Source of the DNA: Leptolyngbya boryana PCC 6306
Lineage (GTDB): Bacteria > Cyanobacteriota > Cyanobacteriia > Leptolyngbyales > Leptolyngbyaceae
Direction: 5' to 3'
NCBI RefSeq assembly: GCF_000353285.1
Contig: NZ_KB731324.1
Span: forward strand, 1,816,577 to 1,880,576
Length of the DNA: 64,000 nt
Shown: piece by piece, positions 1 through 64,000 of the stretch
Numbering within the stretch: the first letter of the stretch is position 1
How the letters are laid out: each line of letters begins with the position of its first letter
Position numbers and translations under genes: made by a program
Notes under the pieces: model-generated
Database searches by the model: none
The model's input: only the letters and a program-made list of their open reading frames with translations
What the model was told of the DNA's origin: nothing

Positions 1-2
1 TG

Positions 3-107
3 GCAAGCGCATCCGGCTTGATGCACGCTGAGAAGCTGCCGGGCGATCGACCGATTTTCACAAACGATGTTGACGATCCTTCGACGCTCATGGGCTTCAT
101 CGACTAG
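3..107 (+). CDS. C-terminal end of an unidentified upstream protein (partial)
   Basis: An open frame enters from the left edge and ends at TAG 105-107, giving about 34 residues that finish in STLMGFID. A hairpin with a T-run follows at 130-161, which fits the end of a real transcription unit. The fragment is too short to assign a family, and the frame choice rests only on openness and the downstream terminator. Confidence 0.4.
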   Translation, partial: ASASGLMHAEKLPGDRPIFTNDVDDPSTLMGFID

Positions 108-129
108 AGATTTCATTCAATCTGAATCG

Positions 130-161
130 ATGGGCGCTTCTGAAAAGGAGTGCCCATTTTT
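130..161 (+). terminator. Rho-independent terminator upstream of valS
   Basis: The arms ATGGGC (130-135) and GCCCAT (151-156) pair across a short loop and are followed by five T residues. It would end the gene that stops at 107 and separate it from valS. Confidence 0.55.
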
Positions 162-225
162 AACGCCTGCTCACGCTGAGAAGCGTTTATGATGGCTAAA
201 TGTCCCCGATTTTTTAAAACTTCTC

Positions 226-3200
226 ATGATTGCCTCTCTCCCAACTCAATACAACGCAAGCACCACCGAAGCGAAATGGCAAAAGTTCTGGGAGGAAAAT
301 CAGGTCTTTAAGGCTGATCCGAGTCAACCTGGCGAGCCGTATTGTGTCGTGATTCCGCCACCAAATGTCACGGGTAGCTTACATATGGGTCACGCCTTTG
401 AGAGTTCGCTGATCGATGTGTTAATTCGATATCAGCGGATGCTCGGTAAGAATACGCTGTGGCTACCTGGAACCGATCACGCGAGTATTGCGGTTCAAAC
501 GATTCTGGAGCGGCAATTAAAAGAAGAAGGTAAGACGCGCAATGATTTAGGGCGCGAGCAGTTTTTAGAACGTGCCTGGAAATGGAAAGCCGAATCCGGC
601 GGCACGATCGTGAATCAACTTCGACGCTTAGGGGTGTCCGTCGATTGGTCGCGCGAACGATTCACGATGGATGAAGGGCTTTCGGCTGCGGTGTTAGATG
701 CCTTCGTGAAGCTGCACGACGAAGGCTTGATTTATCGCGGTAATTATTTAGTCAACTGGTGTCCGTCCAGTCAGTCTGCTGTGTCGGATCTCGAAGTTGA
801 AAATAAAGAAGTAGACGGGAATCTCTGGTACTTCAAATATCCGATCGTGGATGGAGACGGTTTTTTAGTTGTGGCAACGACTCGACCGGAAACGATGTTG
901 GGAGATACAGCCGTTGCAGTGAATCCGAATGACGATCGCTATAAACATCTGATCGGTAAAACGCTGATCTTGCCGCTGGTGTATCGCGAAATCCCAATTA
1001 TCGGAGATGATCACGTTGATCCAAGTTTTGGAACAGGTTGCGTAAAAGTGACACCTGCTCACGATCCAAACGATTTCGAGATGGGTCAGCGTCACAAATT
1101 GCCGTCAATCAACGTGATGAACAAAGACGGCACGATGAATGAGAACGCTGGAGAATTCCAGGGGCAGGATCGCTTCGTTGCTCGTAAAAATGTTGTCAAA
1201 CGATTGGAAGAAGAAGGCTGTTTAGAGAAAATTGAGCCTTATAAGCACACGGTTCCGTACAGCGATCGCGGAAAAGTCCCGGTTGAACCGTTACTGTCAA
1301 CGCAGTGGTTTGTCAAAATTGAACCGCTGGCGAGTCGAGCGTTATCGTTTTTAGATGATCAGACTTCTCCGAAATTTGTGCCCGATCGCTGGACGAAAGT
1401 GTATCGCGATTGGTTGGTGAGCTTGAAAGATTGGTGTATCTCGCGGCAGTTGTGGTGGGGACATCAGATTCCAGCCTGGTATGCAGTGAGTGAAACCAAT
1501 GGCGAGATCACCGACTATACGCCGTTTATTGTGGCGAGATCTCAAGCCGAAGCGCAACAGAAAGCGATCGAGCAGTTTGGCGAATCGGTTCAGATTGAGC
1601 AAGATCCGGATGTGTTGGATACTTGGTTTTCTTCTGGATTGTGGCCTTTTTCGACGTTGGGCTGGTCGGATACCGATGCCGAGGATTACAAGCGCTACTA
1701 TCCCACTGCCACGCTGGTGACAGGATTCGACATTATCTTTTTCTGGGTTGCCCGGATGACGATGATGGCAGGACATTTCACCGGACAAATGCCGTTTAAG
1801 GATGTCTACATTCACGGGTTAGTCCGGGATGAAAACAACAAAAAGATGTCGAAATCTGCCAACAACGGCATCGATCCTCTGATCTTGATCGATAAATATG
1901 GCACGGATGCGTTGAGATATACGCTCATTCGAGAAGTGACGGGGGCAGGTCAAGACATTCGCATTGCCTACGATCGCAAAACCGATGAATCCGAAACAGT
2001 TGAAGCCTCGCGCAATTTCACCAACAAACTTTGGAATGCGTCGCGGTTTGTCATGCTCAACTTGGACGGGAAGACTCCCGCTCAATTGGGTGCGCCTGAT
2101 CAGTTGGAGTTGAGCGATCGCTGGATTTTGTCGCGATTTCATCAAGTGGCGCAGGATGTCCGAACCTCGCTCGATCGCTATGGGTTTGGAGAAGCTGCAA
2201 AGAGCCTTTATGAGTTCATTTGGGGCGATTTTTGCGACCAATATATCGAGCTTGTAAAATCGCGCTTACAAGGAGAGCCGACAACTTCGCGTTTGGCGGC
2301 TCAGCAAACTCTGGCGTATGTGTTGGAAGGAACGCTGAAACTCTTACATCCGTTTATGCCACACATTACCGAAGAGATTTGGCACACGCTGACTCAAGCG
2401 CCTGACACAGAATCGTTAGCGCTCCAACCTTATCCGAACCCAGACGTAAGTGCGATCGATGCCAACTTAGAGCGGCAGTTTGACCTGATTATCAACTCGA
2501 TTCGCACAATTCGGAACTTGAGAGCCGGAGCGGAAATCAAGCCAGGAGCGAGAATCACGGTTGCGATGCAAACCGAAGATCCGCAAGAAAAGCAAACTCT
2601 GATTGCAGGACAGTCTTATATCAAAGACTTGGCAAGAGTTGAAACCTTGTCGATTACGAGTACGGCAGATCAGCCTGCTAGAACCGTATCTGCACCGAAA
2701 GCGAGTGCGATCGCGGACGATGCTCCAGTTTTAGTCATGGCTCTCGACATCGTTGGCTCCTTCATTGCTAAGAATCAGAACGTCTTGTTATCGCTGTTGC
2801 TGATTGGCTCGATTATTTTCGCCATTAAGATTGCTGCGACGGTCACAAGCGGAATTCACGAAATTCCATTGCTCGCACCATTCCTTGAAGTGGTTGGGAT
2901 TATCTATACGATCTGGTTTACCAAAGCGCGACTCTGGAACAAAGACGATCGCCAAGTTTTCTTCAAGCAAGTGCAAACCTTTACTCGTGAAGTGATTGGA
3001 GAACCTGCGCCAATCGTCGCAGTTGCACCCGCTGAAGAACCGCAGATCTCGGAAGCAGCGGATAATGTCGAAACAGATGATGTTCAAACGATCGTCGGGG
3101 TTACTGGAACTGTGAAAATCTCGATCCCTCTGGCTGGACTGGTCGATTTTGAAGCGATGAAAGCTAAGATTGAGCGGGATTTGAAGAAAGTCGATGCCGA

Positions 3201-3342
3201 GATTCAATCTTTGAGGGGACGCTTGAGTAATCCGAAATTTGTGGATAAAGCACCGCCTGAAGTTGTGCAATCAAATCGCGATGCATTAGCCGAAGCAGAA
3301 AAGCAGGCAGAAATTCTCAAGTCGAAGCTCGATCGCCTATAA
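226..3342 (+). CDS. valS: Valyl-tRNA synthetase with CAAD membrane domain
   Basis: Charges tRNA-Val with valine. This is a class I synthetase: the HIGH-type motif lies in [13 protein letters not shown] (residues about 44-56), the editing (CP1) domain contains [13 protein letters not shown] near residue 215, and KMSKS is near 538. The anticodon-binding domain ends before about 810. Residues about 829-925 form an extra segment with two hydrophobic helices ([10 protein letters not shown]... and [13 protein letters not shown]), which matches the cyanobacterial aminoacyl-tRNA-synthetase appended domain (CAAD). This domain is known to attach synthetases to thylakoid membranes. It is followed by the usual C-terminal ValRS coiled coil (about 965-1038). 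The 1038-residue length fits ValRS plus the insert. A strong terminator follows at 3371. Confidence 0.97.
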
Positions 3343-3370
3343 ATTTATCAATTCTTAATTTTTCAACAAG

Positions 3371-3399
3371 AGACGCTGAAATCTAGCGTCTTTTTTTTT
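3371..3399 (+). terminator. Terminator of valS
   Basis: A 7-bp stem (AGACGCT / AGCGTCT) encloses a 7-nt loop and runs into a block of nine T residues directly after the valS stop codon. Confidence 0.85.
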
Positions 3400-3448
3400 A
3401 ATTCGATGAGGCAGGGAGAATGAGCATCGCCAGAGAAAACGGAAAAGT

Positions 3449-3454
3449 TATACT
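3449..3454 (+). promoter_or_regulatory. -10 box of the 6S-like RNA
   Basis: TATACT stands 7-8 bases before the inferred RNA start at about 3462. No clear -35 hexamer is seen. Confidence 0.45.
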
Positions 3455-3461
3455 GTCATGT

Positions 3462-3637
3462 TAGGTACAGATAGTGGAAGCACCCGGGTTATAACGGAGG
3501 CAGTTCAATAACGGTACTTATCAGGTCAGTGCACCTACGGGCGATGAAACGGGGATACAGCGTAGTATGTTGTCGAATCAGCCCAGGCAGCATCTCCAGC
3601 GCCTTGTAGACACCCCTGACTTGCATCGTTCCCTTTG
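3462..3637 (+). ncRNA. ssrS: Probable 6S RNA
   Basis: A stretch of about 176 bases without coding capacity folds as one long interrupted rod. Paired arms from the base upward are GGAA/TTCC, GCA/TGC, GTCAG/CTGAC, CTACGGG/CTTGTAG, GATG/CATC, GGG/CCC and a terminal hairpin ACAGC-loop-GTTGT. A rod of this length with an internal open region is the known shape of 6S RNA, which binds the housekeeping RNA polymerase holoenzyme and damps transcription. A TATACT box precedes it and a terminator isolates it from valS. The assignment rests on fold, length and setting, without a database comparison. RNase P RNA and SRP RNA do not fit the visible motifs. Confidence 0.7.
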
Positions 3638-3659
3638 AGATGATATCGAGAGTAAATTA

Positions 3660-4115
3660 ATGCTGCACTTGGCGCAAGTTCAAAAAAAAGGCTATCTAGG
3701 CAAGGCAGGATTGCGCTTATTGGCTGCTCAAAAGTCTGAGCATGTTTGGACGAGGCTCCCGGAAGAAGAAACGGTTCTTTCGGCTGAAGCCAATACGTAT
3801 GCGGATGGCTTGCTAGTTTTGGTTGAGATTTCGAGTAGCAATCAGATTTTAGATATTCGCGAAGCGAAAGATTGGGTGCTGGAGTTGGTTCAGCGCTATC
3901 TAACGTATGGAATTACGCCTGCATTTTTGCAGCAGGAGACAGAGCGGGCGGAACAGTGGCGGCAGTCTTTGACGCTGGAAAGCCAGGAGTTGGCGAGACG
4001 AGCGATCGAGCTTGAGGCGAGACGCGAGCAGATTCAGGAGTTGGAAGAAGAACTGAAGAACGAGAAGAAACAGTTGGAGATGTTGATGTCACAGGTGAGG
4101 GCGCAGCAGGAGTAG
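3660..4115 (+). CDS. Conserved hypothetical protein with C-terminal coiled coil
   Basis: 151 residues. The N-terminal half is compact and mixed (QKKGYLGKAGLRLLAAQ). From about residue 95 it becomes a long charged helix (ELARRAIELEARREQIQELE) that should form a coiled coil. There is no signal peptide or membrane segment. An in-frame stop at 3636 limits the 5' extension, and the ATG at 3660 is the first one available. It begins just after the 6S-like RNA and may be expressed by read-through from it. The family looks cyanobacterial, and I do not know its function. Confidence 0.75.
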   Translation: MLHLAQVQKKGYLGKAGLRLLAAQKSEHVWTRLPEEETVLSAEANTYADGLLVLVEISSSNQILDIREAKDWVLELVQRYLTYGITPAFLQQETERAEQWRQSLTLESQELARRAIELEARREQIQELEEELKNEKKQLEMLMSQVRAQQE

Positions 4116-4120
4116 AAAAA

Positions 4121-4178
4121 GTGGGGAGTAGGGGTAGGGAGTAGGCAGGTTTAAGACCCTCGCAATCTTACTCCCCAC
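4121..4178. repeat. 10-bp inverted repeat between convergent genes
   Basis: GTGGGGAGTA (4121-4130) and its exact complement TACTCCCCAC (4169-4178) flank a 38-nt loop. The right arm lies inside the last codons of the convergent O-antigen-ligase-like gene. It can serve as a two-way terminator, and its GGGGAGTAGGGG style resembles short dispersed repeats of filamentous cyanobacteria. Confidence 0.6.
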
Positions 4179-5425
4179 TCTCCACTCTCTTCCATCTTCC
4201 AAATCGCCGCAAGCAACACCCATCCCATCAAATTAATCCGCGCATCGAACAGGGCGATATCTAAGAAACTGAACAAGGTGCAGGCTAAAAAGGCAATCCA
4301 GAACGTGAAATAGATCGGGCGGTTTGTCGGGGAGAGTGCTTTCCAAATCCAAATACCCTGTGCCATGATCCAACCGACGAGTCCATACAACATTACAGCA
4401 GCAGGTAAACCGGATTCAGAAGAGAGCATGAGAAATAAATTATGCGGATGTCCTATCCAAAGCTGCATCTGTTCAGTGTAGAGACGAGCAAAGCTTCTCA
4501 AGCCCCAACCTGTTAGCGGTCGCTGTTCGGTCATGTTCCAGGCAAATTTCCACTGCGTCGATCTCAGTTGATTCACAGGTCGATCGCTGTACATTTGATC
4601 GTTGAGTCTTGCCCAGAAAAATCTGGGCACAATTTTGCGTAAGGGCAGTGCGATCGAGTCTGGAGCAAACGCGGCTCCTAGGATAATTCCTGTGATCGCT
4701 CCCACAGCGGCAACGATAGTTTTCCAGCCTTGATACAGGGCAAAGGCTAGACAGGCTAAAACTGCGATCGCCCAAACATTACGAGAATTGGTGAGAATGA
4801 GTCCGATTGCGTTGAGTAAAACAATTCCGATTAGGAGTTTTCTGCGCTCTTGCAGCCATAACCCCAAACTGAGAATAAAGACGATCGCATAGTAATTTGC
4901 CAAAATCGTCGCATATTCAAACACCGATGCCATTCGCCCAACAGGATTACCCCCGGCGAAAACTTTCCAAGAAATTAACCCCCACAGCAGCGAAGGCATA
5001 CCACCGAAATTGAGCAGTTGCAAAATCCCGATCACAGTGACAGGGATAGAAGTGATTACCCAAATCCAAGCAATTTGCGTGAGTTGTTTTGGCGATCGAA
5101 TCAGATCAGCTAGTGCTGCAAACGTGAAAAAGAACGGCAAAAAATTGAACAATCCAAGAAAAGCATTTGCGCGATCGTCTGCAAACCAAGCGGCTGCAAT
5201 CATCACCAGTCCTAGAATCGCAAAGCCTCGATTGACAGGTTCACGACTTAAGCTCGAAAATTTTCTCACCCAGATTGCGATCGCAACCATCAAAATCGAA
5301 GTGCCGCCCAAAAAAGCACTAAAGGGCAGCAGAAATAATCCGATTTGCACGACATTCCAATGGCGTTGGAAATTCGGATCGGGGTGAGGCTGAAGTGCTT
5401 TCATCTCTAAACTAAATCGGTTCAA
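4151..5425 (-). CDS. O-antigen ligase / polymerase family membrane protein
   Basis: 424 residues with about ten hydrophobic spans. It carries the marks of the Wzy/WaaL superfamily: a periplasmic stretch ending in MTEQRPLTGWGLRSF (about residue 300) and the HPHNLFL...ESG motif shortly after. Members join or polymerise surface glycans at the inner membrane; the cyanobacterial IctB proteins, once linked to bicarbonate, belong to the same superfamily. The start overlaps the end of the YaaW-like gene by 14 bases, so the two are probably translated together. The last residues (SGEWGVRLRGS) are encoded by repeat-like DNA and are probably not conserved. Confidence 0.75.
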   Translation of the reverse strand: MNRFSLEMKALQPHPDPNFQRHWNVVQIGLFLLPFSAFLGGTSILMVAIAIWVRKFSSLSREPVNRGFAILGLVMIAAAWFADDRANAFLGLFNFLPFFFTFAALADLIRSPKQLTQIAWIWVITSIPVTVIGILQLLNFGGMPSLLWGLISWKVFAGGNPVGRMASVFEYATILANYYAIVFILSLGLWLQERRKLLIGIVLLNAIGLILTNSRNVWAIAVLACLAFALYQGWKTIVAAVGAITGIILGAAFAPDSIALPLRKIVPRFFWARLNDQMYSDRPVNQLRSTQWKFAWNMTEQRPLTGWGLRSFARLYTEQMQLWIGHPHNLFLMLSSESGLPAAVMLYGLVGWIMAQGIWIWKALSPTNRPIYFTFWIAFLACTLFSFLDIALFDARINLMGWVLLAAIWKMEESGEWGVRLRGS

Positions 5426-6254
5426 AACATTCCGATCGCGTTAAGCGAATCTGAGCCAGCGCAAAAATTGTTGGGATGACTCGTCCGTAATTCGTCGCGA
5501 TCGCTCTCCATCCCAAATCCGCTAAAAACCAAGCCCAAAGCGCTGATCCGACAAAGGCAAATGCTGCACGAGATGCTGTATATCGCGCTGATGCCATCGT
5601 CATTCCGCGTCGAGCTAGCTGCATCGAAACCTGAGTTTGAATCTGAGTTGCCGCAGCAATTCCGCCTTGGGTGATCGCTTGTTGTGCCACTTGATAGCGG
5701 GCAAAATGCAGCGCAAACTGGCGGGCGATATGTTGCAGTAGGAGCGGCTGAAGAACAGTATTCACCGCTAAAGCGCTGCCACCTTTAACCACGAGTGACA
5801 TCGGATTCTTTTGTAGAGACAGCGGCAAATCTGCAACAAAATCAGTTTTCGATAAAGTATTCTGAATACGGTTCGTTAAAGCCGTTTGTTCTGATGCAGG
5901 CAATTGCTTCCAAGCTCGGTTTAATAAACTGAGAAAAACTTCTGCTTCTAAGTCTGTCGTAGACATTGAGGCTGAATAAGGCAATTTCAAATATCGGCAG
6001 ACCTGGATGAGTACTTGGCGATAGCTCACTTGCCCAGTTTTGCGGCGCAAGACCGTGATGCCATCGGCAGCGAGAAAGCGGAAACGATCGTCGATCGCAT
6101 CAAGCCAGTCTTCTCGACACAGGCTTTGCAAATCGATCGGATCAGGAGCATTGACATAATCGAGAGGATTGAATTTGGGACGAAACAAGATTTCAGTCAG
6201 TTCGCGCAGTTCATCATCTGTTGCTAATTCCAATGCGGCTCTAAACTCATCCAC
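5412..6254 (-). CDS. YaaW (UPF0174) family protein
   Basis: 280 residues. The N-terminus (MDEFRAALELATDDELRELT) and the following FRPKFNPLDYVN region match the YaaW family, whose N-terminal part is annotated as DUF3944. The C-terminal third holds long alanine-rich helices (ARRGMTMASARYTASRAAFA) and a hydrophobic end that could sit at a membrane. The biochemical role of the family is not established. It is the first gene of a two-gene unit with the ligase-like gene, which it overlaps. Confidence 0.6.
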   Translation of the reverse strand: MDEFRAALELATDDELRELTEILFRPKFNPLDYVNAPDPIDLQSLCREDWLDAIDDRFRFLAADGITVLRRKTGQVSYRQVLIQVCRYLKLPYSASMSTTDLEAEVFLSLLNRAWKQLPASEQTALTNRIQNTLSKTDFVADLPLSLQKNPMSLVVKGGSALAVNTVLQPLLLQHIARQFALHFARYQVAQQAITQGGIAAATQIQTQVSMQLARRGMTMASARYTASRAAFAFVGSALWAWFLADLGWRAIATNYGRVIPTIFALAQIRLTRSECFEPI

Positions 6255-6335
6255 TGGTTACTTTCCTCCCGATGCAGCGTCAAGATTCATTCTACCTAAG
6301 CAAGACGGTACTTCGGAATTTACGGTTTCATCAAT

Positions 6336-7358
6336 ATGTTAGATTCTCAATTTGAAATTGCGATCGTCGGTGCAGGTATGTCTGGTCTCACCTGTGCTCA
6401 AATGTTGCACCAAGCCGGGTATAAGGTTGTCGTGCTGGATAAATCGCGGGGTTTGGGCGGACGCATGGCAACGCGCCGTCTCCACGGAACTCATGCCGAT
6501 CATGGCGTGTGTTATCTCAAGCCGAAGTCGGATGAGTTTCAGAATTTATTGGATCAGCTAGTCGATCGTCAAGTTAGCCGAGTTTGGACAGATCGAATTC
6601 ACGAATGGGTAGACGGGCAGATCCGCGCTCCTGAATCTCAAGCAGCTTGTTATGTTTCGCCAACGGGAATTTCGGCGATCGCGAAGTTTCTCTCGGCTGG
6701 TTTAACGTTAAAGCTGAATCATCGCGTGACCGAGATCAAACCAGGTTGGCAATTGCACTGCGAATCAGGCGAAACAATTTCGGCTCAGGTCGTGGTGATC
6801 GCGATCCCGGCTCCACAGGCGGCACAGTTGTATGAATGGGACAAGTTAAATCAGGTTGAGTATTCGCCCTGTATTAGTGCGATCGCGGTTTATCCAGCAG
6901 AGCGACAGAGTGAAGTTGAGCAATTGCCGTGGAAAGCATTGATTTGTGCTGACTCGGAGTTGGGATGGATTGGATTAGATAGTACGAAGCAGATACATCC
7001 GGTGCAGCCGGCAGTTGTAGTTCAGAGTAATGCAGCATTTGCAACTCGGTACTTAGAAGATCTAGATCTTCAGAAAGTTGGGGAAAGGTTACTAGAACGA
7101 GCGTCTGAGGTCGGATTGCCTTGGTTAACGAGTCCTGAAGTGTTGCAGGTGCATCGGTGGCGGTATGCTTTTCCGATCCAACCGTTGCCGGAGTCGTTTC
7201 TGGTTGCAGATACCGAGCAACCGTTAATGTTTACGGGAGATTGGTGTGGGGGAAATCGGGTTGAGAATGCTTTTCAGGCGGGAATGGCGACGGCGCGTGA
7301 ATTGAATCGGAGGTTGGAAAATCGATCGTTGGGAGAGCGATTTTGGTGGCAAATATAG
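6336..7358 (+). CDS. FAD-dependent oxidoreductase, renalase-like
   Basis: 340 residues. The N-terminal dinucleotide fold is clear: IAIVGAGMSGLTCAQML (residues about 8-24), then VVVLDKSRGLGGRMATRR, the FAD-contact sequence of the amine-oxidase/renalase group. The C-terminus has the expected second FAD contact, FTGDWCGGNRVENAFQAG (about residue 300). Cyanobacterial members are soluble and their substrate is unknown. It is divergent from the YaaW-like gene with an 81-base gap and is monocistronic. Confidence 0.85.
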   Translation: MLDSQFEIAIVGAGMSGLTCAQMLHQAGYKVVVLDKSRGLGGRMATRRLHGTHADHGVCYLKPKSDEFQNLLDQLVDRQVSRVWTDRIHEWVDGQIRAPESQAACYVSPTGISAIAKFLSAGLTLKLNHRVTEIKPGWQLHCESGETISAQVVVIAIPAPQAAQLYEWDKLNQVEYSPCISAIAVYPAERQSEVEQLPWKALICADSELGWIGLDSTKQIHPVQPAVVVQSNAAFATRYLEDLDLQKVGERLLERASEVGLPWLTSPEVLQVHRWRYAFPIQPLPESFLVADTEQPLMFTGDWCGGNRVENAFQAGMATARELNRRLENRSLGERFWWQI

Positions 7359-7432
7359 GCTTGGCGTAGAACCTAAGTAGATGGGCGTAATTAATAATCA
7401 GTTCGGCAAGTTTTCTCGCTTCGTTGTTCACC

Positions 7433-7558
7433 CGCCCCGGAATGAATTCGGGGCTAACGGTGCGAAGTCCGCTCTGGGACTAACAGCCCATGAAAACGCC
7501 TTCTTCAGTGGGTTTCAACCCAGTTCGCACGGTTAACCCGAACTTCCAGTTCAGGGCG
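7433..7558. repeat. Structured multi-hairpin element
   Basis: Within 126 non-coding bases there are nested pairings: outer CGCCC/GGGCG, a hairpin GCCCCG-loop-CGGGGC (7434-7454), a long stem CGGG..TAAC.GTGCGAA with TTCGCAC.GTTA..CCCG, and internal hairpins AGTCC/GGACT, TGGGTT/AACCCA and GAACT/AGTTC. Density of pairing is far above background. It looks like a mobile structured repeat or the end of a TnpB-type element, but no transposase is near. Confidence 0.5.
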
Positions 7559-7618
7559 AGACGCAAACGAGAGCGACGATCTTTCAATTAATTGCATCTC
7601 CCTACTTAGTTGTCATTT

Positions 7619-7677
7619 TGCGGAGTGGGGAGAACCTAGATTCAGATTGCTCCCTATCTCCCCATCTCCCTATCAGA
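7619..7677. repeat. Dispersed short repeat, copy A
   Basis: The segment starts TGCGGAGTGGG, has a core CCTAGATTC.GATTGCTCC and ends TATCAGA. It recurs in diverged form at 19631-19712. An internal 8-bp stem TGGGGAGA/TCTCCCCA is present. It lies just past the porin stop codon and may act as its terminator. Confidence 0.6.
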
Positions 7678-7692
7678 GAGAGCAGTCTCGCC

Positions 7693-9336
7693 TTAGAACG
7701 TGAAAGTCGTTCTAATCGTTCCAATCACAATGTCATCATTGCGATTGTCATGGTTTGGAGCTGTTAACCAGATGATCCCAGGCGTGATTGCAATGTTGTC
7801 AGTGAGTTGATACTGATAGAAGCCTTCGATGTGCAGAGAGGTATTGCGATCGCGTCCGATTGCTTGTCCAAATGTGCCGCTGCTACTCGACACTCTCGGC
7901 TCCATACCTACGATGATGCCAGCTAAGCTTCCCTTCTTGAGAAAATCTGGGAATGCGAGCCCTGCCGACCAGTTCCAAATGTCCAAATCGCCTCGATTTC
8001 CAGGCTGCAACGATTGAGCATTCGTATAGCCGACAGACCCATTGAAAACAACCTGCGGCGTAATTTGGAAAGAAGCTGAAATTCCGTACGCATTCGCAGA
8101 TGTTGGAACTTCATCGGCAAGGAAACCATTCTCAGCGAGCGATCGGAAGTTTGCGCGGGTACTGCCGACTGCGCCATTGCCAGAAAAATCGACATTGTAA
8201 GCATGAATGTAAGTGAGTCCAATTCCTAATCGCTCACTGGGGCGGAAGGTCAATTGTGCTAGCGCGCCATAAGAGCCATTAAATAGACCATTTCCAGGCG
8301 CAGGAGAACTAGGTTCACCCGCAAGATAGCCCAAGCTTAGTTCTAGAGCATCGCTAAATTTGTGGCGTACTCCAACCCCAGTTCCAGCCGCTCCATTCCC
8401 TAGATAGTAGATCGAGTTCCGAGTCCCAAAGTGGCTGAGTGCGCCTGATCCCCCATCTCCATCCAGATACGGATTGAGCGTATCGGTAAAGTCATCGATC
8501 GCACCTGCATTCGCTTCGATGACAACGGTGGTCTTTTCACCGAGGGGAAACGTATAGTTCAGAGCATCGACTCCCAGTTCGTTGTTTTCTCCACCTGCAA
8601 AGCGCAGTGCGCCTTCATTGGTCAGGGTGTTGCCGTTGATGCCTGCGGGCAGAGCAGAAAGATTCGCAGCTTGGAGGCGAGTTCTCAAGATGTCGCGCCC
8701 AGTAAAGCTGGTATCGAAGTTGAGACGAACCCGATTGCCGACGATCGTATTGCGAGACACGCGATCGACAACTTCATTACTTGTTCCCGTGACTGGATCG
8801 AATTCTCTGCGAATAAAATCGCGCCCTGCTGCGACTCCAGTAATGCCAAGCACCACTTCTGCATTGAGTTTCGTGGTCGTTGAGAATTGCTGTTTCTCCA
8901 GCGTGGAAGTTCGAGCTTCGAGCGAATCGACGCGTCCGCGCAAGGTTGCCAGTTCTGCTGCAAATTCTTCTTGCAGCTTTTGTAACGTGGCTAAATCTTC
9001 TTTTTTCACGAGATCAGCGGTTGCTGCTGCGATCAGTTCGTTCACACGATCGAGACAAGCATTCAGTCCCGCTGCAAATTCATACCGCGTTAAAGCCCGA
9101 TTGCCGCGATAGGTACGATCGGGATAGCCTGCAATACAGCCGTAGCGTTCGACTAAGGATTGCAAAGCTTGGAATGCCCAATCTGTCGGGCGCACGTCGG
9201 AAAGTTGGGAAACCGAAGTGACTTGATTGAAAGGTTCTTGGGCAGTCAATTCTGCCACTTCAGCAGCCGTTGCACTCGTTGCAATGCCTAAGCTTGCCGC
9301 AACCACCAGGGAATGAACGAATAAAGATTTTGTCAT
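7693..9336 (-). CDS. Iron-uptake-type outer-membrane porin (SLH plus OprB)
   Basis: About 547 residues from the chosen ATG. A signal peptide (MTKSLFVHSLVVAASLGI... ending ATA-AE) is followed by one SLH domain (VRPTDWAFQALQSLVERYGC...TRYEFAAGLNACLDRV), which anchors the protein to peptidoglycan-linked polymer. A coiled coil (ATLQKLQEEFAAELATLRGR) and an OprB-like beta barrel ending in TFTF come next. The layout is that of cyanobacterial SLH porins used for passage of iron and other small solutes. A GTG five codons earlier (9351) is also in frame; the ATG gives a better signal peptide. A Fur-like box lies upstream. Confidence 0.9.
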   Translation of the reverse strand: MTKSLFVHSLVVAASLGIATSATAAEVAELTAQEPFNQVTSVSQLSDVRPTDWAFQALQSLVERYGCIAGYPDRTYRGNRALTRYEFAAGLNACLDRVNELIAAATADLVKKEDLATLQKLQEEFAAELATLRGRVDSLEARTSTLEKQQFSTTTKLNAEVVLGITGVAAGRDFIRREFDPVTGTSNEVVDRVSRNTIVGNRVRLNFDTSFTGRDILRTRLQAANLSALPAGINGNTLTNEGALRFAGGENNELGVDALNYTFPLGEKTTVVIEANAGAIDDFTDTLNPYLDGDGGSGALSHFGTRNSIYYLGNGAAGTGVGVRHKFSDALELSLGYLAGEPSSPAPGNGLFNGSYGALAQLTFRPSERLGIGLTYIHAYNVDFSGNGAVGSTRANFRSLAENGFLADEVPTSANAYGISASFQITPQVVFNGSVGYTNAQSLQPGNRGDLDIWNWSAGLAFPDFLKKGSLAGIIVGMEPRVSSSSGTFGQAIGRDRNTSLHIEGFYQYQLTDNIAITPGIIWLTAPNHDNRNDDIVIGTIRTTFTF

Positions 9337-9369
9337 GGAGCTAAATCTCACACCACATCAGTAACTTTC

Positions 9370-9390
9370 TGATAATAAATCTCATTGTCA
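9370..9390 (-). promoter_or_regulatory. Fur-like box with -35 hexamer upstream of porin gene
   Basis: On the minus strand TGACAATGAGATTTATTATC is a near-palindrome: TGACAAT pairs with ATTATCA in 6 of 7 positions. It resembles the Fur 7-1-7 site TGATAAT-N-ATTATCA and overlaps a TTGACA hexamer (9386-9391). Binding would repress the porin when iron is plentiful. This is inferred from the sequence only. Confidence 0.5.
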
Positions 9391-9490
9391 ACAAGATTAC
9401 GATCGATGTGATTAAATTTAAGCTTTTATTTAGGACGATGACAGCTTGTAAAACTTATCAGATGCTACTAAAACTTGAGAATATTCTCAT

Positions 9491-10897
9491 CTATATTTTC
9501 TTGTTTTGAGAAGTTTTAGCTGGTTCATCGGCGGGCATGAGGTTGCCGAACGTCATCGCGTCCAGTTGGTTGATCATCTTGAGGGTTTGGGCACGGCGGG
9601 CGCTCGAATCGAGGGGTTGATTTTTCAGCCACGCGATCGCATTGGGTTTGCCCTGCTGAGTTGCCATTCTCAGTGCGCCCCACATCTGTACTTCGGATCG
9701 CGACGGATTAAATTGAAGCGCTGCATTAATTCGCTTTTGAACGCGTCCGGGATCGTATTTGAGCACATCTAGCACTTCAGGATGATCGATCGAGGATTTT
9801 TCCATCACCTGAGCGGCTCTGTCCCAGCGTCCATCCAGCAAGTTTGCTAGGATTTGCTGGCTGACATTTGCCCAAGGTTGATCGGCTTGAGTTTTGGTAA
9901 TTTTCGCATGTCGATCGATCAAATCCATCTGAGCTTGAGCCGCAGGAGTCCAGGCTGACCCGACTCGACGTTTGACCGATTTCAAGTATTCCGAGGCATT
10001 TGACCACAATCCGCTGCGTGCGAGAAAGAGTGCATCGGTGAAAGCTCCATTGGCGATCGCAGGTTGGCTGAGCGAAATTGGCTGGAGTTGAAAGGGGATA
10101 TTTTTACGTTTGACTGATCTCAGTTGATACACCTGAAAATCGGGTTCCAATCCTACCGTTTGATTCACCACAAATTCGGCGGGTCGCCCCTTCGGGACAG
10201 CTTGCCAAGTGGGGAGTTCGCCATCCGGGCTTGTCCAAGACAGCATCGCGCTCATTGCCGTGGTTATCGGGTTGTAGTAGATAACTTGACCATATGCGAT
10301 CGAGCTATCCCCCTGTTGAAGTTTGCCATTAACATTCAGCCAAATGCCGTTCTGGGGGGCACGATCCTCAAGGCGCTGCACGTTGGTAAACGGCAATTCG
10401 CGATCGGAACTAGGATTCATCGCCCGTGCGCGCACCAGTGGCTCGGTGACAAAATCTTCTCGCATCTCGCGCACTTCGATTTGATTGACGAATTGTAGTG
10501 CTTCTGGCTTGCGGGCAGTGGAATTTTTGACAAGGCGGTAAGCCCGAAGTTCGACTAAGCGATCGTCTTGATCCGCTTGTGGTCGAAAAACAGGCATGAG
10601 TATATCGATTTGTTTTGGTTTGCCTTGCTTGACAGTTTCGACTCGAACGACCTCGCCTGCATATAATCCCGCTTTTCGCAGATCGGCTTGAACTTCTTTT
10701 AGAGATTTTGGATCGTCCCACGCGCTGATGGGGATTTGTGCATCATCGGGCAAATAGCGATTCATCCATGCAACCGATTTTGGATCCATGATGAATTCTG
10801 TACTCAGCCAAATGCTGGTGACAACGCATCCTGCTGCGCTGGCGATCGCTAAAAATGAGCCGACCGATTTCCAAGGAACTGCCCCGATTTTTTTCAT
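9491..10897 (-). CDS. Membrane-anchored hypothetical protein
   Basis: 468 residues with one N-terminal hydrophobic anchor (SFLAIASAAGCVVTSIWLS, about 14-32) and the rest soluble, probably outside the cytoplasm. The middle is beta-rich (ENGIWLNVNGKL-type segments). The C-terminal third is helical with spacing like TPR repeats (RSGLWSNASEYLKSVKRRVG; LDGRWDRAAQVMEKS). I recognise it only as a cyanobacterial conserved hypothetical. It lies between the porin and a glycosyltransferase on the same strand, but with gaps of about 150 bases, so an operon is not certain. Confidence 0.7.
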   Translation of the reverse strand: MKKIGAVPWKSVGSFLAIASAAGCVVTSIWLSTEFIMDPKSVAWMNRYLPDDAQIPISAWDDPKSLKEVQADLRKAGLYAGEVVRVETVKQGKPKQIDILMPVFRPQADQDDRLVELRAYRLVKNSTARKPEALQFVNQIEVREMREDFVTEPLVRARAMNPSSDRELPFTNVQRLEDRAPQNGIWLNVNGKLQQGDSSIAYGQVIYYNPITTAMSAMLSWTSPDGELPTWQAVPKGRPAEFVVNQTVGLEPDFQVYQLRSVKRKNIPFQLQPISLSQPAIANGAFTDALFLARSGLWSNASEYLKSVKRRVGSAWTPAAQAQMDLIDRHAKITKTQADQPWANVSQQILANLLDGRWDRAAQVMEKSSIDHPEVLDVLKYDPGRVQKRINAALQFNPSRSEVQMWGALRMATQQGKPNAIAWLKNQPLDSSARRAQTLKMINQLDAMTFGNLMPADEPAKTSQNKKI

Positions 10898-11048
10898 AGC
10901 TTCTTAAAACTGATGCGTTGTAAAAAACTGCCCTTCTTTGAATGGTATATGCGTCTCTGAGTTTGCGCGCGATTTCCTTTCTAAGAGGATGCTCTAAAGA
11001 TTCTTGCCTTAGGTCTGATCTGCCCTGAAATAGAATTTTGGGTCAAAA

Positions 11049-12254
11049 TCACCCCGTAAGCCCAGAATCTTTTGATCTGTTTAGAATCTCCTCTAAGACT
11101 TGTAAATATTGATGTCCGGCGCGTTCCCAGGTGTACTCGGTTTCAATGAGCGATCGTGCATTTTCTGAAAGTTGCGATCGTAACGCTGCATCGTCAAATA
11201 ACCGGGAAATTGCGGTGACATATTCAGGGGTCGTATTGGCGTGTAATGCGCGCATTGGATGGCTAAACTGCAATCCTTCTAGCCCTCGATCACTTGATAC
11301 GATCGGTGTTCCGGCTGCCATTGCTTCTAATGTTTTATTTTTGATTCCGTATCCGGTTCGCATCGGAATCACACAGACTGTTGCACAGTGTAAATGTTCA
11401 GCGATCGATTCGACCCGTCCAGTGACAAATGCTCGATCTTGCAGTTGTAAAACTTCTGAAGTTGGTCGTGCGCCAACTAGAGATAAGGTGGTATCTGGAT
11501 ATTTTGCTTGTACTTGCGGCAGGATTTCCAACGTGAGATATTTTGCTGCATCAATATTGGCTAAGTTATCCATCGCACCAATAAAGATCAGGTGATGTCC
11601 GCCTGGATCGGCTGTGCGATAAGGAAATTCAGCAAAATCAACGCCATTCGGAATGACACGGATTGCAGCGTTTGGATGAAAACTTTGAAGCTGGGTGCGA
11701 TCGTCTTCGGTCGTAACGACAATGTGTGAGAATTTGCTGCAAAAGCGTTTCTCATAGCGTTTGAGCAAGGGTAGATTGATGCGATCGCGCAGTTCATGCT
11801 CAGAAGTCCCGGTTTGCAATTGATTGCGACAAGAACCATAGACTGAACTATGCACATTGACGACTGCTTTATGCCGAAATTCAGGACGGATGTAAGCTTC
11901 GTTGACGCTGTGTTCGCAGGTGATGACATCAAATTTATCAATGTGTTGATCAATCCAGGCTTGCATCGCAGGGGAATAGTTCGATCGCACACTAGGCGGC
12001 GTGCCTTCCATGAGAAAATTCGCGAATCGTTGCAGTTTATTTGAGCGATCAATAGGTTTGTCAAAAACGACTAATTCACTGACATGTTCTCGCAGTGCAG
12101 CAATGTCCGCATCGCTCACATCAGCACTTCGTTGAGTGAGAACGGTAACGGAATGAAAGTGATGGAGATATCTCAGTAAATGGAAAGTTCGTACCTGAGT
12201 TCCGCCTTTGGTGGGGGGATAGGGGAACGTGGTCGAGAGCATGAGGATGTTCAT
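11049..12254 (-). CDS. Glycosyltransferase, GT-B family 4
   Basis: 401 residues. The N-terminal acceptor domain opens MNILMLSTTFPYPPTKGGTQ, a glycine-rich loop typical of family 4. The C-terminal donor domain has VIPNGVDFAEFPY, IFIGAMDNLANIDAAKYL and the nucleotide-sugar motif KTLEAMAAGTPIVSSDRG (E-x7-E region). It should act in the cytoplasm on lipid-linked or surface glycan. Its upstream region is interrupted by an IS982-family element 115 bases before the start codon, so its native promoter may be displaced. Confidence 0.85.
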   Translation of the reverse strand: MNILMLSTTFPYPPTKGGTQVRTFHLLRYLHHFHSVTVLTQRSADVSDADIAALREHVSELVVFDKPIDRSNKLQRFANFLMEGTPPSVRSNYSPAMQAWIDQHIDKFDVITCEHSVNEAYIRPEFRHKAVVNVHSSVYGSCRNQLQTGTSEHELRDRINLPLLKRYEKRFCSKFSHIVVTTEDDRTQLQSFHPNAAIRVIPNGVDFAEFPYRTADPGGHHLIFIGAMDNLANIDAAKYLTLEILPQVQAKYPDTTLSLVGARPTSEVLQLQDRAFVTGRVESIAEHLHCATVCVIPMRTGYGIKNKTLEAMAAGTPIVSSDRGLEGLQFSHPMRALHANTTPEYVTAISRLFDDAALRSQLSENARSLIETEYTWERAGHQYLQVLEEILNRSKDSGLTG

Positions 12255-12368
12255 GGGGCAAATGAAACGATCGCGACTTTCTCGGTATGCCCAAAAGTTG
12301 CGATCGGGTTTCTAGGTGGATCTGCGAAAAATGCGCTGCATAACTCGATCGAGCAAAGCGTAAAAGAG

Positions 12369-13382
12369 ACGTGAGTTCGACACGCTAAAAGATGGCAGGA
12401 GGCAAAGCAGGCAACCCTTTCGGTTGCAAATCGAGCGACGGTAACTTGGGCTGATAGGTGTAAGCAATCAACCCGGCCATCAGGTTGACCAGAAAATTCC
12501 AATAACTGCGATGACGAGAATGCTCAATCTGACAAATGTTCTTCAATTGGTCATTCACTGACTCAATGAGGGAACGCTTTCGCAGCAGAATCTTATCCAT
12601 CAGCGTGACGAGCTTCTGTTTCATATTGCGCTTGCGTTTGGTGATCAGTTTCAAGCCGCGCTCGTACAGTTCCTCAAACAACTTCTGTGAGATATAGCCC
12701 CGGTCTCCAAACAGCTTGCCGAAGATGCCTTCGGTCATTTCAGCCACAGGAGCACGGTCGTCAGTATTGGCAGGAGTCAGCTTGAACGCCAGGAGTTCTC
12801 CGTGTTCGTTGATGATCAGATGCAACTTGAAGCCGAACTTCCAGCCCGTTGAGCTTTTGCCCCAACCCACTTGATGTTTGAACACCTTGTGACTGTGGGC
12901 ACGGGCGGGATGGCACACCTCAATTGGAGTGGAATCGACAAAGGCAATCCCCGTCATCTCGCCGCGTCGGGTCATCAGGAAGCAACACAACAGCATCAAG
13001 CACCAAGGCATCAGTTCCACAAATCGGGTGTAGCTCACCAAATTCGGAAACGCTTTGCGCCAATGCGGTAGAACGGTCAGGGTATAGAAATCCTTGAATG
13101 TCCTTGCACCAGAAGCATGAAAGGCAATCACGATGGTCATCACTTCACTCAAGCGCAACCGGGAACGACTGCGTTTCTCTCCAGGCATCGACGGCAGTTG
13201 GGGCTGGTGTGCCCATGCCCATTCAAAGGTCTGGCAGAAGTCGTCTACGTCGCAGAACAAAGCTGTCAGGTCGAGGCGCGATACGATAGGTTCCATAAGC
13301 TGAGACTCGAAAGATTTTGATTACTCTTTCAAACGTAGTCTCAGCTTTTCTTTTGCGCTACTTTCCCTCGTCGAACTCACGT
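12369..13382 (-). mobile_element. IS982-family insertion sequence, complete
   Basis: 1014 bases bounded by 13-bp inverted repeats: ACGTGAGTTCGAC at 12369-12381 and GTCGAACTCACGT at 13370-13382. The 8-base direct repeat TAAAAGAG flanks it on both sides (12361-12368 and 13383-13390), as expected for a target-site duplication. It contains a single intact transposase gene. Intact ends and open frame suggest a recent insertion. Confidence 0.92.
12385..13296 (-). CDS. IS982-family transposase
   Basis: 303 residues. The family signature is clear: IAFVDSTPIEVCHPAR (first catalytic Asp), GWKFGFKLHLIINEHGEL, LFGDRGYISQKLFEEL (second Asp), KRKRNMKQKL, and a C-terminal SLIESVNDQLKNICQIEHSR with the catalytic Glu. 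Full-length with no frameshift. It is transcribed toward the glycosyltransferase gene, so read-through could affect that gene. Confidence 0.93.
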   Translation of the reverse strand: MEPIVSRLDLTALFCDVDDFCQTFEWAWAHQPQLPSMPGEKRSRSRLRLSEVMTIVIAFHASGARTFKDFYTLTVLPHWRKAFPNLVSYTRFVELMPWCLMLLCCFLMTRRGEMTGIAFVDSTPIEVCHPARAHSHKVFKHQVGWGKSSTGWKFGFKLHLIINEHGELLAFKLTPANTDDRAPVAEMTEGIFGKLFGDRGYISQKLFEELYERGLKLITKRKRNMKQKLVTLMDKILLRKRSLIESVNDQLKNICQIEHSRHRSYWNFLVNLMAGLIAYTYQPKLPSLDLQPKGLPALPPAIF

Positions 13383-13434
13383 TAAAAGAGAGTGGATGCC
13401 AGACCTAACGTGATCAACTCATGGAGGCAAGACA

Positions 13435-13647
13435 ATGAAACTGCGATGGAAAACACTCTTTGTACAAGTTGCAATTTGGGCAGTCTCAGAAGTTGCGCTG
13501 ACCTGTGTTGGAATTGATGACTTAGCTGACTACAGTGAATTTATTCTCGATCGCAAACAAGCCTTCATCGAAGCCATCTCAAACTCTACTCCCTTCGCAA
13601 CTGCTCCTTTTCCTTTCTGTCCTAAAGTTTCTGTTCTGATCGCTTGA
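13435..13647 (+). CDS. Small conserved hypothetical protein
   Basis: 70 residues. A GGAGG ribosome-binding site precedes the ATG. The first 40 residues (MKLRWKTLFVQVAIWAVSEV then CVGIDDLADYSEFI) form a hydrophobic helix followed by an acidic motif; I believe this pattern recurs in small cyanobacterial proteins. The tail is proline- and phenylalanine-rich. It starts 52 bases right of the IS982 element, so its 5' region has also been altered. Function unknown. Confidence 0.55.
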   Translation: MKLRWKTLFVQVAIWAVSEVALTCVGIDDLADYSEFILDRKQAFIEAISNSTPFATAPFPFCPKVSVLIA

Positions 13648-14082
13648 CTGAGTAAAACCGTGAAACGTTTCGACACAAAGTCAGGAGTTTTAATGGTTTA
13701 CGGTTCGCAAGATTGAAATGATTAATCCAGGCTAGATTGGACAGATGTAGCCGCTATGAGAGCTAGGTTATCTGTAGTTCACCTATCAGTGTCGATCCTT
13801 ACTTCTACTTCTAGTAGGACAGCATTTGAGTTTGTAACGTTCTACATGCAAGAACTCAAAAATTGCCTCATCCCGTTAGAATCTATCGAGAGGAATAAAT
13901 CTAGGTTATACCTTTAGGGGGCGGAAAGTTCTCGAAGTTCTTATCTAAAAGTCATTCTCCGGGCAGACAGAGATTCGCGCGCTCTTCCTCTAAACTTTTC
14001 TACAGATAGATCAATCAGCATTTTGAAATAACTTATTTTCTGAGGTCTACCCCTGTTTGTTGAATTCTTTGGAGATCAAGCG
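13648..14082. other. Intergenic region, no gene seen
   Basis: 435 bases with stops in all frames. It must hold the promoter of the response regulator at 14083. I see no strong hairpin or repeat. Confidence 0.5.
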
Positions 14083-14793
14083 ATGCCATCAATCCGTGTT
14101 GTTTTAGTAGAAGATCATGATCTGACTCGGTTTGGAGTCCGGGCAATGCTGCGCGAGCATGGCAACATTGAACTGGTTGGAGAAGCGCGAGATGCAAAAT
14201 CGGGGTTAAAAGTAATTCAAGAGACTCATCCGGATGTCGCGATCGTCGATATCGGTCTGCCGGATATGAATGGAGTCGAACTGACGCAGCAGTTGAGAGC
14301 GATGCAAGCTGAAGCAGGTGTTTCTCCAACAAAAGTTTTGATCATGACGATGCAAGATGATCAAGAAGTTGTACTAGCAGCATTCGCAGCAGGTGCAGAT
14401 TCTTACTGCATGAAGGATATTAGTGGTGATCGTTTAAGCGAAGCGGTGGCATTAACGGCAGAGGGACATGGATGGATTGATCCAGCGATCGCGAAGATTG
14501 TGCTAAAACAAGTCCAGACAAACAGCCCAACTTCAGCCCCGGCTTCAACCGTGACGATCAATCGATTGTCTGAAGAAGAAAGCCAAAGCATCTCGACTTA
14601 TCCCATCACAGCTCGCGAACTTGATGTTTTGACTTTGATTGTAGATGGACGCAGTAATGCAGAAATCGCAGAGCGGCTCTACATTACCGTTGGAACCGTC
14701 AAGACTCATGTTCGCAATATTCTCAACAAGCTGTGTGTGAGCGATCGTACTCAAATTGCAGTTCGAGCATTACGCGCAGGATTAGTTCAGTAA
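14083..14793 (+). CDS. NarL/FixJ-family response regulator
   Basis: 236 residues. The receiver domain has the acidic pair in VLVEDHDLTRFG, phospho-acceptor Asp in VAIVDIGLPDMNG (about residue 57), switch Thr in LIMTMQDD and Lys in SYCMKDIS. The LuxR-type helix-turn-helix is ITARELDVLTLIVDGRSNAE...GTVKTHVRNILNKL (about 168-230). A linker of about 40 residues joins the two. It should be a phosphorylation-controlled transcription factor. The hybrid kinase at 15324 lies downstream on the same strand and is a plausible partner, although 530 bases and a strong hairpin separate them. Confidence 0.93.
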   Translation: MPSIRVVLVEDHDLTRFGVRAMLREHGNIELVGEARDAKSGLKVIQETHPDVAIVDIGLPDMNGVELTQQLRAMQAEAGVSPTKVLIMTMQDDQEVVLAAFAAGADSYCMKDISGDRLSEAVALTAEGHGWIDPAIAKIVLKQVQTNSPTSAPASTVTINRLSEEESQSISTYPITARELDVLTLIVDGRSNAEIAERLYITVGTVKTHVRNILNKLCVSDRTQIAVRALRAGLVQ

Positions 14794-15323
14794 TTAATAG
14801 GAGTCGATTGAAGCTCTGAGATTGGAGCAGTGCAATGGAGACTGAGCAAATCGCATCACGCTTAGGGACAAGATACCATCGCTGATTCTATTTCTCTCTG
14901 AGATTTACTCTTCCCCCAAAGGATAGATCTGCTCCCCCATCAGACAATGCTAAATTGACCTCATCTTAAAGAAAACGCGGAAGCGAACTTAACCATTCTC
15001 TTTTAGCGATATGCCTAACCAATCCAACGGATACTCATTGTCTTTTGGATCTATATGAAACTAAACCCTTGAAAGCCCTGAGCGATTTTGCTGAGGGCTT
15101 TCAAGGGTTTGAAAGTAGATTTCAAAGTGGAGCGGATGAATGTGTATCAGTGATCACTTTTAATCTCCCCGCTTAACACAAATTATGAAGAACATTGAGC
15201 ACAAAGTGCAACTCTAGAGCACCCGCTGTAAGCTGGATTTCAAAGCCACCTGACAAACCTGTAGAACCAAAACTTTTGGTCGCTACGATAATGGATTTAA
15301 TTAGGTTGAGAAGGTAAACGAGG
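14794..15323. other. Long intergenic region with one strong hairpin
   Basis: 530 bases without a credible gene. The main feature is the palindrome at 15063-15110. The rest should include the promoter of the hybrid kinase at 15324. Confidence 0.6.
15063..15110. terminator. 17-bp perfect hairpin between regulator and kinase
   Basis: AAACCCTTGAAAGCCCT (15063-15079) pairs exactly with 15094-15110; AGC/GCT inside the 14-nt loop extends the fold. No T-run follows on the plus strand. It may terminate the response regulator transcript or be a small palindromic repeat. Confidence 0.6.
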
Positions 15324-18300
15324 ATGCGGAGATCGCGCTTGCTAGGAGCCTTAAGACGCTGGTTTTTCTCCAGCCACCACTTCCATCAACGGGTAGCACG
15401 GGCTGCTAGTCATATCACGATGTCAGTTGCCTGTCTCGTCCTCCTAGGCTGGAGCTTTGATATTCCGGTTTTGAAAGAATTCTTTCCCGGTATGAGCACG
15501 ATGAAGGCAAATACCGCGATCGGGCTGCTCTTGGCTGGATTATCCCTCGGACTCCAAACTCGACAACGGTACAATTTGCGAACGATTCGAGCCGCGCAAG
15601 GCTGTGCGATCGTCGCTACCATCATTGCTTTTCTGACCCTCTGTCAGTATAGCTTCGGGTGGGATCTTGGTATTGATCAACTGCTCTTTCACGCACGACC
15701 CGATGCTGCTGAAACGTTATATCCGGGTCGGATGGGGGTGAATACAGCGATCGATCTCGCTCTGATCGGAATCGCACTTTGGCTATTGAGTCAGCCTGCC
15801 CAGATGACTGAGGAGCGCGGCAAAATAAATCGCTTGATTGTTGCTCAACTCCTTGCGATCGCGGTCGGTTTGATGTCCCTACAAGCTGTGATTGGGTATG
15901 CCTATCAGGTGCAAGTCTTTTATCAATCCCCAAGGTTGACGACCGGAATGGCGCTGCATACTGCACTTACCTTTGGCATTTTAACGATCGGAATGCTGGC
16001 ACTCAAAAGCGAACAAGGAGTGATGCGATCGCTCACCAGTCCGCTCGTCGGGGGCGTTGTCGCACGACGGTTTATTCCGACTGCAATTGTGATTCTGGTC
16101 ATCCTAGGCTGGCTAATTTTGCAGGGGCAAAAGGCAGGATGGTATGACTCAAATTTTGCGGTGTCGCTGATGGTGATGACGCTCATTGCTGCATCGTTGG
16201 GACTGGTGGGGCGAAATGCTGATACCCTCAACCGAATGGATCGCGATCGCAGACGATCGTTCGATCAGTTACGTTCGAGTGAAGAACGGCTGCAGCTTGC
16301 ACAAATGGTGACGGAAACGGGCACTTGGGAGTGGAATGTTCAGACGGGAAAAATCGTTTGGTCACACCCTTGCTATCCTCTCTTTGGCGTTGCATCGACG
16401 GAGACAGATTTGCTGACAGCGTTTATGTCAAAAGTTCATGCCGAGGATCTGCCGACTATCCAAGCCGTTGTGCAGCAGCGAACGACACTGAATGCCGTTG
16501 AACTTGAGTACCGCTATCACCATCCAGAACGAGGATTGCGCTGGATGTTTAGCCGAGCCAGAGCCGCTTCTGATAATCCTGCACTGCTGCGCGGCATTTC
16601 GTTGGATATCACCGATCGTAAACAGGAGCAGCTAGAACGCGCCCAAACTCAGGAAACGATTTGCCGACAACTCGCCGAAATTGAGGCGATCTACGATACG
16701 GCTCCGGTTGGGCTAGGTCTTTTTGATCGGGATTTGCGCTTTACTCGGATCAATCAACGCTTAGCCGAAATCAATGGATTGTCGATCGCAGATCATCTCG
16801 GTCGGACAGTTCGAGAGATTGTCCCCGATCTTGCAGATGACGCAGAACCATTACTCTGCCGGGTGCTAGAGACGGGCGAACCATTGCTGAATCTAGAGAT
16901 TATGGGTGAAACGGCTGCTCAACCTGGCGTTCAGCGAACCTGGCTCGAAGATTTGTATCCACTCCGAGATGCAGCAGGACGACCGATCGGCATCAATGTG
17001 GTAGTTCAAGAAATCACGCAGCGCAAGCAAGCAGAGATTGCGCTGCGTGACAAAGAGCAGCAGTTAGAGCAACTCAGCAACTCAATGCCGCAGTTTGTCT
17101 GGATATGCGGTGCTCACGGAGAACTTGAATATGTGAATCAGCAATGGTGCGACTATTCAGGATTGAGCCAAGAACAAAGTCATGATCAGACTCTCATTGT
17201 TAGCCATTATCATCCAGACGACCAAGCCTCTGCCTCCGCTCAATGGGAAACAGCGCTAGCAACACAGCAACTCTTTGAGTTTGAAGGACGATTACGATCG
17301 ACAGAAGGCATGTATCGCTGGTTTTTAATGCGGGCAGTGCCCGTTTTCGATGATCGTCAACAATTGCAGCGATGGTATGGCACTTCGACTGATATTCACG
17401 ATCGCAAACTGGCTGAACTCAACGATACCTTCCTCAATCATCTCGATGCTCAGTTGCGTCAGTGCTCTGAGCCAGAAGCGATGATGTGGGAAATTGTGAG
17501 TTGTTTAGGTCATTATCTCAACGTCGATCGCTGCCTGTTACATAGCGTTGATTTAGAAGCGGGAATCACGACGATTCGGCAAGATTGGCGGCAAGCAGAT
17601 CTCGAAAGTATCGCAGGCGTTTATTCACTGTCGGAGTACATTCCGCCAGAGATTATCCAGTGCTATCAAGCGGGTCAGTCCCTTGTCGTTGACAATGTGG
17701 AAACGCACAGCAGCACGGTGCCCATTGCTCATCATTTGCTGGAGCGGCAGATTCGGGCTTTGATTGGAGTTCCCTGTATTGAGTCTGGGCGTTGGGTCGC
17801 ATCGCTGACGGTGCATTCCCGCGCGATTCGAGAGTGGCGATCGGATGAGGTCAGACTCTTGCAATCTGTGGGAGCACGTTTTTGGGCGTTGATTCGGCAA
17901 ACGCAAGCCATGCAAGCTCTGCGAGAAAGCGAAGCTCGATTTCGCACCTTGGCAGATAACATTGCTCAACTCGCCTGGATTGCAGACGCGAGTGGTTCAG
18001 TTTTTTGGTACAACCAGCGATGGTTTGAGTACACCGGGATTACGCTCGAAGAAATGCAGGACGGGGGGCGACAGGTTGTGCAACATCCCGATCACATCGA
18101 GCGGGTGACTCAGCGATTTCGCCACGCAATTAAAACGGGTGAAGTCTGGGAAGATACGTTTCCGTTGCGGGGTCAGGATGGACAATACCGATGGTTTCTC
18201 TCTAGAGCCATTCCGATTCGAGATGAGCAAGGCAATATCTTGCGTTGGTTTGGTACCAATACAGACATCACCGATCGTAAACAGCTCGAAGATGTCTTAG

Positions 18301-19544
18301 CGGCGCAAACTGAAGAACTCATGCACACCAATCGGCTCAAAGATGAATTCCTGGCTGCGCTGTCTCACGAACTCAGAACGCCACTGACTCCAATTTTGGG
18401 ATGGACGCGGCTGATGCAAGATCACAAGCTCAACCCTGCGAAAACGGCTGAAGCACTCGACATTATTCAACGTAGCGTCAAACAGCAAATTGCTTTAGTC
18501 GATGATCTCCTCGATGTCTCTAGTGTGATTCAAGGCAAACTGCATCTGAAATTACAGCCATTAGATTTAGCAAATGTCGTGGCTCATGCGATCGAGACGG
18601 TGCAGTTTACCGCTCAAGCCAAACGCATCGAAATTGAAGTGGATAACACTGCGGCGTTGCCTGTGCTTGGAGACGGTGATCGCTTACAGCAAGTCTTCTG
18701 GAATCTGCTCAACAACGCTCTGAAGTTCACGCCCGAAGACGGACGCATCAAAGTCGAGTCATCGATTTTCATTCATCGAAATGGGATTCGTTCTGCTCAA
18801 GTTCGCGTCATTGATACGGGAATTGGGATCGCGCCTGAGTTTTTGCCGCATGTGTTTGACCATTTTCGACAAGCAGATAGTAGTTCATCCCGCCGATTTG
18901 GTGGGTTAGGATTGGGGCTGTCGATCGTCCGGCATTTGGTGGAACTGCACGGTGGTACAGTCAGTGTCGAAAGCCCTGGAATCGGACAAGGCACAACTTT
19001 TATGGTGCGATTTCCATACCACACGAACTGTTTGCAGTGCAGCGCACCGAATGATCTAGCAGATCTTGCCCCGATGCCTCTTAACGCATCTCCAGCGATC
19101 GCGCCTGTTATTTCAGCGCCAGCCGAAGTCCTCGCTTCAGAAGTTCAACCGAGTGCTAATCTCACAATCACTTTAAAGGGACTGCATATTCTGGTCGTGG
19201 ATGACGATCAAGACAATCTAGAACTATTGCGCTTTTTGCTGGAAGAATATGGTGCGATCGTGACTGCTCAACTTTCAGCGATCGATGCGCTCGACTTCCT
19301 CTGCCAAAAACAACCCGACCTGATTATCAGTGATATTGGGATGCCTCAAGTGGATGGTTTTGAATTTATTCGCCGCGTGAGATCGCTGCCACAAGCCAGA
19401 GAAATTCCCGCCCTAGCACTCACGGCATATGCTCAGATAGAAGACGAGGCGCAAGCGATTTCATCCGGTTTCCAGGGGTTCATTACGAAGCCAATTGATC
19501 CGCTGGAATTACTCTCAAAGCTGATCCGCTTGCTCAAGCCTTAA
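15324..19544 (+). CDS. Hybrid sensor histidine kinase (TM sensor, 4 PAS, GAF, HisKA, HATPase, REC)
   Basis: 1406 residues. Residues about 1-300 hold eight or so membrane helices. Then come PAS domains near 322, 453, 582 and 872, with a GAF domain at about 702-862 between the third and fourth. The dimerisation helix has the phospho-acceptor in LAALSHELRTPLTP (His near 1013). The ATPase domain has NLLNNALKFTP, DTGIGIAPEF and RRFGGLGLGLS. The receiver (about 1289-1406) has its Asp in PDLIISDIGMPQVDG (near 1336). It has no output domain, so the signal must pass to another protein. The membrane sensor module resembles that of the kinase at 21781. Confidence 0.94.
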   Translation: MRRSRLLGALRRWFFSSHHFHQRVARAASHITMSVACLVLLGWSFDIPVLKEFFPGMSTMKANTAIGLLLAGLSLGLQTRQRYNLRTIRAAQGCAIVATIIAFLTLCQYSFGWDLGIDQLLFHARPDAAETLYPGRMGVNTAIDLALIGIALWLLSQPAQMTEERGKINRLIVAQLLAIAVGLMSLQAVIGYAYQVQVFYQSPRLTTGMALHTALTFGILTIGMLALKSEQGVMRSLTSPLVGGVVARRFIPTAIVILVILGWLILQGQKAGWYDSNFAVSLMVMTLIAASLGLVGRNADTLNRMDRDRRRSFDQLRSSEERLQLAQMVTETGTWEWNVQTGKIVWSHPCYPLFGVASTETDLLTAFMSKVHAEDLPTIQAVVQQRTTLNAVELEYRYHHPERGLRWMFSRARAASDNPALLRGISLDITDRKQEQLERAQTQETICRQLAEIEAIYDTAPVGLGLFDRDLRFTRINQRLAEINGLSIADHLGRTVREIVPDLADDAEPLLCRVLETGEPLLNLEIMGETAAQPGVQRTWLEDLYPLRDAAGRPIGINVVVQEITQRKQAEIALRDKEQQLEQLSNSMPQFVWICGAHGELEYVNQQWCDYSGLSQEQSHDQTLIVSHYHPDDQASASAQWETALATQQLFEFEGRLRSTEGMYRWFLMRAVPVFDDRQQLQRWYGTSTDIHDRKLAELNDTFLNHLDAQLRQCSEPEAMMWEIVSCLGHYLNVDRCLLHSVDLEAGITTIRQDWRQADLESIAGVYSLSEYIPPEIIQCYQAGQSLVVDNVETHSSTVPIAHHLLERQIRALIGVPCIESGRWVASLTVHSRAIREWRSDEVRLLQSVGARFWALIRQTQAMQALRESEARFRTLADNIAQLAWIADASGSVFWYNQRWFEYTGITLEEMQDGGRQVVQHPDHIERVTQRFRHAIKTGEVWEDTFPLRGQDGQYRWFLSRAIPIRDEQGNILRWFGTNTDITDRKQLEDVLAAQTEELMHTNRLKDEFLAALSHELRTPLTPILGWTRLMQDHKLNPAKTAEALDIIQRSVKQQIALVDDLLDVSSVIQGKLHLKLQPLDLANVVAHAIETVQFTAQAKRIEIEVDNTAALPVLGDGDRLQQVFWNLLNNALKFTPEDGRIKVESSIFIHRNGIRSAQVRVIDTGIGIAPEFLPHVFDHFRQADSSSSRRFGGLGLGLSIVRHLVELHGGTVSVESPGIGQGTTFMVRFPYHTNCLQCSAPNDLADLAPMPLNASPAIAPVISAPAEVLASEVQPSANLTITLKGLHILVVDDDQDNLELLRFLLEEYGAIVTAQLSAIDALDFLCQKQPDLIISDIGMPQVDGFEFIRRVRSLPQAREIPALALTAYAQIEDEAQAISSGFQGFITKPIDPLELLSKLIRLLKP

Positions 19545-19630
19545 CTCTCTTGAAAATATTGCTCAGAATGAGCTAGCTCATAGAAACTTTTCTCAGCCTG
19601 CGGCATAGTAATAGTCAACCGCATTCATGT

Positions 19631-19712
19631 TGCGGAGTGGGACGTAGAGGAATGGGGGGAGCCTAGACTCGGATTGCTCCGTATTTCACCACTTCTCCAC
19701 TTCCCTATCAGA
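19631..19712. repeat. Dispersed short repeat, copy B
   Basis: It shares TGCGGAGTGGG, CCTAGA.TC.GATTGCTCC and TATCAGA with the segment at 7619-7677, with an extra insertion after the first block. It stands between the hybrid kinase and the cupin gene. Confidence 0.6.
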
Positions 19713-19746
19713 TTGATTGTAATGAACGAGTAGAGGAACATAGATC

Positions 19747-20067
19747 ATGGTGACAACTTCAACCCATTCTCCATCCTTTAGCACTCAACTCAAAGAGTGG
19801 ATTGATTACAGCAAACCCGGTGTGACTCGAAAAACGATTGTCAAAGATACCCAACCCGCGATCGCGCTCTTGTGTTTGACAGCAGGAACTGAGCTTGCCG
19901 AGCATACGGCTCCGCGCACGGTTTCGCTGGTGGTGATTGAAGGGCGGGGCACATTTACCCTAGAAGGACGCGAAATCGTCATGGAGCCTGGGGTATTGAT
20001 TCACATGTTGCCGAATACCCGTCATGCAGTGCGAGCCGAAGAAAATCTGGCATTTTTGCACCTATAG
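19747..20067 (+). CDS. Small cupin-domain protein
   Basis: 106 residues forming one cupin barrel: LAEHTAPRTVSLVVIEGRGTFTLEGRE is motif 1 and PGVLIHMLPNTRHAV is motif 2. His and Glu are at expected metal-binding places. Single-domain cupins often bind small ligands or metals. The C-terminus ends 6 bases inside the convergent Crp-like gene. The substrate is not evident. Confidence 0.8.
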   Translation: MVTTSTHSPSFSTQLKEWIDYSKPGVTRKTIVKDTQPAIALLCLTAGTELAEHTAPRTVSLVVIEGRGTFTLEGREIVMEPGVLIHMLPNTRHAVRAEENLAFLHL

Positions 20068-20757
20068 CTCAACTTCGCCATGAGCAAGACTGTGTAAGGC
20101 TTGTTGATTGAGAATGGTAATTTTTCCGCCTCGACGGTAGGAGACAATCCCCTGCATCTGTTTAAATAACCGAACGCATTCTTCGTAAGTAATGCCAATT
20201 CTTCGAGCCATGTGATAGTGAGATTGCAGATTAACCTCAGTTTCCTGTGTAAGATTCATCTGCTGCTCGGTGGCAGCGTCTTGAATCAATCGAGCCAGCC
20301 GCACGATCGCTCGTTCAGACACTAAACCATGCACCGTTTCGTGGAGTTGTTGTAGACGTTGATTAAAAACTGCCATCATACTGAGGGCAATCTCTGGAGT
20401 CATCTGAATTGCTTTGAGTAAGGTTTCGCGTTTCACCGTTAGCACTTGCACTGAGCTTTCTGCAATCACCGTTGCAGGTGCAATAGCGTTACCGAACAGG
20501 GCAGGAGCCGCAAAAAAATCTCCAGTACTCAAAATCCGCAGTAGAGTTTCTTTCCCGGTCGTTGCTGTCTTTACAACTCGCAATTTGCCTTCTATCAGCG
20601 CATACAGGGTAGCAGAGAGACGATCGTTCTCCTGCATAATCATTTCACCAGCTTGATAATGCTGCACGTTTGCATCCGGTAGCAATTGAGCAGCTTGTTC
20701 TGGGTTGAGATGTGCAAATATCGCAACCTTGGCAAGTTGCTCGATCGTGGCTTTCAT
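20062..20757 (-). CDS. Crp/Fnr-family transcriptional regulator
   Basis: 231 residues. The N-terminal part is a cyclic-nucleotide-binding-type barrel (YQAGEMIMQENDRLSATLYALIEGKLRVV). The C-terminal part is a winged helix (HMARRIGITYEECVRLFKQM, about 178-197). In the ligand pocket the usual GE...R..A/S pattern is replaced by GDFFAAPALFGNAIAPATV, so cAMP binding is doubtful. The ligand or redox signal is unknown. It is convergent with the cupin gene and divergent from the YwiC-like gene. Confidence 0.88.
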   Translation of the reverse strand: MKATIEQLAKVAIFAHLNPEQAAQLLPDANVQHYQAGEMIMQENDRLSATLYALIEGKLRVVKTATTGKETLLRILSTGDFFAAPALFGNAIAPATVIAESSVQVLTVKRETLLKAIQMTPEIALSMMAVFNQRLQQLHETVHGLVSERAIVRLARLIQDAATEQQMNLTQETEVNLQSHYHMARRIGITYEECVRLFKQMQGIVSYRRGGKITILNQQALHSLAHGEVEL

Positions 20758-20831
20758 CGGCGAATATTCAGAGCTTGCAGCAGTTTGTCAGAATGAGCAT
20801 AGCGCAACCGTTTCACATAGGAGATGATCCA

Positions 20832-21644
20832 GTGTCACTGTCATCTAACTTAACTTCGCCTCGATCGTCTTCGCAACAATGGTATCGTCCGACTTTTTCT
20901 CCAGAGCATGGAGTCTATGTTGTCTTGTTCGTCTCTTTTCTGACGGGCGCAGCCGCCGCACAAGCTTGGACAAACGAAACAACTTTGGCTCTCGTCTGTG
21001 CTTTTTGTGGATTTCAAGCAGAGCATCCTTGGGCGATGCAAATTAAACAGCGCAAGAGCTTGAAATTGCGCTTCTGTCTCTGGGGAAGTATTTACACGAT
21101 CGCTGCAATGACGATCGCGGTTTTACTTTTGCTCAATTATTCGATGCTGCTCTGGATTTATCTGGGTGCGATCGCTGCATTTTTCATTGATGCAATTTCA
21201 GTCTGGCAGCGAGAACAAAAATCAATCTTCAACGAAGTGATCACCTTTGCGGCAGTGTGTTTATCGGCTCCGTTTGCCCTAATTGCTACGACTGGGACTC
21301 TTTCGATGACAGGCATAGGATTATGGCTCCTGAATACCCTGTTCTTTGCTGGCACAATTTTTACGGTTAAGTTTCGCAAGTCGAAAACACCGACAATTGT
21401 TCCAAGTAGTTTGTATTATGCGATCGCGACTGGAATCGTGCTTGGGCTGTGGGGGTTAGGTTGGCTTGCTCCGTTGACGGCTGCGGCATTTGTGATTGCT
21501 TTATGCAAATTTGCGATCTTGCTGGCTCAGCAAGATTGGTATCGCACTGCTCGAATTCAATCTATTGCTACACTTGAAACCATCACATCTCTTCTATTTT
21601 TGCTGATGACCTCCCTCTCGCTACTCCCGGCTCACTTGGGATAG
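20832..21644 (+). CDS. YwiC-like integral membrane protein
   Basis: About 270 residues from the GTG chosen. A longer frame opens at 20712, but it would overlap the start of the divergent Crp-like gene. GTG 20832 has AGGAG eight bases before it, the best ribosome-binding site in the region; ATG 20793 is the alternative. The protein has about eight membrane helices, and the N-terminal PTFSPEHGVYVVLFVSF resembles the KQHGAW opening of YwiC-like proteins. Function in the family is not established. Confidence 0.7.
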   Translation: MSLSSNLTSPRSSSQQWYRPTFSPEHGVYVVLFVSFLTGAAAAQAWTNETTLALVCAFCGFQAEHPWAMQIKQRKSLKLRFCLWGSIYTIAAMTIAVLLLLNYSMLLWIYLGAIAAFFIDAISVWQREQKSIFNEVITFAAVCLSAPFALIATTGTLSMTGIGLWLLNTLFFAGTIFTVKFRKSKTPTIVPSSLYYAIATGIVLGLWGLGWLAPLTAAAFVIALCKFAILLAQQDWYRTARIQSIATLETITSLLFLLMTSLSLLPAHLG

Positions 21645-21780
21645 TCGGCGCAATCGTTCCGTAAGAGAGACGCTATTTGCATCAAAGCTCCTTTTCCCGA
21701 TGGATTGAGGATGCTGAGACGCGCCTTAATCTAGTAAGCATATTCCCTCAAAATGAGGTCCTCGCGCTGCTAGAGAACTT

Positions 21781-23841
21781 ATGATATTTTCCCCGCTGCA
21801 TCACACTGCTCATCTTAATTTGACGAAGCTCTTTCAGCGGGCTTCTGGGCTGAGTAGTGCGATCGTGCTCCTCATCGCTGTGCTTGTCTTACTCGGTTGG
21901 CAACTGCATCGCCCTTTGTTGACAGGAAGCTTTGCAAACGATCTTGCCCCTATGAGTATCAAAAGCGCGATCGCATTTATTGCAGCGGCGATATCTCTCG
22001 GATGCTTGCACTGGCGTTCTAAAGCTTCGCCTGCCCGTTGGATCTCGCCAGTACTGGCGATCGCTGTGATTCTGCTTGGTTTTTTGAGCTTCAGTGAAGC
22101 TGGATTGACCTGGCAGCTTGATCATATGGCGTTCTTTTTTCATCTTCAGGCATGGAGTGCACCTTATCCGATCGCGCTGAGTACTGGGCTGAACTTTGTC
22201 TTGATTGGAAACGCTCTTTTGTTATCTAGCCGACCTGAGCGAGGATTTCATCGCTTAGCTCAAGCGCTCACGCTGATCACCGCTCTCATTGCTGTCAATG
22301 CGTTACTCAACAATGTGCATCCGATTGGGTTGCCGCCTGCTCATCCTGTTTCGACGATGGCACTGGCAACCGCATTTACGTTTTTAGTGTTGAGTGCAGG
22401 AATTCAGGCGTTGCACTTAGATGAAGCAGTAATGCGGGTGATGCAGATTAGTGATGGGTCGAGTGAAGGCATGGTGTGCCAACTGCTGCTCGCCGCGATC
22501 GCGCTCTCGGTACTCGAAGCATTCGTGACCTTGTGGGGACAACCTCAAGCGCCAGGAGATACTCTGTTTCATTTGTCATTTCTGACGATTAAAACTGCCT
22601 TAATCTTTACGCTGCTCGTTGGCTGGAGCGTTTCACTGCTTACTCGTATTCGTCAAGATTATCAGCAGGCGGAAGCCGTGGTTGAAGATCATGAAACCTG
22701 GGTAGAGCTTGCACAGGAAGCGGCTCACTTGGGGCGATGGAATTGGGATATTGCACAGAATCAACTGCAATGGTGTGAGTACCAAAAGCAGCTATTTGGC
22801 ATTGCCTCTGAGAGCTTTGAGGAAACTTATGAAGCATTTCTATGCTGTATTCATCCCGACGATCGAGCTTTGGTGCAGCACCATCTGAATGATGCGATCG
22901 AGATGCAACAAGACTACTACGACGAGTTTCGAGTCGTTTGGGGCGATCAAAGTGTGCATTGGATTGCGTCTAAGGGACGCTGTTTCTACACGGCAAAAGG
23001 GCGATCCGTCCGCATCAGTGGCGTGAGTTTTGAGATTACAGAACATCGGCAACTGCAAGAGGAGCGAGATCGCTTATTTCGCTTAGAACAAACTGCCCGT
23101 GTCCGCGCAGAATCTGCCAATCGCATGAAAGATGAATTTCTCGCGATTTTGTCACACGAAATTCGCACACCGCTCAATTCTGTACTCGGCTGGATTCACT
23201 TATTGCGATCGCGATCGCTCAAGCCTGATACGGTTGCGCAAGGCATTGATGCCCTCGAACGGAATGCCGAAGCCCAAGCCCAAATCCTTGAAGATCTACT
23301 GGATATGGCGCGACTGGCGCAAGGTCGGCTCCAGTTACAGCTTTCTCCAACTCGGTTAGCAAGCGTGATTGAAACAGTAATTCGCACGATTCGCCCGGCA
23401 GCCCAAGCGAAACGAATTCACATTCACACGGATTTTGATCCCCAAATCGATCAAGTCCTCTGCGACCCAAATCGAATGCGGCAGATTGTATGGAATCTGA
23501 TCTCGAATGCCGTGAAATTCACGCCTGCTGAAGGGAGGGTAAACGTGACCTTAACCCGAGTGGATGACGGTATTCAAATTCAAGTCAGCGATACGGGTCA
23601 AGGCATTCATCCTGAGTTTCTGCCGTATGTTTTTGATCGATTTCGGCAGGAAGATAGTACACTCACGCGCAGTTATGGCGGTTTGGGATTGGGGTTAGCA
23701 TTAGTTCGCTATCTCGTTGAACTGCATGGAGGGACTGTTGAAGCAGCAAGTCTAGGAGTCAATCAAGGGGCAACATTTACGGTGAAATTGCCTTTTAGAG
23801 ACGGCATGAATCAGGGAGATTGCGATCGAGATGAGGGTTGA
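21781..23841 (+). CDS. Membrane sensor histidine kinase (TM sensor, PAS, HisKA, HATPase)
   Basis: 686 residues. Residues about 20-300 contain around eight helices, with PMSIKSAIAFIAAAISLG and PYPIALSTGLNFVLIGNALLL matching the equivalent parts of the 1406-residue kinase upstream. One PAS domain (about 309-425) follows. The phospho-acceptor lies in LAILSHEIRTPLNSVLGW (His near 457). The ATPase domain has NLISNAVKFTP, DTGQGIHPEF and RSYGGLGLGLALV. No receiver domain is present. It probably arose by duplication of the sensor module found in the hybrid kinase. The partner regulator is unknown. Confidence 0.93.
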   Translation: MIFSPLHHTAHLNLTKLFQRASGLSSAIVLLIAVLVLLGWQLHRPLLTGSFANDLAPMSIKSAIAFIAAAISLGCLHWRSKASPARWISPVLAIAVILLGFLSFSEAGLTWQLDHMAFFFHLQAWSAPYPIALSTGLNFVLIGNALLLSSRPERGFHRLAQALTLITALIAVNALLNNVHPIGLPPAHPVSTMALATAFTFLVLSAGIQALHLDEAVMRVMQISDGSSEGMVCQLLLAAIALSVLEAFVTLWGQPQAPGDTLFHLSFLTIKTALIFTLLVGWSVSLLTRIRQDYQQAEAVVEDHETWVELAQEAAHLGRWNWDIAQNQLQWCEYQKQLFGIASESFEETYEAFLCCIHPDDRALVQHHLNDAIEMQQDYYDEFRVVWGDQSVHWIASKGRCFYTAKGRSVRISGVSFEITEHRQLQEERDRLFRLEQTARVRAESANRMKDEFLAILSHEIRTPLNSVLGWIHLLRSRSLKPDTVAQGIDALERNAEAQAQILEDLLDMARLAQGRLQLQLSPTRLASVIETVIRTIRPAAQAKRIHIHTDFDPQIDQVLCDPNRMRQIVWNLISNAVKFTPAEGRVNVTLTRVDDGIQIQVSDTGQGIHPEFLPYVFDRFRQEDSTLTRSYGGLGLGLALVRYLVELHGGTVEAASLGVNQGATFTVKLPFRDGMNQGDCDRDEG

Positions 23842-23938
23842 TGTGTCAGATCTTGCAAGTTGGGGCTGTGATATGAACTGTGTCATCCCAAATTGATTTG
23901 TAGCATTGACCAATTGATTCGGTCTCAGGAGCAATGCC

Positions 23939-25396
23939 TCAAAGATCAAAAATTGATCGAATCCGTTTGCGAATCTGTTCAAACGTTGTTTCTTCTTTTG
24001 TTTCTTCTACGACCGCGACTCCTAAACTTCTGAGCGATTCTTGTCGCTGAGACAGCGCTTCAGCAATTTGGTCGGCTAACGTGCGATGCTGTCTCAATAA
24101 GCTATGTAGATTATCATGATCGACAACAAATAGAATCGTATCTTCGATCGTGCGGAGTGTAGCAGTCCGCGGCGTGCCGAGCAATAAAGACATCTCTCCA
24201 ATAAATTCACCTGCTCGGCGGACAGCAACTTGCTGATCGATCGATTCGACGACCACTTCAACTGCACCGGACAGAATGAGATAAAATGCATCGCCTGGAT
24301 CAGATTCGCGCGCAATGACCTGACCTGCTGCTAGCTTCTGACGATACCCTTTTTCAATCACCTGGCGAAGTTCTACGTCTGAACAGTTCTGAAAATAGCT
24401 CACTTTTTTGAGCAAATCTCGCAAAAGCCACCCGCCAATCGGTTGGTCAGAAGTTGTAATTTCTGGAACTGAGCCATTTTGATGCGTTTGATTGAGGAGT
24501 TGCACCAAAATTGGCAAATGGTTGAACACGATATCAGTTGGCGCTGCTTTCGTATCAATTCCGCGATCGCGAAACTCAGCTTCAATTAAAAATCGTAGTG
24601 CGCTCTGAACTGACTCCATCTCAATCGGTCTCTCGATCCAAACGAGCAGTTCAAACCGTAACATCGAATTCTCAGCATCTAACCCCTTAAAGTACACTTC
24701 GGGTAGAGGCGAGCTTAAAACGCGCGATTCTTGACGCGATGCTGCAAGTAGAGCTTCCATAACTGCTAAAGAATCGCTTTCATCCACAACAGACACGGGC
24801 AGAACAATGCGACATTCTGAGCTGCGATAGCTCCAGTTCACGACGTTATTGTCCAAAAATCGGCTATTCGGCACAATCACATATACCCCATTGATTGTCC
24901 GAATCGTGGTGCTGCGAATCGAAATTTCTTCGACAATGCCAGCTAAGTGATCGACTTCAATGTAGTCGCCAACTTTAACAGGTTGCTCAAGCAGAAGGGT
25001 AATGCCACTGACAAAGTTACTTGTTAGGTTTTGCAAGCCGAGTCCGAACCCAACCCCGATCGCACCTGCAAACACCGTCAGTGAACTCAGATTAATGCCT
25101 GTCGTTTCAATAACAATAAAAAAACCAATAATCGTGATCACATAACTCACGATCGTAGACAGCGATTCTCGGGTTCCAATATTTAAGCCAAATCCCGGAA
25201 AGACTCGCTGTTTTAGAAGCTGTTTAATTAAATTAGAAATGACCAGCACCAGAATCACTTGGACAAGCAATTCGATAACTGATCCCATCGAGAACTGCTT
25301 TCCCCCAAAAGTAAATAAATGAGTTGAGAAAAAGCTAGAAAACTCCTCAGGCAAGCCTTGCATGACGATTCTGTTGAGAAGTTCCTGAAATTCCAT
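23939..25396 (-). CDS. MscS-type channel with C-terminal cyclic-nucleotide-binding domain
   Basis: 485 residues. The N-terminal half is an MscS channel: three or four helices, then the pore-lining GAIGVGFGLGLQNLTSNFVSG (about 135-155) and the beta domain (VKVGDYIEV, VPNSRFLDNNVVNWSY). Residues about 340-460 are a cyclic-nucleotide-binding domain with an intact phosphate-binding cassette, GEFIGEMSLL followed by PRTATLRT, which supports real cAMP or cGMP binding. This is the layout of bacterial cyclic-nucleotide-gated (bCNG) channels, which open on ligand rather than on tension. It stands alone on the minus strand. Confidence 0.93.
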   Translation of the reverse strand: MEFQELLNRIVMQGLPEEFSSFFSTHLFTFGGKQFSMGSVIELLVQVILVLVISNLIKQLLKQRVFPGFGLNIGTRESLSTIVSYVITIIGFFIVIETTGINLSSLTVFAGAIGVGFGLGLQNLTSNFVSGITLLLEQPVKVGDYIEVDHLAGIVEEISIRSTTIRTINGVYVIVPNSRFLDNNVVNWSYRSSECRIVLPVSVVDESDSLAVMEALLAASRQESRVLSSPLPEVYFKGLDAENSMLRFELLVWIERPIEMESVQSALRFLIEAEFRDRGIDTKAAPTDIVFNHLPILVQLLNQTHQNGSVPEITTSDQPIGGWLLRDLLKKVSYFQNCSDVELRQVIEKGYRQKLAAGQVIARESDPGDAFYLILSGAVEVVVESIDQQVAVRRAGEFIGEMSLLLGTPRTATLRTIEDTILFVVDHDNLHSLLRQHRTLADQIAEALSQRQESLRSLGVAVVEETKEETTFEQIRKRIRSIFDL

Positions 25397-25728
25397 AAAG
25401 ATTAGAGGGCTGTAGTACTGTACTTCAAAGAGAATAAATCATCTCTGCAAATGAAATATTACCGTCTTGGGGATGAATTGTGGTCGGTTCATCTTTCTGA
25501 GAGTATTTAACGTGAATTCGGGATAAGAGTTTTTGCCCCTGTGTCGATGCGAATTCCATTCGCCAGCCACCCAAACGTTAACCCGAACTGAGGTTATTTA
25601 CAGTCAGGATTGCATCATTATGTTATTCGGAAAAATTGTGTTCTAACTTCAGAGGGTTACGTCTATTTCAATTGTTCTTTAAGCTCAGCACTATCTGAAT
25701 CTACTACTTTAAGTAGCCGAATCCTATT
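25397..25728. other. Divergent promoter region, no other feature seen
   Basis: 332 AT-rich bases between the channel gene (minus) and the hydrolase gene (plus). No repeat or stable hairpin stands out. Confidence 0.5.
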
Positions 25729-26844
25729 ATGTTCATGCCCCTCGACTTTTTACTACGTTTTTTGTCTAATTTGGTGACAGTCGCGATTCTGGGAAGTGGC
25801 GCTTATATTTTTTACGAATGGTATCAGGGTGAATTGATTAGCGATCGCTGGTTGTATCTGAGTATTGGGCTATTCGCCTGGTCATTTCTCGGCTTGCTGC
25901 CCATTTTACTTCTTCGCCGTCCTGGACGAGATGAGCCTAGTCCACTCCGAAGTGAGCGAGTTCAACGGTTACAACGACCCGATGGCAGTGAAATCAATGT
26001 TGAGTTTTATGGGTCTGAACATGCGCCTCCACTGATTTTGACACATGGTTGGGGTCCCGATAGCACGGTTTGGTATTACGCGAAAAAGCAACTTGCTGAG
26101 CAGTTTCGAGTCATCGTCTGGGATCTGCCAGGGCTTGGTAAATCTAAGAAGCCCCAGAATCGAGACTACTCGTTAGAAAAGTATGCGCGTGACTTGGAAG
26201 CAGTATTAACGTTAGTTGGGGATCAGCCTGCTATCTTACTCGGGCATAGTATGGGGGCGATGATTCTGCTAACGTTTTGCCGCCTGTTTTCTGAACATCT
26301 AGAGCAGCGAGTCGCAGGCTTAATTCTAGTCGATGGCACTTATACAAATCCTCTCAAAACAGCTTTATTGAATCGGCTATTAGTAGCACTGCAAAAGCCT
26401 TTACTAGAACCTTTGCTTTACCTTACGATCGCACTATCTCCAGTTCTCTGGGTGATGAGTTGGTTAAGCTATCTGAACGGAACAACGCTACTCACAACTG
26501 AACTTTCTGGATTTACAGGCAGAGAAACACGGGGACAGCTTAATTTTTCTAGTTTGATCGGAATCAAAGCATCTCCGGGTGTATTGGCGCGAGGAGTGCT
26601 TGCGATGCTGAGATTTGATGAAACTAATACTTTATCGACGATCGCAGTACCGACGCTCGTTGTCGTTGGTAAATCTGATATTGCGACACGCCCTTTTGCC
26701 AGTGAGCGTATGAGTACAGCTATTCCTCAAGCACAACTCAGCGTACTGTCTCCCGGAGGACATATGGTACTCATGGAGCGCAACTTACAATTTTCAGACC
26801 TGATTCGGGCATTTAGCGCATCTTGTTTAAGATTAACCACATAA
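25729..26844 (+). CDS. Alpha/beta hydrolase with N-terminal membrane helices
   Basis: 371 residues. Two hydrophobic spans (about 6-28 and 40-62) anchor the N-terminus. The hydrolase fold follows with oxyanion motif LTHGWGPDS, nucleophile elbow LLGHSMGAMI, a probable catalytic Asp in VVVGKSDIATRP and His in SPGGHMVLMER. All three catalytic residues are therefore present. The active site probably faces the cytoplasm if both helices cross the membrane. The substrate is unknown; lipid or ester hydrolysis is the common role. Confidence 0.85.
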   Translation: MFMPLDFLLRFLSNLVTVAILGSGAYIFYEWYQGELISDRWLYLSIGLFAWSFLGLLPILLLRRPGRDEPSPLRSERVQRLQRPDGSEINVEFYGSEHAPPLILTHGWGPDSTVWYYAKKQLAEQFRVIVWDLPGLGKSKKPQNRDYSLEKYARDLEAVLTLVGDQPAILLGHSMGAMILLTFCRLFSEHLEQRVAGLILVDGTYTNPLKTALLNRLLVALQKPLLEPLLYLTIALSPVLWVMSWLSYLNGTTLLTTELSGFTGRETRGQLNFSSLIGIKASPGVLARGVLAMLRFDETNTLSTIAVPTLVVVGKSDIATRPFASERMSTAIPQAQLSVLSPGGHMVLMERNLQFSDLIRAFSASCLRLTT

Positions 26845-26883
26845 GTTAAATCATTCTCTGCTCGTGTCAGAGACTATTCAGCC

Positions 26884-27315
26884 ATGCTCAATCATGAACT
26901 CGCCTGGTTGATTCCGGCGCTTCTATCAGCCCTGTTCGCGGCATTAACTGCGATCTTCTCGAAACTTGGCGTGGCTGAAGTCAACTCAAATCTGGCAACA
27001 GCAATTCGGACGGTGATTATTCTCGCGATCGCTTGGGGCATTGTCATTCGTGAAGGCAACTTGCAACAAGTCTTGCATATTCCTCAGAAAGCCTTAATTT
27101 TCTTAGTGGGTTCGGGTATCGCAACCGGATTATCCTGGATTTTCTACTTTCGGGCGCTTCAGCTTGGCACGACTGGATCGGTTGTGGCGATCGACAAATC
27201 CAGTTTGGTTTGGGTGATTCTCTTCGCACATTTTTTTCTCGGAGAACCCCTGACGCTCAAAATATTTCTAGGAGTGCTGCTGATTATCGTCGGCACATTA
27301 GTTGTAGTCTTGTAG
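26884..27315 (+). CDS. Half-size EamA-family (DMT) transporter
   Basis: 143 residues with one EamA domain of about five helices (LIPALLSALFAALTAIFSKL; SGIATGLSWIFYFRALQLG; FFLGEPLTLKIFLGVLLII). Full-size members have two such domains, so this protein should work as a dimer. It follows the hydrolase by 39 bases on the same strand and may be co-transcribed. The substrate is unknown. Confidence 0.85.
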   Translation: MLNHELAWLIPALLSALFAALTAIFSKLGVAEVNSNLATAIRTVIILAIAWGIVIREGNLQQVLHIPQKALIFLVGSGIATGLSWIFYFRALQLGTTGSVVAIDKSSLVWVILFAHFFLGEPLTLKIFLGVLLIIVGTLVVVL

Positions 27316-27432
27316 TAAATCATCTTTGATTCCTACTGGTTCAAAGACTCTCTTGATGTTAGGATAACAGGTCGCATTGCCCTAGCACGCTCTGTCGCTA
27401 CACCTTGAAAAAAATAAAACAATTTAAATCTT

Positions 27433-27888
27433 ATGATCACGCAAACAAGGACAGCAATTCCGCATCCGGTGAAAATCATCATTCTCTGGCTTGTTTTCTT
27501 GCTCGGGCTGCTCTTTCATACTGATCTTGGATTGATGCCACTTTTCCATGACCTGAGTGTTGCTGAATCTCAGGCGAAAGATATCGCAGAGGTTACACCA
27601 ATTTTTTGGGCAATGTTAGGCTTTTTTGTCTTGCCTATGTTCGCGATCGTTGCGACTCTGTTTCTGGATTCAAAACGCTATCGGAAACTCCATTTTGGCT
27701 TCACCATTCTCTACACGGTATCGAATTTCTTGCATTTACTCGCAGATTTACTCGTGTCGCCAATTCTCTGGTATCAGATCTTCCTCATGCTGATTTTATT
27801 TGTGCTGGGATTGTTGATCAATTTAGTATCGTTTCAATGGATGAAAGAGCAAAATCACAGCCAGCCTTGGGAAAATCGAGCCGCGTAA
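27433..27888 (+). CDS. Hypothetical protein with four membrane helices
   Basis: 151 residues, four predicted helices (IIILWLVFLLGLLFH; FWAMLGFFVLPMFAIVATLF; LHFGFTILYTVSNFLHLLADL; IFLMLILFVLGLLINLVSFQ). No soluble domain or motif that I can name. It starts 117 bases after the EamA gene and ends 43 bases before the IS1-family element. Confidence 0.7.
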   Translation: MITQTRTAIPHPVKIIILWLVFLLGLLFHTDLGLMPLFHDLSVAESQAKDIAEVTPIFWAMLGFFVLPMFAIVATLFLDSKRYRKLHFGFTILYTVSNFLHLLADLLVSPILWYQIFLMLILFVLGLLINLVSFQWMKEQNHSQPWENRAA

Positions 27889-27960
27889 GTGTCGTTCTCC
27901 AAAAACTGAGAACATCACATTTCAGTCATTTGGTAGTGTTCTAGATGTGTGGGCATAACG

Positions 27961-28374
27961 TTATACTGCTCGCCCGAACTCATGACGATTGATGAATAAT
28001 CCAATCACAGTATCATGCATCTTCTCAGTCTTGGAAAAACAGATCGTCTTTCTGGCAAGCCGCTTGATCCGAGTTCTCAAAGTTAGATGTTTCCGCTCAA
28101 TGCGCTGTGTGTTGGCTTTGCCAACCGTATGGTGCTGCTCATCTAGCAATCGCAAGTAAGCTCCCCAACTATCGGTGTAAAACCGTTGAATCGAAAAAGG
28201 AGCTAACAGTTGCTGAAGTTGCTTAAGAGCTGAGTCTTCATGGGTGGCTAGCACATAGGCAAGGACTTTTCCAGTTTGATGGTCAATCGCGTGCCACAAC
28301 CATCGTTGATGCTGCTTTGACTCGACAAAACTCCACATCTCGTCCATCTCCGCCGCCTCGACTCTGACGACCAT
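27961..28374 (-). CDS. IS1-family transposase, second frame (InsB-like)
   Basis: The catalytic part: EMDEMWSFVESKQHQRWLWHA (first Asp), FYTDSWGAYLRLL (second Asp) and QRIERKHLTLRTRIKRLARK (Glu). The open frame extends upstream of the first Met as far as the slippery run at 28442-28448, so the active enzyme should be made as a fusion with the first frame by -1 frameshifting. Confidence 0.9.
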   Translation of the reverse strand: MVVRVEAAEMDEMWSFVESKQHQRWLWHAIDHQTGKVLAYVLATHEDSALKQLQQLLAPFSIQRFYTDSWGAYLRLLDEQHHTVGKANTQRIERKHLTLRTRIKRLARKTICFSKTEKMHDTVIGLFINRHEFGRAV

Positions 28375-28418
28375 GACTGCAGTGTTATCCGGTTGGTGCT
28401 GTTCGAGCAGACTTATGT

Positions 28419-28706
28419 TTACTTGTTCAAGTTGACTTGACTTTTTTTCAGCGTTTCAATCACAGTCGTTGGGCTAATCTTCAACACTCTGGCGGTATCA
28501 CGAATACCACTGCCGTTGATTGCCATGTCGCTGATTTGCGCTTTGACTTCAGGCAGTCGTCCTCGATAGCTAAAGTTCAAGATAAATGATCGTCTCGAAC
28601 ACTCTAAGTTACGGCAACAATACCGTTGTTTTCCAGCAGCACTGCGACCATGCTTAACGACATCCACACTCTGGCAATCGGGACATTGAACAGGTTCTAG
28701 GACCAT
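28419..28706 (-). CDS. IS1-family transposase, first frame (InsA-like)
   Basis: 95 residues with an N-terminal zinc finger (VQCPDCQSVDVVKHG...RYCCRNLECSRRSF) and a helix-turn-helix (GSGIRDTARVLKISPTTVIE). It binds the element ends and alone acts as a repressor in IS1. It ends shortly after a run of seven A residues (minus strand), the expected frameshift site into the catalytic frame. Confidence 0.88.
   Translation of the reverse strand: MVLEPVQCPDCQSVDVVKHGRSAAGKQRYCCRNLECSRRSFILNFSYRGRLPEVKAQISDMAINGSGIRDTARVLKISPTTVIETLKKSQVNLNK
28442..28448 (-). promoter_or_regulatory. Slippery A7 site for -1 frameshifting in the IS1 element
   Basis: The minus strand reads CTG AAA AAA AGT. A -1 slip on the seven A residues leaves the InsA frame and enters the continuous frame leading into the DDE domain. 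Classical IS1 uses AAAAAAC at the same place. Confidence 0.75.
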
Positions 28707-28939
28707 CTCGACTCAGCCCTCTAACACATCGTTTTCATTCTGCCATATATCCACATATCTAGAACACTACCGTTGAATTAAACAAAAAGCCTTGCAATTT
28801 CCAATGATTCGATCGTTTCAACATCGCCCCTAAATTGTTCGGTTCCGTATCGCCTTTTATTCGGAGATCCCACTAATCGTGCAGAAATCGCCGATAGCAG
28901 ACAGGGGAATCTTCGATACATAGAGTTGAAGCATACGTA

Positions 28940-29629
28940 ATGTGTAACGCATGGAATCATCCGCCAGACTGTAGTTGTGGTTGGGGCGGTGACACAGGTG
29001 GTGGTAGCGGTGGATTCTCTCGATCGAACACTTCTTTTAATCTATCATCACCGCTTCCGCAGTCATCAACCTACAAAGCCACGCTTCAAAGAACACTCAG
29101 CCCGGAATTGAGATCCGCAGAGACTAAACGTACTTCTTGTTGGTGGTGCGGTGCATTGGTTTACTATCACACAAATGGCTATGGTGATTCGGTTTTGTTT
29201 GATGATTTGGGGCATCCCTGGCAAGTTCATCATTGCTGGCTAGAGCATCGCAAGAAGCAAAAACAAAAGTCTAATAGTCTCGATGATCATACACGGTTGA
29301 AGCTTGCCATCTTGGTCGGAGTCATTCAGCGCATGACTTTCCTACCCGATGAATACTCGGTCGCTCATGAGATGCGAATTTCGGTGTCAGAACTCAGAAA
29401 TGGTTATGGCGATTTCTACTACGTTGATCGACAAACGCAAGCGATGATTATCTCTTGTAAGTTCACTGGGGAAAGCAGCTATGCAGCACCAAAAACCCGG
29501 CCGAAGCTTGAAATTCTCGAAATTAGAAGACCGATAACAAGAACCAAACCCGCGCCACCGAAGAAGAAAGGTAAACCTGCGCCACTAAACAAGAAAAACA
29601 AGAAAGGTAAACCTAAGAAGTCCGATTGA
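28940..29629 (+). CDS. Cysteine-rich CNAWNH-type hypothetical protein
   Basis: 229 residues. The N-terminus MCNAWNHPPDCSCGWGG and the central TSCWWCGALVYYHTNGYGDS with LGHPWQVHHCW hold paired Cys and His residues that look like zinc sites. The middle part (about 120-185) is mixed helix and strand. The tail is strongly basic, with repeated PPKKKGKPAP and KKNKKGKPKK, which could bind nucleic acid. I recall similar openings in scattered bacterial hypotheticals; no function is known to me. It starts 169 bases from the IS1-family element and has a hairpin at its end, suggesting mobile cargo. Confidence 0.75.
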   Translation: MCNAWNHPPDCSCGWGGDTGGGSGGFSRSNTSFNLSSPLPQSSTYKATLQRTLSPELRSAETKRTSCWWCGALVYYHTNGYGDSVLFDDLGHPWQVHHCWLEHRKKQKQKSNSLDDHTRLKLAILVGVIQRMTFLPDEYSVAHEMRISVSELRNGYGDFYYVDRQTQAMIISCKFTGESSYAAPKTRPKLEILEIRRPITRTKPAPPKKKGKPAPLNKKNKKGKPKKSD

Positions 29630-29978
29630 TATCAGGATTAAACGACGAATGAAATCGGCAGCACTAGAGTTTGCGCTACCAATTTCATTCGTCATGTTCT
29701 ATTCCCTCTTCCTCCTATCACTTGCGGGTAGTACGATCGGTACAGAGATGTCTACATCAACATTCACATTCTTCTGCAAATGATAGTCAGTGTAATAACT
29801 GACCGTAAGTGACACAAGAGACGGGAGCAGAAAGTATTTAATTGTTGAGAGCATGAAGTTGCCCAAATTCACAGGGCTTTCCGTCTAACGCGCAGACAAT
29901 CGGTAGGCTTTAGGGAGCGCCTACAACAGTAATGTACCCACGACAAACTATGTGCTACCAACTTGAATCAGAAATATC
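29630..29978. other. Intergenic region with one hairpin
   Basis: 349 bases between convergent genes. GACGAATGAAAT (29644-29655) pairs exactly with ATTTCATTCGTC (29682-29693), probably ending the gene at 29629. No other structure seen. Confidence 0.6.
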
Positions 29979-30443
29979 CTAGATCGGCTTAATAAAGCGG
30001 CGATTGGCGCGAACAAAGCAATCAATGATTTCATTGCCACCTTGATATGGAACTCTGACCCCTAACCACGGCTTACCCCGATCGTCGAACTGGATATGCT
30101 GAGTCGTTACGTTGCCGGTGATCGCCCATAGTTTTTCACCAGGAGGAAATTGGTGGATCACTTCCCAACTGCTGACGTTCGGCGTATAGTCTCGCGACAT
30201 CAGTTCGTCGGGCGTGTTCATTGCATCCAAGGCAAAGCCCTGAAATTGCTTTGCCATTCGACAATTCAACCCTGCTGGATCGGGGTCAACCACTTGCCAA
30301 TTGATATGCCCCTGTCCTTTTCTTGTATTGGTGTAATCACCATTCTGATTGGGCACTGGTAGAGCAATCACTATGGTCGCGTTTGTGACCGATAGTGCTG
30401 CTATAACGAATCCAATTGTTACTTTTCTCTTCATCACACTCAA
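29979..30443 (-). CDS. Secreted SH3-like hypothetical protein
   Basis: 154 residues with a signal peptide (KRKVTIGFVIAALSVTNATIVIA). The mature part has INWQVVDPDPAGLNCRM early and IIDCFVRANRRFIKPI at the end. These are features I associate with SH3-like extracellular domains of cyanobacteria, with two Cys residues that could pair. Translation may start at either Met 1 or Met 4. It is the last of three closely packed genes for small secreted proteins (gaps of 6 and 8 bases). Confidence 0.7.
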   Translation of the reverse strand: MSVMKRKVTIGFVIAALSVTNATIVIALPVPNQNGDYTNTRKGQGHINWQVVDPDPAGLNCRMAKQFQGFALDAMNTPDELMSRDYTPNVSSWEVIHQFPPGEKLWAITGNVTTQHIQFDDRGKPWLGVRVPYQGGNEIIDCFVRANRRFIKPI

Positions 30444-30449
30444 CGTCTG

Positions 30450-30821
30450 CTAGGGAGAGATTTTGACTGAATTACAGCCTGTTTCTAGTACAGCCTGAAT
30501 TGCCTTCGATGCTGGTTTCATGTTTCGTGTCACCAGCTTTCCGTCAACCCAAATTTCTGCAAAAACGCCTTGCTTACAATTTGGGATCGCGGCAACCTGA
30601 TCGCGTCCGATCGTGTAACTGATCATTGGATTCTGCCAACACTGATGGTCGCGGGGTAAATCGCCACACTGCGCTTTTGCCCCGATGTAATAGACAGGTT
30701 CTCCAGTTGATGCTTTTCCCATGTATACGGGCATTTGAGCAATTGCACCACTCGGAGCCAGGACAGCAGCAACCGCTCCTGTAACGAAACTTGTATAAAT
30801 CCAAGATTTGCTTGATGTCAT
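30450..30821 (-). CDS. Small secreted hypothetical protein
   Basis: 123 residues with a signal peptide (SFVTGAVAAVLAPSGAIAQ). The mature part has four Cys (AQCGDLPRDHQCWQ, IPNCKQG, ETGCNS), enough for two disulphides. It sits 6 bases before the SH3-like gene and 8 after the next gene, so the three form one unit. No family recognised. Confidence 0.65.
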   Translation of the reverse strand: MTSSKSWIYTSFVTGAVAAVLAPSGAIAQMPVYMGKASTGEPVYYIGAKAQCGDLPRDHQCWQNPMISYTIGRDQVAAIPNCKQGVFAEIWVDGKLVTRNMKPASKAIQAVLETGCNSVKISP

Positions 30822-30829
30822 CGTGCTTG

Positions 30830-31333
30830 TTACCTCGCCGGCTTAAAGTTGCGGGTGAAATTCATCCAACGATCGATCTTGCCCCCAGTGATATTCAGAA
30901 TCGGAATGCCTTCTGTGCGTGGCTCACCTTCTGCTTCTTCGCCTGCGAAGTGAAGGATTGTAGTGCGTTCGGGATTTCCAAGTCCATAAGCAATAGCAAT
31001 GTCGCTTGCTAAGTCGCAACTGATGTAGAAATTGCCCATATTAATCGAACCATTGCCAGCAAGGTAGGTCCAATTTGCGCCAGGGGAGAGACGACCTGTT
31101 GTGCAAACTCGATATGTCACTTCAAACATTTTGGCGATGTGGACATCGTAAACGCGCAAACCTCCCCCGTATGCAGATCTAGTCGTATCATTGTCTGAAA
31201 CCTTCATCGTGTAGTACCCTTCACTGGTGGAAAGGGTCATCGGCAGTGCGGTTGATGCTTGGAGCGGTTTAGTGATCGTACAGATTGCCGCAGCTGTAAA
31301 GCAAAACGCAAGGAGAGATTGCCACTTGTTCAT
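30830..31333 (-). CDS. Small secreted hypothetical protein
   Basis: 167 residues with a signal peptide (LLAFCFTAAAICTITKPLQA). The mature part is mostly beta (YYTMKVSDNDTTRSAYGGGL; GLGNPERTTILHFAGEEAEG) and has two Cys. First gene of the tight three-gene unit. No family recognised. Confidence 0.65.
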   Translation of the reverse strand: MNKWQSLLAFCFTAAAICTITKPLQASTALPMTLSTSEGYYTMKVSDNDTTRSAYGGGLRVYDVHIAKMFEVTYRVCTTGRLSPGANWTYLAGNGSINMGNFYISCDLASDIAIAYGLGNPERTTILHFAGEEAEGEPRTEGIPILNITGGKIDRWMNFTRNFKPAR

Positions 31334-31436
31334 GTGATGCCGTAGGTGAACGATAATTTCAAGAATTCCCTACTTAGATTCGAGATTACAGACTTTTCCA
31401 ATAGCATACTGATATTTTATTGACATCCAAAACGTA

Positions 31437-31913
31437 CTACCAGCCTCCACAAAGCACTTGTCCCCATGCAACAGGAGTGGACTCAGTGCAAGAAAACTTC
31501 TTCACGGTTTCGTTTGGCATTAAACCGAAGGTTATGCCGTAACTACTGCCTTTCAGGGCAAAGGTGACGGCACCAACATTTTTGCAGCTCTCCATAATCG
31601 TCCTAGCACGAGTTTGCATAAATGCAGGCGAATTGAGAATTGCGTCAGTGCTAGATCCTTGCATTAGAAGCACTTGCTCGATCGGCCGCCCACTGGGAGC
31701 ATCATCGTACATTCGTGTAACATCACGACGACTGTAATCAATGGTTAAATTACGCCCATACGACATTCTTGAAGCTACAGCTTCAATCATTCCAGCACAG
31801 CTATCTTCACTGTCATTGGCTTGTGCATTGAAGCTAAAGACATGGGTATTAATTGCAATTAGACTAACTGCCATTGTAGTACGTACAAGCAGTTTTCCAG
31901 CGTCAAGCGACAT
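31437..31913 (-). CDS. Small secreted hypothetical protein
   Basis: About 158 residues from the Met chosen, which gives a normal signal peptide (LVRTTMAVSLIAINTHVFSF). The frame can be extended to 31949. The mature part has four Cys (EDSCAGM, MESCKNV, KFSCTES, VLCGGW). It lies 103 bases before the three-gene unit on the same strand. No family recognised. Confidence 0.6.
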   Translation of the reverse strand: MSLDAGKLLVRTTMAVSLIAINTHVFSFNAQANDSEDSCAGMIEAVASRMSYGRNLTIDYSRRDVTRMYDDAPSGRPIEQVLLMQGSSTDAILNSPAFMQTRARTIMESCKNVGAVTFALKGSSYGITFGLMPNETVKKFSCTESTPVAWGQVLCGGW

Positions 31914-32015
31914 AGATACATCCAAAATCATTAAAGCTAGATTGCCCAAATCTTCACCAAATGAATTGTGCTTTCAATGGGCACACTAATCACGCTCGTT
32001 CCAATCTGAAAAAAT

Positions 32016-32540
32016 ATGCGTTCCAAACTTTTGTCAGCAATTGCACTGCCAACCCTCATCCTTGCCCTTTCTCTGAGTATTTCAACACTCACAATTCGTC
32101 CTGCGTCTGCTAATGTCGGACTGCCTATGAATCAAGTTGTTCAAGCTTTGCGACGGGTTCGTATTCCACTTCTCATACCAGAGATATTGCCGTTTCGTGG
32201 TGAGGGCAATATCTATTGGCGAACAAGCGTTAAACCGAAGGGTTATTCGATCGAATTCATCGCCAGCCCTGATTGTGATGGAACTTACTGCTACATCGGC
32301 TCATTTAGTGCAGAACAAGGTGGAAATTTTGATCAAGGAAGCAGTGGAGACATTGTTGAAGGAGTCACACTTGCGAAGGGTAAGAAAGCACAGTACAGAC
32401 TCTTTCGAGGAGCCTACTACAACGCCTTTCTATCCTGGAAAGAGAGGGGTGTATTGTACACAGTAGTTGTCAAGAATGGGGACAAGGAAAAAGTGATGCA
32501 AATCGCTAACTCTGCCATCAACGGTGGTTTCCGCAATTGA
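32016..32540 (+). CDS. Secreted hypothetical protein
   Basis: 174 residues with a long signal peptide (LLSAIALPTLILALSLSIST). The mature part has IYWRTSVKPKGYSIEFIAS and SPDCDGTYCYIGSFSAE, with a likely close Cys pair. It is divergent from the other small secreted proteins and might share their promoter region. Function unknown. Confidence 0.65.
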   Translation: MRSKLLSAIALPTLILALSLSISTLTIRPASANVGLPMNQVVQALRRVRIPLLIPEILPFRGEGNIYWRTSVKPKGYSIEFIASPDCDGTYCYIGSFSAEQGGNFDQGSSGDIVEGVTLAKGKKAQYRLFRGAYYNAFLSWKERGVLYTVVVKNGDKEKVMQIANSAINGGFRN

Positions 32541-33080
32541 TCCTATAAATGACTGCAACGACATTGAGTGGAAAACTTGGCAGTATCTACCTCTAAATCA
32601 ATGATCGCAACTCCTGTGCTGTTCAGGGAGCTATGTCGTTGCAGACACCAACGATTTCGCCTGATACATTAGGTCAGACAGAAAATTTGCAAACTTGTTG
32701 GGCGGGCAAAGTCATCATTGCTATCCGCAACTCATCCGATCAAATCGAAAGGTGAGTCATCAGATTTATTAGAAACTTTGTCCAAGTGATCAGCTAAACA
32801 CTCAGAATCGGTATTATATCGAGTTTTTCGTTCCAGAATTGAACTGCTGTAAGGTCAAAACCTATGTATCTAAGCATACACTAAACAGTCACTTGATGCT
32901 CCTGAACTAAAACGCCTGCTTCAGGTTCTCAATCGTCAAGCCTTTGTTTTCGAGTATTTGCCCTCTACAGGGAAATACAACGACGAAGACGATACGCATC
33001 ATATACTGGTTGCTAGCGGCAAAGCCAGCATTTTCAAGAGCATTTTCATGGCCATAAAATATCTTGCTCTCACCTTCTTC
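32541..33080. other. Gene-poor stretch with a possible gene fragment
   Basis: No start-to-stop gene is convincing. A frame of 73 codons without a start (32874-33092) contains LDAPELKRLLQVLNRQAFVF and could be part of a decayed gene of the integrated element, but I cannot name it. Confidence 0.35.
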
Positions 33081-33205
33081 AGTTACCCTTAGTTACCTTG
33101 TGCTTCAAAAAACGTAACTTCTAAAACTTAGTAAGAGCAAGAACTTCAGCTATAAGTTACCTAAGTTGCCTAAGTTACTTTAAAATAATGAATGAACAGG
33201 TAACT
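33081..33205. repeat. Iteron cluster, 9-bp unit TAAGTTRCC
   Basis: Three tandem units at exact 9-base spacing (33153-33178) read TAAGTTACC, TAAGTTGCC, TAAGTTAC. Two further direct copies of AGTTACC stand at 33081 and 33091, and inverted copies at 33114-33120 and 33199-33205. Such clusters are typical binding sites of replication initiators or helicase-primases of plasmids and integrative elements. Confidence 0.6.
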
Positions 33206-33258
33206 TAGATAATGGTTGACGACCTCTACTTCGTTTCAGTAAGAGTCGTTAGCTGCAA

Positions 33259-33298
33259 CTCAATAGCTGGCATGATTTCTGGCATACCAGCTATTGAG
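33259..33298. repeat. 12-bp perfect hairpin
   Basis: CTCAATAGCTGG pairs exactly with CCAGCTATTGAG across a 16-nt loop. It is the first of three hairpins around the tRNA remnant. Confidence 0.6.
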
Positions 33299-33304
33299 AA
33301 TGCT

Positions 33305-33330
33305 AAAATGCTTATGGAATAAGCATTTTT
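33305..33330 (+). terminator. Terminator-like hairpin
   Basis: AAAATGCTTA and TAAGCATTTT form a 10-bp perfect stem with loop TGGAA, symmetric in A and T tails, so it can terminate transcription in both directions. Confidence 0.6.
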
Positions 33331-33346
33331 AGGATTTACTGTCTAC

Positions 33347-33389
33347 CTTGGGGTAGTAGGGGTCGTGGGTTCAAATCCCGCCGCTCCGA
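33347..33389 (+). pseudogene. 3' part of a tRNA-Pro gene, likely attachment site
   Basis: From an anticodon-loop-like CTTGGGG (anticodon TGG, Pro) through GGGGTC and a full T arm (GTGGG TTCAAAT CCCGC) to the acceptor strand CGCTCCG and discriminator A. The 5' half (expected to begin CGGAGCG) is absent. The remnant spans anticodon loop to 3' end, the usual footprint of tyrosine-integrase att sites. Confidence 0.7.
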
Positions 33390-33396
33390 TTAGATG

Positions 33397-33430
33397 AAAG
33401 CCTTGCAAGGTAACACTTGCAAGGCTTTTC
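33397..33430 (+). terminator. 13-bp terminator after the tRNA remnant
   Basis: AAAGCCTTGCAAG pairs exactly with CTTGCAAGGCTTT over a 6-nt loop. It was probably the terminator of the original tRNA gene and has travelled with its 3' end. Confidence 0.75.
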
Positions 33431-33567
33431 TCATGCACAGGAGGCTTCGGCACTGCGGTAGAGTTAGTACAGAATCTAGTACGACTTACCTCGATTGGGA
33501 GCGTTAATTGGCACTAGATTGGAACTCAAATTGCCTCGAAATTACCCCCTAGTCAGCGAGCGCCAAT

Positions 33568-33788
33568 ATGCCCTAATCAAAATCCCAAGCCGGAAAAGTT
33601 AAAGTTCTGGTTCAAAGCGATCTCCTTCGATTGCGCTGGTCATGGATCAAATCATCAGGCGGTGATGGCAGGCGTTATGTTCTGCCTTTAGGACTACCGA
33701 CACTCTTGTGAATTGAAAAGTGGCTCAGACAAAAGCCCAAATCATTGAGCAGGATTTAGCCACCAATCACTTCAACGAAACTAGAAAG
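33568..33788 (+). pseudogene. Decayed tyrosine-recombinase (integrase) N-terminus
   Basis: Reading frame 33568 gives M-P-stop-SKSQAGKVKV, then SDLLRLRWSW and GGDGRRYVLPLGLP, the pattern of cyanobacterial phage-type integrase N-termini. A single-base shift is needed to continue as DTLVN-stop-KVAQTKAQIIEQDLATNHFNETRK. So there are two nonsense codons and one frameshift. An IS5-family element is inserted right after this point, and the catalytic domain is not found beyond it. It lies 180 bases from the tRNA remnant, the normal place for an integrase next to its att site. Confidence 0.75.
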
Positions 33789-35211
33789 TCGTCCTTGAAA
33801 AACACTATGCGAAATCGTAGAACCTAAGCAGGTTCTACCTCTAGAACCATCACAGCGCGAAACAATTTGCGAAGATTGAACCCGCACCCTGCGAGTAAAG
33901 CATTGAGACTATCGCCAAGCTGCCCTTTGAGATAGTTGCGCCCTAAACAGTGGTCGCTTTTGCTATGTCCAATCACAGGCTCAATGGCACTCCGCCGTTT
34001 GAACAATCGTCGCGCCTTCCCGGTGCGTTTGCGGGTGTCACAGACGAGAACTTCGACATCCTGCGGGTGATGGTCTTTGCCCCGAAATCCCTGATCCACG
34101 GTGGCATGGTTGGGACGAATGTCTGTGAGTCGCTCGACTTGCTCAATGGCGGGAGTGAGAGTGGAGCCATCATACGGGTTGCCATGCTGGGCAGCAATGC
34201 CCACAATCCAATTGCTGGCGTTCGTGGTCGTCAGCACGACTTTGCAGCCAAACTCGTAGGGTTTGTGCGCTTTGCCTTTGGCGATGCACTCGACTTCTGG
34301 AGCGTGAATGCTGTAGCACTTGCCTTTGTCCTGCTTCTGCTGTTGATAGATTCGCTTGGCAGATTTGAGCAAGACCGCAACGGCTTCGGGCATCGGCTTC
34401 AGTTTGCGTTCTAAATCTCGAATCACTCGTCCCAAGTAGGTGCGTAAGATGCGGGTTTGCTTCTGAGCGCGTCGTCCTTGTCGAGCAGCGGCATAGCGAC
34501 TTTGTTTGAGCAATACTTGTTTGCCCACCCGCACGTAAGTTTGTCGCAACTTCACCTGATGTTTTCGGGCCATCCGCACCAGCGTTCGTCTGGCTTTGTC
34601 GTACAACCGCGCATCGGTAGGAAACGCGATGGCTTTCTCTTGCACGGTCGTATCGACAATCACTTGCTTCACATCCTGGGGTGACAATGCCTCGCATTGC
34701 ATGGCGGTCTTGATCACTTGTGACAGCAGTTTTTCCAGTCCATCGACTCCGACTCGTCGTCGCCAGTTCCCTAAACTCGATGGATGACAAGGCAACTGAT
34801 GCTGAAAGGTCTCTTCTCCGCAAAAGTACTGCCAGTATGGGTTTTCCACCCATTTTGCCACGACTGATTCATCGCTCTCGTTGTACAACGCCTTCAGGTA
34901 ATGCAGTCCCACCATCAACCGTACAGGCAATGGCGGTCGCCCTCCGTCGGTGGTCATCGTTGTGCCAAAGTCTTGCTCCAAACTCTCCCAGTCCAGCAGA
35001 TTTGCCAGTTTGAACAACGCATGCTGCGCGTTCAGTTGGGCTTTCAGTTTTGGAGCTTCTGAGCTTGATTTTCCGGATGGTGTTTTCGAGAATCCGGTCA
35101 TGGGTTTTGCAAGATTTTGAACAGTTTGAGTGATTTTCTTGCAATATTATCATTGTTGCTCATTGCTTAGAAGCCTCATCCCGATTACGCTTCTAGGTTT
35201 TTCAAGGACGA
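33789..35211 (-). mobile_element. IS5-family insertion sequence, complete
   Basis: 1423 bases between perfect 15-bp inverted repeats (TCGTCCTTGAAAAAC at 33789; complement ending at 35211). The direct repeat CTAGAAAG flanks both sides (33781-33788, 35212-35219). IS5 elements often target CTAG, which this contains; the exact duplication length is uncertain. It interrupts the integrase remnant. Confidence 0.9.
33824..35101 (-). CDS. IS5-family transposase
   Basis: 425 residues. The N-terminal part has GGRPPLPVRLMVGLHYLKAL and GEETFQHQLPCHPSSLGNWR. The DDE part has VIVDTTVQEKAIAFPTDARL (first Asp), ATVDQGFRGKDHHP (second Asp) and RSAIEPVIGHSKSDHCLGRN (Glu). Basic linker of the long-form IS5 group is present (YAAARQGRRAQKQTRILRT). 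No frameshift is seen. Confidence 0.92.
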   Translation of the reverse strand: MTGFSKTPSGKSSSEAPKLKAQLNAQHALFKLANLLDWESLEQDFGTTMTTDGGRPPLPVRLMVGLHYLKALYNESDESVVAKWVENPYWQYFCGEETFQHQLPCHPSSLGNWRRRVGVDGLEKLLSQVIKTAMQCEALSPQDVKQVIVDTTVQEKAIAFPTDARLYDKARRTLVRMARKHQVKLRQTYVRVGKQVLLKQSRYAAARQGRRAQKQTRILRTYLGRVIRDLERKLKPMPEAVAVLLKSAKRIYQQQKQDKGKCYSIHAPEVECIAKGKAHKPYEFGCKVVLTTTNASNWIVGIAAQHGNPYDGSTLTPAIEQVERLTDIRPNHATVDQGFRGKDHHPQDVEVLVCDTRKRTGKARRLFKRRSAIEPVIGHSKSDHCLGRNYLKGQLGDSLNALLAGCGFNLRKLFRAVMVLEVEPA

Positions 35212-35294
35212 CTAGAAAGACTTCTGTGGGTAGCTTGCCTAGACCTATAGGCAGAAGCTTGCGAACCTGAGTCAGGGAGATATTTACTGGAGTA

Positions 35295-35939
35295 ATGATG
35301 TACTATTTTTGGATTGTACTGTTCTTAGGTGTGCAATTATTTTGCTTAGGATTGCTTTGGGTCAGTTGCTTTCCTGGAGCATTAACGGATGTTGAATGGA
35401 GCCTCATTTTGCCATTGTATTGGTTGCTGACAACTCCTCTCGGGATTCTCATCCTGCTGCTGGCGTTTGGGTTTGTGATTTGGTCGCGACGGCGTTGGAA
35501 CAGTCAGATTCGCCCTCCAGCAGAATCATTACCCAAAAGACAACCCAGGCGATTTCTGAAGCAGCTTGTTGTTGTGACCTGTCTTGTTCTGTTTCTTACG
35601 TCTATTTTGATCCGGATCAATCTGCCCCAAACGATCGCATTTTCATTGTCTCGTCCTGCCTTTGATGCTTTTATTGCGGATGAAGCGAAGCTAGTCAAAC
35701 TGTGTCGAGACCTTCTCAAGCCGCAATTAGGGATCTATCAAATCAAAGACTGTGATATCGATTCTCAGGGTGGAATCTATTTACAAACAGGTTGGCATGG
35801 ATTTCTGTTTAATTCTGCCGCTTATGGATTTGTGCATCGACCCAATCCGCATGGAAGCGAGCGTTTTGGAAAAGATATTTATGAGTATCATCCAGTTGTA
35901 GAAGATTGGTATTGGTTTAGGGCATCTCAGGATTGGTAA
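35295..35939 (+). CDS. Membrane protein, paralogue A of a small family
   Basis: 214 residues with three N-terminal helices and a C-terminal soluble domain. The domain has IAFSLSRPAFDAFI, QLGIYQIKD and, at the end, YHPVVEDWYWFRASQDW. The same pattern occurs in the protein at 37160, so the two are paralogues. The last codon region overlaps the start of the LprI-like gene by 7 bases. Function unknown. Confidence 0.7.
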   Translation: MMYYFWIVLFLGVQLFCLGLLWVSCFPGALTDVEWSLILPLYWLLTTPLGILILLLAFGFVIWSRRRWNSQIRPPAESLPKRQPRRFLKQLVVVTCLVLFLTSILIRINLPQTIAFSLSRPAFDAFIADEAKLVKLCRDLLKPQLGIYQIKDCDIDSQGGIYLQTGWHGFLFNSAAYGFVHRPNPHGSERFGKDIYEYHPVVEDWYWFRASQDW

Positions 35940-37147
35940 TCATGATGAAATTTAAAGTTGCGATCGCTGTGAGTGTCGTTTTAGTCGGGAGTCAGCTTGC
36001 GATGGAGCCTATCAAAGCGACTCCTGTACCCAATGCTAAATCTGCTCCTCCTCTACAGCCTCCAGCGGTGGTACTAGGATTTGCTGGAATCGCTCAACTC
36101 GATTGTGTTCAACAACTTGAGGCGGGTGAATATCGCTGTGCGAGGTATTGGGCAGAAGTAACCCATTTGCTCAAATCATCAGTTCATCGGGATGTTGAAT
36201 CACAATTTCCTCCACACCTTCAGCGTCAACTTGCGATCGCAGATCAATCCTGGGCGAAGTTTCAAACTCAACACTGTCAGCAAATGACCCAACGTTTACG
36301 CAATCAGCCAGATTTCCCGCTGGCAATGTCTGTGTGTTTGGCGAAACTGAACAACGATCGCATTTTAGAATTGCAATGGGGAGGGCAGATCATCACCCGC
36401 CAATCTCGTGATCCTCGATTTGAATCCTTACTCGATCAACTCAAGCTGAGAAATTCATCAGTGCAACGCCAGTGGGAGGACTATCGAACTCAGCACTGCC
36501 AAGTAGAAAAAGCGATATTTCCATTCAATAATCTTAGATTGGCGGAATGTCATCAGCGTCTCAGACAGGCTCGATTGGAGCAACTTGAAGACTTTTTTGC
36601 AGCGCCTTCTCGCGGGTTGGATCTTTTTAGAGGTGATGCACTGCCTGGAATTCGGGAGCTAAATTGTGTGGATGGTACGCAGATAGGGTTGAATCGATGC
36701 GCAGTCTATTGGTCACAAATGACTCAGTCGCTGCGATCGCGCATTTTACAAGATTGGCTCAGAAGACTCTCTTGGCAGCATGGGCGAGCATTTAAGAATG
36801 CTGAAATGTTCTGGCAAGACTATCATAGGGCGCACTGTAATGAGTTGGTTGAACCCGTTAAAGAGGGTTCTATGGCACCGATGGTCTATCATCGCTGTCT
36901 TGCAAAGCTGAATAACGATCGCATTGCTGACTTGAAGGGAATCGCTACTTACGAGCCAGACGAGGATGTGCGATCGCAGCTTACACCTCAGCAAGATAAG
37001 ATTCAACAGCTTTGGGATCGTTACCAGGCTGAGTATTGTAAATTTGAATCACAGTTTTTTGGCAATCAAATGAGAACGAAACAATGTCCAACTCGTTTGA
37101 GTAAAGCGCGTTTGCGTCATCTCAAGGAAATGATGAATGTTCGATAG
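35933..37147 (+). CDS. Secreted protein with four LprI-like (DUF1311) units
   Basis: 404 residues with a signal peptide (FKVAIAVSVVLVGSQLAM). The mature part repeats the pattern of lysozyme-inhibitor LprI-like domains: W..F/Y..QHC near the middle and C..KLNNDRI or C..RL..AR at the end. Examples are WAKFQTQHCQQM, WEDYRTQHCQVE, WQDYHRAHCNEL and WDRYQAEYCKFE. The four units are arranged as two similar halves, so an internal duplication is likely. Such domains are helical hairpins tied by disulphides. It overlaps the upstream paralogue gene and is followed after 12 bases by the other. Confidence 0.75.
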   Translation: MVIMMKFKVAIAVSVVLVGSQLAMEPIKATPVPNAKSAPPLQPPAVVLGFAGIAQLDCVQQLEAGEYRCARYWAEVTHLLKSSVHRDVESQFPPHLQRQLAIADQSWAKFQTQHCQQMTQRLRNQPDFPLAMSVCLAKLNNDRILELQWGGQIITRQSRDPRFESLLDQLKLRNSSVQRQWEDYRTQHCQVEKAIFPFNNLRLAECHQRLRQARLEQLEDFFAAPSRGLDLFRGDALPGIRELNCVDGTQIGLNRCAVYWSQMTQSLRSRILQDWLRRLSWQHGRAFKNAEMFWQDYHRAHCNELVEPVKEGSMAPMVYHRCLAKLNNDRIADLKGIATYEPDEDVRSQLTPQQDKIQQLWDRYQAEYCKFESQFFGNQMRTKQCPTRLSKARLRHLKEMMNVR

Positions 37148-37159
37148 GATAACTGAAGA

Positions 37160-37714
37160 ATGCGGCTTCTATTGTTATTTGCCCTTTTTACTTGCAGCTT
37201 GACGCTCGTATTGAGCATCTATCCTGGATTGCTCAATGGATTTGTTGTCTTTGTTGCGATCGCACTTCTCTGGCTGATTCTAATTGGTTGGGTTGCGATA
37301 TCGACGCTTCAAGCATGGCGCAATCAAAGTTCAATGCGCCCAGTGATTGCAATCGCTCTCATGCTTGCTATTTCCTATGGTCTGCTGAAGTTCTACGTGC
37401 CTCGACGGGTTGCTTTTGCATTCTCCCGACCTGCCTTTGAACAGTGGCTTGCGGCGCATCCTGAAAAGCCCCCAGAAGGACGAGAACTGAATTCTAAACT
37501 CGGAATCTATCAGGTTGAGGATTACTTTGCTGGTGATGGGGATGACCACTATTTCCGAACGTATCATCATGGAGATGGCTTAGGGCCAGACACGGTTTCC
37601 TACGGCTTTGCGTATCAACCCAATCTAAAACAAAGCCCGTTGGGTGCGGCTGGATATAAGCTCCATCCATTAGAAGGAAAATGGTCCTGGTTTATAGCTT
37701 CAAACGATTGGTAG
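37160..37714 (+). CDS. Membrane protein, paralogue B of a small family
   Basis: 184 residues. Two or three helices, then VAFAFSRPAFEQWLA, KLGIYQVEDYF, VSYGFAYQPN and the ending WSWFIASNDW, each with a counterpart in the protein at 35295. It is last in a three-gene unit. Its 3' end overlaps the convergent DUF2809 gene by 23 bases. Confidence 0.7.
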   Translation: MRLLLLFALFTCSLTLVLSIYPGLLNGFVVFVAIALLWLILIGWVAISTLQAWRNQSSMRPVIAIALMLAISYGLLKFYVPRRVAFAFSRPAFEQWLAAHPEKPPEGRELNSKLGIYQVEDYFAGDGDDHYFRTYHHGDGLGPDTVSYGFAYQPNLKQSPLGAAGYKLHPLEGKWSWFIASNDW

Positions 37715-38105
37715 TGAGAAGAACGATCGCAATTCCAAGAGTGTAAGCGATCAAATCTCGCCAATCGAAGGTAGATCCGATTGTGAGATGAGCGAGTTCG
37801 GAGTTGCGCCACCCGAGAATATCAATGAGATTCAGGAACTGAAGAAACTCGATTAGGTAAGCAAAAATGAGCGTCCCGATTGCAATTTTCCGAAGTGGAA
37901 CCGCAACAAAAGCATGAACAAAGTAAGCAATCACCATGACGATCAGAACATCTCCTAGCAGCGGTCGAATCCATTCATCTCGAAAGAAGAGGGCAATCAT
38001 CACAACTATTGCAAATAGGATTGCAAACAGGGTGAAAGAACTTTGATTGAATCTCAACCAATTGAGCTTGAGGGATAGTTTTGGCATCAATGGTTCACTG
38101 GGCAT
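37692..38105 (-). CDS. DUF2809 membrane protein
   Basis: 137 residues with four helices. The C-terminal DILGWRNSELAHLTIGSTFD followed by WRDLIAYTLG is the recognisable DUF2809 motif. Members are small inner-membrane proteins of unknown function. The start may be Met 1 or Met 7. Confidence 0.75.
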   Translation of the reverse strand: MPSEPLMPKLSLKLNWLRFNQSSFTLFAILFAIVVMIALFFRDEWIRPLLGDVLIVMVIAYFVHAFVAVPLRKIAIGTLIFAYLIEFLQFLNLIDILGWRNSELAHLTIGSTFDWRDLIAYTLGIAIVLLTTNRLKL

Positions 38106-38187
38106 AATTTGCTGAAATCATAACATCGTTTGTTGAAGATGATCTCAAAGTAGACTGATAGCAATATGGACAAAACTCGGGATTTCA

Positions 38188-38676
38188 ATGCTGAATGACG
38201 ATCGCATAACTCCTCTCTCAATTGCACTTACCCTTTGGGATATGGGTATTGTTTCCGAGCAATGCCTGATTGCTTGGGCAGACGCTCAGATTTTGGCTCA
38301 AGAGAAACCTGCCTATGATTTGCTAGAGATTGCGACTAAAGGTGCGGCAGTATGCCTCAAACAAGGTGTGATTGAAACGGCTCAAATTTCGCTGAACGAC
38401 TCAGAGGAATTTTTTATTCGAGCTTATTTGTTGGCTCTGGAGTGCGATCGCTCAGCAGAATCTTTCATCATCTGGGCTTCTAGCAACTGCTTCGGGAGTG
38501 CAGAAATTCCTGAAGGCTTACTAGCATATCATTTGGAACATCTCTACTATGATTGTGAGGATGTTGATGCTGCGATCGCATTACTGCGGATTGAACTTCC
38601 AAAGCTCATGCCTCGCTGTGAATCCTTCGCGGCTCCACTTCTAGAGCAAGTTTCAGGGTTAGAGCTGTGTGTTTAA
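38188..38676 (+). CDS. Hypothetical acidic helical protein
   Basis: 162 residues, soluble, acidic and helical (LSIALTLWDMGIVSEQCLIA; EDVDAAIALLRIELPKLMPR). No family recognised. It precedes the 472-residue gene by 15 bases, so they are probably one operon and may act together. Confidence 0.6.
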   Translation: MLNDDRITPLSIALTLWDMGIVSEQCLIAWADAQILAQEKPAYDLLEIATKGAAVCLKQGVIETAQISLNDSEEFFIRAYLLALECDRSAESFIIWASSNCFGSAEIPEGLLAYHLEHLYYDCEDVDAAIALLRIELPKLMPRCESFAAPLLEQVSGLELCV

Positions 38677-38691
38677 TTTTTAGAGATAAGC

Positions 38692-40110
38692 ATGGGAAAA
38701 ACGTTTGTTGTAATCGATGGATACACATTAGCGATCGCACAGAACGATTCTGATGTGTTGTTTTCTGGTCGCCATAGTCGCAGAGCCTTGACTCGATATG
38801 ACGATTCAGCGCTGATTGAGTTTTTGGCGCATCATGCACAGAATGAATCGTTTTGGCAGTGCTTTCAGGCGCATGAAATTTATGAAAATGAGTGCGATTT
38901 TTCAGAACTTAGCGGAGCCAATCACTTCTTGATCAGAGATAGCCAGCAACTGATTCGCGATCACAGTTGGAAATTACCGCAAACTTATCAAAATTGGGCG
39001 ATTTGGGAACTGATTGATCAGCTTCAAGGTCAGTCTTGCAATGAACCGATTTGTTTGTGGCATCCGGGGAGTTTCTATCGGATGTACTGTATTCCCTATC
39101 GCACTGCGTTCAAGATAATGCAGGTTGCTCGAAATTGGGCATGTCTTCCAGCGGTTGAGGGAATTGAAGTTCTGGACGAAATTCAATGGAATGTGCGCTT
39201 TGCATCCTCTGCTAGTTCCGATCAACCCTTGCTTATTCCTCAGATTTTAGATGAGCTTGAGGAAACAGCTAGCCTCTATCTCCTGCTCTTTGAAGATCAG
39301 GCTCGTTTGTATACGCCGAATCAGGTGGAAGGAATTCGATATGAATTGTTGAATCAAATGTCGATCGCGAATCTACTCGATCGCGAACTCTTTACGGAAA
39401 TTCTCGATTGCCTCGCTACTTATCCAAACCTGCAACGCTGTGTAATTCAAGCTGAGAAGCTATGGCGTTATTTAGATTGTGCTTCGGTCAGACAGGACAA
39501 AGACAGTTTGAGTTTAGATTGGATGTTTTTTGATCCGCCTTACCCTGAACCAGGATTTCACAAGCTCTGTTTACAGCAGTTGAAACAAGCAAAATTGCAG
39601 TATCCCCATACGATTCCTTTTGAGGCGTATGGCAAGCAATATCGACTTGTGACGGGTCGTGTGTATCATCATGCGATGACTTTATTGACTGTTTTAGAAA
39701 TTGAAACGCCAGCAGATGCGATCGCGTTATTTGCTAATGTCAATGAACCTACTTACCTGGAGTTAGTCGCTTGGGCTGCGCTTGAATCTTGTTCGTCCCC
39801 GATAGAAGCTTGGGAAATGGTTGTCGATTGGAGGAATCGGGAAGATGAGCTAGCAACTTTGGCAACCGATCCCTCTTTACCAAAAGCTGAGTTTTTTCTG
39901 AATTGTTTATCCTCCCATTTAGCACGACTCTGGCAGAATGGCGATCGTTCTGCATTGAGAAAAGGATTGCAGAGTTTGCACTATCATTTTTCTAAAGAAA
40001 TCTGTTTTCTTTACTGTCGAGGTCAGATGCTCCTCTCTGGAACACTGCCATTTCACTATGCAGAATGGTTTGACGGGGGCTTTCTTCGGCTTTATCAATC
40101 AGAGCATTGA
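38692..40110 (+). CDS. Hypothetical soluble protein
   Basis: 472 residues, no signal peptide or membrane span, rich in aromatic residues and helices. It starts GKTFVVIDGYTLAIAQNDSD and has a long helical C-terminal part (PADAIALFANVNEPTYLELV). I know no match. It is the second gene of the pair with 38188. Confidence 0.6.
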   Translation: MGKTFVVIDGYTLAIAQNDSDVLFSGRHSRRALTRYDDSALIEFLAHHAQNESFWQCFQAHEIYENECDFSELSGANHFLIRDSQQLIRDHSWKLPQTYQNWAIWELIDQLQGQSCNEPICLWHPGSFYRMYCIPYRTAFKIMQVARNWACLPAVEGIEVLDEIQWNVRFASSASSDQPLLIPQILDELEETASLYLLLFEDQARLYTPNQVEGIRYELLNQMSIANLLDRELFTEILDCLATYPNLQRCVIQAEKLWRYLDCASVRQDKDSLSLDWMFFDPPYPEPGFHKLCLQQLKQAKLQYPHTIPFEAYGKQYRLVTGRVYHHAMTLLTVLEIETPADAIALFANVNEPTYLELVAWAALESCSSPIEAWEMVVDWRNREDELATLATDPSLPKAEFFLNCLSSHLARLWQNGDRSALRKGLQSLHYHFSKEICFLYCRGQMLLSGTLPFHYAEWFDGGFLRLYQSEH

Positions 40111-40170
40111 GCGAAATCTAAACATCAAGGAGGGAAACCTGAGTAGATAACTTACATGGACTGACTCACG

Positions 40171-41019
40171 ATGAAAAATCAACTTTTATGGGCTGCGCTT
40201 GCGATAGTAGTTACAACATCAATCCCCTCGGCTTCCATCTCACCCGTCTATTCTGCGATACCTCCTCTATCGGAGCAAAACCTAAAATCGCTCTCGCACT
40301 ACATCGTGATTGGAATTGTAATGTCAGATCAAAGCAAAGAAATTCCAGCTAATTACGGAACCATCCATGCTCATACTGCAACGATTCAGGTAGAAAGCAT
40401 AGAGAAAACGAGATCGAGACAAACCCCACTTAAACCTGGACAAACGATCGAAGTTCGTTATGAAAGGCGCGGCAAAACCGGGGGACGAACGGGTTCTCAG
40501 CGACAGTCCAAGCCCTTAGAAATAGGAATGAAGGTCAAACTCTTTCTCGTCGAAGGGCAACAAGGTTTCTTTCTTTTAGAACCCAATGGCTGGCAACCCT
40601 ATTTGCCACAAGCAAAAACACCCGCAACTCAATCTCGATTAGATGAGCAGTTGAAACGTGCAGGCTGGAACCCCGCAGTAACGAGAGCGTTTATCCATCA
40701 AATTCGGCTAGCAGCAGAGCAAGCAGATGCAAAAGCCTTCGCGAACCTAGTAAGATTTCCAGTGACAATATCGCAAAAGGTCTATCATGAACCGGAAAGT
40801 TTGATCCGTGACTTTCCACAAGTCTTTACAGAAGATGTTTTACAAGAACTCAAACAAGTCGATGACTCCATGATTTCTGTACAACAGAAGCATGTCATGA
40901 TTGGAGGTGGAACGATTTGGTTCGATCAAGAAGAAGGCAGTCTCAAAATTGTCTCGATCGCGAATTGGATTTCGTTTCAGCGTATTCTGGAATACGAATT
41001 CACAAAATTAAGACGTTGA
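40171..41019 (+). CDS. Secreted hypothetical protein
   Basis: 282 residues with a signal peptide (LLWAALAIVVTTSIPSASIS). A beta-rich domain (HTATIQVESIEKTRSRQTP; PGQTIEVRYERRGK) is followed after about residue 165 by a helical, NTF2-like segment (AAEQADAKAFANLVRFPVTI ... GTIWFDQEEGSLKIVSI). No enzymatic motif seen. Function unknown. Confidence 0.65.
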   Translation: MKNQLLWAALAIVVTTSIPSASISPVYSAIPPLSEQNLKSLSHYIVIGIVMSDQSKEIPANYGTIHAHTATIQVESIEKTRSRQTPLKPGQTIEVRYERRGKTGGRTGSQRQSKPLEIGMKVKLFLVEGQQGFFLLEPNGWQPYLPQAKTPATQSRLDEQLKRAGWNPAVTRAFIHQIRLAAEQADAKAFANLVRFPVTISQKVYHEPESLIRDFPQVFTEDVLQELKQVDDSMISVQQKHVMIGGGTIWFDQEEGSLKIVSIANWISFQRILEYEFTKLRR

Positions 41020-41126
41020 TGTCTGACTATTTTGCCATGATGTGAAACTAGCTTTAACTATAGAAATTTTTCCGGGACTGCTAGCAACAATCTGTAGGTA
41101 TTCTAAATTAGGATTCACTGGCTCAA

Positions 41127-41552
41127 ATGTTCTCAAGACTAAGATCGCGATCGCTTCTCTCTATTTTCCCCTTACTAGCCAGCGGAATTTACATCCTGCG
41201 TCCTGCTCCGCCTGAGCCTTGTGAGAGCTTGCGAAAATTTGGTGCGATTGAGCAAGCAGGACGCTGCATCATTAACCGTAGCGTCACCCTAGAAGGCAAT
41301 CTCAAACGACTGCCTGATCGACTCACTATCAAAGGCAATTTAACCATTAGCGGCACGTACATTGAAGACCTTCCCAGTGCAATGATCGTTGAAGGAACCC
41401 TTTTCTTGTACAAAACTAGTATTGCCAAGCTTCCCCCAGACTTGCAGGTTCAAGGAAGCTTCGATCAATATAGCGGATTTGGTTCTCCAGGCGTTAAATG
41501 TAGTGCAATCCCTAAAACTGCTTTCATCAAGGGACATCGGAACTGTCACTAA
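41127..41552 (+). CDS. Small secreted solenoid-like protein
   Basis: 141 residues with an N-terminal hydrophobic segment that may be a signal or anchor (LLSIFPLLASGIYIL). After CESLRKFGAI there is a repeated unit of about 20 residues: LEGNLKRLPDRLTIKGNLTI, SGTYIEDLPSAMIVEGTLFL, and KTSIAKLPPDLQVQGSF. This resembles a short leucine-rich-type solenoid. Role unknown; binding to another protein is the common use. Confidence 0.6.
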   Translation: MFSRLRSRSLLSIFPLLASGIYILRPAPPEPCESLRKFGAIEQAGRCIINRSVTLEGNLKRLPDRLTIKGNLTISGTYIEDLPSAMIVEGTLFLYKTSIAKLPPDLQVQGSFDQYSGFGSPGVKCSAIPKTAFIKGHRNCH

Positions 41553-41612
41553 CGCGCGATCGCAGTAGATGACCTTCATCTTGGATAAAAGCCGCATAAG
41601 CTAGGTGAGAGC

Positions 41613-42737
41613 TTATGGCGTTGCTGACCCTTTAGAAGGTGGTGTCGCTGGATATATCTGGGCAGCAGGTGGGAGCGAAAGGGATTGAAGATAGGGTGTT
41701 GTCGGATCGAAGTCAGAGATCGGAATCAAAATCAACCCATCATTTGTGATTGCGATGACTCGAAGCCGGTCGGCATCATATTCGATCTCATGAATAATCG
41801 ATTGGGTTTGATATTCTGCAATGACTCGCCCATCCGTGACATTAATTTGAACGATCGCGAAACCTGCGCCGAATAGTAAGGTATCTGCATCGGGAAATGC
41901 TAAACAACTTCGCCACAAACCCTGACTCCGAGGATGCTGGATATAGGGAAAATTGATGCCCCACTGCTGATCGAGATAGGGATCACAAGATGAAAAACCA
42001 TACTCGACTTCTGGCGCAGCAGGCAGTTGTTCAGCCTGGAATGTATGATACTTGATCCGGCAATGATAGCCCGTCCAAACGATCGCATTTGTCCTCGGAT
42101 GCAACTGCAATTCGCCCCGATGGCAGTCACTTACCTCCATAAATTGCCCAATCAGAGTCAACCGATTCTGCTCTAGATCATCAATGCGATAAATGCTATA
42201 AGCGAGATCGATATCCGCAGCTTCAACAACCATTAAGCGGAGTGCGCGATCGAAGATGATTTTGTGGCGACAAACAAAGCTAATGGCTGTTAAATGTAAC
42301 CATCTATGTTGGATTAAATGGTAGAGGCAAACTTGTCCACCTTCTCCAACAAGATACAGATAAGTCCCACAAGCAGTAACACTCAGATGGGTTATCTCAG
42401 GGTTCTGATCGTTCCTAGAAAGGAATTCATCCTCTAAATCTGGAGAAGAGAGCGGCGGAATTACGATCGACTCGATCAACCGGAAATCTTCCCAAGCGTA
42501 GATCTCCAAGTAATTTTGTTCAAGGTGGCATTGAACCACTGCAATTCGTTCTAAATCTGGTAAAAGAACAGCGGATGGGCTTGCAGTCCAATGCTTTGAG
42601 ATCGAAGAACTGAGTTGCATCTCTCCTATGATTTTAGGCTGAGCAGTAATATCCCACTTCACCAATTGTTTGAGACTGATTTGGGTGATAACTTCCTGCC
42701 GCCTGGGATGATGTAATAGGCTTCTTGTGTATTGCAC
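41613..42737 (-). CDS. Hypothetical beta-propeller-like protein
   Basis: 374 residues, soluble, with recurring four-strand units such as ITHLSVTACGTYLYLVGEGG, SCLAFPDADTLLFGAGFAIV and DRLRVIAITNDGLILIPISD, spaced as in a WD40-like propeller. The tail is rich in proline. No catalytic motif. It may be a scaffold. No operon partner. Confidence 0.6.
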   Translation of the reverse strand: MQYTRSLLHHPRRQEVITQISLKQLVKWDITAQPKIIGEMQLSSSISKHWTASPSAVLLPDLERIAVVQCHLEQNYLEIYAWEDFRLIESIVIPPLSSPDLEDEFLSRNDQNPEITHLSVTACGTYLYLVGEGGQVCLYHLIQHRWLHLTAISFVCRHKIIFDRALRLMVVEAADIDLAYSIYRIDDLEQNRLTLIGQFMEVSDCHRGELQLHPRTNAIVWTGYHCRIKYHTFQAEQLPAAPEVEYGFSSCDPYLDQQWGINFPYIQHPRSQGLWRSCLAFPDADTLLFGAGFAIVQINVTDGRVIAEYQTQSIIHEIEYDADRLRVIAITNDGLILIPISDFDPTTPYLQSLSLPPAAQIYPATPPSKGSATP

Positions 42738-42960
42738 TGCCTTACCCTGGGATTATGACATAGAACTAATAGGAGTTGATTGTATATCGTACGCGCACTC
42801 ACTATCCTACATGCAATGCTATTTACCCTTCGCGGATTTGATTGTACCAAGTCAACGACACCACTGAGTGCGAACAATCCCTGACTGCCAAACCGATTGT
42901 TGTTTCATGGATCGACCCTTGAACCCTTCAATTAATGATACTTGGTAGGATGCATAGACG

Positions 42961-42992
42961 AAAAAATCTCCTGCTAGTGGTGAGCAGGAGAT
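42961..42992 (-). terminator. Terminator of the small secreted protein gene
   Basis: On the minus strand ATCTCCTGCT pairs with AGCAGGAGAT over a 7-nt loop and runs into six T residues. It is 18 bases past the stop codon of the gene at 43010. Confidence 0.85.
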
Positions 42993-43009
42993 CACTTTAT
43001 CTCAGAAAA

Positions 43010-43303
43010 TTACTGAATTTTGATACAGCCGTTCTTGATTTCAATCTTAGAATCGTCTTTGATTTCGACTTTGCCACAAGCAGTTTCAATCGTTGCTTCT
43101 CGACCGCTGCCTTGAATCGTGGCTGCCCCCGTTGTTCTTGCTTCAAATGTGACTTCTTTGTTTGAGCCATCCATGCGAACTTTCATCACATGCTTTTGGG
43201 AGTCTTGATTGGAGTACTTGATGTAAACAGTAGCCACTGACGGCATCGCAAAGGCAACAGTTGGCATGAGCGCAAGTGCTGCAAGAATGAACGTTTTTTT
43301 CAT
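43010..43303 (-). CDS. Small secreted beta-strand protein
   Basis: 97 residues with a clear signal peptide (KKTFILAALALMPTVAFA-M). The mature 78 residues are almost all beta strand (VYIKYSNQDSQKHVMKVRMD; GREATIETACGKVEIKDDSK), with two Cys. Bounded by a strong terminator, so it is a single-gene unit. No family recognised. Confidence 0.7.
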   Translation of the reverse strand: MKKTFILAALALMPTVAFAMPSVATVYIKYSNQDSQKHVMKVRMDGSNKEVTFEARTTGAATIQGSGREATIETACGKVEIKDDSKIEIKNGCIKIQ

Positions 43304-43690
43304 GGTTTTAGCAAGAATTTTGAATCAGAAGAGATTGGAACAGACAGAGTAATAGGTCTGTGTTTCACTACTCTTCTTGCTTGACTATGGCAAAGCTTTG
43401 CTCTGAATTCGGATGAGCAAAACACGGGAATCATAAGGCTTAGCGTGCAATGTATTCTGCTTTAATTCAGTACATTTCCTGAAATCGCTAAAATGCATCT
43501 GGAATTGCGAGTCACGAACTGTAGCTAGTTCAAATATAGCTAGAGTAAAAATTGCAAACAATCACCGCGATCTCGAATTCCAAAGACTTTTTTCATCTTC
43601 TATGCTGAACGTAACCTTGACATAGAACCCAAGCGATCGCACTCAGGATCAATAACCCGCCAATCCAAAATGAAATCCGAATGGCAACAA
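43304..43690. other. Intergenic region, nothing clear
   Basis: 387 AT-rich bases with stops in all frames. It should contain the promoter of the small secreted protein gene. No repeat noticed. Confidence 0.5.
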
Positions 43691-44707
43691 TTACCCCAAT
43701 TGCGCAAGTTCAGGAATTGAAGCAGCTTCTACAGGCTTGCTTTCAGGTGTCGGCTCGTCCTCTTCGATGATTTGCCAAATTCCTTCAATATGTGCCACCC
43801 ATCGGCAGGGTTGAAATTCGCCGAAACTGACCAGAATTAAATCCTTGACCTTGGCTTGATCCGTTTCGCGAATATAGTAGCGCAAAGGCAAATCGTCTTC
43901 GCCCCGATACGTAGAAAGTTCATTTTGAGGATGGACATACCCTTGCGTTTCTACGATCGTCTGAAAATTTGCGTCTCCCAATTGCTCCCTGAGTTGCTTG
44001 AAATCTTGGCGATCGATTTCAGCTAGCGTAAAATCCCACCGCGAAATTCCCATCGGCACTTTGACAGGACAATTCCAATCCTCACCATCAGGACTGTCAT
44101 CATAGGCATCCATTCGTCGGGTGAGATCAAAGGGTTTCACAGCGAACGTTGGGCGACGAGAGACTTGCGGTGGATGCGATCGCGCTCCCACTTCAACCCG
44201 ACAAAGAACTAACCGCAGACCATCCTCATAACCTGTAACAAATTTGACTTGATAATTAAAAATGCGCGTAAACAGCATTCCCTCGCCCGCAGGAGCCGAG
44301 TCAGTCCAAATTCGCTCACACCGACTGAGGAAATCGAACTGATTCAATTCTTCAGGCACGATCGATGCAATGAACCAATCCATACAAATCGGGACATTGG
44401 TTCGACCCGGTTGGGTATCTGGGTTCCATTGCAAACGCTCAGGCGAACTAGAATATTCACGAATCTGGTAAAACGCCTGAAGCAGTATGACGAGATTGGG
44501 ATAGCCTTGGGCTTGGATAGCTGCAATTTGTTCAGGCGTGATGCTATCTGGGGAAAGCCCTGCGACATCGAGTTCGACTAGAAAGAAGCGACGCTTGGCA
44601 GATAGAGTAGCTTGACTATCGGAGTCATGCTGTCGTGCCAATTGCACAATGTCGCCCGATCGCTTTTCGAGGCTATCTAATGTCGCTTGCTCAGGAATTG
44701 TCACCAT
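43691..44707 (-). CDS. Conserved hypothetical protein
   Basis: 338 residues, soluble, with no motif that I can name. The N-terminus is helical (ATLDSLEKRSGDIVQLARQH), the centre beta-rich (FVTGYEDGLRLVLCRVEVGA), and the C-terminus has RWVAHIEGIWQIIEEDE. It looks like a full-length, well-maintained gene. Single-gene unit. Confidence 0.65.
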   Translation of the reverse strand: MVTIPEQATLDSLEKRSGDIVQLARQHDSDSQATLSAKRRFFLVELDVAGLSPDSITPEQIAAIQAQGYPNLVILLQAFYQIREYSSSPERLQWNPDTQPGRTNVPICMDWFIASIVPEELNQFDFLSRCERIWTDSAPAGEGMLFTRIFNYQVKFVTGYEDGLRLVLCRVEVGARSHPPQVSRRPTFAVKPFDLTRRMDAYDDSPDGEDWNCPVKVPMGISRWDFTLAEIDRQDFKQLREQLGDANFQTIVETQGYVHPQNELSTYRGEDDLPLRYYIRETDQAKVKDLILVSFGEFQPCRWVAHIEGIWQIIEEDEPTPESKPVEAASIPELAQLG

Positions 44708-45101
44708 GAGATGAAATCCGGGATAGTAATAGGTAATAAATCATACTTCTTCTCAGACCTGCCCAACCTGCCAAGCCAAAGTTAACGCCAGTGTCCCCAG
44801 AGCCAGCGTTTGTTTGCAAGCACTCTTGATTGCTGAGGCTACAAATCTTGAAACACAATGCTAGTTTTGAGCGATTGACAGCCATCCCAAAGCAACTCCG
44901 ATTTGCGAATACGGATGCGAAGACTCTCAAAGATCTCCCAGTCTCAATAAAAACCTCATAATTGTTTTTAGAGAGCAGGCGAAGATAGTCACGCTCGACA
45001 AATCAGATAAATTTTGAGAATGTTCCTCAGAATGGATTTTGCCCAACACTAAGCACCTTATGATGACGGGAACGCTTCACGAGCGAGTAACTTCAATCTC
45101 T
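44708..45101. other. Intergenic region with a possible old gene tail
   Basis: 394 bases. A minus-strand frame ending ALTLAWQVGQV can be read near 44760-44830, but it has no start and its evidence is weak. No other feature seen. Confidence 0.35.
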
Positions 45102-46613
45102 TCATTGATGAACCTGAAGCAGCCCGATTAAGGTCTCTTTTGCTCCGAGATCATATAGATTGCGGAGATGATGCGTCACTGCCTCAACGAAACGCGAGGA
45201 CTGCGGGAGATCGCCAAAAAGTTCAGAAAGCCCGAAGAGACTACTGGGATCGGAACCGCCTGCTTGGGCACATTGAGTGAGAGCATCTGCCATTGGATCA
45301 TCAATTGAAATCGGCTTCTTCTGGTCATCCAGTCCATTTAAGTAGCGGAACCAAGAAGCGATCATCAAACTCAGATAGTCAATGGATTCACCTTGCTGTA
45401 GTTTCTCCCGCAGTGGACTGAGCACCCACTTAGGTAGCTTAGCTGAACTATTGAAACACAAGCGTGGAAGCTGATCTCGGATTTTGGGATTCGCAAACCG
45501 CTCAATCAATGTCTTTTTATAGGTGTCCAAGTCAATTCCAGGAACAGGCTGAAGCGTAGAAGTTACTTCCTCCATCAACTGTTCAACGGCTTGTCGAATT
45601 AACTGATCAGCCATTGCTTCATGAACATAGGAATAGCCCATCAATGTGCCGAGATAGCCGATCAGCAGATGGCTAGCATTGAGCAGGCGAATCTTCATCA
45701 TCTCGTAAGGATGAACATCATTTGTAAATTGAACGCCCACTGCTTCGAGTTCCGGTCTACCTGCACAGAAGTTATCTTCGATGACCCACTGAAGAAAAGG
45801 TTCAGCAACGACTGGAAAAGCATCTTCAATGCCAAACTGATTCCGAACCATTTCAATATCCGCTGCAGTGGTCGCGGGAGTAATGCGATCGACCATACAG
45901 TTTGGAAAAGCAACATGGTCAGCAATCCAACGCCCCAACTCTGGATCGTGCAGTTCTGCAAAAGCTGTTAGCATTTTTTTAACAATATTGCCGTTCCCCT
46001 GCAAGTTATCGCAAGACAGGACAGTAAAGGGTGCTACTCCCTGTTGACGACGTTGATCTAATGCAGCTGTCAAAAAGCCATAGACCCCGATCGGTTGATC
46101 TGGATGTTGTAAATCATGCTGAATTGTTGGGTGATTGACATCAAATTCACCGCTGCCCTCAATGTAGTAGTAGCCTCCTTCTGTAATCGTGAGTGTCACA
46201 ATGCGACATTGGGGATGGGCTAAGGTATCAATTACAGCTTGCCGATTTTCTGGCGCGAATAGGTACTGTGTAATCGAACCAATGACTCTAGCATTATCGC
46301 TTTCGGGCGATCGCTCTACTAAGGTGTATAAGCAATCTTGTGACTTCAATGCATCTCGCATCCGCTGATCGAATTCCAGCAAGCCAACTCCGCAAATGCC
46401 CCAATCGCTGTTGGGATGCTGGTGAAGGTAATCGTCAAGATAAAGGGCTTGATGGGCACGATGAAATCCGCCTACCCCAATGTGGATAATTCCATTCTTG
46501 ATTTGATGGCGATCGTATTGAGGAATGCGAACATCACTCGCTAAACGAGCAAGAGAGGCTTCATTCAGCTTGATGGCTGATTCGGTTTTGATATTGGGGT
46601 TCATGGGATTCAT
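45102..46613 (-). CDS. Mannitol dehydrogenase family polyol oxidoreductase
   Basis: 503 residues, the usual length of long-chain polyol dehydrogenases (mannitol 2-dehydrogenase, arabitol dehydrogenase, fructuronate reductase). The NAD-binding loop is IIHIGVGGFHRAHQALYLD (residues about 44-62). The catalytic-domain part has HPYEMMKIRLLNASHLLIGY, containing the conserved Lys and Asn-His pair. It oxidises a sugar alcohol such as mannitol or arabitol to the ketose, with NAD. It is the last gene of the ABC operon, and its start overlaps the ATPase gene by 53 bases. Exact substrate cannot be told from sequence. Confidence 0.9.
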   Translation of the reverse strand: MNPMNPNIKTESAIKLNEASLARLASDVRIPQYDRHQIKNGIIHIGVGGFHRAHQALYLDDYLHQHPNSDWGICGVGLLEFDQRMRDALKSQDCLYTLVERSPESDNARVIGSITQYLFAPENRQAVIDTLAHPQCRIVTLTITEGGYYYIEGSGEFDVNHPTIQHDLQHPDQPIGVYGFLTAALDQRRQQGVAPFTVLSCDNLQGNGNIVKKMLTAFAELHDPELGRWIADHVAFPNCMVDRITPATTAADIEMVRNQFGIEDAFPVVAEPFLQWVIEDNFCAGRPELEAVGVQFTNDVHPYEMMKIRLLNASHLLIGYLGTLMGYSYVHEAMADQLIRQAVEQLMEEVTSTLQPVPGIDLDTYKKTLIERFANPKIRDQLPRLCFNSSAKLPKWVLSPLREKLQQGESIDYLSLMIASWFRYLNGLDDQKKPISIDDPMADALTQCAQAGGSDPSSLFGLSELFGDLPQSSRFVEAVTHHLRNLYDLGAKETLIGLLQVHQ

Positions 46614-47718
46614 CCATTGTTAAGTGGTGACGACGAGCTTTGGGAACAGATTCACCGTTTTGATTAAACAGATGGCAAAGATCGCCATCTACATGAATAA
46701 ATGCGCGATCGTGCATCCGGCTAGGATTGTCACCATCGGTTTGCACAACCAATGTGTCACCCCCCGCAATTCTGACGTAGAGAAATGTTTCTCCACCTAG
46801 TTGTTCTACGACAAGCACTTCACCTGTCAGAGTTGGATCATTGTGATCCAGTCTTAAGTGTTCTGGTCGAATTCCTAAGGTTGCGCCATCTCCAGTAGAG
46901 AGGCTTCCAGGTCTAACGGGAATGGTCACGCGAGCACCACCCGGAAGTTGAACTGTTGTCCCGGAGTCATTGACGGCGGATACCGTGACGGGGAGAAAGT
47001 TCATTTTCGGTGAACCGATGAATCCAGCCACGAATAGATTTCGAGGATGATGGTAGAGTTCCAGCGGTGATCCTACTTGTTCCACAATCCCGCCCTGCAA
47101 GACCACAATCTTATCGGCAAGTGTCATTGCTTCGACCTGATCGTGCGTGACATAAATCATCGTGGATTGCAGGCTATCGTGTAGGCTTGCAAGTTCTAGC
47201 CGCATCTGTACTCGCAAAGCTGCATCTAAGTTTGACAAAGGTTCATCAAACAAAAATACCTTGGGATTCCGAACGAGTGCCCGACCGATCGCGACCCGCT
47301 GACGTTGCCCCCCCGATAGCTCTTTCGGTTTCCGGTTTAAGAGGGGTTCTAACTGGAGGATACGAGCCACATCTCGCGCCCGTTCCATTCGTCGCGCTTT
47401 TGGCATACCAGAAAGCCGTAGACTGAATGCCATATTTTCTGCCACAGTCATGTGAGGATAGAGCGCATAGGTTTGGAACACCATGGCTAATCCCCGTTTG
47501 TCGGGCGGCACATCATTCACCCGTTCTCCATCAATCAACAGATCCCCCGAGGAAATGTCCTCAAGTCCAGCAATCATGCGAAGTAATGTTGATTTCCCAC
47601 AGCCCGATGGACCCACAAACACCACAAACTCACGATCGTTAATATCCAGATCAATGCCTTTGATGATTTCAACGTCAGTGTACCGTTTATGGATATTTCT
47701 TAAAGTAACTGTAGACAT
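46561..47718 (-). CDS. Sugar/polyol ABC transporter ATPase (MalK/UgpC type)
   Basis: 385 residues. Walker A GPSGCGKST, signature LSGGQRQRVAIGRAL, Walker B VFLFDEPLSNLDAALR and H-loop YVTHDQVEAMT are intact. The C-terminal part is the TOBE/OB regulatory domain of the MalK group (LGIRPEHLRL). It powers the two permeases at 47755 and 48591. The C-terminus overlaps the dehydrogenase gene. Confidence 0.95.
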   Translation of the reverse strand: MSTVTLRNIHKRYTDVEIIKGIDLDINDREFVVFVGPSGCGKSTLLRMIAGLEDISSGDLLIDGERVNDVPPDKRGLAMVFQTYALYPHMTVAENMAFSLRLSGMPKARRMERARDVARILQLEPLLNRKPKELSGGQRQRVAIGRALVRNPKVFLFDEPLSNLDAALRVQMRLELASLHDSLQSTMIYVTHDQVEAMTLADKIVVLQGGIVEQVGSPLELYHHPRNLFVAGFIGSPKMNFLPVTVSAVNDSGTTVQLPGGARVTIPVRPGSLSTGDGATLGIRPEHLRLDHNDPTLTGEVLVVEQLGGETFLYVRIAGGDTLVVQTDGDNPSRMHDRAFIHVDGDLCHLFNQNGESVPKARRHHLTMDESHEPQYQNRISHQAE

Positions 47719-47754
47719 GAACTGCTCCTATCGATGATTAAAAACAAGCAGATG

Positions 47755-48576
47755 CTATTTCACGGCGCCAAAGGTCAGACCTCGAACTAATTGTCGTTGG
47801 CTTAACCAACCAAAGATGAGAATGGGTGCGATCGCTAACGTTGATGCAGCAGAAAGCTTTGCCCAGAACAATCCCTGCGGACTGGAGAATGAAGCAATAA
47901 ACGCAGTGAGTGGAGCTGCATCAGACGTGGTGAGATTCAAGCTCCAGAAGGCTTCGTTCCACGACAGAATGATAGATAGTAGCGCAGTAGAAGCAATTCC
48001 CGGCAGTGCTAATGGCAGTAACACGTGGCGAAGTTCTTGTTGAGTACTAGCACCATCCATTCGATCGGCTTCTAGAATTTCTTTGGGGACATCTTTGAAG
48101 AAGCTATAGATCATCCAAACGACGATCGGTAAATTGGTCAGCGTGTAAATGATAATCAAAGCGAGACGAGTATCTAGCAGCCCCGCATTCCGACACAGGA
48201 TGTAGATGGGAACCAAAACGCCAACAGACGGTAGCATTTTGGTGGACAACATCCAGGTCAAGGTTCCCTTGGTGCGTTTGGTGGGGAAGAATGCCATCGC
48301 ATAGGCAGCAGGAATAGCAAGCAGTAGTGCAAGAATCGTTGAGCCGAGGGAAACGGCTACGCTGTTAAACGCATAATTGAAGTAACTTGCCCGATCCTGG
48401 ATAGTCACATAATTTTCCACGGTTGGCTGGAAGAACAACTGAGGTGGAGTCGCAACCGCAGCAACTTCAGTTTTGAAACTGGTAATAAACATCCAGAAGA
48501 TTGGGAAGAACAGGAGTAAAGCAGTTAACCAGCCCAGCACTGCCCACAGCCATGTACGAGAATTTTTACGTGCCAT
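47755..48576 (-). CDS. Sugar/polyol ABC transporter permease (MalG type)
   Basis: 273 residues, six helices. The EAA loop that contacts the ATPase reads EADRMDGASTQQELRHVLLP. It pairs with the permease at 48591, 14 bases upstream, to form the channel. The MalG-like C-terminus (QRQLVRGLTFGAVK) is typical of sugar-alcohol systems of the SmoG kind. Confidence 0.93.
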   Translation of the reverse strand: MARKNSRTWLWAVLGWLTALLLFFPIFWMFITSFKTEVAAVATPPQLFFQPTVENYVTIQDRASYFNYAFNSVAVSLGSTILALLLAIPAAYAMAFFPTKRTKGTLTWMLSTKMLPSVGVLVPIYILCRNAGLLDTRLALIIIYTLTNLPIVVWMIYSFFKDVPKEILEADRMDGASTQQELRHVLLPLALPGIASTALLSIILSWNEAFWSLNLTTSDAAPLTAFIASFSSPQGLFWAKLSAASTLAIAPILIFGWLSQRQLVRGLTFGAVK

Positions 48577-48590
48577 TTTAAGTGCCCCAA

Positions 48591-49508
48591 TTAGGTATCC
48601 AAATTACGAGCAACACTCCGCAACAAGAAGATTGCTACGATATTTGCCAAAATTACGGCAATCAAACCACCGGCTGAAGCACCACCGACATCAAATTCTA
48701 GTAGCGCTTTCAGGAAGATGTAATAGGCTAGGTTTGTTGTTGCTAAACCAGGCCCACCACCCGTCGTTACGAAGATTTCCGCAAAGATGGTGAGGAAGAA
48801 AATTGTTTCAATCATTGCGACAACGGCGATCGCACGGCTGAGGTGCGGCAGCATCACGAATCGGAATAGCGCGATCGCATTTGCGCCATCCATCCGAGCA
48901 GCTTCTAACTGCTCATGATCAAGCGACTGAATTGCGGTCAATAAGATCAGCAACGCAAAAGGAAGCCACTCCCATGACACAATGATGATGATTGCTAGTA
49001 ATGGGAAATTGGCAAACCAATCGATCGCGCCTAATCCTAAGCCTCGTGTAATTTGAGCAAACAACCCATTGACCGGATGCATCAGCATATTCTTCCAAAT
49101 CAATGCACTAACTGTAGGCATGACAAAGAAAGGAGAAATCGCTAGCACCCGCGCAATTCCCTGTCCGGGAAAGTCTTGATCAAACAAGATGGCGAGTAAT
49201 GTCCCAAGTCCGATCGTAATTGCCAAAACGGCAGCAACTAGCACGATCGTAGTCCCAAGCGAAATCCAAAAACCTGAATCACCGAGGATAAAGGTGAAAT
49301 TCTCAATCCCAATGAACTTTTGTGCATCTGGATTCAACAGGTTATACCGCTGAAAAGAAAACCAGATGGTCATCACCAGCGGCACAATCATCCATAGCAG
49401 CAGCGCAATGACGGAAGGCGCAACAAGCGGTAAGGTTGATGCCTGACGACGAGTTCGTCGTCTGGGTGGCGGTGTTTCGGGGTGACGTTCTACAACAATT
49501 GAAGACAT
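48591..49508 (-). CDS. Sugar/polyol ABC transporter permease (MalF type)
   Basis: 305 residues. A basic N-terminus (PPPRRRTRRQAST) precedes six helices. The EAA loop is EAARMDGANAIALFRFVMLP. It is the first permease after the binding-protein gene, separated from it by a 106-base gap with a stem-loop. Confidence 0.93.
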   Translation of the reverse strand: MSSIVVERHPETPPPRRRTRRQASTLPLVAPSVIALLLWMIVPLVMTIWFSFQRYNLLNPDAQKFIGIENFTFILGDSGFWISLGTTIVLVAAVLAITIGLGTLLAILFDQDFPGQGIARVLAISPFFVMPTVSALIWKNMLMHPVNGLFAQITRGLGLGAIDWFANFPLLAIIIIVSWEWLPFALLILLTAIQSLDHEQLEAARMDGANAIALFRFVMLPHLSRAIAVVAMIETIFFLTIFAEIFVTTGGGPGLATTNLAYYIFLKALLEFDVGGASAGGLIAVILANIVAIFLLRSVARNLDT

Positions 49509-49557
49509 AGTTTTAACGATCGCAAATTGAATGGTCTTTGAACCGCATTGGTCAGAA

Positions 49558-49619
49558 AGTAGGAACAGATCTCAAGCGATTGAGTAACCTTGAAAACTGC
49601 TGCTCAATCTGTCCCTACT
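49558..49619 (-). promoter_or_regulatory. Intercistronic stem-loop after the binding-protein gene
   Basis: AGTAGGAACAGAT (49558-49570) pairs with ATCTGTCCCTACT (49607-49619) in 12 of 13 positions, and CTCAA-GCGA-TTGAG forms an inner hairpin. The outer arm covers the stop codon of the binding-protein gene. As in malE-malF, it would protect the upstream mRNA or reduce read-through. Confidence 0.65.
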
Positions 49620-50961
49620 GGATATAGCCTGTATGTCTCATGAAGCGCTCCGTTGTACGTTGAGATTGCTGCAATGCTTGATCAACAGAGGTACTACCAG
49701 TCAGTGCAGCCGCGATCGTTTGTCCAGTCGATGATCCAATCGCTTGGAATTCTGGAATATCCACATACTGAATGCCTTTATAAGGTGTGGGTTGAGCCGC
49801 AGGTCGGGTGACATCAGCAGATTGGATAGAACGCAGCACGATCGAGGCAAAAGGAGCGGCTTTTTGATAGTTAGGATTCTGATAGGTGGAAGTGCGAGTA
49901 CCCGGTGGTACGGCAACCCAACCATTTTGTTCAGCAACTAGCTGGATATACTCTTTCGAGGTTGCCCAAGCAATAAACCGTTCCGCTGCTTCTGGTGCTT
50001 TCGAGGTTTTAGGAACTGCTAAAGCCCAAGCCCAGAGCCAATTTGAACCATTGGGATATTTCTCGATCGGCGCACGAGCAAAGCCTAGCTTGTCATACAC
50101 CTTAGATTCTTTCGGGTTCGAGAGGAGTCCCGCCGCAACGGTTGCATCAACCCACATTCCGCACTTGCCTGTTGAGAACAAGGCTAAATTTTCATTGAAT
50201 CCATTAGAGCTTGCTCCAGGTGGACCGTAGTTCCGCATGAGATCTACATAGTAGGTGATTGCTTCTTTCCAAGCGGGTGTATTAATGGTTGGATTCCAGT
50301 TCGTGTCAAACCATTGACCTCCATAGGTATTCACGAGCGTTGAAATGAACCCCATATTTTCACCCCAACCCGGTTTCCCCCGTAAGCACACGCCATAAAC
50401 CCCATTTTTGGGATCATGGATTTTACTTGCCCACTCTTTAATTTGAGGATAGGTGGGCTGTTCAGGAACCGTAATTCCTGCTTTTTCAAATAAATCCTTG
50501 CGATAATAAAGCATCGAACTTTCGCCATAGAACGGCACCGCATAGAGTTTGCCGTCATTAGAAAGTCCTTCTCGAATCGGTTTTAACAGGTCGTTGACAT
50601 CATAGCTAGCAGGCAAATTTAGTGGTCTGAGCCAATCGCGTCTTGCCCAGATCGGAGTCTCATAAGATCCGATCGTCAAAACATCAAATTGCCCACCTTG
50701 GCTGGCAACATCAGTCGTGACCCGCTGGCGCAATACATTTTCTTCCAACACGACCCATCTCAGTTGAATGTCGGGGTTCGCTTTCTCAAACTGGCTGGAA
50801 AGCTCTTGCATGATCACCATATCGCCGTTATTGACGGTGGCGATCGTGAGTCTTGTTTTTTCTGCCGCTTGCGAACCTGAAGAACAAGCATGTAACAGTT
50901 GCGTCAACATCATGCCAATCAGGAACACAACGATGATCTTGGCGAAGCGAGGTGTACGCAT
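49615..50961 (-). CDS. Sugar/polyol ABC substrate-binding lipoprotein
   Basis: 448 residues. Lipoprotein signal with lipobox LLHAC (Cys about residue 26) then a family 1 extracellular solute-binding fold: ANPDIQLRWVVLEENVLRQR, YAVPFYGESSMLYYRKDLFE and the late WLWAWALAVPKTSKAPEAAE. This group includes mannitol, sorbitol and arabitol binding proteins (SmoE-like). First gene of the operon binding protein, two permeases, ATPase, dehydrogenase. Confidence 0.93.
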   Translation of the reverse strand: MRTPRFAKIIVVFLIGMMLTQLLHACSSGSQAAEKTRLTIATVNNGDMVIMQELSSQFEKANPDIQLRWVVLEENVLRQRVTTDVASQGGQFDVLTIGSYETPIWARRDWLRPLNLPASYDVNDLLKPIREGLSNDGKLYAVPFYGESSMLYYRKDLFEKAGITVPEQPTYPQIKEWASKIHDPKNGVYGVCLRGKPGWGENMGFISTLVNTYGGQWFDTNWNPTINTPAWKEAITYYVDLMRNYGPPGASSNGFNENLALFSTGKCGMWVDATVAAGLLSNPKESKVYDKLGFARAPIEKYPNGSNWLWAWALAVPKTSKAPEAAERFIAWATSKEYIQLVAEQNGWVAVPPGTRTSTYQNPNYQKAAPFASIVLRSIQSADVTRPAAQPTPYKGIQYVDIPEFQAIGSSTGQTIAAALTGSTSVDQALQQSQRTTERFMRHTGYIQ

Positions 50962-50997
50962 CGCTAGCTCCTTATATTAAAGATCGAGCAAGTAATA

Positions 50998-51032
50998 TTG
51001 AGTTTATGCTCTACTTTTGGGCAAAAGCTCAA
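50998..51032. promoter_or_regulatory. Pair of candidate SorC operators
   Basis: TTGAGTTTATGCTCTA (50998-51013) and, inverted, TTGAGCTTTTGCCCAA (51017-51032) lie in the divergent promoter between the ABC operon and the SDR gene. A third, better copy occurs before the SorC gene. Confidence 0.55.
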
Positions 51033-51118
51033 TAATAGAAATCATACTGATCTCAGTTCTAAAACTAAATCGTTCATTCGGATTTGAAACAATTCTTGAT
51101 TAACAAGGAGATAAGACC

Positions 51119-51922
51119 GTGACGGCAAACGCAACTTATTCGTTTGAGGGAAAAACGATCTTAATCACAGGTGGTGCTGGAGATATTGGAAAAGCAACGG
51201 CACAACGCTTTGCAGCCAATGGTGCTGGAGTAGTTTTGCTGGATTTGAATGAAACCAAAATGGCAGAAATGGTGCAGGAATTAGAGGAGTACAATGTCCC
51301 TCTTGGTGCATTTCAGTGTGATGTGACGCTTGCAGACAGTGTGGCAAATGCATTTTCGGGTGCGATGGCGCAGGTTGGACAGATTGACTACATCTTTAAC
51401 AATGCTGGCTATCAAGGAGTCTTTGCCAAAACGGATGAGTATCCAGCGGATGATTTTCAAAAGGTCATAGATATCAATGTCATTGGCGTTTTTCATGTGC
51501 TAAAAGCTGCGGCTCAACATCTCCGGGATTCAGGGGGTGGCGCTATCGTCAATATGGCGAGCCATGCAGGAGTGGATGGCCCTCCAAACATGCTGGCTTA
51601 TGCAGCTTCCAAGTTTGCCGTGATTGGCATGACTCAAACGGCTGCAAAAGATTTAGCAGCTTACGGAATTCGAGTGAATTCTCTCTCACCTTCGCTCATT
51701 GGACCGGGCGTAATGTGGACACGGCAAACTGAATTGCAGGCAGCCGTGGGTTCTCAGTATTTTGATCTCGATCCCAAAGTTGTAGAACAACAAATGATCA
51801 ACTCTGTGCCAATGCGCCGTTTAGGAAGTTTAGAAGAGGTTGCCAACGGAGTTTCTTTTCTCATGAGTGATGAAGCGAGTTACATTACAGGATTTAACCT
51901 GGACATTACGGGGGGACAATAG
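51119..51922 (+). CDS. Short-chain dehydrogenase/reductase
   Basis: 267 residues, the usual SDR length. NAD(P) loop TILITGGAGDIGKATA (about 11-26), IDYIFNNAGYQGVF (NNAG motif), catalytic Ser in VNMASHAGVDG and YAASK active-site pair. The start is GTG with AAGGAG eight bases before it. It opens a plus-strand unit with the SorC regulator and faces the ABC operon, so it is probably a second polyol or sugar dehydrogenase (xylitol or sorbitol type). Confidence 0.92.
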   Translation: MTANATYSFEGKTILITGGAGDIGKATAQRFAANGAGVVLLDLNETKMAEMVQELEEYNVPLGAFQCDVTLADSVANAFSGAMAQVGQIDYIFNNAGYQGVFAKTDEYPADDFQKVIDINVIGVFHVLKAAAQHLRDSGGGAIVNMASHAGVDGPPNMLAYAASKFAVIGMTQTAAKDLAAYGIRVNSLSPSLIGPGVMWTRQTELQAAVGSQYFDLDPKVVEQQMINSVPMRRLGSLEEVANGVSFLMSDEASYITGFNLDITGGQ

Positions 51923-51981
51923 CGATCGCAGAATTTGAGTAGATTTTTGTGAGAGAAATGTGATAAACCTGACAAAGAGAT

Positions 51982-51997
51982 TTGAGCAAATGCTCTA
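51982..51997 (+). promoter_or_regulatory. Candidate SorC operator before its own gene
   Basis: TTGAGCAAATGCTCTA contains the perfect palindrome GAGCA-AA-TGCTC. It matches the two sites at 50998-51032. It is embedded in a larger imperfect inverted repeat (AAAGAGATTTGAGC with GCTCAAAAATCTCTTT). Confidence 0.6.
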
Positions 51998-52056
51998 GCT
52001 TTAGATATAGGCTCAAAAATCTCTTTGGGTAGATGCTTTTTTCTGGATGGTGAGAT

Positions 52057-53019
52057 ATGGGAGAACCTTTTATTGAGCGACGCGATCGTAAACTGGATCT
52101 TGCGGCTCATGCAGCTTGGCTCTATTACATTGGTGGCAACACTCAAGAAGAAGTTGCCAGTAAGCTCAATGTCTCCCGCCAGGCTGCTCAACGCCTAGTT
52201 GCGTTGGCGGTTAGCGAAAAACTGATCAAGTTTCGCCTTGATCATCCGTTAAAGGAGTGTATCGAGCTAGCTGAATCATTACGGGACAAATTCCAATTGT
52301 CTTTGTGTGAAGTAGTCCCCAGTGATACGAGCAAAAATGACGACCTCAGCGGGATTGGTGTGTGTGCTGCTGGTTATCTAGAAACTTACTTGCTCGCAAA
52401 AGCTCCAACGATTCTGGCATTCTCTTCTGGGCGGACATTGCGTGCAATGGTGGAACAGATTCCAGCAATGGATCAACCTCAACACAAAATTATCTCTATT
52501 ATTGGCAACCTGTCCCACTATGGGCGTGCGGGTCGTTATGAAGTTGTTATGCATCTCGCCGATCGCGTCGGTTCTCAAGCCTATCCTGTTCCGACTCCGG
52601 TTGTTGCGACCAGCGTTGAAGAACGGCAGCTATTACAGACACAGCGATCGTTTATCACCGTAAAAACCTTAGCAGAGCAGGCGAAAGTAACATTTGTTGG
52701 GATTGGTCATATTGTTTGGAATGCTCCACTTCATCAGGACGGCTTTATTAACGATGAAGAAGTTGCGAAATTGATTGAGCTAGGAGCAGTTGGAGAGATT
52801 GCAGGTTGGGCATATAACTACGAGGGAGTTTTGCTACAAGAAGGTATCAATAGTCGCGTCGCCAGCGTTCCTTTGCAGCAACCCGCTCAGCGTTTGGTCA
52901 TTGGTGTTGCAGGGAGTGAAAAAAAGGCAGAAGCCATTCTAGCTGCGATGCGGGGTAAGCTCATTACAGGACTCGTCACTGATAAAGCCGTTGCTGAAGC
53001 AATTCTTGCCAAAGTGTAA
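52057..53019 (+). CDS. SorC/DeoR-family sugar-responsive regulator
   Basis: 320 residues. The N-terminal helix-turn-helix is AAWLYYIGGNTQEEVASKLN followed by VSRQAAQRLVALAV. The C-terminal domain has the phosphosugar-binding fold of the SorC family (ILAFSSGRTLRAMVEQIPAM; LIELGAVGEIAGWAYNYEG). These proteins are tetramers controlled by a sugar phosphate. It likely regulates the flanking dehydrogenase and ABC operon and itself through the TTGAG-type sites. Confidence 0.92.
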   Translation: MGEPFIERRDRKLDLAAHAAWLYYIGGNTQEEVASKLNVSRQAAQRLVALAVSEKLIKFRLDHPLKECIELAESLRDKFQLSLCEVVPSDTSKNDDLSGIGVCAAGYLETYLLAKAPTILAFSSGRTLRAMVEQIPAMDQPQHKIISIIGNLSHYGRAGRYEVVMHLADRVGSQAYPVPTPVVATSVEERQLLQTQRSFITVKTLAEQAKVTFVGIGHIVWNAPLHQDGFINDEEVAKLIELGAVGEIAGWAYNYEGVLLQEGINSRVASVPLQQPAQRLVIGVAGSEKKAEAILAAMRGKLITGLVTDKAVAEAILAKV

Positions 53020-53118
53020 GTGCGGTAGAACATCAACCCAGAATTGATCAAGAACGACTGTGTGAATTGAAGCCTTATACAGTCTTCTTAATCACTCTCA
53101 AGGCTGGAAATTAGTAGC

Positions 53119-53424
53119 CTATCCATCGATGTTCCATAAATTTGCCCGTGAGCGCCGATAGATTTGTCTATCTAACCACTCCATGACTGCTTGCTCATCC
53201 TCGAAGCGGATAGTGAGATGATGCAGAGGATCATAAGCCTGCCAGTATAGAGTGCCAGAGCTATCCATTTTCTGTCGAACCTTGGGTTCGCTAGAAGGTA
53301 ATTGCCAGAGATTCGACAAAACCTCCCAAATCCAGCGGAAGCTTGAGGCAGTTAATTGATCAAGTTGTGGCGGAAGTTGTTCAAGCCGTTCGTAGTTTCG
53401 TTGCTGTTGAAACGTTCGCATCAT
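53119..53424 (-). CDS. Small conserved hypothetical protein
   Basis: 101 residues, soluble. It begins MMRTFQQQRNYERLEQLPPQ and contains FRWIWEVLSNLWQLP and LTIRFEDEQAVMEWLDRQIY. I believe this type is common in cyanobacteria, but its role is not known. It stands apart from the sugar genes in direction. Confidence 0.65.
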   Translation of the reverse strand: MMRTFQQQRNYERLEQLPPQLDQLTASSFRWIWEVLSNLWQLPSSEPKVRQKMDSSGTLYWQAYDPLHHLTIRFEDEQAVMEWLDRQIYRRSRANLWNIDG

Positions 53425-53457
53425 TAAGACTCCTTAACACTACAATCCCACCTTAGA

Positions 53458-53509
53458 TTGTTTGAATCGTGAACAAACACCCTTATGATTGTTTGTCATC
53501 TCAACAAAC
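53458..53509 (+). promoter_or_regulatory. Tandem ROK-repressor operators
   Basis: Two 21-base sites with identical ends, TTGTTTG at left and AACAAAC at right, occupy 53458-53478 and 53489-53509. Start-to-start distance is 31 bases, about three helical turns. The half-sites resemble those of XylR-type ROK repressors. Confidence 0.65.
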
Positions 53510-53529
53510 CTGAAGTTGGATAGTTTCTT

Positions 53530-54759
53530 ATGAAAGCAAACCTCAGTAAGAAACCCCTGGCGACGGATGCGAGCTTGCTGAAGCAAATTAACTTTACGCG
53601 AATTCTCAGCCTATTACGGTATTTGCCCCATCTGACCCGTGCTCAGATTGCCCATCGAACTGGCTTGACTCGTTCAACGGTTACTCTCATTACGGCTGAA
53701 TTAATTGAGGCTGGACTGGTACGTGAGGGAAAATCAACGGCATCTGGAACTGAAGGCGGGCGACCTGGCATCGAGCTAGAACTCAATCCAGAAGGTGCTT
53801 TTTTTATTGGAGTTGCGATCGAAGATGAAATCTTGCGAGTTGTCGAACTGAATTTTGCAGCTCAAGTGACCCGACGAGTCGAAATCCCGATTACCGACAC
53901 GGCTCCAGACATTATTGCTCAGCAGTTAATTGAGTTAATTCAACAGGTCTGGGAAGCAAACCCAGAGAGTAAAGCGCGATCGCGGGGAATTGGTATCACG
54001 ATTCCAGGGAGTTTAGATCGGCAAGGAATTGTCCTTCGTGCTCCCAGACTAGGCTGGAAGAATATCGACTTACGAACTTATTTGGATCTATATCTGGATG
54101 TGCCGCTCTATATTGAAAACGATGCTAATGCAGGTGCTCTCGCTGAGATGTACTTGAGTGGATCGATGCCCAGTCATAGTTTGCTTTACTTATTTCTCAA
54201 TGTTGGTATTGGCGCTGGCATGGTCTTAAACAATCGCCTAGTCCGTGGAGCGGGAGGCACTGCTAGTGAAGTATCTGAACTGATGATTGACCCGCACGAT
54301 TCTGATACTCCAGCCGATGTGCGTCCTGGAACCTTTGAAGCTTTGTGCAGCAAGCGAGGTCTATTACACGCTTATTACCGCCGCACGGGAGAAATCATCA
54401 ATCTCGAAACTCTGCTGTGCTGTTTAGAAGGGGGTGACGCGATCGCTCAAGCTGTCGTGAACGAGTGGGGAAAATATCTGAGTTGGGGAGTTCGGGGATT
54501 AGTCGGAGTCTTGAATCCAGAACAGATTGTTTTTGGAGGACAACTCGCAGGATTAATCCCCTATGTGCGAGATCAGTTTGATGAAATGTTGCAAGGTTGC
54601 TTGCCGGATGGGAGCGGCTATGGTTTTGATCAGGCTGCTCGTTTTCGGCTCAAGATTTCTAGATTTGGAAAGGATTCTACAGCGATCGGGGGTGCAGTCC
54701 TGGTTTATCAATCACTGTTTCAAATGCCTGATTTATTACTGCTGCATCATATCGTGTGA
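53530..54759 (+). CDS. ROK-family transcriptional repressor (XylR-like)
   Basis: 409 residues. The N-terminal winged helix is LTRAQIAHRTGLTRSTVTLI. The ROK sugar-binding domain has GIGITIPGSLDRQG and YIENDANAGALAEMY. The usual ROK zinc motif (C.CG..GC.E) is absent: at that place it reads MIDPHDSDTPADVRPGTFEA. It therefore binds sugar but probably without the structural zinc. The tandem operators upstream suggest autoregulation. The nearby xylulokinase points to a pentose or polyol signal. Confidence 0.92.
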   Translation: MKANLSKKPLATDASLLKQINFTRILSLLRYLPHLTRAQIAHRTGLTRSTVTLITAELIEAGLVREGKSTASGTEGGRPGIELELNPEGAFFIGVAIEDEILRVVELNFAAQVTRRVEIPITDTAPDIIAQQLIELIQQVWEANPESKARSRGIGITIPGSLDRQGIVLRAPRLGWKNIDLRTYLDLYLDVPLYIENDANAGALAEMYLSGSMPSHSLLYLFLNVGIGAGMVLNNRLVRGAGGTASEVSELMIDPHDSDTPADVRPGTFEALCSKRGLLHAYYRRTGEIINLETLLCCLEGGDAIAQAVVNEWGKYLSWGVRGLVGVLNPEQIVFGGQLAGLIPYVRDQFDEMLQGCLPDGSGYGFDQAARFRLKISRFGKDSTAIGGAVLVYQSLFQMPDLLLLHHIV

Positions 54760-54785
54760 ATGGCTATTGAATAGTCGTGAATGAT

Positions 54786-56252
54786 TCAACGCACTGCTTT
54801 AAGAGCTTCATATAATTGCTGATATTTTTGAAAAGCAGACTCATAAATTAGATTTTTCTGTGGTTGTACAACGTTTTCAGCTTGGGGAAGGATCTGAAAT
54901 GCAGCTTCTAAATTGGAATACACCCCAACTCCTACCATCGCTAGAATTGCAGCTCCATAGGCAGCACCTTCTTCAGCTTTAGGTGCAATCAATTCTGTCT
55001 GCAAAATATCTGCTAGAATCTTGAGCCAAACACTCGATCGTGCTCCTCCTCCGGTTGCCAAGAGTTGCTTCATTGGAGTGATGTTGTGAATTATATCCAA
55101 GGCTTCTCGTAGACTGAATGCAACGCCTTCCAGTACAGCCCGGATGAGATCAGCTTGCGAATGGGCTAAAGCTAGATTGACCCAGGCACCCCGAGTTTCT
55201 GGATCAAGGTGAGGGCTGCGTTCTCCCGCAAGGTGAGGCAGAAATAAAACACCCCGAGCACCCGGCTGTGAACGTTCCGCCAACTGCATCAGATCCGCGA
55301 AGGCAATTTGGGGAGCGATCGTGTCTCGATACCAGCGCAACGAGCCACCTGCTGCGAGCGTCACACCTAGCAAGTGATAGCCGCCATCCGCGTGACAAAA
55401 CAAATGCACTCGCCCTTCTGGATCAGGGATAGGATGCTCCAGAGGCGCAAAAATCACGCCCGACGTACCGATACTCAGACTGCCTCGATTCAGATTGCTA
55501 GCTGAAATTCCCAACCCAATTGCGGCGGCGGCATTATCACCCCCTCCAGCAATGACGGGTAATCCGGCTGGTAGCCCCACGTGTGCTGCGATCTCTGGTT
55601 TCAAGCGCCCGGCGATCGCTGTAGACTCCACGACAGGTGGAAACCAGGCTGGATTCATCTTAAGCGCATTTAGAATATCGCTGTCCCACTGTCGATTCGC
55701 GAGATTCAGACAGCCTGTTCCTGAAGCATCGGAGGGTTCTGTAACCGCGACTCCAGTTAGGACATAGCCCAAATAATCCTTAGGCAGCAAGATTTGCCGA
55801 ACTTGGGCATAGGCTTGTGGCTCTTCTGTTCGCAACCAGACGAGCTTTGGAAGCTGAAACCCTGTAATTGCAGGATTGCCAGTTCGTTGAATCAATTCTT
55901 GACGAGAAATTGTCGATTCGATCGCTTCTACCGCTTTTCCAGTACGCTGGTCATTCCACAAAATCGCGGGTCTGATCACATGACCTTCTGCATCGAGCGG
56001 AACCATCCCGTGCATTTGCCCCGATAAACCGAGAGCGATCGCACAATTTTCACCAAGCTGTTGAGCAATGTCTGATAAAGCTTCCAGGCTAGCTTCTACC
56101 CAATCTGCCGGATTTTGCTCTGTCCAACCCGGATGTGGCGTGAACAGGGGATAACTTTTTGTGGTCTGAGCCATGAGTTGTCCATGCAGATCAACCGCGA
56201 TCGCTCGCACCCCGCCTGTTCCTAGATCTAGACCGATTACTAAGTCAGCCAA
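54786..56252 (-). CDS. xylB: Xylulokinase
   Basis: 488 residues, FGGY family. N-terminal [20 protein letters not shown] binds phosphate; [10 protein letters not shown] is the xylulokinase substrate motif; [13 protein letters not shown] and [20 protein letters not shown] complete the ATPase fold. It phosphorylates D-xylulose to xylulose 5-phosphate, the entry to the pentose phosphate cycle. Its start overlaps the end of the NADH dehydrogenase gene by 8 bases. Confidence 0.93.
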
Positions 56253-57597
56253 GCTTCCCTCCTAGTTCTGAATGGTTTAATGGGTTTTCTTCCTGTGTAA
56301 TCAGGCGAGAACCTCCTTTACGGCTGAAGTAATTCCAGGCCCACTGGATCATCACCACCAGCTTGTTATCAAACTCAATTAAGTAATAAATATGAGCAAA
56401 CACCCAAATCAGCCAAGCCAGGAACCCAGACAGCTTTAACCAGCCCAAGTTCACCACAGCTGCATTCTGTCCAATCACCGCTAAACTTCCGACATCTGAA
56501 TAATGGAAGGATGGCAATTCTCGTCCTTGTAGACGATATCGAATTAATTTAGCGATATAAGCGCCTTCCTGCATCGCAACGGGAGCAACTCCTGGCAGTG
56601 GTTGATCACCTTGATGCTTGTAATGAGCGAGATCTCCAACAACAAAAATGTCTGGTTGTCCTGGCACGCTTAAGTCAGGATTGACAATCACTCGTCCTAC
56701 GCGATCGAGTGTTGCATCTGTCCGCTCAGCTAGCACTTTTCCCATTCCTGAAGCGCGAACGCCTGCTGCCCAAAGCACCGTTTTAGTCTGAATGGTTTCA
56801 GTTTGTTCTTCGTGACGAACCGTAACTGTATCCTCCGTAATCCCTGTCACAAAAGACTGTGTGTGTACTGTAACGCCTAAATTTTCGAGAGATTTTGCAG
56901 CAGCAGTTGAAAGCTCAGGAGGATAAGGTGGTAAAACGCGATCGAGTCCTTCTAATAACAAAATCTGAGTTTCTCTTGTATCAATGTTGCGAAAATCATG
57001 TTTCAACGCATAGTGAGCTAATTCGCCTAAAGCACCAGCTAGCTCTACTCCCGTGGGGCCAGCACCCACAACCACAAACGTCAACCAAGCTCGACGCTTT
57101 TCTGGATCAGTTTCTTTTTCAGCAACTTCAAACGCCCGAAAAATTCGTCGTCGTATTCTGATCGCATCTTCAACAGTTTTGAGTCCGGGTGCTATCTCTG
57201 CCCATTGATTCTGACCAAAGTAATCGTGACTTACACCAGTTGCTACAACCAAGGTGTCGTAGGGGAGAACTCCAGTGTTTAGAATGACTTGATGTTGCTC
57301 AGGGACAACATCGATCGCTTCATCCATCAGCACTTTGACGTTGCGATAGTGGCTGAGGATTGAGCGTAAAGGTGAAGAAATATCTCCAGGAGAAAGCTTT
57401 CCGGTTGCAACTTGGTAGAGCAAGGGTTGAAACAGATGAAAGTTACGTTTGTCGATTAACGTAATTTCGATCTGTTTAGAACGTCCCAGGGCTTTAGCTG
57501 CATATAAGCCACCAAACCCACCACCCACAATCACAACTCGGTGAGGAACGGGATGACCATCTGTATTTGCGATCGCAAACTGTTCCATTTTAGACAT
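56245..57597 (-). CDS. Type II NADH dehydrogenase (NDH-2)
   Basis: 450 residues. The first dinucleotide loop [18 protein letters not shown] binds FAD, the second [20 protein letters not shown] binds NADH, and the C-terminal [17 protein letters not shown] plus hydrophobic helices ([16 protein letters not shown]) bind the membrane and quinone. It transfers electrons from NADH to quinone without pumping protons. Overlap with xylB indicates a joint transcript. Confidence 0.92.
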
Positions 57598-57762
57598 CCA
57601 TGAATAGAATCCATTGAAAATAGACTTAGTTACCGATCACAGTTCACTTTTTACGCTGTAGCGATCGCGAAACAGAATCCTCAGATCCATGAGCAAACTG
57701 ATATCAAATACCCTCAATAACGGCACCGATACAAGTTTTCTCTGTATCAGAACAAAGTCTTG

Positions 57763-57827
57763 AATGAATCACGCTTGCCTTAAGTGTATTAGAACTTCCG
57801 CAAAGCGTTCATACTCTCAGAGAATGA
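57763..57827. repeat. 65-base direct repeat, copy 1
   Basis: Begins AATGAATCACGC, contains AAAGCGTTCATACT and ends AATGA. About 80 percent identical by eye to 58486-58550. Confidence 0.7.
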
Positions 57828-57835
57828 CCCTGAAA

Positions 57836-57867
57836 CAAAAAAAGACCCGTCAAATCTGACGAGTCTA
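57836..57867 (-). terminator. Terminator of the small secreted protein gene
   Basis: Minus-strand stem AGAC.CGTCA with TGACG.GTCT, followed by seven T residues. Confidence 0.8.
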
Positions 57868-57925
57868 GGCGAGATGATTGACCTTAAGATTTTAAAGAAT
57901 CGGCAATCAATAGCTCTAGCGAAAC

Positions 57926-58270
57926 TTAATTCGTGAATTCTAGATCGGGTTCGCTGCAAAAGTCGAACTCAGCAGCTTCAGAGGGGCCATCTGCATAAAC
58001 TCCCCGGACTTGCCAAACGCAGTTCGAGTCATCTGTAGCAGGTGCCCACTGCATGGTTGCAGTTTCACCAGGGTCGATCGAGCTGCCCTTAAATTCTCCC
58101 CAAGTCTCGCCATCCTCGGATGCTTCCACCTTGAGCAAAGGAGTGCTGCCACTATTGGTGACTTGAAACGTCCAGCCGGATGCTTGAGCAAATGGCATAT
58201 TCAGCACAAAAACAGAAACAGCGCTGACAAGACCAATCAGAGGTTTGCGATAGCTATAGTTCAGGTTCAT
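57926..58270 (-). CDS. Small secreted hypothetical protein
   Basis: 114 residues with a signal peptide (PLIGLVSAVSVFVLNMPFAQA). The mature part looks like an immunoglobulin-like beta sandwich (WTFQVTNSGSTPLLKVEASE; PGETATMQWAPATDDSNCVW), with two Cys. It lies between the two copies of a 65-base repeat. Function unknown. Confidence 0.7.
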   Translation of the reverse strand: MNLNYSYRKPLIGLVSAVSVFVLNMPFAQASGWTFQVTNSGSTPLLKVEASEDGETWGEFKGSSIDPGETATMQWAPATDDSNCVWQVRGVYADGPSEAAEFDFCSEPDLEFTN

Positions 58271-58593
58271 TGGATCATATTCCTATTAGGAGATAACCCT
58301 ACAGTTCCCGGTTCTTAGATTAGAACAATAAGCTTATTGAAAATTTTACAGTTACGAAATTCTACTAGGATACCATTTTGGTTGCTGTTCAGGGATTTTC
58401 TCAGCACCCTGTAAACATACGGAAAGTCTTCAACCAGACTTCTTTGCGTATGGAATAGCTACTGCCGACTTTCACATTAGATCTCAATGAATCACGCCTG
58501 CCTTTAAGTGTCTTGGAACTTCTAGAAAGCGTTCATACTTTGTCAAATGAAAGCTTTTCGCGTGCGGATCACTAAAAATGCTTTTATAAAATG
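58271..58593. other. Intergenic region with second repeat copy
   Basis: 323 AT-rich bases. It holds the promoter of the small secreted gene and the repeat copy at 58486-58550. No gene seen. Confidence 0.55.
58486..58550. repeat. 65-base direct repeat, copy 2
   Basis: Same order of blocks as 57763-57827, with scattered substitutions. Both copies flank the gene at 57926. Confidence 0.7.
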
Positions 58594-58998
58594 TTATGTT
58601 TCAACGCGATGCCAGCAAGGCTGCTCTAAATCCAGAAAATAGGCTTCAGTGTGATCCACGAGGGTGGGTTTGTCCTGCTGGATTGCCCAAATTTTGCCAC
58701 CGCTAATGTGAATTTGACCATGGCTCAACACGGCACGATGCTTATGAATCCAGCCTAGAGCTTCTCCACAAGTTGTCACTTTCTCGATCGCAAACGTGGA
58801 GCAGTTCAGGCGATAGACTGGGGTTTCGCCGATAGTGCGATCGCCCAGATATCCCAAGTTACCGATGATGTAGATCCAACCCGCAACCCAAGTCGCAGTG
58901 TGGAAATTAGTCGGTGGAAAAACGGTTGTCGGATAGCCATAAATTTGGAAATTGCCTTGTCCATCGTAGACGACGACATCGTTGTAAAAGCGGCTCAA
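58594..58998 (-). pseudogene. 5'-truncated Kelch-like protein gene
   Basis: About 134 residues without an ATG; the frame opens only at TTG 58998 after in-frame stops. It starts in the middle of a propeller (RFYNDVVVYDGQGNFQIYGY; FPPTNFHTATWVAGWIYIIG) and ends in a natural way. From memory, proteins with this C-terminus are much longer, so the N-terminal part is lost. A 21-bp inverted repeat sits exactly at the break. Confidence 0.6.
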
Positions 58999-59000
58999 AC

Positions 59001-59062
59001 ACCTTTACTGCTATCTTGAGCCACTGACTGAATTTGCAGGAGCTTAAGATGGCAGTAAAGGT
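59001..59062. repeat. 21-bp inverted repeat at the break of the Kelch-like gene
   Basis: Arms 59001-59021 and 59042-59062 match in 19 of 21 positions (ACCTTTACTGC... and ...GCAGTAAAGGT) with a 20-nt loop. It may be a mobile palindrome that accompanied the truncation. Confidence 0.6.
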
Positions 59063-59210
59063 TTTAGAAGGTTAAGTTCAGTCTGAAACTGAGAAGGCAA
59101 ATTACCTGTTGCTGATCCAAGTCAGGTTAGGCAAGACTTATTGCTCACAATTTTAGGTAGACCTTAAGTAAAAGTCTGCACACCTACGAAATTGAGAAAT
59201 TAAATTCAGA

Positions 59211-60203
59211 TTATCGTGTAGAACGACGGCGCAATCGATCGATCACGACAGCTACAATAATCACTAAACCTTTGACAACAAGCTGCCAGAAGTAAGACAT
59301 ATTGAGGAGCGTTAGCCCATTGTTCAGGACTGCAATAATCAATGCACCAAGCAGCGTTCCTGGAATTGTACCAATCCCACCTGTAAAGCTTGTCCCGCCT
59401 AAAATCACAGCCGCGATCGCATCTAACTCATATCCATTTCCGAGCAAACCAGTCGCACTATACAGCCGACTAGAACTCATAATGCCAGCCAGCCCAGCTA
59501 ACAATCCGCTGACGCCATAAACAAACAGCAAAACACGATTTACCTTAATCCCGGTCAGTCGTGCTGCTCGCTGATTTCCCCCAACCGCATAGATTTGTAC
59601 CCCTAACACCGTTCGACGCAAGACAAACCAACTCGCTAAAACAGTAAGCAGTGCAATCACAACGAGCCACGGAAAAGGCCCTAAATAACTATTGCCAACC
59701 CAGGCAAAGTTGAGATTACGATTCAAAACCGTAGTGCCATTGGCAACGAGATAAGCCGTCCCTCGTAGCGCAGTCAAACCGCCTAATGTCACGATAAAAG
59801 GCGGGAGATCTAGAAACGCAATCAATGCACCGTTGATTAATCCGATGGCTAATCCAGTCAACAAAGCGGCTGGAATGGCAAGCCAGCTCACCGCAGACAA
59901 TGAGACTAATACACCAACCACCGCTGACACACCTAAAATCGATCCAACAGACAGATCAATTCCTCCGGTCAGAATGACAAAGGTGAGTCCTGTTGCTAAG
60001 ACAATGTTGATAGATGCTTGACGAAAGATATTGACAACGTTTCCAGCGGTAGGAAAGTTCGGAGTGAGAATCGAGAAGAGAATACAGATGATGACCAAGA
60101 TTGGCAAAATTCCAGCAATCTGAAGCCAGTTGCCCGTGGATTTTCGCCGATTCGGGGGGCGATCGCTGGGTTCTTTTAAAGGTCGTAGTTCGGTTTGACT
60201 CAT
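59211..60203 (-). CDS. Sugar ABC transporter permease (RbsC type)
   Basis: 330 residues with about ten helices. The conserved [20 protein letters not shown] and [20 protein letters not shown] segments mark the ribose/xylose (CUT2) permease group. The basic C-terminus ends RLRRRSTR. Start overlaps the ATPase gene by 4 bases, so they are translationally coupled. Confidence 0.94.
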
Positions 60204-61762
60204 AGTGCGGCGACCTCCGATGCGCCAGTAGCATAATGCATAATGTTTTCTTGGGTAATTTCTCGATGAGTTGAGCCACCAAGCTCACCCACAATTTGTC
60301 CTTGGCGCATCACTAGAACGCGATCGCTCAGTCCGATCACTTCGGGCAGTTCACTCGATACCATCAAGACTGCAACGCCTTGTTGTGCTAAATCGCTAAT
60401 AATCCGATAGATTTCGCTTTTCGCACCAATATCAACGCCGCGAGTCGGTTCATCAAGTAAGAGGACGCGCGGTTTGATCGCTAGCCAGCGCGCCAGTAAA
60501 AGCTTCTGTTGGTTGCCACCTGACAGATCCATGGCGCGAATTTCTAGATTGGCTAATCGAATGTTGAAGCTCTCGACCGCAGCATTCGCAATTCCGCCTA
60601 GAGTCTTCCAGTTAATGACGCCAGCTTTCGCATCTTGCTTGAGCATATTCAGCGTAATGTTCTGACCGGAACTCATTTCTAGGAATAAACCTTGATCTTT
60701 ACGGTCTTCTGGAACATAGCCGATACCTGCCGCGATCGCATCTCCAGGCGTATGAATATCTAGCTTTTTCCCATTGAGAAATACTTCTCCACTGGTCTTC
60801 GGATCTGCCCCAAAAATCAAGCGCGATAGTTCGGTTCGTCCTGCTCCAACTAATCCGGCTAATCCGACAATCTCTCCGGCTCGAAGCACTAAATCAGTCG
60901 GTTGAACTTTATGACCGTCACTAATTTGTCTGACTTCTAGCACCACGTTGCCTGGAGTCGTTTGTGGGTGGTGTTCGTAGAAGCCTTCCATCGATCGCCC
61001 GACCATCATTTGCACCAGTCGTTCTGGCGAAATTTCAGACCGCTCTAAACTGCCAATGTACTGACCATCTCGCAGGACACTGACTCGATTTGCCAACGCA
61101 TAGACTTCTTCCATGCGGTGACTAATATAGACGATTGCAATTCCATCCTGTCTCAGTTTGTGAATCACCTCGAATAGGCGCTCTGTTTCTCGCTCAGAGA
61201 GTGCAGCCGTTGGCTCATCCATCACGAGAATGCGGCTCTTGTCTTTGAGCGCACGAGCAATTTCGACTTGCTGCTGTTCTGCGATCGACAGACTTGAGAC
61301 CAGATCATCTGGTGCAAAACTTGCCCCTAGATCTTGGAGGACTTTTGTAGCTTCTCGCAACATGCCTTCTCGATCTAGCAGTTGCCCATGACTGAGTTCA
61401 CTGCCCATGAACATGTTTTCGGCAACGGTCAAGTTCGGTGCAACGTTTAGCTCTTGATAGATCAGATTAATTCCAGCTCGTTTCGCAACTCCTGGATCAG
61501 TAATATGGAGCCGTTGACCATTCACCCAAATCTCGCCTTCATCAGCAATGTAAGCTCCGGCAAGAATCTTCATGAGTGTGCTTTTTCCGGCTCCGTTTTC
61601 GCCCATCAGAGCATGGACTTCACCTGGATACAGCGTAAGATTGACGTTTTGTAGGGCTGGAACACCGTTAAAGCGTTTCGTAATGCCCCGCATCTCTAGC
61701 ACTGGAGCTACGGTCGGAGCATGATCTGGCATCGTTTCTGGATTGGTTGTCATTACTGCCAC
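60200..61762 (-). CDS. Sugar ABC transporter double ATPase (RbsA type)
   Basis: 520 residues with two ABC domains. The first has [34 protein letters not shown] and [12 protein letters not shown]. The second has [37 protein letters not shown] and [13 protein letters not shown]. As usual in this group, one nucleotide site is degenerate. It powers the permease at 59211; overlaps its neighbours by 4 and 10 bases. Confidence 0.95.
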
Positions 61763-62727
61763 CCTTTGTATTGGCTCACGTTGTCTCGCGTAATCAGCTT
61801 GACGGGAATCTGAATGTTGGGATCCGCAGGTTTTTTACCGTTTAGAATGTCATTGCCGACTTGCACCGCTTTCTGAGTCATGCCTAATGGATCTTGCGCG
61901 GCGGTTGCTACAAACAAGCTGCTTTTATCTTCGATCGCGCTTTTTGCTTCTGGTGCGCCATCGACTCCCACAATAAAGAACTCATTGCGCTTGGCTTGTC
62001 GGGACGCTAATTCTGCACCAACTCCACACGGATCATTAATAGCAAAGACTGCATCAATTTTCGGGAACGAGGTCAGTAAGTCCGTCATGACGCGCAACCC
62101 ACCATCACGGCTCCCTTCAGCATTTTGGTCTTTTGAAAGTAGTTTGATGCCAGGATATTTTGCAAAAACCTTCTCGCAGCCTTCAACGCGATCAAAAACG
62201 GATTGCACAGGAGGGCCATTGATAATCACAACATTGCCTTTCCCTTTTAAGCGATCGGCAATGTACTGACAACTGAGTTGTCCCGCTTGCAAGTTGTTCG
62301 AGGTAATCGTTGCATCGACTCCTCCATCTGCTCCTGTATCCACTGCAATCACTGCAATGCCAGCTTGTTTTGCTTTTTCAACCGCAGGGGCAATACCTTT
62401 ACTATCTCCCGCATTCAGAATAATCAAGTTAGTATTTGCAGCAATAAAGTTTTCGATTTGATTGAACTGTTGATTCAAGTCATATCCACTTGAAACCACA
62501 GTTGTCCGAACTGTATCGCCTCCAATTTTTCTAGCTTCTTCTTCTGCTCCTCGACCCATCAGCACAAAGAAAGGATTGCTCAAATCTCCCACTGTAACGG
62601 CTACCGATTTCAGCTTTGAATCACTCTGATTAGTCTGCTGTGTAGAGGAACAAGCTAGTAAAAGCCCCCCGATCAGACCCAATACGCCGATCGTGCTTAA
62701 ACTACGACGTAGCGCAACTTTATTCAC
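61753..62727 (-). CDS. Sugar-binding lipoprotein (RbsB type)
   Basis: About 324 residues from GTG 62727, which has GGGAG before it and gives a lipoprotein signal ([21 protein letters not shown], Cys at the lipobox). The frame remains open to 62883, but the extra 52 residues do not look like protein and contain a perfect inverted repeat. The mature part is a type 1 periplasmic-binding fold ([60 protein letters not shown]). First gene of the RbsBAC operon. Ribose, xylose or a related sugar is likely. Confidence 0.92.
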
Positions 62728-62755
62728 GCCTGTTTCACTCCCAAAAAGTAATTGA

Positions 62756-62823
62756 AGAGAATCAACTGAATCTAACTCTGCGGATTGGATGTAGCTTGCA
62801 GCGCTAGATTCAGTTGATTCTCT
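62756..62823 (-). promoter_or_regulatory. 19-bp perfect inverted repeat in the leader of the RbsB-type gene
   Basis: AGAGAATCAACTGAATCTA (62756-62774) is the exact complement of 62805-62823, with a 30-nt loop. It lies 29 bases before the GTG start. It could be a stable leader hairpin or a two-arm operator. Confidence 0.65.
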
Positions 62824-62885
62824 ATGTTTCATCGTGCGCTGAAGCTGAAATATTCCACATCTATCGAATAGTTTATGCCTCAAGA

Positions 62886-62912
62886 TAGAGCACTTAAGAT
62901 GAACTGCTCAAA
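62886..62912 (-). promoter_or_regulatory. Spaced TTGAGC/TGCTCTA half-sites
   Basis: On the minus strand TTTGAGC and TGCTCTA are separated by 13 bases, exactly ten more than in the SorC-like site at 51982. This suggests, weakly, control of the RbsBAC operon by the same regulator. Confidence 0.3.
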
Positions 62913-63025
62913 TTATCTCCCTGTAAGGCTTTTCAGAAGTGCGCTGTTGAGGTTCGGCGTGAAGAGTTCATAAAATGTAACCTAACATACAAATAATCGT
63001 ATACATTCAGGGTTAGCGTGATGGC

Positions 63026-63217
63026 TCAATCCGATTTGTTTAACAAGGGCGGGAATCTATTGGAAACCATTGCAGCTTGAGTGCGATCGCGAACATTCAA
63101 CTGGCTCAGAATGTGAATAATAGGTTCTTCTATAGTTCACTTTGAGATATATGGTGCAGCTGCGATTTCATCATTGCTTGCTTTGCACACTAACCTCAAC
63201 CTCTATCCGATTCGTTC
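63026..63217 (-). pseudogene. Decayed LuxR-type DNA-binding domain
   Basis: The minus strand reads ERIG-stop-RLRLVCKASNDEIAAAPYIS, K-stop-TIEEPIIHILSQLNVRDRTQ, AAMVSNRFPPLLNKSD-stop. This matches the C-terminal LuxR helix-turn-helix, with two internal stops and no start. No receiver domain is found upstream. It is a dead NarL-type regulator. Confidence 0.75.
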
Positions 63218-63251
63218 GGTCTAACTCTATCAGTTTTACAAATTTTTTACT

Positions 63252-63416
63252 ATGAACTATAAATTCGCTGTCGGAGCGATCGCACCTTCGATCAGCTTTA
63301 CTATTTTGCTGAGCACATCTGTCTCAGCAGCAGGCACCGAGCGAGCCGCAAGCGCAAACATTTCTAACGAGTCGTCAGTCAATCTGAGTCAAAGTCGCCT
63401 GGGTAGGGAGAATTGA
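63252..63416 (+). CDS. Small secreted peptide
   Basis: 54 residues, MNYKFAVGAIAPSISFTILL then STSVSAAGTERA, a normal signal peptide with cleavage near SAA. The mature part is about 28 polar residues ending SRLGREN. It may be a short secreted peptide or the remaining start of a longer protein. Confidence 0.45.
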   Translation: MNYKFAVGAIAPSISFTILLSTSVSAAGTERAASANISNESSVNLSQSRLGREN

Positions 63417-63594
63417 TAGGAGAGAGAAGTAATCTGCACTGCTTAGTTCTGCTTTCGTTTACTGAATTCGATAGATGAAGAAAATTGAGGAATCGCCTAT
63501 GCTAATGCGATCATCAATTCCGTTTGTTTTTTATCAAATTTTCATCCCTCAAAAGGCACATAACTTATCTACACGGAGGAAAGAGATTACAACC

Positions 63595-64000
63595 ATGCTG
63601 ACTCGATACTCACCCTATATTTATGCAATCTTGCGAATCATTGTAGGATTGTCCTTTCTGCTGCATGGAACGCAGAAAATATTCGGGATTCCAAGTGGTA
63701 AAGCTCCGGTTCCGATCACATCATTAATTGGCATAGCCGGAGTACTCGAAGTTCTTTGCGGTCTACTCGTTGCCTTGGGACTCTGGGGAAGCTATGCTGC
63801 ATTTCTTGCGAGTGGTGAGATGGCAGCCGCTTACTTTATCGCACATGCTTCCAAAGGATTTCTCCCGATCGTCAATGGTGGTGAGCTTGCAGTTCTCTAC
63901 TGTTTCATTTTCCTCTACATGGCAGCTCATGGTTCAGGAATCTGGAGTGTGGACGCATTTCTCAATAAAACAGGCAACCAATTATCATCTCCCACTCAGT
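63595..64000 (+). CDS. DoxX-family membrane protein (partial)
   Basis: 135 residues visible; it continues past the right edge. RIIVGLSFLLHGTQKIFGIP and GIAGVLEVLCGLLVALGLW are the DoxX signature, with four helices. Members are small inner-membrane proteins linked to redox or stress functions. GGAGGA lies 14 bases before the ATG. Confidence 0.85.
   Translation, partial: MLTRYSPYIYAILRIIVGLSFLLHGTQKIFGIPSGKAPVPITSLIGIAGVLEVLCGLLVALGLWGSYAAFLASGEMAAAYFIAHASKGFLPIVNGGELAVLYCFIFLYMAAHGSGIWSVDAFLNKTGNQLSSPTQ

Follow-up and report, generated by a model that had tools for sequence, protein, structure and literature searches.

Gene content of the locus

In the window, by which we mean the whole 64,000-nt stretch of Leptolyngbya boryana PCC 6306 DNA analyzed here, three genes (A, B and C) follow one another on the plus strand and a fourth (D) points toward them from the minus strand. 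The features referred to below are as follows.

33824-35101, minus strand: transposase (DUF772), directly upstream of the candidate cassette and possibly its left edge
35295-35939, plus strand: gene A, 214 aa, three transmembrane (3-TM) segments and a C-terminal domain predicted to be extracytoplasmic; LprI-linked subfamily
35942-37147, plus strand: gene B, 401 aa, predicted secreted LprI (PF07007) protein with two modules
37160-37714, plus strand: gene C, 184 aa, 3-TM, homologue of A belonging to the other subfamily
37692-38105, minus strand: gene D, DUF2809 (PF10990) membrane protein of the Skillet-Lipocone family, convergent with A-B-C
38188-38676, plus strand: island co-traveller, 162 aa, without a Pfam family; 65-76% identity in Nostocales islands
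38692-40110, plus strand: island co-traveller, 472 aa, without a Pfam family; 69-72% identity in Nostocales islands
41127-41552, plus strand: island co-traveller, 141 aa, without a Pfam family; 78-84% identity
41613-42737, minus strand: island co-traveller, 374 aa; merely 26-29% identity to its island counterparts
43010-43303, minus strand: island co-traveller, 97-aa secreted protein; 70-73% identity in three islands

The three plus-strand reading frames were confirmed as drawn in the initial annotation, and they do nearly touch, as it had described: the stop codon of A (35937-35939) is separated by 2 nt from the ATG of B (35942), and that of B (37145-37147) by 12 nt from the ATG of C (37160). 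Judged by these gaps, the arrangement fits a single A-B-C operon. Scans for promoters and terminators gave scores no better than those of shuffled sequences. The fourth gene, D, had been overlooked; it overlaps the final 23 nt of C on the opposite strand.

All of the genes tested are under purifying selection, with median dN/dS values of 0.16-0.43. There are also signs of decay: the A gene of one genome (G029) is disrupted, and in plasmid2 of Calothrix brevissima (AP018209) an inserted transposase gene splits B in two (L099:24902-27250). Since B or a partner is broken in some relatives, the cassette is dispensable.

The four protein families

B matches PF07007 over three stretches (E 4e-18; 66.2 bits against a cut-off of 22). 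Each of its two modules consists of a full LprI unit with four cysteines followed by a half unit with two, which makes 12 cysteines in total, and the six cysteines of each module are invariant in an alignment of 10 sequences. The two modules align with a score of 232 (shuffles, 32 +/- 5.6); at the level of units, z is 25 when the full units are compared, 14 when the half units are compared, and 1.4 to 6.5 for comparisons of a half with a full unit. The four LprI-like units originally counted are correct if read as two repeats of a full four-cysteine unit plus a half two-cysteine unit. In a tree of B modules the two form separate clades, and as both clades hold members from the window, from genome G261 and from plasmids, the duplication must be older than the split between these three. 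The single module found in G029 falls with the second type, a placement to be taken with the caution due to a long branch.

Export of B is predicted from one feature, a single N-terminal hydrophobic stretch (residues 6-24) behind a lysine-bearing start. The N-terminus carries no lipobox cysteine, and a profile search found no match to the MliC domain in B. Searching the PDB with the B profile returned nothing but 3gi7 (E 0.0075), no relative of B was found in the viral contigs searched, and the structure predicted for B alone reached a pLDDT of 39.5. B resembles the LprI/DUF1311 family (M. tuberculosis LprI, ScwA and T6SS-linked proteins) in its PF07007 profile, predicted secretion and conserved cysteines, but differs from these proteins in having two modules, each with a half unit added to the full one, and in its lack of MliC and lipobox; mycobacterial lysozyme inhibitors of the LprI type, by contrast, combine an MliC domain with a lipoprotein anchor. 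The genomic partners differ as well, being 3-TM and DUF2809 proteins in the case of B and an effector gene in the case of T6SS-linked LprI proteins. Possibly relevant here is a study of Microcystis blooms that names lprI among the two annotated genes present in every 100-um fraction and in no other (PMC12542629).

A and C are 33.6% identical over 125 aa (blastp, E 2.4e-18), and a genome-wide search with A found these two and no other family members in their own genome, so the pattern SRPAF...LGIYQ...W.WF..S.DW that first drew attention to them reflects real homology. Chance similarity is ruled out (E 2e-18). Their description as a paralogous pair holds with regard to homology but not in the sense of a local pair, since they fall in separate clades of the A/C tree. 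The companions of A are proteins from G029 and family f23 (support 95/88), plus one long G261 branch, and those of C are Prado104 (99/97) and, less tightly, the plasmid copies (84/84). C shares 59% identity with a relative at locus L053 and 38-42% with the island copies. By this placement A and C are old subfamilies brought together rather than a fresh duplicate, and a recent local duplication is rejected.

Both A and C have three TM segments, and positive charges predominate in the loop joining TM2 to TM3 (in A, 9 K/R and 1 D/E). The positive-inside rule therefore predicts that the C-terminal ~100 aa, the domain that carries the shared pattern, lie outside the cytoplasm. Neither protein has a significant match in Pfam or NCBIfam, 14 of their relatives have no convincing match in Pfam, and a PDB search with the A/C profile found none; the predicted structure of C with two relatives had a pLDDT of 59.

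D matches PF10990 with an E-value of 5e-25 (88.4 bits against a cut-off of 29.3). The Lipocone superfamily has been described as including DUF2809, under the name 'Skillet-DUF2809', for which enzyme activity on lipid head groups is predicted; the Skillet families for the most part have in common an H2 Asp, an ExxQ motif in H3 and, in H4, an Asp three positions before the canonical one (PMC12419801). D has the H2 Asp, the H3 ExxQ and the H4 Asp pair, and D51, E85-Q88, D113 and D116 (alignment numbering) are invariant in eight sequences, comprising D and seven relatives. The match of D to VanZ (PF04892) is weak and below threshold (18.4 bits against a cut-off of 30.1; E 0.0035), in line with a common Lipocone clade; unlike in VanZ systems, no vancomycin-type resistance genes were recognized near D. 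A PDB search with the DUF2809 profile gave no match. In the published text the associates of DUF2809 are a 6-TM protein and a wHTH regulator, and LprI goes unmentioned (PMC12419801), whereas the partner here is an LprI protein encoded convergently.

Recurrence of the neighborhood and the mobile island

We surveyed 390 genomes of the class and, counting matches of 130 bits or more as close relatives of B, found 21 loci. At 14 of these, D lies within 2 kb of B and is always convergent; the pair loci span three families (f23, f32 and f1), and the B-D gap is 29-125 nt except in the window, where it is 554 nt and is filled by C. At the other seven, B has no D nearby. A D gene placed at random in a 5-Mb genome would be expected within 2 kb of B at less than one locus in a thousand, a figure that should be read with the caveat that the 21 loci are not independent; they do come from f1, f23 and f32, and those of f23 sit in several chromosomal contexts and show two gene orders, A-B-D and B-D-A.

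Genes of the A/C family lie within 2 kb of B at 7/21 loci, always on the same strand. Counting the window, A adjoins B at seven loci in six genomes, in the orders A-B-D and B-D-A, and the occurrence of this adjacency in five other genomes from two families (G029, G083 twice, G166, G196 and G213) argues that the association of A with B is not accidental. In genus g41, B-D and A-B are adjacent between ordinary chromosomal genes, outside the island described below. Of A, C and D, it is D that accompanies B most constantly. The initial annotation had made its proposal depend on the trio being found together elsewhere: the exact A-B-C order was found nowhere outside the window, be it in the 390-genome survey, on plasmids or in the islands of the G261 family, but the wider association recurs. 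A/C-family genes also occur alone, at L053 (the close relative of C), L057 and L058. In G133 (L056:8006-10816), a truncated or frameshifted C-type gene lies ~2 kb from a DUF2809 gene with no LprI gene between them. The family of the 97-aa secreted protein, which closes the window's island on its right side (43010-43303), has a member directly upstream of A-B in G029 (L054:8598-8888).

The segment from about 35.3 to 43.3 kb of the window is a reshuffled copy of an island shared with plasmids. B, D and the genes beginning at 38188, 38692, 41127, 41613 and 43010 recur together in Nostocales, in a different order. The island is carried by plasmids of Aulosira laxa (AP018309, typed conjugative), Nostoc carneum (AP018183) and Calothrix brevissima (AP018208, and AP018209, typed conjugative), and it is present in G261 and 12 other genomes (178 were searched in the G261 family), some of which apparently own these plasmids. 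The B orthologues in G261 and on the plasmids are 66-69% identical to B over the full length, and D is mostly 81-88% identical; for the plasmids, the figures are 67-68% for B and 83-85% for D. Three plasmids, the Nostoc one and the two from Calothrix, carry the convergent B-D pair, as do 10 of 12 other island loci. In 10 of the 13 G261-family genomes, C-type genes are found ~3-12 kb away from B, usually beside a WG-repeat gene. A SUKH-1 (SMI1/KNR4) gene (E 1.8e-7; L098:20904-22145) is also present in the plasmid and G261 islands, along with WG-repeat, MORN-2 and LRR-like proteins. SUKH is a known immunity superfamily; no SUKH gene was recognized within the window.

It should be noted that the 38692-40110 family multiplies in the islands, where one close relative (69-72%) is joined by as many as two distant ones (33-36%). 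On the plasmids and in Nostocales islands, a protein of 210-218 aa with several hydrophobic segments and no Pfam family is encoded ~67 nt upstream of B (L097:18337-18990, L098:29345-29974, L099:27318-27947, and also L102-L105 and L107). A is like this protein, at most a possible homologue, in position and 3-TM topology; comparison of the two with hhalign gave an E-value of 0.0018 but a probability of 15%, and 139 of 2917 shuffles reached the score.

A possible role in the cell envelope

We tentatively propose that A-B-C and the convergent D form a cell-envelope cassette inside a mobile cyanobacterial island, one that probably helps to maintain or protect the cell wall. The sequences themselves show which families the proteins belong to, their topology, the invariant cysteines, the motif in D, the linkage of the genes, purifying selection and carriage on plasmids. 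We prefer a wall role because LprI domains have ties to wall-cutting enzymes and because D is a predicted Lipocone enzyme. ScwA, an LprI-domain protein of Salmonella, controls the lytic enzyme MltD (PMC7933661), and LprI-domain proteins encoded beside peptidoglycan-cutting T6SS effectors are likely immunity proteins (PMC12135965, PMC8867033). In the proposed mechanism, B would reach the periplasm by export, and its LprI modules, rich in disulfides, would bind and restrain enzymes that cut peptidoglycan, whether these are lytic enzymes of the cell itself or come from rivals or grazers. The inner membrane would hold A and C, with their small domain toward the periplasm, as anchors or partners of B; this role is a guess, and the domain matches nothing known. 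D would edit lipid-linked wall precursors, and the four proteins together would harden or tune the wall.

Several observations argue against a cassette. No wall-cutting enzyme or toxin/effector gene was recognized beside it, in the window or at the loci inspected; B and D are convergent and not in one operon, and a third of the B loci have no D; A/C genes can stand alone, and B or a partner is broken in some relatives. Co-location does not prove joint action. That A-D share a function, which enzymes B binds, what D catalyzes and how the cell would gain are all inferences. The initial annotation had envisaged one envelope system with a secreted inhibitor-like part. This view is partly supported by the A-B association; 'inhibitor-like', however, derives from the family name, and ScwA did not alter sensitivity to lysozyme.

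A possible alternative, to which we give somewhat less credence, is that the island is a collection of orphan immunity genes against the toxins of competitors, gathered by mobile elements without the toxins, such that the genes share a locus and not a mechanism. B would then guard the periplasm from wall-cutting toxins, and A, C and D would confer immunity to membrane or wall toxins. The proposed T6SS immunity function of LprI domains, the company of SUKH-1, WG-repeat, MORN-2 and LRR-like proteins on plasmids and in G261, the reshuffled gene order and the patchiness of the genes would all be consistent with this. However, the adjacency of B-D and of A-B on the g41 chromosome suggests a closer tie than hoarding would give, no toxin gene was recognized, the window has no recognized SUKH gene, and the anti-phage defense models of PADLOC gave no match for A-D and four island genes. 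It is less likely that the functional unit is B and D, sometimes with A, and that C came to lie beside B through island reshuffling and has an unrelated task of its own, which would make the trio accidental. The uniqueness of the A-B-C order, the membership of C in the other subfamily, its usual position beside a WG-repeat gene at a distance of 3-12 kb from B, its solitary close relative at L053 and its place within the B-D gap of the window all favor that view, whereas the presence of C and a two-module B within 12 kb on one contig in 10 of the 13 G261-family genomes, and the domain common to A and C, which makes a common task possible, speak against it.

We consider it quite unlikely that B is a true inhibitor of lysozyme-type enzymes from grazers or phages, displayed at the membrane by A and C. 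The family is named after a mycobacterial lysozyme inhibitor and B matches its profile well above the cut-off, but ScwA, with the same domain, leaves lysozyme sensitivity unaffected, and its authors credit the inhibition of lysozyme by LprI to a separate MliC domain (PMC7933661). With neither an MliC match nor a lipobox in B, lysozyme inhibition is doubtful by analogy. We therefore rank the wall cassette first, orphan immunity and an accidental C close behind, and plain lysozyme inhibition lower.

On a wider and rather improbable version of the preferred wall cassette, A and C would be a new family working with an LprI protein and a Lipocone enzyme in a wall-protection system moved between cyanobacteria by conjugative plasmids; the LprI part would act by binding wall-cutting enzymes, and the Lipocone enzyme by altering the supply of their substrate. 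If true, LprI and DUF2809, both of uncertain function, would be linked by their neighborhood across cyanobacterial families and plasmids, a hitherto undescribed family of membrane proteins would join them, and this small set of genes would offer a means of probing the real ligand of the LprI domain and the reaction of the Skillet Lipocone proteins.
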